From the NCBI GenBank assembly GCA_001587715.1, contig LNGC01000003.1:1-38169 (forward strand): a DNA stretch of 38,169 bases, written 5' to 3'. Under the pieces are notes generated by a model. It saw nothing but the letters and a program-made list of their open reading frames with translations. It made no database searches and had not been told where the DNA came from. Numbering within the stretch: the stretch's first letter is position 1; every line of letters starts with the position of its first letter. Of this stretch, positions 1 through 38,169 are shown one piece after another. This stretch comes from Candidatus Methanofastidiosum methylothiophilum. Lineage in GTDB: Archaea > Methanobacteriota_B > Thermococci > Methanofastidiosales > Methanofastidiosaceae. The translations under genes and the position numbers were made by a program.

Positions 1-563
1 CCGGCTAGGAAATGGCCAAACTCGCATGCAATGTATCCGCCACCTAAAATTACTACGCTTTTGGGAAGCTGATTTATCTCAAGAATACTTTCATTTGTTA
101 GGTAATCGATTTTTTCTAGGCCCTTAACATTTGGAATAAGAGGCCTTGCACCCGCAGCAATGAATATCTTCTCGCCAATAATCTTTTTTCCACTTACTTC
201 TATTGTGTAGTCGTCTACAAAATATCCAGTTTCATCATAAAAATCAAGATTTTTTGTCTGATTTATTCCTTCCCTCATCTGGTTCCTGTCTTCAGCAATA
301 GAAGATCTCATTCGTTCCATTATTTCTCTAAAACGAATTTTAGTGATATCGGCCTCCACACCAAGTTTTTTTGAGTTTTCAATTTCTGCAACTCTATCTG
401 CAGGAAAAATTAGTAATTTTGAGGGTATACATCCCAAATTTAAACATGTTCCACCAAGGGGGCCCTTATCTACAACGGCCACTTTAAATCCATTTGAAAG
501 TGCATCACTTGCTATCCCCATCCCAGCGCCTGAACCAATAACTAAAACATCATATCTTTTCAT
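1..563 (-). CDS. Dihydrolipoamide dehydrogenase-like FAD/NAD disulfide oxidoreductase, C-terminus cut off by window edge
   Basis: The first 187 residues are visible and the rest lies beyond base 1. The N-terminus carries an FAD Rossmann motif (GSGAGM, residues 10-15). The redox-active disulfide motif GGTCLNLGCIPSK follows, with cysteines at 40 and 45. The NAD-binding glycine motif (LGGGYIACEFG) is just before the edge. This is the class I pyridine nucleotide-disulfide oxidoreductase family: dihydrolipoamide dehydrogenase, mycothione reductase, mercuric reductase. The substrate cannot be told because the dimer interface domain is missing. No lipoyl-enzyme genes are visible nearby, so a role in a 2-oxoacid dehydrogenase complex is unsupported. 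The ATG at 563 is preceded by AGGTG six bases upstream and by a TATA-like sequence near 604-614. Family call is firm; specific function is open. Confidence 0.9.
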   Translation of the reverse strand, partial: MKRYDVLVIGSGAGMGIASDALSNGFKVAVVDKGPLGGTCLNLGCIPSKLLIFPADRVAEIENSKKLGVEADITKIRFREIMERMRSSIAEDRNQMREGINQTKNLDFYDETGYFVDDYTIEVSGKKIIGEKIFIAAGARPLIPNVKGLEKIDYLTNESILEINQLPKSVVILGGGYIACEFGHFLA

Positions 564-603
564 TTTTACACCTAAATATATTTTAATAACAAACTAAAAA
601 TTA

Positions 604-614
604 ATTTATAATTT
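604..614 (-). promoter_or_regulatory. Putative TATA box of the flavoprotein gene
   Basis: On the minus strand this reads AAATTATAAAT. An archaeal TSS about 25 bases downstream would fall near 583, leaving a leader of about 20 bases that includes the AGGTG ribosome site. Confidence 0.4.
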
Positions 615-668
615 GTTATTAGATTTTAGACTATAATAATGTTATGCTTTATGTATATACTACCTAAA

Positions 669-678
669 ATATTTAAAT
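669..678 (+). promoter_or_regulatory. Putative TATA box of the GNAT gene
   Basis: The sequence AATATTTAAA-like lies about 60 bases before the ATG at 736, giving a predicted TSS near 700 and a short leader with GTGAT just before the start. AT-rich surroundings make this only moderately specific. Confidence 0.4.
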
Positions 679-735
679 CAAGAAGATATGTATCAATGAA
701 TAAAATAAAATTCTGATATCTATAAAAGTGATGCC

Positions 736-1227
736 ATGATCAAAATATTGGATAGTTATTTTCCAGGAGTTATTGGGAGGATAACTGAGCTTCATGCAAA
801 TTACTATTCTAAAAATTGGGGATTTGGCCTGTACTTTGAGTCAAAAGTTGCAACTGAACTATCCGAATTCTTAAACAGATTTGATAAAAATAGGGATGGA
901 ATCTGGGCAGCAGAAGTAAATGGTGAAATTGTTGGGTCAATAATAATTGATGGAAATAATTCAGATGGCAAAGGGGCAAGATTAAGGTGGTTCATACTTG
1001 ATTCTGAGTTTCAAGGAAGAGGAATTGGTAATTTATTAATGGACAAGGCTATTACTTTCTGTAAAGAAAAAGAATATGGGCGAGTATACCTTTGGACGTT
1101 TGCTGGACTCGATGCAGCAAAACACCTTTATGAAAAATATGGTTTCAAGTTATGCAAAGAGCATGAGGACAATCAATGGGGGAAAACAGTAAGTGAGCAG
1201 ATGTTTGAAGTATTTTTAGAAAAATAA
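736..1227 (+). CDS. GNAT-family N-acetyltransferase
   Basis: A 163-residue protein with the full GNAT fold. The acetyl-CoA pyrophosphate-binding motif A is QGRGIGNLL at about residues 95-103, preceded by the beta-4 strand ARLRWFILD. The late motif HLYEKYGFK sits near residues 135-143. GNAT enzymes move an acetyl group from acetyl-CoA to an amine on a small molecule or protein. The first 50 residues resemble the acetyltransferase domain often found fused to MarR regulators, but no helix-turn-helix domain is present here. The upstream ATG at 731 runs directly into a stop, so 736 is the start. It is followed by the transporter operon, which has its own promoter, so a functional link is not implied. 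The substrate is unknown. Confidence 0.85.
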   Translation: MIKILDSYFPGVIGRITELHANYYSKNWGFGLYFESKVATELSEFLNRFDKNRDGIWAAEVNGEIVGSIIIDGNNSDGKGARLRWFILDSEFQGRGIGNLLMDKAITFCKEKEYGRVYLWTFAGLDAAKHLYEKYGFKLCKEHEDNQWGKTVSEQMFEVFLEK

Positions 1228-1252
1228 ATTGAATTGGTTACCAAAACATATG

Positions 1253-1266
1253 AAGAGTATACTCTT
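1253..1266 (+). promoter_or_regulatory. Perfect 14-bp palindrome, candidate operator of the osmolyte transporter operon
   Basis: AAGAGTATACTCTT is a perfect inverted repeat just upstream of the CAAAACATTTAAG BRE/TATA element at 1270-1283. It sits about 40-50 bases before the expected TSS near 1305. That is a usual place for a regulator to act on the basal promoter. The binding protein is unknown. Confidence 0.5.
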
Positions 1267-1269
1267 GGG

Positions 1270-1283
1270 CAAAACATTTAAGT
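1270..1283 (+). promoter_or_regulatory. Putative BRE/TATA promoter of the ABC transporter operon
   Basis: CAAAACATTTAAGT has an A-rich BRE followed by a TATA-like octamer. The predicted TSS is near 1305, leaving about 8 bases before the ATG at 1313. A start at the upstream in-frame codon 1229 would lie before the promoter, which supports the 1313 start. Confidence 0.5.
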
Positions 1284-1312
1284 TAAACTTACTAAGAATA
1301 ATTGTGATAAAA

Positions 1313-2212
1313 ATGAAAAATAAATTATTTCTATCTACAATATTAATATTTGTCTTGGTTGTTGCATCAGCTGGATGTATAGGACAAGGCACAGAAAAGA
1401 AAATTGTAATAGGCACAATGCCATATAATGAGGAATATATCCTTGGGCATATGATCTCCTTATTATTAGAAGATGCCGGCTACAAAACTGAAGTCAAAGA
1501 AGGTCTTGGCGGCACACTTATTAATTACGAAGCACTAAAAAGAGAGCAGATTAATGTATTTGTTGGATACACCGGAGCTTTTTATAATACTGTTCTGAAA
1601 CTACCTGCACTAGATAACTGGGATCCCAATGTAGTATACAATGAAGTAGAAAAGGGATTAAAAGAAAAGGAAGGAATAACAGTTGTTACTAAACTTGGAT
1701 TTAAGAACAACTATGCAATCTCTGTTCCAAGAAGCTGGGCAGAAGAAAAAAATCTTACAAAGGTGAGTCAGCTTGCACCCTATGCACCGTCAATGGTACT
1801 TGGAACTGACATAGAGTATCCAACTGCTCCAGACGGACTTCCAACATTTGAAAAGGCATATGGATTCAAATTTAAAGATGTAAAATCAATGGAACCAACA
1901 CTTGTATATGAGGCCATAAAAAATAAACTAGTCGACGTTATCACTGGTTATACAACTGACAAGCGAGGAGAGCTATTTGATCTAGTAGTATTAGAGGATG
2001 ATAAAGGTGGGCTATTACCATACGATGCAATTATTATCACAACTACCTCATTTGCTAAAGACGAGGCAGTAGTTACAGTTCTAAAAAAACTTGAAGGAAA
2101 GATCGATGACAAAGCTATGGCCGACATGAATTATCAGTATGACATTGAGAAGAAAGAATCAAGGGATATTGCTAGGGCATTCTTAATCTCACAAGGGCTG
2201 ATTAAAAATTAA
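1313..2212 (+). CDS. Glycine betaine/choline-type ABC transporter substrate-binding lipoprotein (OpuAC/ProX-like)
   Basis: A 299-residue exported lipoprotein. The start is set at ATG 1313, where a short lysine-rich N-terminus precedes a hydrophobic stretch and a lipobox ending SAGC. The cysteine would be lipid-modified and anchor the protein outside the cell membrane. The in-frame upstream codon at 1229 would put 28 extra residues before the signal peptide. The mature part starts with KKIVIGTMPYNEEYILG, typical of the OpuAC family that binds quaternary ammonium osmolytes. It then shows the two-lobed pattern with VFVGYTGAFY and VITGYTTDKRG. It is the first gene of the four-gene importer cluster. 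Exact ligand (betaine, choline, carnitine, proline betaine) cannot be read from sequence by eye. Confidence 0.9.
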   Translation: MKNKLFLSTILIFVLVVASAGCIGQGTEKKIVIGTMPYNEEYILGHMISLLLEDAGYKTEVKEGLGGTLINYEALKREQINVFVGYTGAFYNTVLKLPALDNWDPNVVYNEVEKGLKEKEGITVVTKLGFKNNYAISVPRSWAEEKNLTKVSQLAPYAPSMVLGTDIEYPTAPDGLPTFEKAYGFKFKDVKSMEPTLVYEAIKNKLVDVITGYTTDKRGELFDLVVLEDDKGGLLPYDAIIITTTSFAKDEAVVTVLKKLEGKIDDKAMADMNYQYDIEKKESRDIARAFLISQGLIKN

Positions 2213-2215
2213 TAA

Positions 2216-2229
2216 TTTATTTTTTTATT
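2216..2229 (+). terminator. T-rich stretch after the binding-protein gene
   Basis: TTTATTTTTTTATT directly follows the stop codon at 2212. Archaeal RNA polymerase can stop at such U-tracts. Partial termination here would let the binding protein be made in excess over the membrane components, as is common for ABC importers. This is inference. Confidence 0.35.
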
Positions 2230-2241
2230 GGAGAGGGTAGA

Positions 2242-3369
2242 ACGAATAAATTTCTATCGAGCGAGTGCTTAGAATCTTTAAGATTTGAACATGTGACAAA
2301 AATATACAAAGAATCAAAAGCTATTAATGATCTTTCATTTGAAATATGCAAGGGAGAACTATTTGTAATATTGGGTTCAAGCGGTTCTGGGAAGACCACA
2401 ACTTTGAGGTTAATTAATAGGCTTATAGATCCAGATGAAGGAGCAGTTTATCTCAATAGTAATGATACTAAAACTATGGATCCAGTTAAGCTCAGACGAA
2501 AAATAGGGTATGTTATACAGCAGATTGGTCTTTTCCCGCACATGACGGTCAAAGATAATATTGGCCTAATACCTCGCCTAGAAAAATGGAAGGAAGAGGA
2601 TATTTCAAATAAAGTTGATGAACTTCTCACTCTTGTTGCGCTACCGCCTGATTTATTCAGATATCGTTATCCAAATCAATTGAGTGGGGGGCAACAACAG
2701 AGGGTGGGACTTGCAAGAGCACTTGTCATGGATCCACCATTATTACTCATGGACGAACCCTTTGGTGCACTCGATCCACTTTTAAGGATGCAGCTTCAAA
2801 ATGAATTTCTTTCAATAAAAAGAAAACTTGACAAAACAATAGTTTTTGTTACTCATGATATTGAAGAAAGTTTCATTTTAGCAGATAGAATTGGAGTCAT
2901 GCACGGAGGCAAAATGCTTCAGATTGGAACGCCTTCTGAACTATTATTTGAACCTTCAAATGAAATTGTCTCAAAGATAATTGGCGCAGAAAATAAATTC
3001 AAGGCAATAAGATTCCTTCAGGCAAAAGATGTAATGATTCCACTTGATAAGAGCTGTCTGATTGAATCAGATATTTCATGTAAAGAAACTATTAACATGA
3101 TGATTTCGCACAAGATAGATTCCTGTATAATAAAAAAATCAAACTCCGATATAGCTCAAGTCTCATTAATCGAGTTATTGAATGAGAAGGATAAAGCGAA
3201 ATCTATACTGGCCATTGGAAATAAATTAAATGTATTTGCATCAAACGATACGCTTTCATCAATAATATCACTTTTAAAATCATCAAATGAGTCAATGGCA
3301 GTAATTATTGATCGTGGCAATGTATTAGGGATTGTAAGAATTAATTCAGTTTTAATGAACTTAGTTTAG
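2242..3369 (+). CDS. Osmoprotectant ABC transporter ATP-binding subunit with C-terminal CBS-like region; start codon non-standard or mutated
   Basis: An ABC ATPase of the OpuA/OpuC/ProV type that powers osmolyte import. Counting from the GTG at 2293, it has Walker A GSSGSGKT (28-35), Q-loop QQIGLFPHMT, signature LSGGQQQR (130-137), Walker B LLLMDEP and the switch histidine in VTHD. Residues from about 245 form a degenerate tandem CBS region, which in OpuA senses ionic strength. Starting at 2293 would cut off the conserved first beta strand (LRFEHVTKIY), which is encoded just upstream in the same frame. No ATG, GTG or TTG exists in frame there. ACG at 2242, four bases after the ribosome-site-like GGAGAGGG at 2230-2237, is the best-placed candidate and gives 375 residues. 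A T-to-C change from ATG or a real ACG start would both explain this. Confidence 0.85.
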   Translation, partial: TNKFLSSECLESLRFEHVTKIYKESKAINDLSFEICKGELFVILGSSGSGKTTTLRLINRLIDPDEGAVYLNSNDTKTMDPVKLRRKIGYVIQQIGLFPHMTVKDNIGLIPRLEKWKEEDISNKVDELLTLVALPPDLFRYRYPNQLSGGQQQRVGLARALVMDPPLLLMDEPFGALDPLLRMQLQNEFLSIKRKLDKTIVFVTHDIEESFILADRIGVMHGGKMLQIGTPSELLFEPSNEIVSKIIGAENKFKAIRFLQAKDVMIPLDKSCLIESDISCKETINMMISHKIDSCIIKKSNSDIAQVSLIELLNEKDKAKSILAIGNKLNVFASNDTLSSIISLLKSSNESMAVIIDRGNVLGIVRINSVLMNLV

Positions 3370-3377
3370 GGGATATC

Positions 3378-4022
3378 TTGGCTGCTATATTGGACACTAT
3401 AATTTCAGTATGGACTACACATCAAATTACTTTGAGGACCATTCAGCACCTGCAAATGTTTTCTATCGCCTTGGCTATATCGATAATAATAGGTGTGGCA
3501 TTAGCAATTCTAGTTTACAGTAATCCTAGACTTGCCAATGTCTGGTTCAATGTGTTAAATATAATTGAAACTATACCTGAGTTAGCATTATTTATTTTTC
3601 TCTTACCTATCCTGGGGCTGGGGGAGAAGCCTACCATAGTCGCATGTATCTTGTATTCTATACTCCCAATTATGAGAAATGCCTATACTGGATTGGCCCA
3701 TGTCAGCAACGAATATATTGAAATAGCGAAGGCAATTGGCCTTACAAAAAATGAGATTCTATTAAAAATAAGACTCCCAATGGCCCTACCCTTGATAAGC
3801 AGCGGAATTAGAGTTGCAGTTGTATACATAATGGGAATTGTCACACTAGGAGGTCTAATCGCAGCCGGAGGTCTTGGAGTTCCTTTACAAGCAGGAATAT
3901 ACAGATACGATATCCCTGCCATAATAATTGCAGCCCTCTGGGTTGGGACACTTGGAGTTATTTTTGACTTTATAGCATGGGTTATAGAAAGTAGATTGGC
4001 AAGGAGGTTTAATCCTTGGTAG
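3378..4022 (+). CDS. Osmoprotectant ABC transporter permease (OpuCB-like)
   Basis: A 214-residue inner-membrane permease of the glycine betaine/carnitine/choline type. It has about five to six hydrophobic segments. The binding-protein-dependent transport signature is around EIAKAIGLTKNEILLKIRLPMALP, where the EAA-loop contacts the ATPase. It starts at TTG 3378 after GGGGAT and lies 8 bases after the ATPase stop. Two separate permease genes, rather than one, match the OpuC arrangement. The stop overlaps the next gene by 7 bases, which suggests translational coupling and a permease heterodimer. Confidence 0.9.
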   Translation: MAAILDTIISVWTTHQITLRTIQHLQMFSIALAISIIIGVALAILVYSNPRLANVWFNVLNIIETIPELALFIFLLPILGLGEKPTIVACILYSILPIMRNAYTGLAHVSNEYIEIAKAIGLTKNEILLKIRLPMALPLISSGIRVAVVYIMGIVTLGGLIAAGGLGVPLQAGIYRYDIPAIIIAALWVGTLGVIFDFIAWVIESRLARRFNPW

Positions 4023-4627
4023 CCTTACTCCCTCTTTTGGATGCTATTCTACAACATCTTACTTTGGTCTTTACATCGTTAGCAATAGGGATATCTTTAG
4101 CAACACCTCTTGCGATCCTTTCTGTTTTTTACAAACGTGTTTCTTATGTTGTTTTAACTATAATTAATATGGCCCAGAGCATCCCAAGTTTTGCCCTTGT
4201 TGCAATAATAGTTCCTTTAGTTGGAATAGGATTTGTACCAGGCATAGTTGCCATAGTTTTAGGGTCAATTGTACCCATTGTAAAGAATATGTATGTGGGT
4301 CTAGCAAAAACCGATATTGCACTTATTGATACGGGTAAGGGTATGGGATTGACAGATCTCCAGATAGTAAGATATGTAAGACTCCCTCTAGCATACCCTG
4401 CTATATTCGCAGGATTAAAATTTTCCGCTGTAATTGCCAATGGAATAGCAGTTTTAACAGCAATTATTGGGAGTGGGGGATTGGGGAGAGTAATATTTGA
4501 AGGATTAGCAAGTTTTAACATTAATAAAACTTTGAGTGGTGCAATACCTGCAATTCTAATAGCTTTATCCTTAGATATGATATTCTCGATAGCAGAAAAG
4601 AAATTAAAATCAAAATCAGTTTACTAA
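4016..4627 (+). CDS. Osmoprotectant ABC transporter permease (OpuCD-like)
   Basis: A 203-residue second permease, homologous in layout to the preceding gene. The EAA-loop region reads DTGKGMGLTDLQIVRYVRLPLAYP. It starts with TTG at 4016, placed seven bases after a full AAGGAGGT ribosome site at 4001-4008 that lies inside the end of the first permease gene. The last gene of the importer operon, it ends at 4627, directly against the convergent minus-strand gene that ends at 4628, with no spacer. Termination must therefore occur inside the opposing gene. The two permeases probably form the channel together with two ATPase subunits. Confidence 0.9.
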   Translation: MVALLPLLDAILQHLTLVFTSLAIGISLATPLAILSVFYKRVSYVVLTIINMAQSIPSFALVAIIVPLVGIGFVPGIVAIVLGSIVPIVKNMYVGLAKTDIALIDTGKGMGLTDLQIVRYVRLPLAYPAIFAGLKFSAVIANGIAVLTAIIGSGGLGRVIFEGLASFNINKTLSGAIPAILIALSLDMIFSIAEKKLKSKSVY

Positions 4628-5620
4628 CTACTTGTAAGATCCTAGTGTCTTCATGTAGTTCGCCCTTTCATATGCTGAAGGCTCTAAAACATTTCTTTGT
4701 GATATAAGACCCTGAATTGACTTTATTGAGTCGTATTCGTGGCTAGATAGCCAGTCTTTAACTTCAGATAAGACTTTTTCAATATGGTCAATGCCATTTT
4801 TTATCAAAGCAGAGGTCATCATTGAAACGTTTGCTCCGGCCATAATTGTTTTGATGACATCCGAGCCGGTGTGAACACCACCTGTGATTGCAATATCGGG
4901 CTTTATCTTTCCGTACATTATTGCGGCCCATCTTAATCTTAGTCTTAGCTCATCACTATTACTCAAAACAAGATTTGGAGTTATTTCGAGATTCTCAACA
5001 TCAATATCAGGCTGGTAAAACCTATTGAATATTACAAAAGCATCAGCACCAGCTTTTTCTAGATTTCTTAGTAAGTTAGGAGTTGAAGTAAAATAAGGGC
5101 TGAGTTTAACTGCCAACGGAATTTTAATTTTTTGTTTGACACTTTTGACAAGATTATAATAATTTTCTTCAATCTTTTCTGATTTTATTGAAACGTCAGT
5201 AGGTATGTAGTAAATGTTTAACTCTAATGCATCAGCACCGGCCTGTTCTATCTTTTGTGCATACTTTATCCATCCGCCTTCTGAAACTCCGTTTAAGCTT
5301 CCGATAATTGGTATGTCTAAACTTGCCTTTACTTCCTTTACAAGTTCAATATATTCATCGGGGGCAAACTTGAATTCTTTTATCTCAGGAAAATAAGTCA
5401 GGGCTTCTGCGTAGCTTTCTGTCCCCTGAAGTAAAAATTTATTCAACTCCTCTTGTTCAATTTCGAGCTGCTCCTCAAAAAGCGAGTGCAAAACAACTGC
5501 CGCAGCACCCGATCTCTCAGCTTTTTTGATATTCTTTGGATCTTCCCATAAGTATGAAGATGAAGCCACTATGGGATTCTTTAAATTAAGTCCCATGTAG
5601 CTTGTTGAAAGATCAATCAT
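4628..5620 (-). CDS. Dihydroorotate dehydrogenase-like FMN protein coupled to PFOR
   Basis: A 330-residue TIM-barrel flavoprotein of the dihydroorotate dehydrogenase superfamily (N-terminus MIDLSTSYMGLNLKNPIV; late phosphate-binding glycines in ITGGVHTG and MAGANVSMMT). The start at 5620 follows AGGAGG closely and overlaps the PFOR stop as ATGA, a strong sign of translational coupling. The longer in-frame reading from 5674 would lie inside PFOR and has no reason to be used. True pyrimidine DHODs have a defined catalytic base region that I cannot confirm here. Related genes next to single-chain PFOR are common in anaerobic bacteria, where they are annotated only as DHOD-like. A role tied to pyruvate/ferredoxin redox chemistry is inferred from that coupling. 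Pyrimidine synthesis is the alternative but no other pyr gene is nearby. Confidence 0.85.
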   Translation of the reverse strand: MIDLSTSYMGLNLKNPIVASSSYLWEDPKNIKKAERSGAAAVVLHSLFEEQLEIEQEELNKFLLQGTESYAEALTYFPEIKEFKFAPDEYIELVKEVKASLDIPIIGSLNGVSEGGWIKYAQKIEQAGADALELNIYYIPTDVSIKSEKIEENYYNLVKSVKQKIKIPLAVKLSPYFTSTPNLLRNLEKAGADAFVIFNRFYQPDIDVENLEITPNLVLSNSDELRLRLRWAAIMYGKIKPDIAITGGVHTGSDVIKTIMAGANVSMMTSALIKNGIDHIEKVLSEVKDWLSSHEYDSIKSIQGLISQRNVLEPSAYERANYMKTLGSYK

Positions 5621-8600
5621 TTTTCCTCCTCTTTTGGCTGTGGCATTTCTGACCAATATTTGTAGAAGTTCCATCTTTGTAGGACTTGTTTCTGTGACTC
5701 GTCTAAGAGTTTCTTTGCTACTTCAGGTTTGCTTCTGAGCAATATCTTGAATCTAGTTTCGTTGTAGATATATTTATCAAGAGTTATTGAAGGCTTGCCT
5801 GAGTCCAACTGAAGTGGATTTTTTCCCTCCTTCTCTAAATTTGGATTGTATCTCATCAGTGGCCAGTAACCAGACTGGACTGCAGCCTTCTGTTGATCAG
5901 GACCATGGATAAGATCATATCCTTGATTGATACAGTGTGCATAAGCTATAATAATTGATGTACCCTCGTATGCTTCTGCTTCTAGGAAGGCTTTTACTGT
6001 TTGAGCATTATTTGCACCGAAAGCAACTCTTGCTACGTATACATTTCCGTAGATCATCGCCATCATGGCAAGATCTTTCTTTGGTGTTGGTTTTCCTCCC
6101 ATTGCAAACTTTGCCACTGCACCAAGTGGTGTTGCCTTTGACATTTGGCCTCCTGTATTTGAGTAGACTTCTGTATCGAGAACAAGGATGTTGACATTTT
6201 TTCCTAGTGCAAGAACATGATCAAGACCCCCATACCCTATGTCATAGGCCCAACCGTCTCCTCCCAAAATCCAGACACTTTTTTTAACTAAAGAATCAGC
6301 TAAACTCAATAAATCCTTTGCTTCAGGCTTTTGCATCGACTTAAGTTTGGCCTTCAACAGCTTTACCATCTCTCGCTGCTTGTTTATTCCTGTCTCGGTA
6401 TCTTGATTTGTGTTTTTTAGTTCATATACAAGGTCCTTTCCCAAATCATCTGTAAGTTTTTCAACTAACTCCATTGCATATTCTTTTTGTTTATCAAGAG
6501 CCAATCTCATACCAAGACCAAACTCTGCAGTATCTTCGAAAAGAGAGTTGGACCATGTTGGGCCACGGCCATCCTTATTTGTGGTGTATGGTGTCGTTGG
6601 GAGATTTCCCCCATAAATCGATGAACATCCTGTTGCATTGGCTATTACAGCCCTATCTCCAAATAATTGTGTCATTAGCTTTACGTAAGGAGTTTGACCA
6701 CAACCTGAACAAGCCCCCGAAAATTCAAACAGAGGTTCTAAAAGCTGAATATCCTTTACAGTTGTAACATTTAATTTTTCACGGTCAACATAAGGGATAG
6801 ATTCAAAGAAATTCCAGTTTTCTTTTTCTCTATCGAGTATGGGGTCCTTAAATTCCATATTCACAGCTTTTAATTTGGGGTCCTGTTTGTTTTTTGCAGG
6901 ACATGTTTCATAACAAAGTTTGCATCCGGTACAGTCTTCTGGCGAAGCCTGAACAGTATAAATGAAATCCTTAAACTGTGAAAATTTTGCTTCAACGTGT
7001 TTGAATGAAGCCGGTGCACCCTTTAAAGAATTTTTTGAGTAGACTTTAGCCCTGATAACTGCATGTGGGCAGACAAATGTGCATTTACCACATTGTATAC
7101 AAGTTTCAGGATCCCACACTGGCACGTCAAGCGATATATTTCTCTTTTCCCACTTTGTTGTTCCAGTTGGATATGTACCATCATGGGGAAACGCACTCAC
7201 TGGGAGCTCGTCTCCCTTTCCGATAACCATTTTAGATATGGCATTTTTGACGTATGCTGGGGCTTCTTCCGGCATTGATGATTTCAAATAAAAGTTGCTT
7301 GTTACCTTTCCAGGTACCTTCACTTCGTAGAGATTGTCAATGGCCTTATCAATTGCCTCATAATTCATCTTTAATATTTTTTCTCCCTTGAGGCCGTATG
7401 TTTTTTCAGTAAACTTTTTTATTGACTTAATTGCATCTTCTTTTGGAATGACATTACTTAAGGCAAAAAAACATGTCTGCATAATTGTATTGATTCTAAC
7501 TCCAAGGCCTATATCCTTCGCTATATCATAAGCATCAATTGTATAAAATTTAATCTTCTTATCTATTATTTCCTGCTGGACGTTTCTTGGAAGCTGGTCC
7601 CATACTTCTTCCTTAGGGTAAGGACTATTCAAAAGGAATATCGAATTCTTTTCAGCAACATTTAGCATATCATATTTATCTAAAAATGAACATTGGTGGC
7701 ACGCCACAAAGTTCGCCTTATCTATTAGGTAAGGAGATCTTATTGGGTCTGGGCCAAATCGCAAATGTGAAATTGTAAGTGATCCGGCCTTTTTTGAATC
7801 ATAATAAAAGAAACCTTGTGCATAGTTGTCTGTTTCTTCACCAATTATTTTTATTGAGCTCTTGTTTGCACTTACTGTACCGTCAGCACCTAGGCCAAAG
7901 AACACTGCCCTTGTTCTGTTTTCAGGCTCAACGAAAAAGTTTGGGTCATAATCGAGACTTTGATGGGTTACATCATCATTAATTCCTACAGTAAATCTGT
8001 TCTTTGGATTTGGCTTCTTTAATTCATCAAACACAGCCTTTGCCATTGAAGGTTTAAACTCTTTTGAGGATAACCCGTAAATTCCTCCAATTATTTTTGG
8101 CATCTTTTCCATTTTTAACATACCATTTGAGAATGCTGAAGAAAGGGCAGTTGTAATGTCAAGGTAAAGAGGTTCTCCCAAAGCGCCAGGCTCTTTTGTT
8201 CTATCAAGAACTGCAATGCTTTTTACAGATAGAGGTAGTGATGAAATGAAGTGTTTCAAAGAAAAAGGTCTGAAAAGTCTTACTTTTAGGACTCCTACCT
8301 TTTCACCCTTCTTATTTAGGTAGTTCACAGTTTCTTCTACAGTTTCAGCACCGCTTCCCATGATAATAATAATTCTTTCAGCATCTGGAACCCCCTCGTA
8401 CTGGAAAAGTTTGTACTGTCTGCCAACAATCTTTGCAAATTTGTCCATAGCTTCCTGGACCAAATCTGGGCAGGAATTATAATAAGGATTTATTGTTTCT
8501 CTTGCCTGGAAAAATGTATCTGGATTATGGGATGTCCCCCTGATTACTGGATTATCCGGCGAGAGGGCTCTTGCCCTATGGGCCCTTACCAAATCCTCAT

Positions 8601-9186
8601 CTATCATTTCATTTAAATCAGAAAGCGTTAAACGTTCAACTTTAGAAGTTTCAGCTGATGTTCTAAATCCATCAAAGAAATGTAAAAATGGAACTCTTGA
8701 TTTTAATGTTGCGGCTTGGGCTATAAGTGCAGTGTCCATTACTTCCTGAACAGAGTTTGACGCTAGAAGGGCAAATCCAGTAGAACGTACCGCCATTACA
8801 TCCCCATGGTCACAAAAGATTGACAGAGCATGTGTTGCTAGAGTCCTAGCACTTACATGAAAAACAGTAGAGGTAAGCTCCCCAGCAATTTTATACATGT
8901 TGGGGATCATTAAAAGAAGTCCTTGAGCTGCGGTAAAGGTAGTAGTAAGTGCACCTTTCTGCAAAGAACCGTGAACAGTACCAGATGCCCCACCTTCACT
9001 TTGCATCTCAGTTACACTAGGAACTGTACCCCATATATTGGGCTCCCCTTCGGATGCCCACTGGTCAGATAACTCCCCCATTGTTGAAGAAGGAGTTATA
9101 GGATATATTGACATTACTTCATTAACATGATAAGCTACATATGCAGCAGCTTCATTTCCATCAATAGTAACCATCTGCCTTTTCAT
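5617..9186 (-). CDS. nifJ: Single-chain pyruvate:ferredoxin (flavodoxin) oxidoreductase
   Basis: A 1189-residue enzyme that converts pyruvate, CoA and oxidised ferredoxin to acetyl-CoA, CO2 and reduced ferredoxin. All domains of the homodimeric type are fused in one chain. The N-terminal pyrimidine-binding domain has YPITPSSTMGE near the start. A transketolase-C-like domain, the gamma domain and the EKR linker follow. Two 4Fe-4S motifs lie at about residues 695-706 (CIQCGKCTFVCP) and 750-760 (CTGCKLCYETCP). The TPP domain has GACSGCGQTPY near 823 and GDGWAYDIGYGG near 975. Length fits NifJ (about 1170-1200). Most archaea use a four-subunit PFOR instead, so the gene may have come from bacteria. 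The ATG at 9186 follows GGTGA by seven bases. A TATA-like element lies at 9234-9245. Confidence 0.97.
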   Translation of the reverse strand: MKRQMVTIDGNEAAAYVAYHVNEVMSIYPITPSSTMGELSDQWASEGEPNIWGTVPSVTEMQSEGGASGTVHGSLQKGALTTTFTAAQGLLLMIPNMYKIAGELTSTVFHVSARTLATHALSIFCDHGDVMAVRSTGFALLASNSVQEVMDTALIAQAATLKSRVPFLHFFDGFRTSAETSKVERLTLSDLNEMIDEDLVRAHRARALSPDNPVIRGTSHNPDTFFQARETINPYYNSCPDLVQEAMDKFAKIVGRQYKLFQYEGVPDAERIIIIMGSGAETVEETVNYLNKKGEKVGVLKVRLFRPFSLKHFISSLPLSVKSIAVLDRTKEPGALGEPLYLDITTALSSAFSNGMLKMEKMPKIIGGIYGLSSKEFKPSMAKAVFDELKKPNPKNRFTVGINDDVTHQSLDYDPNFFVEPENRTRAVFFGLGADGTVSANKSSIKIIGEETDNYAQGFFYYDSKKAGSLTISHLRFGPDPIRSPYLIDKANFVACHQCSFLDKYDMLNVAEKNSIFLLNSPYPKEEVWDQLPRNVQQEIIDKKIKFYTIDAYDIAKDIGLGVRINTIMQTCFFALSNVIPKEDAIKSIKKFTEKTYGLKGEKILKMNYEAIDKAIDNLYEVKVPGKVTSNFYLKSSMPEEAPAYVKNAISKMVIGKGDELPVSAFPHDGTYPTGTTKWEKRNISLDVPVWDPETCIQCGKCTFVCPHAVIRAKVYSKNSLKGAPASFKHVEAKFSQFKDFIYTVQASPEDCTGCKLCYETCPAKNKQDPKLKAVNMEFKDPILDREKENWNFFESIPYVDREKLNVTTVKDIQLLEPLFEFSGACSGCGQTPYVKLMTQLFGDRAVIANATGCSSIYGGNLPTTPYTTNKDGRGPTWSNSLFEDTAEFGLGMRLALDKQKEYAMELVEKLTDDLGKDLVYELKNTNQDTETGINKQREMVKLLKAKLKSMQKPEAKDLLSLADSLVKKSVWILGGDGWAYDIGYGGLDHVLALGKNVNILVLDTEVYSNTGGQMSKATPLGAVAKFAMGGKPTPKKDLAMMAMIYGNVYVARVAFGANNAQTVKAFLEAEAYEGTSIIIAYAHCINQGYDLIHGPDQQKAAVQSGYWPLMRYNPNLEKEGKNPLQLDSGKPSITLDKYIYNETRFKILLRSKPEVAKKLLDESQKQVLQRWNFYKYWSEMPQPKEEEK

Positions 9187-9233
9187 AATATATTCACCAT
9201 CAACGTAATAGTGTGTATAGGAACTAAAAAAAA

Positions 9234-9245
9234 TTAAAATATAAG
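9234..9245 (-). promoter_or_regulatory. Putative TATA box of PFOR
   Basis: On the minus strand this reads CTTATATTTTAA. It predicts a TSS near 9217 and a leader of about 30 bases containing the GGTGA site. The rest of the 113-base gap (9187-9299) is T-rich on the minus strand, consistent with a terminator for the nitroreductase gene at 9264-9295. Confidence 0.4.
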
Positions 9246-9299
9246 GTTATCCCATAAAGTCTTTTCCAAAAAAATAATTTAAAAATAAGAAATAATTCA

Positions 9300-9809
9300 T
9301 TACCATTTATTGTATCTGATTCTGTCCTCTTTGAATCTTGTGGCAGGTTTTGGTATTTCTACGGGGTATCCCATTATGACAATAGAAAGTGGCGTTATCT
9401 TCTCAGGTATTCCAAGTAAAGCTCTAAACCCGCTTACCCTATCTTCTAGAGGATATATACCAGACCAAACAGCGCCTAATCCAAGGGCATGGGCCGCGAG
9501 TAAGATATTTTGAGTCGCAGCGGAGCAGTCCTGAACCCAAAATCCAGGGTACTTTTCCAAACTGGGGTCTCCGCAAATAACTATTGCAGCAGATGCCTCC
9601 TTCGCCATCGGAGCATATAGGCTTACATTCGGGACCTCTTCAAGGGTCTTTTTATCATCTATGACAACAAAATGCCATGGCTGTTGATTACCCGCCGAGG
9701 GCGCGCTCATGGCCGCTTCTAATAACTTGTCCATCATATCTTTTTGAATCTTCTTATCTGTAAATTTTCTTACACTTCTTCTTGTACGAATTGCATCAAG
9801 GGCTTCCAT
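9300..9809 (-). CDS. Nitroreductase-family FMN oxidoreductase
   Basis: A 169-residue protein of the nitroreductase fold, which uses FMN and NAD(P)H or another donor to reduce diverse substrates. The N-terminus has IRTRRSVRKFTDKKI, the FMN-phosphate-binding arginines and serine. SAPSAGNQQPWHFVV follows at about residues 35-50. AHALGLGAVWSGIYP near 105-120 marks the dimer and cofactor region, and IVIMGYPVEIP closes the fold. The start at 9809 is preceded by GGAGGAATTAG. It has its own promoter and lies upstream of PFOR on the same strand, with a 113-base gap. Substrate unknown. Some archaeal members of this length are linked to anaerobic redox balance, but nothing here fixes that. Confidence 0.92.
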   Translation of the reverse strand: MEALDAIRTRRSVRKFTDKKIQKDMMDKLLEAAMSAPSAGNQQPWHFVVIDDKKTLEEVPNVSLYAPMAKEASAAIVICGDPSLEKYPGFWVQDCSAATQNILLAAHALGLGAVWSGIYPLEDRVSGFRALLGIPEKITPLSIVIMGYPVEIPKPATRFKEDRIRYNKW

Positions 9810-9840
9810 CTAATTCCTCCATGATTATTTCTAATTCTAA

Positions 9841-9849
9841 AATTATAAA
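9841..9849 (-). promoter_or_regulatory. Putative TATA box of nitroreductase gene
   Basis: TTTATAATT on the minus strand, about 35 bases upstream of the start, gives a predicted TSS near 9820 and a leader carrying the GGAGG site. Confidence 0.45.
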
Positions 9850-9868
9850 CCTAATCCAATTAAAAAAC

Positions 9869-9884
9869 CGAAACGATTATAAAA
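9869..9884 (+). promoter_or_regulatory. BRE/TATA promoter of the DUF211 gene
   Basis: CGAAACGATTATAAAA has a good archaeal BRE (CGAAAC) followed by a TATA box. The TSS is predicted near 9905, eleven bases before the ATG at 9916. It is divergent from the nitroreductase promoter within the same 106-base gap. Confidence 0.55.
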
Positions 9885-9915
9885 GTCAGCATAATCCATA
9901 AGTTTAGGTAGAAGC

Positions 9916-10209
9916 ATGAGTTCAATTAGGGTTATAGTTCTCGATGTTTTAAAACCCCATAAACCAATACTTCCAGATTTTGCAAATAAGCTAGCAGAGA
10001 TACCGGGAATTATAGGTATTAATATTTCCGTTGTCGAGATAGATCAAAAAACTGAAACAATCAAACTTTCTATACAAGGGGACGCAATTGATTATGAGTT
10101 ATTAAAAGAAGAGATAGAAAAACTTGGTGGTACTGTTCACAGTATCGATAAAGTTGCCGCAGGTAAAAGAATTGTACCTGAAGTTGAAACTTTACAAGAC
10201 AGGTCTTAA
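9916..10209 (+). CDS. DUF211-family archaeal protein
   Basis: A 97-residue protein matching the DUF211 pattern: an N-terminal strand IRVIVLDVLKPHKP, then PGIIGINISVVEID and an alpha-beta repeat ending IEKLGGTVHSIDKVAAGKRIV. The family has a ferredoxin-like fold and is nearly confined to archaea. Its function is not established. The ATG follows TTTAGGTAG. The stop overlaps the convergent SRP19 gene by four bases. Its strong promoter suggests regular expression. No ligand residues can be assigned by eye. Confidence 0.85.
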   Translation: MSSIRVIVLDVLKPHKPILPDFANKLAEIPGIIGINISVVEIDQKTETIKLSIQGDAIDYELLKEEIEKLGGTVHSIDKVAAGKRIVPEVETLQDRS

Positions 10210-10496
10210 TTTCCGCCTCTATTTTTTCTTATCTCTTTTGATATTTTTCTAAGTATCTCATTTTTAGAGAACTTTTTTTCAACTATGAATCTTCCGAGAT
10301 TCCTTTCTTCTTGTCCTTGCTCCTTTGGGTATCTTGAGTTCTTCTCAATTTCGTGACTTATCCCAATAGAATCCAGAGCTTTTTTTATCTCATCAAATTT
10401 TGGGCGGTCTAATGCCAAATTTTTTGGAAGTTTCCTGCCTCCCTTCTTTGATAGATTTTTGTCAAGATAGGCTGGCCATACAATGTAACCCTTCAA
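10206..10496 (-). CDS. srp19: Signal recognition particle 19 kDa protein
   Basis: A 96-residue protein that binds SRP RNA and prepares it for SRP54 in co-translational targeting. The hallmark start YIVWPAYLD is present, followed by the conserved basic segment SKKGGRKLPKNLALDRP that contacts RNA tetraloops. The C-terminus is lysine/arginine-rich, as expected. Length is normal for archaeal SRP19. It is convergent with DUF211 and divergent from hypA, so probably transcribed alone. Confidence 0.93.
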   Translation of the reverse strand: MKGYIVWPAYLDKNLSKKGGRKLPKNLALDRPKFDEIKKALDSIGISHEIEKNSRYPKEQGQEERNLGRFIVEKKFSKNEILRKISKEIRKNRGGN

Positions 10497-10510
10497 AACA
10501 ATCCCCCTAA

Positions 10511-10522
10511 GCTTTTAAATAG
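10511..10522 (+). promoter_or_regulatory. Putative TATA box of hypA
   Basis: GCTTTTAAATAG predicts a TSS near 10542. The leader then contains GGTGA at 10550-10554, four bases before the ATG. Confidence 0.45.
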
Positions 10523-10558
10523 TCCATTAACAGAATATAAAAGTGTATTGGTGAGCCT

Positions 10559-10921
10559 ATGCATGAACTTTCCCTTGCTGATGGTATGCTGAAGACTGTA
10601 TTGGAAGCTGCACAAAAAGAAAAAGCCAAGAAAATAAAGTCAATTAAGCTAGAGATGGGTGAGATACTCCTAGTCAATAGTGAGCAGCTTACCTTCTGCT
10701 TTGATGTAATCTCAAAAGGAACAATTGCAGAAGATGCCAAACTCGATATAACATTTTTAAAACCAAGAGTTCATTGTAACAAATGTAATAAAGAATTCAA
10801 TATTAGTTCCGATAAAGATTTTCCGATACTTTCAATGATTTGTGAATGCGGCTCAAATGACGTCACAATTTTATCTGGTCGAGAGTTTAACATCAAGTCT
10901 ATTAAAATTGAAGAGGATTAA
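10559..10921 (+). CDS. hypA: Hydrogenase nickel incorporation protein HypA
   Basis: A 120-residue metallochaperone that delivers nickel to the large subunit of NiFe hydrogenases. The N-terminal MHELSLA holds the nickel-binding Met-His-Glu. The zinc-binding loop has a CxxC at 73/76 and a second pair at 95/97. The second pair is CxC (ICECGS) rather than the usual CPxC, one residue shorter. The gene implies a NiFe hydrogenase elsewhere in the genome; none is in this window and no other hyp gene is adjacent. The ATG follows GGTGA by four bases. Its last bases overlap the convergent aminotransferase gene. Confidence 0.93.
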   Translation: MHELSLADGMLKTVLEAAQKEKAKKIKSIKLEMGEILLVNSEQLTFCFDVISKGTIAEDAKLDITFLKPRVHCNKCNKEFNISSDKDFPILSMICECGSNDVTILSGREFNIKSIKIEED

Positions 10922-12084
10922 TTTTTAGAAAGAAACCTTTCGATCCTATCACAAGCTTCATTTATTTTTTCTTTTTTGAGAGGGTAGGCAAGTCTCACAA
11001 ATTCATCAGAGTATGGGCCAAAAGCAGCACCAGGAACTGATACAACTTTTTCTTCATTCAACAGCTTTTCAGAAAACTCTTCTGACTTCATTTTTGTTTG
11101 TGATATGTTCATAAATAGATAGAATGCACCTTCAGGTTTAATTGCACTTACTCCTTTCATCTCTTCAATTCTTTTCATAAGTAAATTTCTTCTATCTTCA
11201 AACTCATCCCGCATATGATTAACAAAATCCTGAGATCCTTTTAGGGCTTCCAAAGCACCAAATTGGGCAAATGTATTATTGCATACCGGACCGTACATGT
11301 GTAGCTTTAGCATTCTGTCAAATAGACTTTCATCCTTTGAGGATAGGTATCCAACTCTCCATCCTGTCATAGAATAGGTTTTAGAAAAAGAGTTAACTGT
11401 AATAACGTTGTTTTCCATACCATTAAGCGACGCCAAGCTTACATGTTTTTTGCCGTCATAGATAAGACTTTCATAAACTTCGTCAGATATTACTTTTAGA
11501 TTATATTCCATAATTATATCAGAAATCTTCTCCAAGTCTCTTTTTTTCATAACTGCTCCAGTTGGATTTGAAGGAGAATTCAGTATCAATAGTTCTGTTT
11601 TTTCAGTTATTTTTTCTTCTAGAAGGTCTGGATTTAAGATAAAGTTCTCATCTTCCTTACATTCAACCTCTATAGGATTTCCTCCAGAAAGTATAACTGT
11701 TGGGACATAAGCAACAAATGCAGGGGATGGAACAATGACACCATCTCCAGTCTTAATTGACGATTGAATTGCCAGGGCCAAGGCTTGCCCACCACCAACA
11801 GTTATCATAATTTCATTTTCAGATACATCGATGAAGTTTTGCTTTTTCATTTTTTCAGAAATGGCTTGCCTTAATTCTAAAAGTCCAGAATTAGGGGAAT
11901 AGTAAGTTTTTCCTTCTTTTAGGGCCTTAATTGAAGCTTCAACGATATGAGGGGGTGTATCGAAATCAGGCTCCCCAATCCCAAGACTTATTATCCCTTC
12001 CATACTCTGTGCAAGGTCAAATAATTTTCTGATACCTGATTTTGGAATCCTGTCTAGTGACGATGATATAGAATGTTCTGGCAT
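10918..12084 (-). CDS. PLP-dependent class I/II aminotransferase (aspartate aminotransferase-like)
   Basis: A 388-residue fold-type I aminotransferase. SLGIGEPDFDTPPHI is near residue 35. The substrate and PLP region includes NSPSNPTGAVM. The PLP lysine lies in SFSKTYSMTGWRVGYL, near residue 237. The late arginine that binds the carboxylate lies in FVRLAYP. Family members act on aspartate, aromatic amino acids, alanine or others, so the exact substrate is not fixed. The start at 12084 follows GGGAGAGGGT. It lies 11 bases after the RFC large-subunit stop on the same strand, so it is probably in that transcript although unrelated in job. Confidence 0.92.
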   Translation of the reverse strand: MPEHSISSSLDRIPKSGIRKLFDLAQSMEGIISLGIGEPDFDTPPHIVEASIKALKEGKTYYSPNSGLLELRQAISEKMKKQNFIDVSENEIMITVGGGQALALAIQSSIKTGDGVIVPSPAFVAYVPTVILSGGNPIEVECKEDENFILNPDLLEEKITEKTELLILNSPSNPTGAVMKKRDLEKISDIIMEYNLKVISDEVYESLIYDGKKHVSLASLNGMENNVITVNSFSKTYSMTGWRVGYLSSKDESLFDRMLKLHMYGPVCNNTFAQFGALEALKGSQDFVNHMRDEFEDRRNLLMKRIEEMKGVSAIKPEGAFYLFMNISQTKMKSEEFSEKLLNEEKVVSVPGAAFGPYSDEFVRLAYPLKKEKINEACDRIERFLSKN

Positions 12085-12095
12085 ACCCTCTCCCT

Positions 12096-13469
12096 CTAAA
12101 AGTCAAAAAGTGTTTTTTGTTGATTCTTTTGCTTATCCTCTTTCTGTTTTTCAGTTTCCTTTGAGAGTTCTTTTCCAGTAGCTTCTTTCTTGAATTCTAC
12201 CTTTTTTTGATTTTCTATTGGAACTAACTCAATTTTCTCCTTTTTTTCTGGCTGCTTTAAAAGCTCTTCTCTTGCCAATTCTATTTTTCTATAATTCTTG
12301 TCATCAATAAACTTAATCTCTTCCATATCAAATTCAAAAAAGTTTGATATAAGGGCCCCTTTTTTAGGATTAAGGAATAAAGCCGATATCATAGGTAGAT
12401 AAGTTCTTGCAACTTTTCTAGAACAATGACACTTTTTCCCAATCTTATCAAGGATTATCTTTTTTGTCTCCCTAGCCTTTTTTGAAGATCCTAAGACCTG
12501 AAAATATTTTGGGGGGGAGAATGGAATGTACCTTGAGTCAGTTACCCCGGCCACAGAAACACCACCTGTCATAAGGTCTGATGCATATTTCCACATGGAA
12601 TAATTTCTAGTATTAAAAGCCCTTTTCAAGTAGATATCTGAAGTTGATAGAAGTCTCATAGCTTCAAGTAGGTCTTTTCCTTTGTACGCCTTGGGAGTGT
12701 TTTCGTCAATCCAAAGAAGAAGCTCATCTGGTTTTTTATCAACATCAAAAAAGTCTTTTCTGACATCAATTGAGTTTGACATGTAAAGCTTTGACAAAGC
12801 CTCAAATATGGAAGCTTCTGTGTCCCTAGAGCCAACTAACTTCTCATCGCCTTTTACCAATTTGTTACCTAACGAATCAAGATCATTAATCGCTGCTCGC
12901 ATATCTCCTGTTGATTGTTCTGCTATCCTCATCAGAGTTTCATCCTCTACATGAATACCTTCGGCGACAACTATCTCTTTCAATCTGGCAAAGACAGTCC
13001 TGGATTGAAGTCTTTTGAACTGTACAAGTTTACAGTTGTCTCTTATAGACTGAGATACTTCCCAGTAGCTGTTTGCAGTAAGGATGATTGGATTTTGTGT
13101 ATTCTTTATTATCTCAAGTAATGCTTTTGACCCTCCAAAATCTTCCTTTCCGTGGATATTATCTGCCTCATCTAACAAGATTATTTTCTTGTATCCAAAA
13201 AGAGTTTTCGAAGTAGAGGCATTTCCAACTATTCTGTTTAGAACAGTCTGGTCTCTTTTATCGCTGGCATTTAGTTCTATTAAGTCATATCCAAGTTCTT
13301 TTGACAATACCTTTACTGTAGTAGTTTTGCCACTACCCGGGGGCCCATAAATTAGAAGCGCTTTTTTTTCTGTACCCCAGGTATTTATCCATGCTAGAAT
13401 ATCCTTTACTAGTGCCTGTTGACCTTTTATTTCAGAAAAATTTTTTGGAAAGTATTTCTCAACAAGCAT
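12096..13469 (-). CDS. rfcL: Replication factor C large subunit
   Basis: A 457-residue AAA+ clamp-loader subunit that, with RfcS, opens PCNA and loads it on primed DNA. The start is placed at ATG 13469 because the family begins at MLVEKYFPKN. The longer in-frame reading to 13559 would run back into rfcS. Walker A is GPPGSGKTT (42-50) and Walker B IILLDEAD (95-102), followed by the AAA lid and the C-terminal collar domain. A charged lysine/glutamate-rich tail ends in QQKTLFDF, a PCNA-interacting (PIP) box at the very end. No intein is present. It sits 7 bases after the rfcS stop, so the two subunits are co-transcribed. Confidence 0.95.
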   Translation of the reverse strand: MLVEKYFPKNFSEIKGQQALVKDILAWINTWGTEKKALLIYGPPGSGKTTTVKVLSKELGYDLIELNASDKRDQTVLNRIVGNASTSKTLFGYKKIILLDEADNIHGKEDFGGSKALLEIIKNTQNPIILTANSYWEVSQSIRDNCKLVQFKRLQSRTVFARLKEIVVAEGIHVEDETLMRIAEQSTGDMRAAINDLDSLGNKLVKGDEKLVGSRDTEASIFEALSKLYMSNSIDVRKDFFDVDKKPDELLLWIDENTPKAYKGKDLLEAMRLLSTSDIYLKRAFNTRNYSMWKYASDLMTGGVSVAGVTDSRYIPFSPPKYFQVLGSSKKARETKKIILDKIGKKCHCSRKVARTYLPMISALFLNPKKGALISNFFEFDMEEIKFIDDKNYRKIELAREELLKQPEKKEKIELVPIENQKKVEFKKEATGKELSKETEKQKEDKQKNQQKTLFDF

Positions 13470-13476
13470 ATTATCG

Positions 13477-14424
13477 TTATCCTGAAGAAAGATTGGCGAG
13501 AAGATATTCAAGCTGGATAAATTCATTTGCTCCCTGCACAAGCCTGAAATCCGCCTCACCTATCATCTCAACAATTCTAACTTTTTCCTTGTCAGAAACT
13601 TCTAAATTGAAAGTCTCTCTGTGCATCTGCATTATTATATCTTCACCAGACAATCCCTGCTCCAATAGAAGCGTCTGGAGTATTTTTCTTGATGAAATGA
13701 AATCGCCAGATAGGGCAACCTTCATCATGTTTTTTATTTCTTCAGGTTTAGCCCTTGATGAAACCTGATATACTAAACTTTCTGTTATTGAGTCTCCTAT
13801 ACCTGATGAGGACTGGAGAGCATTGATTGCCTTTCGCATATCTCCTTCAGATACATAGGCAATAGCATTAAGTCCATCTTCCTTAAGTTCAATATTTTCT
13901 GCTTCCGCTATCTTCTTAACCATTATTTTTACGGCATCAGTTGATAACGGGCCGAATCTGAATACTGCACATCTGGACTGTATCGGATCAATAATTCTTG
14001 ATGAGTAATTACATGAAAGAATGAACCTGCAGGTCGAAGTATATACCTCCATAGTTCTCCTCAAAGCATTTTGAGCATCTGAGGTAAGTGCATCAGACTC
14101 ATCTAGAAATATTATCTTGAAATCTCCACCTATTGGTTTAGTTCTTGCAAAGTCCTTTATTTTCTCTCTGACTACATTTATACCCCTCTCATCTGAGGCA
14201 TTCGTCTCTTGAAAATTCTGCTTCCAATAATCACCAAAAATCTCTTTCGCAAGAGCTATGGCTGCTGTAGTCTTTCCAACCCCTGGAGGGCCAGCAAATA
14301 GCAGGTGGGGCATTGATTTATTATCAACATAAGATTTAAGTCTTCTAATTATGGGGTCTCTCCCAACTATATCGTCAAGCTTCTGGGGCCTGTACTTCTC
14401 TGTCCAGGGTTTTTCAAACTCCAT
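13477..14424 (-). CDS. rfcS: Replication factor C small subunit
   Basis: A 315-residue AAA+ subunit, usually present in several copies per clamp loader. The start is set at ATG 14424 (MEFEKPWTEKYRP) because GTGAT lies just before it, whereas the in-frame ATG at 14442 has no ribosome site. A TATA-like element at 14454-14465 predicts a TSS near 14435, between the two. Walker A is AGPPGVGKTT (44-53), Walker B IIFLDESD (104-111), sensor 1 has LSCNY, and the SRC arginine-finger motif is at 150-152. No intein is present, though archaeal RfcS often carries one. Confidence 0.96.
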   Translation of the reverse strand: MEFEKPWTEKYRPQKLDDIVGRDPIIRRLKSYVDNKSMPHLLFAGPPGVGKTTAAIALAKEIFGDYWKQNFQETNASDERGINVVREKIKDFARTKPIGGDFKIIFLDESDALTSDAQNALRRTMEVYTSTCRFILSCNYSSRIIDPIQSRCAVFRFGPLSTDAVKIMVKKIAEAENIELKEDGLNAIAYVSEGDMRKAINALQSSSGIGDSITESLVYQVSSRAKPEEIKNMMKVALSGDFISSRKILQTLLLEQGLSGEDIIMQMHRETFNLEVSDKEKVRIVEMIGEADFRLVQGANEFIQLEYLLANLSSG

Positions 14425-14453
14425 TGAATCACAACCAATCATGTTAATTATCT

Positions 14454-14465
14454 AAAATATTTAAG
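14454..14465 (-). promoter_or_regulatory. Putative internal promoter before rfcS
   Basis: TTAAATATTTTA-like TATA element on the minus strand in the 43-base gap between the kinase and rfcS. It predicts a TSS near 14435 and would allow the clamp loader to be made apart from the upstream thyX genes. Confidence 0.4.
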
Positions 14466-14467
14466 TC

Positions 14468-15157
14468 TTATTGGATATTTTTGATAAGATCTCCTATATT
14501 TGAATTGGGTTTATACTCTTTTAAAAGTGTCTTAATGAAATCTTCTTGAAAATCAAAAATCTCCTTTATTCTCTCTCTGACAAGACAATCTGATAGGAAG
14601 CACATCGATAAAAAAGAGGTGACATTTTTTGGGCTATTTGATAAATGGGCCTTTTCAAAGTCAATTATGACATTTTTTTCCCCACAAATAATATGCTTTC
14701 CACCCTGAATTTGTCTATGGTTTATCCCAGCTCTATCTAGAACATTGCACTGCCTTGTAATATCAAAGATGTCCTCTCTATTGAACTTCCCCTCAATTAA
14801 TAGGTCTCCTTCGATATATTCCATTATGATGAAATTATCATCATATCCATATATCTTTGGCCCAACACCATGTCCATTGGCCTTAATTAAATAATAAACT
14901 TCTTTCTTCAGAGACCCTTTCCTTTCAGAGTCTGACCTTTCAATTTTAATTGATACTTTTTTATTTTCGTAATTACCCAAAAAAATAATTGATGTATTTC
15001 CTTTACCTATTGCCCGATCTAATCCAAGTTCAACTCTCCCAAAAGAGTAGATATTGCCGATACCTTTTTCAAAAAGAGATTTTTTCAGAGCCGATGCCCG
15101 CTCATGAGAAAACCTGGGGTAATCAATCGACCTTATGTCCTTTAAGGCAGTTTCCAT
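14468..15157 (-). CDS. Predicted archaeal Ser/Thr protein kinase (COG2112-like, RIO/ABC1-type fold)
   Basis: A 229-residue small kinase-like protein. A glycine-rich loop GKGNTSIIFLG lies at 51-61 and the ATP lysine at 71 in VSIKIERSD. The hinge is IIMEYIEG. A catalytic-loop candidate is INHRQIQGGKHII, and the metal-binding aspartate is in VIIDFEKAHLS, where DFE replaces DFG. This matches the archaeal COG2112 group of predicted kinases by my reading. The catalytic loop lacks a classic HRD, having NHRQIQGGK, so catalysis is not certain. The gene begins directly after the dCMP deaminase stop (15158), so it is in that operon. Substrate is unknown. Confidence 0.7.
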   Translation of the reverse strand: METALKDIRSIDYPRFSHERASALKKSLFEKGIGNIYSFGRVELGLDRAIGKGNTSIIFLGNYENKKVSIKIERSDSERKGSLKKEVYYLIKANGHGVGPKIYGYDDNFIIMEYIEGDLLIEGKFNREDIFDITRQCNVLDRAGINHRQIQGGKHIICGEKNVIIDFEKAHLSNSPKNVTSFLSMCFLSDCLVRERIKEIFDFQEDFIKTLLKEYKPNSNIGDLIKNIQ

Positions 15158-15610
15158 CTAATCAGTCAAGAGCAATTTTTTTACCCTGACGCCGGCATCC
15201 CTTATCATGCTCATTTTTATTTCGTTGTCAAGGTCATAATCTCTCCCATAAACTATTTCTTTTACACCTGCATTTATGAGAATTTTTGTACATGACATAC
15301 AAGGAAAATGAGTCGAGTAAACAGTTGAATTTTCGGTTGAAACACCATGTATTGCAGCTTGAATTATCGTGTTCTGTTCTGCATGAACCCCCCTACATAA
15401 GTGAGATTTCTCAAGAGAGCCAAGTGTCTGTCTAAGACACGTTTCTTCTGAGCAGTGAGGGAGGCCCCGAGGGGCACCATTGTAACCTGTAGAAATAATA
15501 TATCCTTCTTTAACTAATACTGCACCAACATGCTGTTTTATGCAGGTAGATCTTTTCTTAACTAACTCTGCAATACTCATAAAGTATGTGTCAATATCCA
15601 TCCTTGCCAT
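15158..15610 (-). CDS. dCMP deaminase (ComEB-type deoxycytidylate deaminase)
   Basis: A 150-residue zinc enzyme converting dCMP to dUMP, the substrate of ThyX. The zinc motif HAE is at 76-78 and PCMSC at 103-107. GYNGAPRGLPHC with downstream cysteines marks the dCMP-deaminase subgroup, which is often allosterically controlled by dCTP/dTTP. The start is placed at ATG 15610 because GTGAT lies four bases upstream. The longer frame to 15646 overlaps thyX by 23 bases and lacks a site. It lies 13 bases after the thyX stop and directly before the kinase. Together ThyX and this enzyme form a dCMP-to-dTMP route. Confidence 0.93.
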   Translation of the reverse strand: MARMDIDTYFMSIAELVKKRSTCIKQHVGAVLVKEGYIISTGYNGAPRGLPHCSEETCLRQTLGSLEKSHLCRGVHAEQNTIIQAAIHGVSTENSTVYSTHFPCMSCTKILINAGVKEIVYGRDYDLDNEIKMSMIRDAGVRVKKLLLTD

Positions 15611-15623
15611 AAAAATCACACTA

Positions 15624-16343
15624 TTACTTAAAAAATTCTTTAACAATTATCCTTCTTTCATCAATATCTTTTCCTTCAAACAGTTTATAACAACCGCAAG
15701 AAGCTTTACCCTCTGTACATATACCTTCACTGATGCATTTTGGTCCTGATGATTCAAATAATGCAGGTGAGACTTCAAGGACTTGATATAGCATTTCCCA
15801 TGCCATATCCCTGATTTCCCACTGTGCTCTGTTGCAACATCGAAGATTAAAGAAATGCAGTAACTCTCTTGCATTCATTGTCATTACAAGATTAGTTTTA
15901 ATGGCGTTAGGGAGTACAAATCTCGCGTCTTCAGGAGCTATACCAAGTCCAAGCAGTTTCTTATAACTCTCAGTATTATTATTAAGACTCTTATTAAATA
16001 TCTCTTCTGCAGCTTTATTATTCTTAATCGAAGGTGGGGTAACAAATGGAACGTCTTCCATCTTTACATATCTCTGGCTCTGCTGTGTGAAAGAAGCTAT
16101 TCTGTGCCTTACTAATTGATGGGAGCATGCCCTAGAAATGCCTTCTATAGAAAAAGTAAAACTTGCATGCTCTATAACTGAATAATGGCCATATCCAACA
16201 ACTCTCTGAATCCTCTTTTTTGCATTGTCCGCATCTATTTCATTTAACATGTCTGAAGGAGTTCCTTCCTTCATTGATGTAAGGGCTGCAACAGCACATA
16301 CTTTTTCAGGATTTTGGGTATGCTCTAAAAGAACAACTTTCAT
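15624..16343 (-). CDS. thyX: Flavin-dependent thymidylate synthase ThyX
   Basis: A 239-residue FAD enzyme making dTMP from dUMP with methylenetetrahydrofolate (or an archaeal pterin) and NAD(P)H. The family signature RHRx7S is exact at residues 79-89 (RHRIASFTQQS). It is preceded by the conserved YGHYSVIEHA. The C-terminal part has NARELLHFFNLR and then a cluster of four cysteines at about 202-218. I do not know a catalytic role for the cysteine cluster; metal binding is a guess. It is first in the minus-strand run with dCMP deaminase, kinase and clamp-loader genes. A TATA-like element lies upstream at about 16360-16390. Confidence 0.96.
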   Translation of the reverse strand: MKVVLLEHTQNPEKVCAVAALTSMKEGTPSDMLNEIDADNAKKRIQRVVGYGHYSVIEHASFTFSIEGISRACSHQLVRHRIASFTQQSQRYVKMEDVPFVTPPSIKNNKAAEEIFNKSLNNNTESYKKLLGLGIAPEDARFVLPNAIKTNLVMTMNARELLHFFNLRCCNRAQWEIRDMAWEMLYQVLEVSPALFESSGPKCISEGICTEGKASCGCYKLFEGKDIDERRIIVKEFFK

Positions 16344-16359
16344 TATACTGAATTGAGTC

Positions 16360-16390
16360 AGATATTATATAAGATTAAGCATTTATAATT
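16360..16390 (-). promoter_or_regulatory. Putative thyX promoter region
   Basis: Two TATA-like stretches are visible on the minus strand. ATTATAAATGC near 16380-16390 predicts a TSS near 16360. CTTATATAATATC near 16360-16372 predicts a nearly leaderless transcript. I cannot choose between them. Confidence 0.35.
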
Positions 16391-16428
16391 GAATATATAT
16401 ACTAGACTATGAATTATAGTGCAATGGT

Positions 16429-16480
16429 AAATATTGATTATCAATACTTTCTTATTATTTAAATAATAACATCAATATTT
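16429..16480 (+). promoter_or_regulatory. Nested inverted repeats upstream of the 87-residue gene, candidate operator
   Basis: Perfect 10-base arms AAATATTGAT (16429-16438) and ATCAATATTT (16471-16480) enclose a perfect 18-bp palindrome at 16452-16469. The left arm is itself part of ATTGATTATCAAT, an inverted repeat with one central base (16433-16445). The core ATATTGATTATCA recurs at 16577-16589. This sits in a 271-base gap between divergent thyX and the 87-residue gene. AT-rich DNA makes palindromes easier to find by chance, but the shared ATATTGAT core at three places is unlikely to be noise. Confidence 0.5.
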
Positions 16481-16550
16481 CTAAAGTCATTAAGCCCTTT
16501 TTGTTTATATTTTGTAATGATTTTGGAACATTGTTATATATTATCGATAT

Positions 16551-16565
16551 CGAAAAGCTTATAAA
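16551..16565 (+). promoter_or_regulatory. Strong BRE/TATA promoter of the 87-residue gene
   Basis: CGAAAAGCTTATAAA is a near-ideal archaeal BRE plus TATA box, partly overlapped by a perfect 10-bp palindrome TCGATATCGA at 16544-16553. The TSS is expected near 16588, on top of the second ATATTGATTATCA copy. The leader then carries GGTGA at 16604-16608. Confidence 0.65.
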
Positions 16566-16576
16566 CTGGTAACTGT

Positions 16577-16589
16577 ATATTGATTATCA
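16577..16589 (+). repeat. Second copy of ATATTGATTATCA, at the predicted transcription start
   Basis: An exact 13-base copy of the sequence at 16431-16443, 146 bases downstream. Its place over the expected TSS suits repression of the 87-residue gene by a protein that also binds the upstream repeats. This is inference. Confidence 0.5.
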
Positions 16590-16614
16590 GCTACTAAAGG
16601 ATAGGTGAAGTGTT

Positions 16615-16878
16615 ATGAAAATTGTTGAAAGAGGAATTGAAAGGCACACAGATAAGCCCTACACAGTTAGGATACTTGTCGAAAACCTAAACCTTGGCAC
16701 AATAAGCCCAGGGACAATCCCAGGATCCGTAAATGTAAAAACTTACGACACAGATCTTGGAACATACTTAGAGCTTACTGGGGACACAAGGGATGTTATA
16801 GAGTGTGAGACAAGGATAGTAGAGATGAACGAAACTGTAAAGGTAAAAGACGTAAGAAAAGTATTTTCCGAGATTTAA
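16615..16878 (+). CDS. Unknown 87-residue archaeal protein with strong promoter
   Basis: I do not recognise this protein. It is soluble, acidic to neutral, and lacks cysteine pairs, apart from one cysteine at about residue 64. Predicted strands dominate: KPYTVRILVENL, SVNVKTYDTDLGTYLEL and CETRIVEMNETVKVKD. A small beta-rich or alpha/beta fold is likely, with a Gly/Pro-rich turn LGTISPGTIPGS. It has a near-ideal promoter, a GGTGA site and a T-rich terminator right after its stop, so it is probably a single-gene, well-expressed unit. The upstream repeats suggest tight control, perhaps by its own product. It could be a regulator or a small metabolite-binding protein; neither can be shown. Confidence 0.75.
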   Translation: MKIVERGIERHTDKPYTVRILVENLNLGTISPGTIPGSVNVKTYDTDLGTYLELTGDTRDVIECETRIVEMNETVKVKDVRKVFSEI

Positions 16879-16890
16879 TTTTTTTATTTT
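16879..16890 (+). terminator. T-rich terminator after the 87-residue gene
   Basis: TTTTTTTATTTT directly follows the stop codon and precedes the ribosome site of the next gene by about 15 bases. It fits an archaeal U-tract terminator. Confidence 0.45.
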
Positions 16891-16913
16891 AATAAATAAT
16901 CTTGAGGAGAACA

Positions 16914-18536
16914 ATGCTAGGAAGATGCTCAAGGATTGTCATCGTATCAATATTCATATTGGTAATGATGGTACCATCTACTTGGGGCGCTACTAACAAA
17001 AATTTTCTCCTTAATGTTGTTAGTGTAAATGGAACTCCAATCCAAGATGCAGAAATCAGAATGTCATTGCAATCTGATTCAAATTATCAAAGATCTGGAA
17101 ATTCAAATTCAAGAGGGGAACTCCTTTTTGAAAATATAGCCGAAGGAACCTATTCGATTACTATTGTAAAAAGTGGATTTGTCACAATACTCGAGAATGT
17201 AGATATTACTTCAATCTCTTCAAAGACATTTTATCTCCGACATTCCGGATTTAAAATAATTTCTGGTCGAGTTTACAAAGATTCAAATGATAATAAGGTC
17301 TTTGACACCGGGGAACTTGGGATAGCTAATGCGACTGTCAAAGCCACAAATGTAACTACAAACGAAACATTTTCCGTTAATACAGATGACAATGGACAAT
17401 TTAGGATTGAAATACCCGATGCACAAAACTATAAAGTTATAGTTTCTTATTCCGCTTCAGAGTATGAAGTACCAAATACTGTAACGCCAATAGAGACTGT
17501 GGATTATTCGATAACAGTTCCTTTAATAATAAAAGGAGAAGTTTACGGCAAGGTAACAACAGATGAAGGCAACCCATTGTTCGGTATACAAGTTTTTCTC
17601 AAAGGAACAAGTGTAACTTATACTTCTACTGATCTCGGGGGATTCTTTAGATTCTCAGTAAAACCTGGAACTTATTTTGTAGAAGTTGAGTTCATGGATT
17701 ATGAGAAATATGCAACTGAACCTTTTAATCTTGCACAAGAAGAACAAAAAGAAGTAACAGTTGTTTTATCCAAACAAAAAGGAACTCTCACTTACGAAAT
17801 AAAAACAGAAGATGGCAAGGCTTTATCTGAAGTCGATGCTGAGCTAATAAAGACTGGAAGCGGTGTCTCAGTTGAGAAGATTAGCAAGGCGAATGGAACA
17901 ATACAGCTTCCACCAGGAGTCTATACTTTAAAGGCCGATGCAAAAGGATATGAGCCATCAGAAATAAATTTTGAGATTACTAAAGCGGGGATTACAAAGT
18001 CACTGACATTAAAACAATCAAATGGTTCAATAAAAGTTACGCTAAAGGATTTGAAAGGTAATCCTATCAGTGGAGTTTCTGTTCTTGTAGACGGACAGCA
18101 AAAAGGCAGTTCAGATAATTCTGGTACATTAGTAATATCTGATCTTCCACCAAAAGAATATCAAGTTACAGCATCTTCAACACTTTACGGAAAAGTAACA
18201 CAGATTGTAAAAGTTGAAGGGGAAACAGAAAAAGAAATCAATTTAATTTTAGCATCAAATATCCTAATCCAAGGATTACCTATTATCATAATTGCAGCAT
18301 TTTTCATTATCATAGCTTTCTTAAAAATGAATGTGAAGCATATCGGTCTTCCAAAAAAGACATTTGAAAAGCCGCAGATGCAAGAAGTACCGCCCCAATT
18401 ATATTCACAGGAAATTGAAAAAAGACAAGATTCAGTGGAATCAAAACAGGTACCAATCAAAAAATCAAAGCTTAAGACAAAAAGACCCCTCAGAGGACTT
18501 CCAAAAAAGCCTTCAAAAAATAAAGAAAATCCATAA
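16914..18536 (+). CDS. Membrane-anchored cell-surface protein with carboxypeptidase-regulatory/SdrD-like beta-sandwich repeats
   Basis: A 540-residue exported protein. ATG 16914 is chosen because GAGGAG lies four to nine bases upstream; TTG 16902 would precede that site. A signal peptide covers about residues 1-25. Five immunoglobulin-like units follow, at roughly 30-110, 115-200, 210-290, 293-365 and 370-445. They carry the carboxypeptidase regulatory-like pattern (DLGGFFRFSVKPGTYFVEVE), and unit 2 resembles SdrD B (GRVYKDSNDNKVFDTGELG). A single transmembrane helix lies near 453-473, then a lysine/proline-rich cytoplasmic tail of about 65 residues. This is a surface scaffold or adhesion type; no enzyme motif is seen. 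The tail is unusually long and basic for such proteins. Confidence 0.85.
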   Translation: MLGRCSRIVIVSIFILVMMVPSTWGATNKNFLLNVVSVNGTPIQDAEIRMSLQSDSNYQRSGNSNSRGELLFENIAEGTYSITIVKSGFVTILENVDITSISSKTFYLRHSGFKIISGRVYKDSNDNKVFDTGELGIANATVKATNVTTNETFSVNTDDNGQFRIEIPDAQNYKVIVSYSASEYEVPNTVTPIETVDYSITVPLIIKGEVYGKVTTDEGNPLFGIQVFLKGTSVTYTSTDLGGFFRFSVKPGTYFVEVEFMDYEKYATEPFNLAQEEQKEVTVVLSKQKGTLTYEIKTEDGKALSEVDAELIKTGSGVSVEKISKANGTIQLPPGVYTLKADAKGYEPSEINFEITKAGITKSLTLKQSNGSIKVTLKDLKGNPISGVSVLVDGQQKGSSDNSGTLVISDLPPKEYQVTASSTLYGKVTQIVKVEGETEKEINLILASNILIQGLPIIIIAAFFIIIAFLKMNVKHIGLPKKTFEKPQMQEVPPQLYSQEIEKRQDSVESKQVPIKKSKLKTKRPLRGLPKKPSKNKENP

Positions 18537-18569
18537 GCTTTTTTAGGTTATAATTCTATTCTTAGTTAT

Positions 18570-19964
18570 ATGAAGAAAAAAATAGTTATCGTTGGGGCTG
18601 GCCCTGCAGGTCTATTTTCTGCTTACAAGCTTTCTGAGAACAATAACTTCGATATTACTCTCCTTGATAGGGGTAGGGACGTCGATAGCAGAAAATGCCC
18701 ACTAGAACGTACTGGTGTTTGTGATAACTGTAATCCTTGTAATGTTTTATATGGCACTGGAGGGTCAGGTTGCCTTTCAGATGGTATACTAAATCTAAGA
18801 CCAGATATAGGTGGAGATCTAGAAGAGCTTACTGGAAAAGCCGACAAAGCAATAAAATTGGTAAGTGTTGTTGATTCTATTTTTTTAGATCACGGGGCTC
18901 CAGAAAAACTTTTCATAGGCGAAACTGAGATGATTGAAGATTTACAAAGAAAAGCTGAAGCTTCTGGGATTAAGTTTATTCAGATACCTCAAAGACACAT
19001 AGGAAGTGACTACACCCCTGTAGTAATAAACTCTATGAAAAAATACCTTGAGAAAAAAAGAGTAAAATTCGTCTTACTGGCTGATGTCAATAAAATTGAA
19101 AAACAAAAACAAGGGTTCACCACCAATTATACACAAAAAAATACCCTCCATAAAATTGATTCTGATTATGTCATTTTAGCCCCAGGTAGGGCTGGCTCTA
19201 GTTTTTTAATGTCACAAATTAAGGAACTTGGTATAAAGACACAGAACCAACCAATTGACATTGGGGTCAGAGTTGAAGTATCCAAAGTAGTAATGAAACC
19301 GGTAATTGAAGTTAATAGAGATCCAAAATTTCATATATATTCTAAGACTTATGATGATTTTGTAAGAACTTTCTGTACAAATCATGAAGGATATGTGATG
19401 AAAGAGCAATACGATGGATATGTTGGGGTAAATGGACATTCAATGAGGGATATTAAATCTCATAACAGCAACTTTGCTTTTCTTTCAAGGGTAACATTGA
19501 CATCGCCTGTTGAAGATACAACATCTTATGGAATTTCCATTGCTAAAATTGCTACAGTTCTGGGAGGTGGAAAACCCATCATACAGAGATTTGGAGACTT
19601 AAGGAGGGGCAGAAGGTCAACAACTGAAAGAATTAGTAGAAGTAACATAAAACCTACACTTCTTTCAGCAACCCCAGGAGACATAGCCATGGCATTGCCA
19701 TATAGAATAGTCACAAATTTAATTGAATCTCTTGAAAGACTGGATAATGTAATTCCAGGAGTGGGGAGCGATTCAACGCTTCTATATGCCCCCGAGATTA
19801 AATTCTACGGAATAAAAGTAAAAGTGGACTCATCAATGGAAACTAATTTATCAAATCTTTTTGTTGCTGGGGACGGAGTTGGGCTTTCAAGAGACATAGT
19901 TAACTCGGCAGCCACGGGGATTCTTGCAGCAGAAGGAATAATAAATAAGGAGATTAAATCTTGA
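18570..19964 (+). CDS. FAD-dependent dehydrogenase (COG2509-like)
   Basis: A 464-residue flavoprotein. An N-terminal dinucleotide motif VGAGPAGLFSAY is at 7-18 and a second FAD-contact motif NLFVAGDGVGLSRDIVNSAATG is near the C-terminus. After the first Rossmann strand comes a cysteine-rich segment CPLERTGVCDNCNPC (about 43-57), characteristic of the uncharacterised COG2509 dehydrogenases by my reading. Those cysteines may bind a metal or iron-sulfur cluster, but this is not shown. It probably has a short or absent leader, as no ribosome site precedes the ATG. It overlaps the HAD gene by four bases (TTGA), so the two are coupled. The substrate is unknown. Confidence 0.85.
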   Translation: MKKKIVIVGAGPAGLFSAYKLSENNNFDITLLDRGRDVDSRKCPLERTGVCDNCNPCNVLYGTGGSGCLSDGILNLRPDIGGDLEELTGKADKAIKLVSVVDSIFLDHGAPEKLFIGETEMIEDLQRKAEASGIKFIQIPQRHIGSDYTPVVINSMKKYLEKKRVKFVLLADVNKIEKQKQGFTTNYTQKNTLHKIDSDYVILAPGRAGSSFLMSQIKELGIKTQNQPIDIGVRVEVSKVVMKPVIEVNRDPKFHIYSKTYDDFVRTFCTNHEGYVMKEQYDGYVGVNGHSMRDIKSHNSNFAFLSRVTLTSPVEDTTSYGISIAKIATVLGGGKPIIQRFGDLRRGRRSTTERISRSNIKPTLLSATPGDIAMALPYRIVTNLIESLERLDNVIPGVGSDSTLLYAPEIKFYGIKVKVDSSMETNLSNLFVAGDGVGLSRDIVNSAATGILAAEGIINKEIKS

Positions 19965-20761
19965 AAGACATTGAGTACGTGTTCATGGATATTGATGGTG
20001 TCCTTTACAGAGGCAACCACAGTATCAATGGAGCTAGAGAATTTATTGATTATTTAATCGAAGAAAAAATTAAATTCATGTGTGTCACTAACAACTCTGC
20101 CAAAACACCTGCTGACTATTCAAAAAGATTGAGGGGTATGGGGATAAATATCAGAGATACTGAAATAATAAACTCTGGTGTTGCTACGGTAGAATTTTTG
20201 AAAGATACTTTCCTCAAAGAAAAAGATAATCTAAGTGCATATGTAGTTGGTGGAGAAGGCCTAATATCTCTAATAGAAAATTCTGGGATAAAACTAGAAG
20301 ATAAAAATCCCGATCTAGTAGTTGTTGGTTGGGATATCACATTCACTTACGAAAAGATGAAAAAAGCATCACTTGCAATCCAGAAGGGTGCAATATATAT
20401 AGGTACAAACCCAGATATGACCTACCCCTCTCATGAAGGCATACTGCCGGGATGTGGTGCAATTTTAGCGTCAATAACAGCCGCTAGCGGTGTTGAGCCT
20501 ATAATAATTGGAAAACCCAAGACTTTAATCATGGAAATGGCAGCCAAAAAGATTTCAGCAAAAAAAGAAAAAAGTTTGATGATTGGCGATAGAATTGATA
20601 CAGATATTTTAGCCGGAAGAAACTTTGGAATTCAAACTGCTATTGTATTGAGTGGAGTTGTAGATAAATCAGAAGTATCAAAATCCCATATTAAACCAGA
20701 TTATGTCTTTGAAGATATGATGGATTTATATATCAATCTAAAAAAATCTAGAAAGGTGTAA
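19961..20761 (+). CDS. HAD-superfamily phosphatase, subfamily IIA (NagD/AraL-like)
   Basis: A 266-residue phosphatase. Motif I is FMDIDGVLYRG with nucleophile Asp10 and acid Asp12. Motif II is CVTNNS. The C2 cap carries GTNPDMTYP and PGCGAILA, typical of subclass IIA. Motif III lysine is in IGKPKT and motif IV is MIGDRIDTDILAG. These enzymes hydrolyse sugar phosphates, nucleotides or 4-nitrophenyl phosphate. It starts with TTG 19961 overlapping the stop of the FAD gene, after AAGGAGA. A role in clearing a damaged or toxic phosphate made near the flavoenzyme is a guess. Confidence 0.92.
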   Translation: MKDIEYVFMDIDGVLYRGNHSINGAREFIDYLIEEKIKFMCVTNNSAKTPADYSKRLRGMGINIRDTEIINSGVATVEFLKDTFLKEKDNLSAYVVGGEGLISLIENSGIKLEDKNPDLVVVGWDITFTYEKMKKASLAIQKGAIYIGTNPDMTYPSHEGILPGCGAILASITAASGVEPIIIGKPKTLIMEMAAKKISAKKEKSLMIGDRIDTDILAGRNFGIQTAIVLSGVVDKSEVSKSHIKPDYVFEDMMDLYINLKKSRKV

Positions 20762-20763
20762 AA

Positions 20764-21255
20764 ATGAAAGGCAATAAATTATTAGGTTTATTCTTGATTC
20801 TAATTTTTTTACTACCGCTATGTCTTAACACGTCCCTTGACAACTGGAATACCAGTATAAAAGTTGCAAATTTGAGATTGGCCAAAGGTATAGAATACTA
20901 TAACATCTCATCTAACGCCTATTCAATTCAAGACATGGATAACGTCACAGTTTATGCCGATAAAGCTATCCTAGAATTTTCAACAGCTATAATAGCCCTT
21001 GAGAATGCAATGGGCGAAGCTCAGAAATCAAAGAAAGACTGGCTAATAATGTATACAAATTACTACTTAAAAAAAGTTCAAGTTCTAAAAAATGCAGCAG
21101 TTGAAATAAAGATTTTGAAAGAATATTACCAAACTGGCCAGGAAGATGGAATTGTCCAATCAATGACTAACATAAGACAGTATGAAGATGAGTTCAAAGA
21201 ATACGACCTCAAGATGGAGGACATAAAAAGAGACCATATATCGGAGTTCCAGTAA
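20764..21255 (+). CDS. Small exported helical protein of unknown function
   Basis: A 163-residue protein beginning two bases after the HAD stop, so probably in the same transcript. The N-terminus (lysine, then a leucine-rich core to about residue 20) is a signal peptide or membrane anchor. A cysteine lies near residue 20 in LPLCLN, but the residue before it is leucine, so it is not a good lipobox. The rest is helical and charged, with a possible coiled coil at about 60-150 (KAILEFSTAIIALENAMGEAQ and KVQVLKNAAVEIKILKEY). I recognise no family. Operon placement next to cytosolic enzymes gives no clear role. Confidence 0.7.
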   Translation: MKGNKLLGLFLILIFLLPLCLNTSLDNWNTSIKVANLRLAKGIEYYNISSNAYSIQDMDNVTVYADKAILEFSTAIIALENAMGEAQKSKKDWLIMYTNYYLKKVQVLKNAAVEIKILKEYYQTGQEDGIVQSMTNIRQYEDEFKEYDLKMEDIKRDHISEFQ

Positions 21256-21804
21256 CTATTCCCTTTTCTTTTCAACTATTTTTTCAGGATAAGTAAAATA
21301 TGGGCCGCCAAGATGATTAATGAATTTTATCTTTTCAATATCAATACACTCTTTGTAGAGCTCCTTTTCAATTTCACAATGGACTATCTCTCCAATAAAG
21401 AGATAGTGGTCACCGCACAAGAAGGAGTCTATGACCTTACACTCAATAAAAGCAAAACACTCTTTAATTGAAGGGGAAGTTACCTTTTTTCCCTTAACTT
21501 CTTTTAGTTTATACTCCTTAAATTTGTCAATATTACGTCCACTCTCAGAACCACATAGTAAAACCTTATCTAAAAGCTCAATTGAAGGAATATTGACTGT
21601 AAATTCTTTTGAATTTCCAATCAAAATATGGGAAAGTTTTTTTGTTGAGAGAGATATTGAGATAAGTGGCGGTGAATGTGATACTGGACTTGTCCAAGCA
21701 GCAGTGACAATATTAGACTTACCTTGGTACTTTGATGTAATTAAGACAAGAGGCCCAGGATTTAAAAATCTGAGGCCCTTTAAACTTTCTATTTTGATCT
21801 TCAT
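21256..21804 (-). CDS. Flavin reductase-like/flavoredoxin FMN-binding protein
   Basis: A 182-residue split-barrel FMN protein. The N-terminal NPGPLVLITSKYQGKSNIVTAAWTSPVS is the typical FMN-phosphate-binding region of flavoredoxins. PPLISISLSTKKLSH and FTVNIPS follow, and the late segment DHYLFIGEIVHCEI closes the barrel. Family members carry electrons or reduce free flavin; archaeal ones often accept electrons from ferredoxin or F420 systems. The start overlaps the stop of the preceding adenosine-kinase-family gene by ATGA, so they are translationally coupled. It ends directly against the convergent exported-protein gene. Partner is unknown. Confidence 0.9.
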   Translation of the reverse strand: MKIKIESLKGLRFLNPGPLVLITSKYQGKSNIVTAAWTSPVSHSPPLISISLSTKKLSHILIGNSKEFTVNIPSIELLDKVLLCGSESGRNIDKFKEYKLKEVKGKKVTSPSIKECFAFIECKVIDSFLCGDHYLFIGEIVHCEIEKELYKECIDIEKIKFINHLGGPYFTYPEKIVEKKRE

Positions 21805-22286
21805 TCTACCTTATACCCTATTTTTTCCAAAAGGTCTCTTCTTTCTTTCTTTTCATATTTGTCTTCAATTTTTTCAGCAGAAGTTCCGTCAACGACGCCC
21901 ACAACTGAACTTCCTAGATCTGTCTTTGCTATAATTACTTGGAAGGGATTTTCACTGGCACCATAAACCTTGCATACTGAAGGGTGCCCTTTTATGTTAT
22001 TCAAGACATTAATAGGAAAAGCGCCTCGCATCATTATTACAAAAATATGTCCGGCTCCTATTTTCAAAGCGGCGTTTGCAGCAAGGTCTTTTAGATGTTC
22101 GTCATTTCCTGCAACTCTTGTAAGTTTAGGTTTGGCTTCATTCATTGCAACACCAATCTTAATTCCTGCAACACAAGTCTGAAGAGTTCTTGCAAGATCA
22201 TCTACAGTATAAATAGAAAAGTTTCCTTGCCCAAGTATAAACTCAACACCATCGTCCTTCTTTATGTCAATAACATTCATTTCCAT
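21801..22286 (-). CDS. Adenosine-specific kinase-family protein (DUF355)
   Basis: A 161-residue protein matching the DUF355/adenosine-specific kinase family. Conserved stretches are VEFILGQGNFSIYTVDDL, KIGVAMNEAKPKLTR, NAALKIGAGHIFVIMMRGAFPINVLN, VCKVYGASENPFQVI and VVGVVDGTS. A structure of an archaeal member bound adenosine or AMP, hence the family name; its cell role is not settled. The start at 22286 follows GGTGTGAT by three bases. It is coupled by ATGA overlap to the flavoredoxin, an unusual pairing that may mean a shared pathway. Confidence 0.9.
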   Translation of the reverse strand: MEMNVIDIKKDDGVEFILGQGNFSIYTVDDLARTLQTCVAGIKIGVAMNEAKPKLTRVAGNDEHLKDLAANAALKIGAGHIFVIMMRGAFPINVLNNIKGHPSVCKVYGASENPFQVIIAKTDLGSSVVGVVDGTSAEKIEDKYEKKERRDLLEKIGYKVE

Positions 22287-22322
22287 AATATCACACCTTC
22301 TTAATTTTTAGATATTAAAGAT

Positions 22323-22976
22323 TTAATCTATACATCTATTTAGAGCCTCAAATGCAAGTACCATATCTTTTTCATCGACGACAAATATAGTATCCATAAA
22401 ACAGCTCATAGTTTCAATAACGTTTATCCCGACGGAGGAAAGGTTTGAAGATAGGTAGGATACTACACCTGGAGTATCTCCAATATCTTCGGGGCTCTTT
22501 ACAGATATTTCAACTAGATTTTTTGATACTCTCAACACATTCTCTTTACCTATAAGATTTGTAACCTCCTCAAGGTAGTCTTCAAGTAAGATCAAAGTTA
22601 TACCTTGGGAGCCTTGTATAATATTGATTAGATAACCCTCTGAAAGTGTCTTCTTTAGAACAGGCTCAAGTTTCATGAAGACATGCCATCCGGGCTTTAA
22701 AGTTATAGTCGCAACCTTTGTCTTTATGTTGATCCTGCTTTTCTTTAAAATTAGTTTTATCTTCTTCTCAAGAAAATTTTTTTCTTTTTGTAATTCTTCG
22801 GCGTATCTTCTTGATGCTATAAGCACCGCAACCATGTTGTCTATTTTGTATTCGTCCATTATCATTCTTGAAAGTGCAGAATAATTGATTATTCCATACT
22901 TAAGACAGTCCATTATGGATGGGTGTGCACCTATGTATTCTCTAACTATCTCAGCTATACTTTTTTTGTCTGGCAC
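22323..22976 (-). CDS. COG2150-like predicted regulator of amino acid metabolism (winged helix plus ACT domains)
   Basis: A 217-residue protein from GTG 22976. The N-terminal part (EIVREYIGAHPSIMDCLKYGIINYSALSRMI) matches the archaeal COG2150 group by my reading. It is followed by a basic helix and two ACT-like beta-alpha-beta units with ISVKSPEDIGDTPGVVSYLSSNL. ACT domains bind amino acids. I favour GTG 22976 because the TATA-like element at 22999-23006 predicts a TSS near 22978, i.e. a leaderless message. Reading further upstream to ATG 23033 would start before the promoter. It is divergent from the RNase P/proteasome operon. Confidence 0.8.
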   Translation of the reverse strand: MPDKKSIAEIVREYIGAHPSIMDCLKYGIINYSALSRMIMDEYKIDNMVAVLIASRRYAEELQKEKNFLEKKIKLILKKSRINIKTKVATITLKPGWHVFMKLEPVLKKTLSEGYLINIIQGSQGITLILLEDYLEEVTNLIGKENVLRVSKNLVEISVKSPEDIGDTPGVVSYLSSNLSSVGINVIETMSCFMDTIFVVDEKDMVLAFEALNRCID

Positions 22977-22998
22977 AATTATTATTTGTATGATACTG

Positions 22999-23006
22999 TA
23001 TTTAAA
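22999..23006 (-). promoter_or_regulatory. TATA box for a probably leaderless COG2150 regulator mRNA
   Basis: ATTTAAATA on the minus strand lies about 25 bases before GTG 22976, the spacing expected for a transcript that begins at or next to its start codon. No ribosome site precedes the GTG, in line with a leaderless message. Confidence 0.5.
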
Positions 23007-23043
23007 TGTTCTGAATATATTATAGATTGACAAATTATGCCAA

Positions 23044-23054
23044 AATACTTAAAA
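23044..23054 (+). promoter_or_regulatory. Putative promoter of the RNase P/proteasome/exosome operon
   Basis: AATACTTAAAAC resembles a TATA box with A-rich BRE. It predicts a TSS near 23075 and thus the ATG at 23086 as start, since the in-frame ATG at 23056 would lie before the TSS. Confidence 0.4.
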
Positions 23055-23085
23055 CATGTTTATTATATCTATTTTAGATGTTTTT

Positions 23086-23433
23086 ATGTCCATAAAAAAT
23101 CCAAAGACACTCAGGGAAAAGACAAGATATGTCAGTTTTAAAATAGAGGGAGGGAAAGACTTTAAAAGAGAGGACCTAGTTAAAGCTATCTGGAATTCAG
23201 CCATTGATTTTTTAGGAGAGTTTGGCGCTTCTGAAATAGGTCTTTGGGTTAAGGAGTATGATGAAAGTAATAGATATGGTGTAATAGAAAGTAATATAAA
23301 ATCACTATACAAAGCTATATTTATACTATCACTTACTAAATCTGTAGGTAAAGAAAAAGTTAATATATTGCCTCTTTATGTATCAGGAACTATAAAGGGG
23401 CTAGAAAAAAATATTGAGTCTAATGTTAATTAG
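23086..23433 (+). CDS. rnp2: RNase P protein component 2 (Pop5/Rnp2)
   Basis: A 115-residue protein subunit of archaeal RNase P, which trims the 5' leader of tRNA precursors with the RNase P RNA. The family pattern is clear: LREKTRYVSFKIEG, then WNSAIDFLGEFGASEIGLWVKEYDE, and a C-terminal strand with LPLYVSGTIKGLEK. ATG 23086 is preferred over 23056 on promoter spacing and because the family starts near PKTLREKTRY. It lies directly upstream of psmA, the arrangement seen in many archaea, where the superoperon also often carries Rnp3. No rnp3 gene is visible here. Confidence 0.9.
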   Translation: MSIKNPKTLREKTRYVSFKIEGGKDFKREDLVKAIWNSAIDFLGEFGASEIGLWVKEYDESNRYGVIESNIKSLYKAIFILSLTKSVGKEKVNILPLYVSGTIKGLEKNIESNVN

Positions 23434-23450
23434 TTTATGGAGGTATATAA

Positions 23451-24200
23451 ATGGCATTTGTTCCACCCGCATCTGGTTACGACCGGGCAATCACCGTTTT
23501 TAGTCCAGATGGAAGTTTGTATCAGGTTCAATACGCTGGCGAGGCAGTAAGAAGGGGTGCCACCGCTATAGGTATTAAATGTAACGAAGGAGTTGTCCTT
23601 TGTGTTGACAAGAGAATCCCTTCAAGGCTTGTTGAACCGGAATCATTTGAGAAGATATTTCAAATAGACGATCATCTTGCTGCAGCTACATCAGGCATTA
23701 TAGCAGACGCAAGGATACTTGTCGACAGAGCTAGAATTGAAGCACAGATTCATACATTAAGCTATGATGAAAAGATGTCTGTAATGATGTTGGCCAAAAA
23801 GATTGGAGACTTAAAGCAGATGCACACACAATATGGCGGATTAAGACCTTTTGGAGCTTCTTTGATTCTTGCAGGTATTAATTCAGAAGGTCCTCAGATA
23901 TTTGTTACTGAGCCTTCAGGAGCTTACCTTGAATGGAAAGCTACAGCTATAGGTGCAGGAAGATCTGTTGCAATGGAGATATTTGAAAAAGAATATTCCC
24001 CAGAAATATCCTTAGAAGATGCAGTTATACTTGCTCTAAGAGCCCTTAAAAAATCAATAGAGGGAGATCTAAGCAAGAGCAATGTTGAAATGGCCGTAAT
24101 AAGTATGGAAGATAAGAGATTTAAGAAAATGAACGAAGAAACATTAAATCTCTACATCGAAAAAGTTAAAGAGATTAAGGAAGAGGAGGATAAGGAGTAG
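23451..24200 (+). CDS. psmA: 20S proteasome alpha subunit
   Basis: A 249-residue subunit of the outer rings that gate the archaeal proteasome. The N-terminal gate segment [25 protein letters not shown] is intact. The central core has the usual [14 protein letters not shown] and [14 protein letters not shown]. The C-terminus is a charged helical tail ([10 protein letters not shown]). The ATG follows GGAGGT by six bases. The beta subunit that carries the proteolytic threonine is not in this window. It belongs to the exosome superoperon and lies 5 bases before the SBDS start, linking protein turnover and RNA metabolism. Confidence 0.97.
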
Positions 24201-24205
24201 ATTGT

Positions 24206-24898
24206 TTGATATCTCTAGATGATGCAGTTACTGCAAAATATAAGTACCAAGGGGAACATTTTGAGATTTTAGTTGATCCCAAAAAGGCACAAGAATTTAA
24301 AGGAGGAAATGACGTAGATAATTTCCTCGCTACAAATTTTATTTTTAAAGACGCCGACAAAGGGGATAAAGCATCTCCAGAGTCTCTAAAAAAGGCATTT
24401 GGTACGGATAACGTTAACGAGATTTCAAAAATTATTCTTAAGAAAGGTGAAATACACCTTACTACAGATCAGAGAAGGGCAATGATGGAAAATAAAAGAG
24501 CCCAGATTATTTCTTACATTTCAAGGCATGCCATAAATCCACAGACAGGCCATCCACACCCACCCCAAAGAATAGAAACTGCCTTAGAAGAGGCAAGAGT
24601 CCAAATAGATATGTACAAAAGAACTGAAGACCAGATTAAGCAGATAATTCATGTTTTGGCCCCAATAATCCCTATTAAAATTGAAAACAGGAGAATTGGA
24701 GTCAAAGTGCCGGCTGAGCATGCACCTAAAACAATGGGATTTGCAAAAAATCTTGGTACTATTATTAAAGAAGAATGGGGCAGAGACGGCTCTTGGATGT
24801 TTGTAATTGAAATACCGGCTGGATTACAAGATGACCTTTTCAGTAAGTTGAACAGCGCTACAAAAGGAAACGTTGAGACAAAGATAATGGATAAATGA
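24206..24898 (+). CDS. SBDS-family ribosome maturation protein
   Basis: A 230-residue homologue of eukaryal SBDS/Sdo1, which helps release the anti-association factor aIF6 from 50S subunits. Domain 1 has KYKYQGEHFEILVDPKKA, and domain 2 has HPHPPQRIETALEEARVQID. Domain 3, ferredoxin-like, ends with KNLGTIIKEEWGRDGSWMFVIEIPAGLQ. It starts with TTG 24206, with AGGAG just before it. Its place between psmA and rrp4 is the conserved superoperon order. Confidence 0.94.
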   Translation: MISLDDAVTAKYKYQGEHFEILVDPKKAQEFKGGNDVDNFLATNFIFKDADKGDKASPESLKKAFGTDNVNEISKIILKKGEIHLTTDQRRAMMENKRAQIISYISRHAINPQTGHPHPPQRIETALEEARVQIDMYKRTEDQIKQIIHVLAPIIPIKIENRRIGVKVPAEHAPKTMGFAKNLGTIIKEEWGRDGSWMFVIEIPAGLQDDLFSKLNSATKGNVETKIMDK

Positions 24899-24913
24899 TA
24901 CGGAGAGATAACA

Positions 24914-25594
24914 TTGGAATTTTTAGTTAAGGATAGATCGATTGTGACGCCAGGTATGGCTATTGCAAAAGGGCCTTTTAGATACGAATATGGAGTTGAT
25001 AAATTTGAGGATACAATAATATCCTCTGTTTTAGGAATAGTCTATATTGAAAATGATGGCGTTAAGGTAGTTCCACTTGAAGGCAAATATATGCCAAAAA
25101 GGGGCGATGATGTAATTGGAACAGTTGTAAGCATAAATCCTCTAAGTTGGGATTTGGATATAAATGCCCCCTACCTAGCCAATCTTCATGTCCAGGATGC
25201 TTTGAGATATGTAAAGGATACTTCTAATCTTGAAAGGATCTTTAAAGTGGGCGATGTAATTTATGCAAATATTAGAGATGTCGGGGAATCATCAGACATT
25301 GTTTTACAGTCAAAGGAAAGACCTTACGGTAAAATGAAATGGGGAAGAGTTGTAAAGATTCATGCCACAAGGGTACCCCGAGTAATTGGTAAAAAAGGAT
25401 CTATGATTAAGTTATTGAAACAAATGACCAAATGCGAGATTACAGTTGGTCAGAATGGCAACATATGGATTAAAGGCGAGAGACAAATGGAAGATATTGT
25501 CGAGAGAGCCATTTTTAAGATAGATAAAGAAGCCCATATACCTGGGCTAACAGATAGAATAAAAAAAATGCTTGAAACTGAATTATCAAGATAA
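24914..25594 (+). CDS. rrp4: Exosome complex RNA-binding protein Rrp4
   Basis: A 226-residue cap protein of the archaeal exosome. It has an N-terminal domain ending VIGTVVSINPLSWDLDI, an S1 RNA-binding domain (FKVGDVIYANIRDVGESSDIVLQ) and a KH domain (RVPRVIGKKGSMIKLLK with the GxxG loop GKKG). It recruits RNA to the Rrp41-Rrp42 ring. It starts with TTG 24914 after GGAGAGAT. It sits 15 bases after SBDS and six bases upstream of the rrp41 region. Confidence 0.95.
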   Translation: MEFLVKDRSIVTPGMAIAKGPFRYEYGVDKFEDTIISSVLGIVYIENDGVKVVPLEGKYMPKRGDDVIGTVVSINPLSWDLDINAPYLANLHVQDALRYVKDTSNLERIFKVGDVIYANIRDVGESSDIVLQSKERPYGKMKWGRVVKIHATRVPRVIGKKGSMIKLLKQMTKCEITVGQNGNIWIKGERQMEDIVERAIFKIDKEAHIPGLTDRIKKMLETELSR

Positions 25595-25609
25595 TATTAG
25601 GTGTTATAT

Positions 25610-26338
25610 ATGGAGAAAGACATAAAGTTCTTTACTAATGGCAAGAGAATCGATGGAAGAGCCATAGATGAATTGAGAAACATAAAGATAGAAGTTGGAG
25701 TTTTTAAAAGAGCCGATGGCTCATCTTATATTGAATGGGGCGGAAATAAAATATATTGTGCTGTTTATGGCCCAAGAGAAGCCTACCCAAGGTTTCTCCA
25801 AAAATCAGATAGGGCTATATTAAAGTGCAGATATAACATGGCTTCATTCGCAGTTGAAGAGAGGAAAAGACCTGGCCCAAGCAGAAGGGGGGTAGAAATA
25901 GGTAAAGTAACTCAAGGTGCATTAGAGCCTGCCTTGTTATTAGAAAATTTCCCAAAATGCATGGTTGAGGTTAATATTGAAGTTATCCAAGCAGATGCTG
26001 GGACTAGATGTGCAGGAATAACAGCTGCATCTGTAGCACTTGCCAATGCAGGAATACCTATGAAAGAATTGGTACCCGCATGTGCAGCTGGAAAAGTTGA
26101 CGATAAGATTGTATTAGACTTATGTAAAGAAGAGGACAACTACGGTCAAGCAGATTTGCCATTGGCACTTCTTCCAAGAAGAAACGAGTTTAGTCTTTTA
26201 CAGATGGACGGAGACCTATCCGAAGAGCAGCTTGAAGAAGCTTTAGATCTCGGTAGGAAAGGATGTCTTGAAGTATATGAAATTCAAAAGGAAGCACTAA
26301 AGAAAAAATACGTAAAGGAGGATGTGTCAAATGAGTAG
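25610..26338 (+). CDS. rrp41: Exosome 3'-5' exoribonuclease subunit Rrp41
   Basis: A 242-residue RNase PH-family subunit that holds the active site of the archaeal exosome. It has [19 protein letters not shown] and [20 protein letters not shown] with the phosphate- and RNA-binding arginines. The catalytic aspartate region is [22 protein letters not shown] 25610 is chosen because AGGTG lies six bases upstream; GTG 25601 would overlap that site. It overlaps the rrp42 start by eight bases, so the two are translated together. Confidence 0.96.
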
Positions 26339-27131
26339 TGTTCTTTCAGATATTAAGAAAGAGTATATGATAAGCCTCTTGAAGAACGGCAAGCGTGAAG
26401 ATGGCAGAGGCCTCAATGACATGAGAGACCTAAAGATTGAACTTGGAGTTGCAAACAAAGCTGAAGGATCATGTTTTGTACAACTCGGAGAAACAAAGGT
26501 AATTGCCGGAGTTAAGTGTGAAGTTGGAGCACCATTTCCTGACACACCCAATCAAGGAGTTTTTACAACTAATGCAGAATTAATCCCAATGGCATCTCCT
26601 GATTTTGAGGCAGGCCCACCAAGGGAAGACTCAATAGAACTTGCAAGAATAGTTGACAGAGGAATCAGGGAATCAGGCGCCATTGATTTTCAGAAATTAG
26701 TCATTAAAGAAGGAGAGCTTGTCAGAGTCTTGTTTGTTGATATCCACATAATGGATTACAACGGAAATCTATTCGACGCAGCTGGAATAGCAGCAATTGG
26801 AGCCCTTTACAATACTAAAATGCCAGTATTAGACGAAGAAGGAAAGAAAACAGAAGAACTAATGCAGTTACCAATGAAAAAAATCCCCGTACCATGTACA
26901 TATGCCAAAATAGCAGATTCAATCTTATATGATCCTTCAATGGAAGAGGAAAGTGTAATGGATTCAAGAATCACTGCTACAACTGAAGACAATGGAAGAA
27001 TAGCCGCAATGCAGAAAGGAGACGTAGGAAGCTTTAAAAAAGAGGAGATTTTAGACATCGTCAGACGATCAAAAGTGAGGGGCGACGAAGTAAGATCCCT
27101 CCTAAAAGAAAAATTCTCTGAAATGAGGTGA
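26331..27131 (+). CDS. rrp42: Exosome core subunit Rrp42
   Basis: A 266-residue RNase PH-fold partner of Rrp41, catalytically silent but needed for the hexamer. It has the family start [27 protein letters not shown] and the aligned [24 protein letters not shown]. The start is set at ATG 26331, nine bases after AAGGAGG at 26315-26321. ATG 26322 is too close to that site. The 3' end carries the ribosome site of L37Ae. Complete in length and unbroken. Confidence 0.96.
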
Positions 27132-27136
27132 TGTTC

Positions 27137-27391
27137 ATGGCAGTTTCAAATAAGTCAAGCAGTGCAGGAAGATTTGGGCCAAGATACGGTAGAAAAATTA
27201 GAGTTAAAGTTTCTAACATTGAAGCCCAGATGAAACAAAAACATAAGTGCCCACAGTGTGGAAGAAAATCTGTAAAAAGAATAAACACTGCAATATGGCA
27301 ATGCTCAAAATGTGAGACTACATTTGCTGGAGGCACATATCTTCCAGATACGCCAGTAGGAAGGGTTTCACAGAAAGCATCTATAAAGTAG
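27137..27391 (+). CDS. rpl37ae: 50S ribosomal protein L37Ae
   Basis: An 84-residue zinc-ribbon ribosomal protein. The zinc cysteines are at 38, 41, 56 and 59 (CPQC and CSKC). The N-terminus with [15 protein letters not shown] matches the family. ATG 27137 follows AGGTGA by five bases; the in-frame GTG at 27128 overlaps that ribosome site. It overlaps nothing and is followed after 11 bases by rpoP, the usual archaeal order. Confidence 0.95.
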
Positions 27392-27402
27392 GAAGTGAAT
27401 AG

Positions 27403-27543
27403 TTGTATAAGTGTATTGAGTGTAAAAGAGTACTCACCCCTACGGAATTTGATGATATAAGGGGTATTAAATGCCCATACTGTGGTAACAGGATATTCAT
27501 CAAAATGAGGCCTGAATTGGCAAAGACAGTGCAAGCACGTTAA
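27403..27543 (+). CDS. rpoP: DNA-directed RNA polymerase subunit P (RpoP/Rpb12)
   Basis: A 46-residue zinc-ribbon RNA polymerase subunit, short enough to be missed by automatic calls. The reading starts at TTG 27403 and runs [10 protein letters not shown], then [17 protein letters not shown], ending with a basic KTVQAR. The zinc cysteines are at 4, 7, 24 and 27. The pair spacing and the C-terminal R-x-P-E-x-x-K pattern match archaeal RpoP. GTGA lies five bases upstream. It sits between L37Ae and the Brix gene, the conserved place. It helps keep the RNA polymerase active centre stable. Confidence 0.9.
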
Positions 27544-27544
27544 T

Positions 27545-28057
27545 ATGATTCTCATCTCAACTTCTAGAAGGCCGTCAACAAGGACTAGATCCTTTGTTAA
27601 AGAGCTACTAGGAGTTTTACCCCTTTCTTTTCAAGTTACTAGGGGTAAGAAATCTATTGAAGAGTTAAAAGATATTGCTGTTCTTAAAGGCTGCAGAAGA
27701 TTGATGATAGTTGAATCAAAGGATGGAAATCCTTCTGCACTTTCTTTTATGTATATTGATAAGAAAGACTGGAAATGGCTAGGAGTTATGGATATTAATG
27801 TATCTCTCAGAAGAGAAATGAAAATATCCCACAAACTAGAGCCCTTTGATGATGATTTGCCTTTACTAATAAAAGGCGAAAAAGGCGAGTCTTTTGACTT
27901 TGTCAAAGAGATGTTTTTTTGCAATGATTATGAAGAATCCATAGATGCCCCAGTTATTTTGTGGGATGGCAGTTTTATCAACTTTATAAGAGATGATTTT
28001 GCCGATGTTCCAATTGGCCCCAAGATTAATGTATTAAAATGGAAGCGTTTAATCTGA
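27545..28057 (+). CDS. Brix-domain ribosome biogenesis protein (Imp4-like)
   Basis: A 170-residue single-Brix-domain protein. The N-terminus ILISTSRRPSTRTRSFVKELLGVLP is the hallmark of archaeal Imp4/Brix proteins, which bind rRNA during subunit assembly. The C-terminal half holds VILWDGSFINFIRDDF and the strand KINVLKWKRLI. The ATG lies one base after the rpoP stop, so translation is probably coupled. Its stop TGA shares a base with the ATG of hjc. Confidence 0.92.
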   Translation: MILISTSRRPSTRTRSFVKELLGVLPLSFQVTRGKKSIEELKDIAVLKGCRRLMIVESKDGNPSALSFMYIDKKDWKWLGVMDINVSLRREMKISHKLEPFDDDLPLLIKGEKGESFDFVKEMFFCNDYEESIDAPVILWDGSFINFIRDDFADVPIGPKINVLKWKRLI

Positions 28058-28461
28058 TGTCAGTAACTAAAAATAAATCTAGGGGTGTCCGAGCCGAATA
28101 CGAAGTCAAGAAATTTCTTCTTGAGAACGGTTATTTTGTCTTTAGCAAAAGAGTAAGCCAGAGTGGGCCTGACATCATAGCGATAAAAGGAGAAAAGACG
28201 ATAATAATGGAGATAAAAAACACAAAATTGTCAAGCGTCAAAATCAAATACTCACAGATTAAATCTCTTTTAGATACAGCTTCTGAAATATCGAAGAAAA
28301 CTGTTCTTTCTCCAAAAACAATTCTCGGAGTAAAGTTTTCTTCAAAAGAGACTGGTTGGACCTTTATTTCAATTGAAAATCAGTTTTATGAGGACAAAAT
28401 AATAAGTAAACAACAGGAAAATCTATTAGAATTAAGCAAAGGTTTAAAAAGTTTTATTTGA
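28057..28461 (+). CDS. hjc: Holliday junction resolvase Hjc
   Basis: A 134-residue nuclease that cuts four-way junctions. Metal-binding residues are Glu14 (RGVRAEYEV), Asp39 (SQSGPDIIA), and Glu52/Lys54 (MEIKNTK), forming the PD-(D/E)xK fold. ATG 28057 is chosen as it overlaps the Brix stop (TGATG) and the family begins around KNKSRGVRAEYE; the in-frame ATG at 28039 would lie inside the Brix gene. Length is normal for Hjc. Confidence 0.93.
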   Translation: MSVTKNKSRGVRAEYEVKKFLLENGYFVFSKRVSQSGPDIIAIKGEKTIIMEIKNTKLSSVKIKYSQIKSLLDTASEISKKTVLSPKTILGVKFSSKETGWTFISIENQFYEDKIISKQQENLLELSKGLKSFI

Positions 28462-28485
28462 CAAATAGAGAAAAGAGAGGGTCAG

Positions 28486-28797
28486 ATGCAAGAAGAATCA
28501 AATACATTTTATTCAAAAGGATCTAAAAAATTCAAACAAAAAATATACTCTAAAAAAACTAAAAAATTAAACATGGGAAGAGTTTCAGATTTTAAATGGG
28601 ATTTAAATCAAGTATTAAATAAAATGCCCGAAGACAAAGCCGGTCTTATTCGTGGCCCATTATATGCCAAAGCTTCAAAGATAGGTTTTGAAGAGGCTAA
28701 ACAGTTCTTAAAGGATAAGGAAGAAGAAGGATTGATAGAAAAAGACATTGCATTGGACATCCTCAGAGTTCTTTCTAAATACTCAAAATTTAGATAA
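28486..28797 (+). CDS. Unknown 103-residue basic protein at the end of the exosome operon
   Basis: I do not recognise this protein. The first 30 residues are very rich in lysine, serine and threonine (KGSKKFKQKIYSKKTKKL), likely disordered and nucleic-acid-binding. Residues 35-103 are helical, with WDLNQVLNKMPEDKAGLIRGPLYAKASKIG and an acidic helix EEAKQFLKDKEEEGLIEKD. This looks like a small helical domain with winged-helix-like length. GAGAGGGT just before the ATG marks it as translated, 24 bases after hjc. It may act in RNA or DNA processing with its neighbours, as inferred from operon position only. Confidence 0.7.
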   Translation: MQEESNTFYSKGSKKFKQKIYSKKTKKLNMGRVSDFKWDLNQVLNKMPEDKAGLIRGPLYAKASKIGFEEAKQFLKDKEEEGLIEKDIALDILRVLSKYSKFR

Positions 28798-28856
28798 TCT
28801 TTTCTTTAATATTTCAATAGATTCACTTTCAGAGTGATTAATATTTTGAAGGTAAT

Positions 28857-28867
28857 AAATATATATT
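28857..28867 (+). promoter_or_regulatory. Putative promoter of the J-domain gene
   Basis: AATATATATTT in the 100-base gap predicts a TSS near 28886 and a short leader without ribosome site before ATG 28898. Nothing else is visible in that gap. Confidence 0.4.
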
Positions 28868-28897
28868 TCATGCCTTTAATAGTCAAAATATACTGAT

Positions 28898-29392
28898 ATG
28901 GGGCTTATTGATAAGATGTCATACAATCCAAAAAAAGATTACTATGAACTTATTGGTGGTATATCACCTTCCTCAAATGTAAGAGAGATTAAGAAAGCTT
29001 ACAGGAGAAAAGCCTTAGAGTATCACCCGGATAAAAATCCAGGAAAAGAAGACTCGGCAAAAAACAAGTTTCTTGAGTTAAAAGAGATATATGAAATCCT
29101 TACAGACAAAGAAAAAAAAGCAAAGTATGATTCAGAGAGAGATAAATTCTTATCTATTCAAAAATCTGTTAATTATGAAGGTCGTCCTGGTTGGAAATAC
29201 AGTTCAAATATCGATATAGGCTCAGTTGGCTTTGATCCAATCCCAAGAACCTTTGTCCGGAGTAGACCTTATGCAGTTCAGGACTATGCAAAAAATTCAA
29301 AGATGATGCTGATTAGACTCATTGTTTATTCAGCTATGTTTATAATGGTTTTAGTCACTATATACTTGCTTAGCTATATCAGTCAACTATAA
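28898..29392 (+). CDS. Membrane-anchored J-domain protein
   Basis: A 164-residue protein with an N-terminal J domain (about 13-77), including the HPD motif at 43-45 (YHPDKNPG) that stimulates Hsp70 ATPase, and a C-terminal transmembrane helix at about 138-160. It lacks the glycine/phenylalanine, zinc-finger and substrate domains of true DnaJ, so it is a type III J-protein, probably placing an Hsp70 at the membrane. No dnaK is in this window. Start could also be ATG 28916, seven codons later. It overlaps the convergent duplicated protein gene by 14 bases. Confidence 0.88.
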   Translation: MGLIDKMSYNPKKDYYELIGGISPSSNVREIKKAYRRKALEYHPDKNPGKEDSAKNKFLELKEIYEILTDKEKKAKYDSERDKFLSIQKSVNYEGRPGWKYSSNIDIGSVGFDPIPRTFVRSRPYAVQDYAKNSKMMLIRLIVYSAMFIMVLVTIYLLSYISQL

Positions 29393-30236
29393 GTGACTTC
29401 TTTTCGATATACTTTTCGACCATCTTGGCGTTTAACAGGGGAAGTTTCAAGCCAATCAAAGTTTTTTCTGCTGCAATTCTCTTCAATATTTCACTCGCAT
29501 TCGGATCTGGGGATATCCTTTCAAGACTAGAAAGAAAGTCTGGGGAATTCAATTTAGAAAGGGCTTCGGCAATGTCTTCTTCTTTAAATCTGCCTTTCTT
29601 AGGTATTATGTCTTCTACGAGCTGGTCAAGAGCTTCCATATCAAACTTATCGGACATGTAATCATAGATTTTGTTATTGAAAGATTCCCTTATTGAGAGC
29701 AGAAGCATCGCTATATCAAAATCTTCTGTCAAATCATCAACTTCCATCCTTTTAACGCACTTCCAGCCGCTGTAATTACCAAGAAAATGAACCATCTGTT
29801 TGCCAGAAACGACTTTACTATCGTTTTCTTCAATAGATTTCTGTCCGAGATAATTATCAAGGACCTCGGGGGTAAGTCTTTCAATCCCTAGTTTTTCTAA
29901 TATCATTTCAGTTAGCATTCCCTTTGCAATATCTTTTGCTTCCTTTATCTGTGCAATTTCTGATAACTTTTTAGTTGTCGTGGGGGATTTTGCTTTGTAA
30001 AGTGCCTTAGGAATAGTTTTTTCGTCTCTTACTATCGAATCAACTATATCCTGGATATATTTTAGATTAAAGCCTTCTCCCAAATATTGAAATATCTTTT
30101 CATTAAATGATTCTCTTATAGAGAGTAATAATCGTGCAATATCAAGTTTCTCTTTGCCATCAAGGGACTCAAAACCTTTGTAGCACTTCCATCCCTTGTA
30201 GTTACCGATAAACTCAACTTTTTCTGGCATCGCCAT
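29379..30236 (-). CDS. Unknown protein made of two tandem copies of a ~135-residue domain
   Basis: A 285-residue soluble protein I cannot place in a family. Residues 9-137 and 150-282 are homologous along their length: FIGNYKGWKCYKGFES pairs with FLGNYSGWKCVKRMEV, LLLSIRESFNEKI with LLLSIRESFNNKI, and LDNYLGQKSI with VEKYIEKKSL. The shared LLLSIRESFN is identical at 36-45 and 178-187, and each copy has one GWKC cysteine. The fold looks largely helical. The start follows GGTGA by four bases, with a TATA-like element at 30268-30277. It overlaps the J-protein gene by 14 bases at its 3' end. The gene is intact; function unknown. Confidence 0.8.
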   Translation of the reverse strand: MAMPEKVEFIGNYKGWKCYKGFESLDGKEKLDIARLLLSIRESFNEKIFQYLGEGFNLKYIQDIVDSIVRDEKTIPKALYKAKSPTTTKKLSEIAQIKEAKDIAKGMLTEMILEKLGIERLTPEVLDNYLGQKSIEENDSKVVSGKQMVHFLGNYSGWKCVKRMEVDDLTEDFDIAMLLLSIRESFNNKIYDYMSDKFDMEALDQLVEDIIPKKGRFKEEDIAEALSKLNSPDFLSSLERISPDPNASEILKRIAAEKTLIGLKLPLLNAKMVEKYIEKKSLIVD

Positions 30237-30267
30237 TATATCACCTAATCTATATTACACTTTGAAT

Positions 30268-30277
30268 ACTTAAAAGT
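30268..30277 (-). promoter_or_regulatory. Putative TATA box of the duplicated-domain gene
   Basis: CTTTTAAGTA on the minus strand predicts a TSS near 30247, just before the GGTGA site at 30241-30245. Confidence 0.45.
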
Positions 30278-30308
30278 GTTTACTGATTAATTATAACATT
30301 AACAACAA

Positions 30309-30316
30309 ATATAAAA
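30309..30316 (+). promoter_or_regulatory. Putative TATA box of the ketopantoate reductase gene
   Basis: ATATAAAA predicts a TSS near 30338, only seven bases before the ATG. No ribosome site is present, so the message is probably nearly leaderless. Confidence 0.5.
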
Positions 30317-30344
30317 ACTAATTTATTAAAAGAATATTGATAAG

Positions 30345-31241
30345 ATGAGGATAGCTTTCATAGGAGCAGGGGCCATAGGCAGTCTTTTTGGAGGACTTCT
30401 TAAAAAAGGTGGTGTAGATGTCTTACTCATTGGAAGGCAAAGTAATGTAGAGGCCATACGAAAAGACGGTCTCTTTATTTCTGGCATCGATGAATTAAAT
30501 ATCAAGATAGATGTGTCTTCAAACGCTCTTGATGCAAAAGAATCAGATCTCCTAGTTATTACAACTAAGGCATATGATACAAAAAAAGCAGTTTCTGACA
30601 TCATTTCTATTATAGATGATAATGCAACTGTGATGTCTCTCCAAAATGGAGCAGGAAATATTGAAGAGATCTCAAAATCAATTGAAAAAAAAAATATTAT
30701 TGGAGCAGTCACAAGTATGGGGGCGTTCCTTGAGAAACCTGGCAGAGTGCAGTTTAGGGGCAAAGGAACTACTATTATTGGAGCAATATCTGAAGAAAAC
30801 AAGATCGCTACAGAAATAGTCAAAATTTTCAATGGCGCTGGAATTAAAACTGAACTTACAAACGATATAAAGAGTGAGATATGGTCAAAAGTTATTATCA
30901 ACTCAGCAATTAACAACCTTGCTTCAATTTTTGATAGTGAGAATGGGATTCTTTTAGAGGATAATCTAATTGAAATTGTAAAAGAAATAACAAAAGAAGG
31001 GAAAACAATTCTTCAAGCGGATGGGATACATATCCCTGATGATATTTTTGAAAAGACAGTGGACGTCATTAAAAACACTTCTAAGAACATTAATTCAACT
31101 CTCTCAGACCTTAAAAAAGGGAACCGGACGGAGATTGAATATATCTCTGGCAAAATCATTGAGCGTGGTGATGCATTAGGTATACCTGCACCTTATAATA
31201 AAGCACTTTATAATATGTTAAAATACAAGGAAAATAAATAA
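30345..31241 (+). CDS. panE: 2-dehydropantoate 2-reductase (ketopantoate reductase)
   Basis: A 298-residue NAD(P)H enzyme reducing ketopantoate to pantoate for coenzyme A synthesis. The Rossmann motif FIGAGAIGSLFGG is at residues 5-17. Mid-protein LQNGAGN and the catalytic lysine region SEIWSKVIINSAINNLASIF match KPR. The late segment LSDLKKGNRTEIEYISGKIIERG with the substrate-binding residues is complete. Family-level confidence is high; a few relatives act on other 2-oxo acids, so the pantoate role is likely but not proved. Confidence 0.93.
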   Translation: MRIAFIGAGAIGSLFGGLLKKGGVDVLLIGRQSNVEAIRKDGLFISGIDELNIKIDVSSNALDAKESDLLVITTKAYDTKKAVSDIISIIDDNATVMSLQNGAGNIEEISKSIEKKNIIGAVTSMGAFLEKPGRVQFRGKGTTIIGAISEENKIATEIVKIFNGAGIKTELTNDIKSEIWSKVIINSAINNLASIFDSENGILLEDNLIEIVKEITKEGKTILQADGIHIPDDIFEKTVDVIKNTSKNINSTLSDLKKGNRTEIEYISGKIIERGDALGIPAPYNKALYNMLKYKENK

Positions 31242-31260
31242 ATGCAAAAATCCTAATAAC

Positions 31261-31268
31261 TTATATAA
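31261..31268 (+). promoter_or_regulatory. TATA box for a probably leaderless exported-protein mRNA
   Basis: TTATATAAG within the palindrome ACTTATATAAGT (31259-31270) predicts a TSS near 31290, right at the ATG at 31291. No ribosome site precedes the ATG, which fits a leaderless message. Confidence 0.5.
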
Positions 31269-31290
31269 GTCTTAAACTTCAAGTATTGTT

Positions 31291-31695
31291 ATGAACACGC
31301 TATCAAAAATTTTTGGATTAATCATTTTTATCCTAATTATTTCTGGAACATATCTAGTCGTAACAGATTATTTTTCTCCCAAGTGGGCGGTAAACGAAGA
31401 AACATTTGTTGCCGCAGGCGATACTAAATTTTTTACTTTTGATCTAAAACCAGAGGAGAATCTAGAAATAGAATATAAGGCCAATTCCTTACTTGAGATT
31501 AGGCTAGTAGATCAGCCAAACTACGAACTAAGGCAGAAAGAAGGATTCTATAAATATGAAGAGTTACCAAGTCTTTCTACCGATGGAAAGATACTTTGGG
31601 AACCTTCACATGCAGGAAAGTGGTATCTCATACTTTATAACAGAACTGACAGGTATGCAGATATCAGTCTTAATGTTAGAATTATAAATAGTTGA
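31291..31695 (+). CDS. Small membrane-anchored extracytoplasmic protein of unknown function
   Basis: A 134-residue protein with one N-terminal transmembrane helix or signal anchor (about 7-26, IFGLIIFILIISGTYLVV) and a beta-rich extracytoplasmic domain. That domain shows alternating strands such as KFFTFDLKPEENLEIEYKA and KWYLILYNRTDRYADISLNVRI. The pattern resembles small lectin-like or Ig-like sandwich domains seen on archaeal surfaces, but I cannot name a family. It is alone between panE and the RPA operon, with its own promoter. Confidence 0.7.
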   Translation: MNTLSKIFGLIIFILIISGTYLVVTDYFSPKWAVNEETFVAAGDTKFFTFDLKPEENLEIEYKANSLLEIRLVDQPNYELRQKEGFYKYEELPSLSTDGKILWEPSHAGKWYLILYNRTDRYADISLNVRIINS

Positions 31696-31753
31696 ATAGA
31701 GCAATAGAAAAGTATTTTAATATTCATGAAATAAAATGTTAATAGGTGCTTTG

Positions 31754-32803
31754 ATGGAAGATGACGTATCCCTCATAATGTCGAAATTGATGGAAAAGGG
31801 TTACACAGAAGCTCAAATAAAAGAGAAAATAAGAATCAAAAAAGAATCCTTAATGTACGATATAACAACAAAAGGAATCCTCTCTATAATCGCTTCTGAG
31901 GAAGGAATCGCCCTGCCCGGGAAGGAAGATCTCAAGATTAATTCACTCAAAGAGGGAATGAAAGATGTTAATGTCTTAGGGCGGGTTTCAAGAAAGTATT
32001 CCCCAAAGGAGTTTACACGAGATGATGGTTCTCAAGGAGTAGTCCTAAATGTTATCGTTTCAGATAAGACTGGAGAAATTGCCGTCGTATTCTGGGACGA
32101 AAATGCTGTTAAATGTTCTGAAACAGTGAACAGGGGAGACATCCTAAAGATAATAGCTGGACAGGTCAAAGGGGGCATGAAAGGTCCCCAGCTCTATATT
32201 ACCTCAAAAAGTAAGATAATCATTAATCCTGAAGGAATTGACGAATCTTTATTACCCGATACATCTATTGTCAAATCCTTAAAATATGAGAGAACTAGGG
32301 TGGCTGAATTAAATCCTGGCGACAAGTTCAAGGAGATTAGGGGAACCATAGCCAAACTCTACTCTGTATTCTTTTATGATGGATGTCCCACGTGTCTTAA
32401 AAAAATGGATACATCCCAGAAAAGTTTCTGTAAGTTCTGTAAATTAGAAGTAATCCCGGCAAAAGTTGTCATACTAGACCTTGGTATAGATGATTCAACA
32501 GGTTATATCAGGGCTTCATTTTTCAAAGACAAAGCTGAGAAAGTCTTGGGGGTAACTGCCGATCAAATTTATCAGGGAGTAAAAAGCTATCTTGAAAAAG
32601 GTTTTAATTTGAAAAATGCAGGCGAAACATACCTGTCTGACAATCATTATAATTTATTGGGGAAAGAAATAGTTCTTACGGGAAATGTTGCAGAAAATGA
32701 GTTTATTGGGAGCGTATTCCAAGCACATAATATATTTGACATTGATTTAGAAGAAGAAATTGAGATGGTATTAGAGGCCATAGGAAAGGAGGAAATGCAA
32801 TGA
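31754..32803 (+). CDS. Replication protein A large subunit (RPA41-like)
   Basis: A 349-residue single-stranded DNA-binding protein. It has an N-terminal helical segment, an OB fold (VLGRVSRKYSPKEFTRDDGSQGVVLNVIVSD, about 75-150) and a zinc-ribbon OB fold with cysteines at 211, 214, 226 and 229 (CPTC, CKFC). A C-terminal OB-like domain follows. ATG 31754 is chosen because GGTG lies five bases upstream and a TATA-like element at 31713-31722 predicts a TSS near 31743. Earlier in-frame ATG 31736 would precede it. It overlaps the next gene by ATGA. Confidence 0.92.
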   Translation: MEDDVSLIMSKLMEKGYTEAQIKEKIRIKKESLMYDITTKGILSIIASEEGIALPGKEDLKINSLKEGMKDVNVLGRVSRKYSPKEFTRDDGSQGVVLNVIVSDKTGEIAVVFWDENAVKCSETVNRGDILKIIAGQVKGGMKGPQLYITSKSKIIINPEGIDESLLPDTSIVKSLKYERTRVAELNPGDKFKEIRGTIAKLYSVFFYDGCPTCLKKMDTSQKSFCKFCKLEVIPAKVVILDLGIDDSTGYIRASFFKDKAEKVLGVTADQIYQGVKSYLEKGFNLKNAGETYLSDNHYNLLGKEIVLTGNVAENEFIGSVFQAHNIFDIDLEEEIEMVLEAIGKEEMQ

Positions 32804-33111
32804 AACAAACTTTTTCTATTGAAAAGGACATACGAGAAATCAAAGGTGATGAAACATTAGTTTCATTCATAGGCCTAGTTGTATCTATAGATCCCTCCAC
32901 CTATATGCTAATCCTTGACGATGGAACAGGAGCGGTAAGTGTTTCATCAGACACACTTTACGATATGGAAAAAATACTACGAGTAATAGGAAACCCATAC
33001 AAGGAAGGTGGTCAGGTAATCGTCGATTCTGATATAATTCAAGATTTCACTGATTTTAATTTAGACCTCTTTAAAAAAGTTCAGCAAATTGAGAAGGAGG
33101 CCTATAAATGA
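32800..33111 (+). CDS. Replication protein A small subunit (RPA14-like)
   Basis: A 103-residue single OB-fold protein, the smallest member of the RPA heterotrimer. The pattern VSFIGLVVSIDPSTYMLILDDGTGAVSVSSD gives the central barrel strands, and a C-terminal helix that would join the three-helix bundle follows (FNLDLFKKVQQIEKEAYK). It overlaps its upstream neighbour (ATGA) and its downstream neighbour by four bases, so all three RPA subunits are coupled. Confidence 0.85.
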   Translation: MKQTFSIEKDIREIKGDETLVSFIGLVVSIDPSTYMLILDDGTGAVSVSSDTLYDMEKILRVIGNPYKEGGQVIVDSDIIQDFTDFNLDLFKKVQQIEKEAYK

Positions 33112-33875
33112 AAAAGAGGATGCCATCTACAAGACTTTCTTTGGCAGAAATACACAAAGGTTTTTTTGTAAAGCCTGAGGATGATTTTGCAACTAATTAT
33201 GTCATCACCCAAGACGGATTAAAAATTTACAGGCTAAAAGGCGTTGCAACTGTAATGGCAGAGCCGAGACTTTCTGAAGATGGCACTTATGGATCTGTTT
33301 TTTTAGATGATGGAACACAGAGCATAGTTGCACTTGCATTTAGAGAGAATACCAAACTTCTAATGTCAATTAAGAAAGGGGATCTTGTCCAGTTCATGGC
33401 TAAGCTCAGTGAGTGGCAGGGTAAAAAACAGCTGAATCTTGAGGTGCTTTCCCTAGTTTCCCCGAATATGTTAACTCTCCATAGAGCCGAATCTGTACTT
33501 ACAACAATCAGGCAGAAAAAATACTTTAGAATAGCTCAGAAAATCTATGAAGAAGAAAAGAATGTGAGAAAAGCAATGGACCGTGCAAAAAAAGAGGGAA
33601 TTGACCCTGATTTAATAGACGCCATCGAGGAGCTTAACTACCTTATGGAAAATGCAGAAGAAAGTCGTATCTTTGATTCTGACACAGCAATTGAATCAAG
33701 GGTGATGGAGGCACTAGAAAAGCTTGATGAAGGGGATGGAGTAGTGCTTGACCTCATACTTTACGAGCTAAAGGATGATTATTTGGCGGACGATATCGAT
33801 AACGCTGTAAGGGAACTCCTTTCAAGGGGAGACCTCTATGAGCCTAGGGTGAACTACTTCAAGAAGGCCATCTGA
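33108..33875 (+). CDS. Replication protein A middle subunit (RPA32-like)
   Basis: A 255-residue subunit with an OB fold (LKIYRLKGVATVMAEPRLSEDGTYGSVFLDDGT, about 40-120) and a helical and winged-helix-like C-terminal part (DLILYELKDDYLADDIDNAVRELLSRGDLYEP, about 210-245), as in eukaryal RPA32. The winged helix usually binds repair proteins. The order RPA41-RPA14-RPA32 is as known in Pyrococcus furiosus. Stop at 33875 is followed after 14 bases by the next gene. Confidence 0.88.
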   Translation: MKKRMPSTRLSLAEIHKGFFVKPEDDFATNYVITQDGLKIYRLKGVATVMAEPRLSEDGTYGSVFLDDGTQSIVALAFRENTKLLMSIKKGDLVQFMAKLSEWQGKKQLNLEVLSLVSPNMLTLHRAESVLTTIRQKKYFRIAQKIYEEEKNVRKAMDRAKKEGIDPDLIDAIEELNYLMENAEESRIFDSDTAIESRVMEALEKLDEGDGVVLDLILYELKDDYLADDIDNAVRELLSRGDLYEPRVNYFKKAI

Positions 33876-33889
33876 AGGAGGGACTTAAT

Positions 33890-34426
33890 ATTAGGAGATA
33901 CCAGATAGGAGTTATCGGCTCTGCAAGTGGTGGCATAGGAAGTGATATTAGGCTTGCTGCAAGAGAGCTTGGTAGAACAATAGCTAAAAATAATCTAGTG
34001 CTTTTTTCTGGAGCATGTCCTGGATTACCACATGAAGCTGCAATGGGTGCAAAAGGACTCGGTGGAACTACAGTTGGCGTATCCCCAGCAATAAATCTCA
34101 AAGAGCATGTTGATGATTATAATTATCCTGTCGACATATTTGATTCTCTGATATTCACAGGGTCAGGATACAAAGGGAGAAATGTTACCCTTGTCAGAAG
34201 CTGTGATGCAGTTATTTCTGTTCAGGGTATGATTGGCACCTTAAATGAACTTACAATAGCATACGATGAAAAAAAAGTTGTTGGGCTCTTAATAGGAACA
34301 GGTGGTGCATCTGATCTTTTTTTAGACATCTTAAGAAAAATGGGGAAATCTCATGATAATGTCATATCTTCAGATGACCCTAATATTTTAGTTGAAAAAA
34401 TAATTGAAGCGTTAGAGATCCTTTAA
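33890..34426 (+). CDS. LOG-family/TIGR00725-like Rossmann protein, probable ATT start
   Basis: A 178-residue protein resembling the SLOG (DprA/lysine decarboxylase-like) family. It has VIGSASGGIGSD, then LFSGACPGLPHEAAMGAKGLGGTTVGVSPA, GRNVTLVRSCDAVISV and GMIGTLNELTIAY, the last matching the nucleotide-phosphate loop. The fold begins well upstream of the first ATG (33998). In frame there is no ATG, GTG or TTG, but ATT 33890 lies seven bases after a full AAGGAGGG at 33876-33882 and gives a complete N-terminus. Family members can hydrolyse nucleotide N-glycosidic bonds or sense ligands; function here is unknown. It may act with RPA as part of its operon. Confidence 0.85.
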   Translation: MRRYQIGVIGSASGGIGSDIRLAARELGRTIAKNNLVLFSGACPGLPHEAAMGAKGLGGTTVGVSPAINLKEHVDDYNYPVDIFDSLIFTGSGYKGRNVTLVRSCDAVISVQGMIGTLNELTIAYDEKKVVGLLIGTGGASDLFLDILRKMGKSHDNVISSDDPNILVEKIIEALEIL

Positions 34427-35224
34427 AGATAATAATTTTTCAAAAAATTCTTTTTTTAACTCCATCCCGAATTTGTCGCCTTCCCTGTGGTAGTCAGAAC
34501 CTGCTGTTGGAATTAGAGAGTATTTTTCTGCAAGTTTCAGATATTTTGACTCCTCTTCTTTGGTGTGCTTTGAGTAGTAAACTTCAAGCCCCCCGAGGCC
34601 GATATCCGATAGATAAGCAATGAAGTTTTCAAGTTCTTCATCTTCCAAAAAAGTATACTTTGGGTGTGCAAGTACCGCAACACCTCTGTACTTTTTAATT
34701 AATTCAATAGATTTTCGTATATCTGGTCTTTCTTTTGGAACATAACACGGCTTGTCGTTTCCAATATATTTCTCAAAGGCTTCAGCAAAAGTAGAAACAT
34801 ATCCCTTTTTTACCATTAAGTCAGCAATGTGAGGCCTCCCAATGTTTCCTTCTGCATTGGCTTTTAGCTCTTCCATAGTGATTTCGAAGCCTAAATTTTT
34901 CAATTTCTTTAGCATTTTTTGATTTCTTTCTTCTCTTGAATTTTTCAGTTTGTTTACAAAGCTCTGAAATTTTAGATCTTTGTAATCTACAAAATAGCCC
35001 AACATGTGGACCTGTTTTTCATGTTTTGCGCTGATTTCAAGAGCTGGTATTAACCTTACTTCTTTTTCATTTGCAGCTTTCATCCCTTCTGGTATTCCAT
35101 CAATTGTATCGTGGTCTGCAATAGCTATAGTGTTTAATCCATTTTCTTTAGCTTTGGCTATGATATCTGTTGGAGAGAGCAGTCCATCTGATGCAGTCGT
35201 GTGAACATGTAAATCTACTTTCAT
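34412..35224 (-). CDS. PHP-domain metal phosphoesterase (RNase AM/YciV-like)
   Basis: A 270-residue PHP-superfamily enzyme. The metal ligands appear in DLHVHTTASDG (4-14), ADHDTIDG, the glutamate of PALEISA, GRPHIADLM, VLAHP and GSDYHREGD. The bacterial relative acts on 3',5'-nucleotide bisphosphates and trims RNA 5' ends. The archaeal protein probably hydrolyses a phosphodiester or phosphate ester. The start is at ATG 35224. It overlaps the convergent LOG-like gene by 15 bases. A TATA-like region lies at 35235-35252. Confidence 0.92.
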   Translation of the reverse strand: MKVDLHVHTTASDGLLSPTDIIAKAKENGLNTIAIADHDTIDGIPEGMKAANEKEVRLIPALEISAKHEKQVHMLGYFVDYKDLKFQSFVNKLKNSREERNQKMLKKLKNLGFEITMEELKANAEGNIGRPHIADLMVKKGYVSTFAEAFEKYIGNDKPCYVPKERPDIRKSIELIKKYRGVAVLAHPKYTFLEDEELENFIAYLSDIGLGGLEVYYSKHTKEEESKYLKLAEKYSLIPTAGSDYHREGDKFGMELKKEFFEKLLSLKDL

Positions 35225-35234
35225 TAAAAAAAAG

Positions 35235-35252
35235 AATTATAATTAATTTAAA
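35235..35252 (-). promoter_or_regulatory. Putative promoter of the PHP gene
   Basis: On the minus strand this reads as ATTTAAATTAATTATAAT, with TATA-like elements about 20-25 bases before ATG 35224. It faces away from the promoter of the chelatase gene in the same 92-base gap. Confidence 0.35.
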
Positions 35253-35282
35253 TGACTTTCTGATTTTTTATTATAATAAAAA

Positions 35283-35291
35283 CTTATTTAA
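35283..35291 (+). promoter_or_regulatory. Putative TATA box of the membrane chelatase gene
   Basis: CTTATTTAA predicts a TSS near 35312, just five bases before GTG 35317. This favours a nearly leaderless start at GTG. ATT 35326, five bases after GGGTGA, is the alternative. Confidence 0.4.
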
Positions 35292-35316
35292 TTGAAAGTG
35301 AAATAATTAGCTTAGG

Positions 35317-36543
35317 GTGACTTGTATTAATTTTATTTTAGCTCTTATAATTCTCATCATAGGACTTTTGGTTGGGATTACTATAGTTAAATTCTTAACA
35401 GTTCACCAGAGTAAGATTAGGATATATTCTCTATTGTTATTTTTTGAATTAGTTATTTTTATTTCTCTTGCATATGCCTATAGAGATGCTTTAGGAATTA
35501 TCATTCTTATTTTTCTACCAGCTATTATAGCCGGATATTATCTCATGACATATAAAGTACTATCAACTAAGGATAAAAGATATGTTCCAGAGATCACTAG
35601 GAAAAAGGGTGATTTTGGTAAGGGACATACTGCAGTTATATATTTTACACATGGCGAGCCGGAAGACTATAATCCAATAGGATGGATAAATCAGTTTAGA
35701 GAGTTTGATGAGCAGAAGATTAAGTTTATTCCATTTTTAGTTAGACCAATCTTTCTCTACATGTTGAGGAAAAAGTATATCCATATTGGCTTTAGCAAAC
35801 ATAAAAAAATGCATGAAAAGATGATGAAATCATTAGAAGAAAGATTTAAAAAAGAAGGGGACTTATCTACTAAGTTTTATCTTTCATTCTTAGAAGATGA
35901 GCCAAGGCCTGATGCCGTAGCAATCACAGCATTAAATGAAGAGGCAAGCAGAATAATTGTAAGTGAAGTTTTCTTGACTATTTCAAATCATACTGCTGAA
36001 GGTAAGGAGTTAATTGAAAAAATTAATTTCCACGATTATGGAGTTTCAATATACTATACTGACCCTCTATGGGATTCAAATACTTTGCAGAGTATGTTTA
36101 TCGAAAGAGTAAACAAGAACCTTGGAAAGGTAGATAAGAAAAAAGTTGGAGTTTTACTCGTGGGTCATGGACAGCCAAAAGAGTGGGACATGAAATGGCC
36201 AACAGAAACAGATCACGAGATTAAATTTAGAAAAGATGTTTTAGAGCTTTTTGTTAAAGACGGATACGATCGTAATAATTTGGATCTTGCATGGATGGAG
36301 TTTAGAGAGCCTTGCACCTCAGAAGCTATCCAAAAATTAATTCAGAATGGGGTGGAGAAGATATTTTATTTCTCTGCTGCAATTAGTGCTGATAGCATTC
36401 ACAGCATGTGTGATTTACCTGAGCTTGTTTCTAAGTGTGAAGTGCCAAATTGCATTGAAGTTATTAATCTCGGGGCATGGAACGATGACCCAATTGTGAT
36501 CGATGCGATTAAAGAGAAGATTGATAGAATCCGATTTGCTTAA
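35317..36543 (+). CDS. Membrane-anchored ferrochelatase/CbiX-like protein
   Basis: A 408-residue protein with about three N-terminal transmembrane segments (5-26, 37-55, 58-80) and a cytoplasmic two-lobed chelatase-like domain. The first lobe begins AVIYFTHGEPEDYNP (107-120) and continues like HemH, with a long FREFDEQKIKFIPFLVRPIFL segment. The second lobe begins GVLLVGHGQP (278-287), with WMEFREPCT (327-334) and SAAISADSIHSMCDLPE (353-369) in the place of metal- and porphyrin-binding residues. Class II chelatases insert iron, cobalt or nickel into tetrapyrroles. Membrane anchoring by an N-terminal multi-helix domain is unusual. The start codon is GTG 35317 or ATT 35326. The metal and substrate are unknown. 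It appears to be a single-gene unit. Confidence 0.75.
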   Translation: MTCINFILALIILIIGLLVGITIVKFLTVHQSKIRIYSLLLFFELVIFISLAYAYRDALGIIILIFLPAIIAGYYLMTYKVLSTKDKRYVPEITRKKGDFGKGHTAVIYFTHGEPEDYNPIGWINQFREFDEQKIKFIPFLVRPIFLYMLRKKYIHIGFSKHKKMHEKMMKSLEERFKKEGDLSTKFYLSFLEDEPRPDAVAITALNEEASRIIVSEVFLTISNHTAEGKELIEKINFHDYGVSIYYTDPLWDSNTLQSMFIERVNKNLGKVDKKKVGVLLVGHGQPKEWDMKWPTETDHEIKFRKDVLELFVKDGYDRNNLDLAWMEFREPCTSEAIQKLIQNGVEKIFYFSAAISADSIHSMCDLPELVSKCEVPNCIEVINLGAWNDDPIVIDAIKEKIDRIRFA

Positions 36544-36782
36544 TAATTTTAGAAAAATCATACTTAGAGAAGACAAGGATGTGTACCTATTCAAAGTCAA
36601 TGAGAATAGAAAGCAAAGGAGATCTTAAATCAAAATTAATTTTTATTCTTGTTATTATGCCGATTAATAAAGCAATCAAATTAACATAATTTTAGGTAAT
36701 AATTTAAGCGGGATTTAAAAGATAAATCCAATAAATACTATTCTTTCTTTCGCATGAGGAGATAGGGAATAAGGTAGAACGC
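36544..36782. other. Intergenic stretch with no convincing gene
   Basis: Together with the following promoter and leader this is a 291-base gap. It holds AT-rich sequence, several T-runs and no structured RNA that I can recognise. A 36-codon open frame from 36579 lacks a ribosome site and family resemblance. Confidence 0.5.
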
Positions 36783-36793
36783 AAAGATTTATA
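36776..36793 (+). promoter_or_regulatory. Promoter of the beta-propeller gene
   Basis: AGAACGCAAAGATTTATA has an A-rich BRE followed by TTTATA. The TSS is predicted near 36815. The leader then has GAGAGGGG a few bases before the ATG at 36835, so it looks like a strong leadered message. Confidence 0.5.
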
Positions 36794-36834
36794 GGGCATT
36801 AATCTCTTTCATGTGACTATAGAGAGGGGAAGAA

Positions 36835-37896
36835 ATGAAAAAATCTCTTAAAGTTTTATTAATTTTAGTTGTTTTGGCATTTTCCTCGTTTTCTGCCGTT
36901 TTGGGGACAAAAGTTCTCTCTGAAGAGAGGATAACAACAGACCCATCATACCACTATTATCCAGCCATATACGGCGACATCGTCGTCTGGCGGGACAATA
37001 GAAACGTCAACTATGACATCTACGGCTACAATCTAAAGACTAAGGAAGAGCGTAGGATAACGACAGACACATCAAACCAAGATTATCCAGCCATATACGG
37101 CGACATCGTCGTCTGGCAAGACCATAGAAATGGCAACTGGGACATCTACGGCAAAAACCTTAGGACCGGAGCAGAGCTTGTCATATGTACAGAATCAGGC
37201 GACCAAGAGTATCCAGCCATATACGGCGACATTGTCGTCTGGCGGGACAATAGAAGAAACATCAGTAATCGTGACATCTACGGCAAAAACCTTAGGACCG
37301 GAGCAGAGTTTGTTATATGCACAGACACACCAGCAAATGATCTATACAATCCAGCTATATACGGAGACATCGTCGTCTGGCGGGACAATAGAAACGGCAT
37401 CAGTAATCGTGACATCTACGGCTACAATCTAAAGACTGGGCAGGAGTTTAGGATAACAACAAACAATAGCAGTCAATATAAACCAGCCATATATGGTGAC
37501 ATCATTGTCTTTGAGGACATTAGAAACGGCAACTATGAAATTTACTACTACAATCTAAAGACTGGGCAAGAGTTTCGGATAACAACAAACACAAGTGCCC
37601 AATACAATCCAGCTATATACGGCGACATCGTCGTCTGGCAAGACTATAGAAATGTCAACGTCGATATCTACGGCTACAATCTAAAGACTAATGAAGAGTT
37701 TAGGATAACGACAGACACAAGCGATCAAAATGAACCAGCCATATATTGCGACCGTGTAGTCTGGTATGACACTAGAAACCACAATTATGACATCTATATA
37801 GCTTATCTCGATGTTGTTTGTGAAACGCCAAAGAAATCATTGCCAATAAACTGGATCATGAAGAAGTTCGGTCTTGGTAACAAAGACAAAGAATAA
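36835..37896 (+). CDS. Secreted seven-bladed beta-propeller (TolB-like) protein
   Basis: A 353-residue exported protein. The first 24 residues form a signal peptide ending in SAVLG. Seven repeats of 42-46 residues follow, each with PAIYGDIVVWRDNRN and DIYGYNLKTGQEFRITT-type elements; the PAIYGD motif recurs at residues 43, 85, 127, 173, 217, 259 and 301. Seven repeats fit a closed seven-bladed propeller, as in TolB and WD40-like surface proteins. No catalytic motif is seen, so binding to a surface ligand or partner is most likely. The C-terminus is a short basic tail, without a PGF-CTERM sorting signal or transmembrane helix. The coding DNA is visibly richer in G+C than its neighbours. Confidence 0.88.
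   Translation: MKKSLKVLLILVVLAFSSFSAVLGTKVLSEERITTDPSYHYYPAIYGDIVVWRDNRNVNYDIYGYNLKTKEERRITTDTSNQDYPAIYGDIVVWQDHRNGNWDIYGKNLRTGAELVICTESGDQEYPAIYGDIVVWRDNRRNISNRDIYGKNLRTGAEFVICTDTPANDLYNPAIYGDIVVWRDNRNGISNRDIYGYNLKTGQEFRITTNNSSQYKPAIYGDIIVFEDIRNGNYEIYYYNLKTGQEFRITTNTSAQYNPAIYGDIVVWQDYRNVNVDIYGYNLKTNEEFRITTDTSDQNEPAIYCDRVVWYDTRNHNYDIYIAYLDVVCETPKKSLPINWIMKKFGLGNKDKE
36961..37780 (+). repeat. Seven near-identical ~126-bp DNA repeats inside the propeller gene
   Basis: The sequence CCAGC(C/T)ATATACGG begins at 36961, 37087, 37213, 37351, 37483, 37609 and 37735. Spacings are 126, 126, 138, 132, 126 and 126, all multiples of three. Identity is high at DNA level in the first four and falls in the last, whose PAIYCD varies most. 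This is more alike than amino-acid selection alone requires, and suggests recent duplication or gene conversion. Confidence 0.85.
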
Positions 37897-37898
37897 AT

Positions 37899-37940
37899 TT
37901 ATTTTCTTTTCTTATTCTATTAGTTTTTCTTTGATTTCAA
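37899..37940 (+). terminator. T-rich terminator region after the propeller gene
   Basis: Repeated T-runs (TTTATTTTCTTTTC and TTAGTTTTTCTTTG) follow the stop at 37896 and suit archaeal U-tract termination. The remaining stretch up to 38006 holds no other feature that I can see. Confidence 0.45.
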
Positions 37941-38006
37941 ATAATAGTTTATTAAGTTAAACTAATTGATTTTGGTAAGTTTATATTATAATTATTAATG
38001 CAATTT

Positions 38007-38168
38007 CTAGAAAATAACGAGTCCTACTACCATTACAACAATCCCAACCATTATCCCGCGATAAATTCTAATAATATATTTTCTTCCCTCAGCATCAGTT
38101 TTACTTTTCAAAAGTCTAGAAACGTAATAAATAATGTTACCGTCTATAATAGCCATCGCCAATAAATA
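38007..38168 (-). CDS. C-terminal end of a small membrane protein, start beyond the window
   Basis: The last 53 residues of a minus-strand frame ending at TAG 38009-38007. It shows a short hydrophobic piece at the window edge, a basic and polar loop (RLLKSKTDAEGRKYIIRIYRG) and a C-terminal transmembrane helix (IMVGIVVMVVGLVIF). The frame is open to the edge. I recognise no family, and too little is visible to say more. Confidence 0.55.
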   Translation of the reverse strand, partial: YLLAMAIIDGNIIYYVSRLLKSKTDAEGRKYIIRIYRGIMVGIVVMVVGLVIF

Positions 38169-38169
38169 C

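Follow-up and report, generated by a model that had tools for sequence, protein, structure and literature searches.

In the genome of Candidatus Methanofastidiosum methylothiophilum, the gene thyX, encoding a FAD-dependent thymidylate synthase, and a gene encoding a protein of 87 residues are transcribed divergently from an intergenic region of 271 bp located in contig 3. The window, that is, the whole stretch of DNA that was analyzed, comprises 38,169 nucleotides, and the features of the intergenic region and its surroundings are collected in Table 1. With its likely BRE/TATA about 25 nt before the ATG, the thyX mRNA is probably leaderless. On the other side, a T-rich run directly follows the ORF at 16615-16878; the original prediction took this run as the terminator of the 87-aa gene, a role that is doubtful as a separate terminator given that the gene encoding an exported repeat protein starts 23-35 bp past the stop codon. 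Because of this short distance, the 87-aa gene and the downstream gene may form one operon despite the T-run.

Two other characteristics of the window were observed. An ORF of 1189 aa (5617-9186) presumably encodes a protein resembling the bacterial-type single-chain pyruvate:ferredoxin oxidoreductase, a likeness that we take to be unusual for an archaeon. In addition, the thyX/87-aa intergenic region, near 16 kb, is where both the GC skew and the direction of the genes switch sign. A replication origin at this position, as suggested by the GC skew, was considered and discarded, since both cdc6 genes of the genome are on other contigs; the presence of the motif described below at many promoters is a further argument against it. 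The genome is too fragmented to judge whether the skew switch corresponds to an origin.

Table 1. Features of the thyX/87-aa gene region (positions within the window).
Feature	Position	Strand	Remarks
thyX, FAD-dependent thymidylate synthase, divergent gene	15624-16343	-	PF02511 5.5e-75, TIGR02170 6e-60
Likely thyX BRE/TATA, conserved TTAATCTTATATAATA, ~25 nt before the thyX ATG	16363-16381	-	inference
Distal operator (predicted), full 15-bp palindrome TATTGATTATCAATA	16432-16446		exact fit to the genus-wide operator
18-bp AT-only palindrome	16452-16469		P = 0.0125 in shuffles; not conserved in two genomes (G005, G006)
Possible third half-site, 3' arm ATCAATATTT	16471-16480	-	perfect complement of 16429-16438
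Ultraconserved promoter and leader	16524-16614	+	98-100% identity in 10/10 genomes
BRE/TATA of the 87-aa gene, ATCGAAAAGCTTATAAA	16549-16565	+	invariant in 10 genomes; consensus inspection
Proximal half-operator (predicted) TATTGATTATCAGCT, over the predicted start point	16578-16592	+	left half identical to that of the full site
AGGTGA, likely ribosome-binding site of the 87-aa gene	16603-16608	+	within the conserved leader
87-aa ORF, order-restricted orphan family	16615-16878	+	present in 10/10 genus genomes
Exported protein, carboxypeptidase-regulatory-like repeats	16902-18536	+	PF13620 repeats

The repeats that had been described in the intergenic region were all found in place: the 10-base arms AAATATTGAT (16429-16438) and ATCAATATTT (16471-16480), which are 100% complementary, the 18-bp palindrome, the one-base-spaced inverted repeat, and a second exact copy of the 13-mer ATATTGATTATCA (16431-16443 and 16577-16589). 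An odd palindrome, ATTGATTATCAAT, occupies positions 16433-16445. In dinucleotide shuffles of the 271-bp region, the 13-nt direct repeat had a P value of 0.006, and the generalized palindromic site ATTGNTNANCAAT one of 0.005. The operator-like character of the repeated motif was retained, but not the unit originally proposed, ATATTGAT; the actual motif is TATTGNTWANCAATA, and when the copy at 16577 is measured against it, this copy corresponds to the half-site TATTGATTATCAgct, which scores low on a strict position weight matrix. The proximal half-site begins 12 nt past the TATA box, over the expected start point of the 87-aa gene. The distal site is one instance of this wider predicted operator. 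A second palindrome, TCGATATCGA (16544-16553), is located just before and into the BRE and is kept in 8 of the 10 genomes; a different factor could bind there.

The conservation of these elements was evaluated in an alignment of 10 genomes of the genus that carry the 87-aa gene with thyX divergently oriented upstream; seven congeneric loci were obtained with a single 87-aa protein as query. Among the 10 genomes, the 15-bp distal palindrome (16432-16446) has a pairwise difference of 0.024 and the promoter and leader (89 bp upstream of the ATG) one of 0.026, whereas the spacer reaches 0.22 in its first part; the values for the 87-aa ORF are 0.083 at codon positions 1 and 2, and 0.30 at the third. 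The distal core ATTGATTATCAAT is exact in eight genomes and shows a single change (ATCGATTATCAAT) in the other two, and the proximal half-site is invariant in all of them. The scan of related genomes thus confirmed that each of the ten genomes keeps the motif upstream of the orthologue. In contrast, conservation in the genus is only partial for the 18-bp AT palindrome and for the 3' arm of the 10-base repeat, which are therefore probably inessential; in particular, the AT-only palindrome is probably not functional.

The distance between the distal and proximal sites is 146 bp in the 10 genomes, with no insertion or deletion even though part of the spacer drifts. The proposal of two sites around one promoter was in this way borne out; the constant spacing is that looked for in a looping pair, with the qualification that the proximal member is a half-site. 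The conservation of the half-site is not by itself specific evidence for binding, because the entire leader is conserved: the block 16525-16611 is 98-100% identical in the 10 genomes, and no 85-bp window in approximately 13.8 kb of synteny, whether coding or non-coding, is better conserved than one inside this block (0.991, versus 0.928 for the runner-up). A leader that is nearly invariant, together with a proximal copy that is only a half-site, would also agree with a block before the ATG that acts mainly as RNA, either as a structured leader or as a small RNA, the distal palindrome being an unrelated thyX operator and the two elements having no joint action. We consider this explanation unlikely, given that the leader had no Rfam match at E <= 1, its consensus fold is weak and lacks covariation, and the spacing stays at 146 bp while the spacer drifts.

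The literal form of the motif gives little indication of its distribution. In the window, ATATTGATTATCA with up to two mismatches occurs at chance level, and the exact 11-mer ATTGATTATCA shows a modest number of occurrences, around six per genome; both counts would agree with chance repeats in AT-rich DNA. Nevertheless, the generalized pattern gives a very different result: across the 10 genus genomes, TATTGNTNANCAATA gave 100 exact matches in the forward form and 2 in the reversed control, and this excess, the conservation among orthologues and the fixed promoter geometry described below make chance a highly improbable explanation. Neither of the outcomes that the original prediction named as refuting it, a motif missing before the orthologues or counts no higher than chance, was obtained with the generalized motif. 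The other matches to ATTGATTATCA group into orthologous intergenic families, and its one-mismatch neighbors share TATTG-N5-CAATA, in which a T and an A are fixed at central positions. The 13-bp core ATTGNTWANCAAT was found 137 times versus 16 for the control in the genus, and 32 versus 2 in genomes from other families of its order, two genomes of one such family giving 8 versus 0 and 9 versus 0; in 20 genomes of Thermococcaceae it remained at background (5 versus 6). The names Thermococcaceae and Methanofastidiosales used here for these groups reflect our own reading of their relatedness. A literature search combining Methanofastidiosum with promoter, transcription factor or operator returned no relevant paper.

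The predicted operator TATTGNTWANCAATA is present at roughly ten promoters in each genome, and orthologous genes keep their sites across related genomes. Almost every site is non-coding, and those of the two best-sampled genomes are outside the coding sequences or at gene starts. With this many promoters carrying it, the motif is not particular to the 87-aa gene. The idea that the sites control this gene stands insofar as they are conserved upstream of it in the 10 genomes of the genus, but not as an array dedicated to it: the distal copy is placed between thyX and the 87-aa gene, and the operator is found at many other promoters. Some sites are located between convergent genes, as is the case for an ABC-type ATPase gene and a methyltransferase-like gene. 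The palindrome between this convergent pair is conserved (loci L114 in G003:C12, L176 in G000:C6, L041, L059 and L077), in a place where no promoter is expected for either gene.

Profile searches identified among the genes adjoining the sites those encoding SepF, thymidylate kinase, S-layer proteins, FtsZ and CdrS; sepF and the thymidylate kinase gene are accompanied by a gene of dolichol-kinase-like type. Also encoded beside sites are a UDP-sugar dehydrogenase, a Ras-like GTPase, a radical SAM protein, several exported proteins, a UbiA prenyltransferase, an HTH-like protein of 81-83 residues and a permease, and thyX is counted in this set by its position. Elsewhere in the order, in other families, sites are found at S-layer genes, a small HTH-like gene, genes for DUF354 proteins and a cdc6 gene. 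In one such family, the site is about 150 bp from the cdc6/orc1 start (L148 and L141, in G019:C74 and G015:C1). When the upstream regions of both cdc6 genes were inspected in the genus Methanofastidiosum, the site was absent.

Regarding promoter architecture, approximately half of the examined sites abut the BRE (gap of -1 to 4) or start 1 bp past the TATA box, as estimated with a simple BRE/TATA scan of fragments using a hand-made matrix, in which orthologous sites were counted separately and no P value was assigned. In the family that includes G011 and G014, 8 of 13 sites start 1 bp past the TATA box. Smaller classes of sites start 14 and 34 bp past the TATA box. The offset of the proximal half-site in the thyX/87-aa region, 12 nt past the TATA box, is close to the class found at the GTPase promoter; the distal site does not adjoin a BRE, unlike the sites at other promoters. 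A fixed placement relative to the predicted BRE/TATA elements is a strong argument against chance, and an operator competing with the basal factors, or recruiting them, would be expected to show it. At several loci of the G011/G014 family (L161, L163, L165, L167 and L170-L172), the sequence ACCGAAAGCTTTATATAGTATTGATTATCAATA places the palindrome 1 bp past the TATA box, a regularity resembling that of a built-in part of the core promoter.

From these results we conclude that the thyX/87-aa intergenic region is probably a divergent control region carrying predicted sites for a single transcription factor that reads TATTGNTWANCAATA at many promoters of the Methanofastidiosales. A dimeric factor would bind the full distal site and, cooperatively, also the half-site that covers the 87-aa gene start; so bound, the factor would repress the 87-aa promoter by blocking initiation, perhaps through a DNA loop of about 14 helical turns. 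Looping is plausible, as it fits the fixed spacing of 146 bp. The factor bound at the distal site could also influence thyX.

One candidate for this factor would be the 87-aa protein itself, acting on its own promoter and on the regulon. Its gene has two sites and an unusually conserved promoter, and the protein is confined to the order, as is the motif: homologues are present in the 10 genomes of the genus and in 8 of the 11 searched from elsewhere in the order, and none was found among 40 Thermococcaceae searched. However, the homologues in other families, which share 26-34% identity and have different neighbors, are preceded by a strong BRE/TATA but by no recognizable operator, although the motif exists in those genomes. 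In G011, the homologue directly follows a gene (L029, G011:C12) that presumably encodes a protein resembling the chromatin protein Alba. That the 87-aa protein belongs to no familiar family was corroborated by searches of Pfam, NCBIfam and PDB sequences, carried out with the single sequence and with the alignment, which produced no family match. A structure model built from eight close homologues has medium confidence (pLDDT of 69) and shows the order strand-strand-strand-helix-strand; compared with PDB and BFVD using Foldseek, it gave weak ferredoxin/ACT/PII/KH-like matches with E-values of 4e-3 or worse. Both the model and these matches are too weak to name a function. A Pcc1/KEOPS identity was rejected: PF09341 matches two other genes of the genome and not the 87-aa gene, and the hhalign probability was 0.3%. 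The suggestion that the product is a regulator or a binding protein thus found no backing in a family match, and a weak ferredoxin-like model was its sole structural counterpart. With no DNA-binding family or fold recognized, and with homologues that lack an upstream site, it is quite improbable that the 87-aa protein is the regulator; it is an order-restricted orphan for which there is no evidence of a regulatory role.

A narrower form of the preferred explanation, in which one factor reads TATTGNTWANCAATA at many promoters, is that this factor is CdrS, and that the haloarchaeal CdrS cell-division regulon has its Methanofastidiosum counterpart in the whole set, of which the thyX/87-aa locus would be one member. 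In Haloferax volcanii and Halobacterium salinarum, CdrS is a ribbon-helix-helix (RHH) regulator encoded with ftsZ2 (PMC8406309, PMC7439475), and haloarchaeal CdrS has effects on ftsZ1, ftsZ2, sepF and envelope genes and binds a symmetrical motif (PMC8406309). The genus has a cdrS-ftsZ operon: a CdrS homologue (NF058555, 1.4e-12) is encoded directly before FtsZ (TIGR00065, 5e-122), and at G000:C31 the promoter upstream of cdrS, followed by ftsZ, carries TATTGTTTATCATTA directly 5' of the BRE, a site that is identical in the seven genomes whose assembly covers this stretch. The leader of this operon is long and strongly conserved, with two BRE/TATA-like promoters, the operator-like site abutting the upstream BRE (L124:1050-1674).

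The likeness to the haloarchaeal system thus includes a symmetrical motif at scattered promoters and a CdrS homologue directly before ftsZ, as well as, in gene content alone, the coincidence between the ftsZ, sepF and envelope-related genes affected in haloarchaea and those adjoining sites here. In contrast, the Haloferax targets (proteasome, dacZ, hisB and others) overlap little with the site-bearing genes. CdrS is proposed as a candidate because its gene bears a site and sits with ftsZ, and because ftsZ, sepF and envelope genes are connected in the haloarchaeal regulon as well. Against it, a site at the promoter of a regulator is suggestive at most, sites are also present at other regulators, the HTH-like protein of 81-83 residues being one of them, and the match to the haloarchaeal model reaches 47 bits for a cut-off of 100. 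We therefore retain CdrS as the leading candidate in a tentative manner, as a possibility that is open to considerable doubt.

Other known systems provide a more distant comparison. In Sulfolobales, aCcr1 is an RHH repressor of the cell cycle that, as in the case proposed here, controls an archaeal regulon connected with cell division using a short motif; nonetheless, its motif is of the AGTATTA type, unlike the palindrome of Methanofastidiosum, and Sulfolobales belong to a different phylum. FabT, a MarR-family fatty-acid regulator of streptococci, recognizes the operator TTTGATTATCAAA, which we take to include the TTGATTATCAA core present in the distal site. This likeness is probably a chance resemblance, because the archaeal sites, in contrast, tolerate other central bases (TTGTTTAACAA, TTGCTAATCAA).

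With regard to the physiological role of the system, the presence of thyX, tmk, ftsZ, sepF and S-layer genes in the set suggests a growth or cell-cycle programme, and through the regulon, growth or the cell cycle would be coupled to cell division, to the supply of dTTP and to the synthesis of the surface. The cdc6 genes of the genus, which lack the site, are a reason for caution with this reading. In its most complete version, CdrS would run a growth or cell-cycle regulon through TATTGNTWANCAATA abutting BRE/TATA elements, controlling jointly ftsZ with sepF, thyX with tmk, and the S-layer genes, and the 87-aa protein would be a new component of it; this version is rather doubtful.

In archaea, few lineages have provided operators for regulons of division and growth. 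With an operator defined by its sequence at cdrS-ftsZ, sepF, thyX, tmk and S-layer genes, the question of their co-ordination becomes testable in vitro for an uncultured order of methanogens, and the orphan family of the 87-aa protein, with its unusually conserved promoter, joins the list of genes worth expressing.
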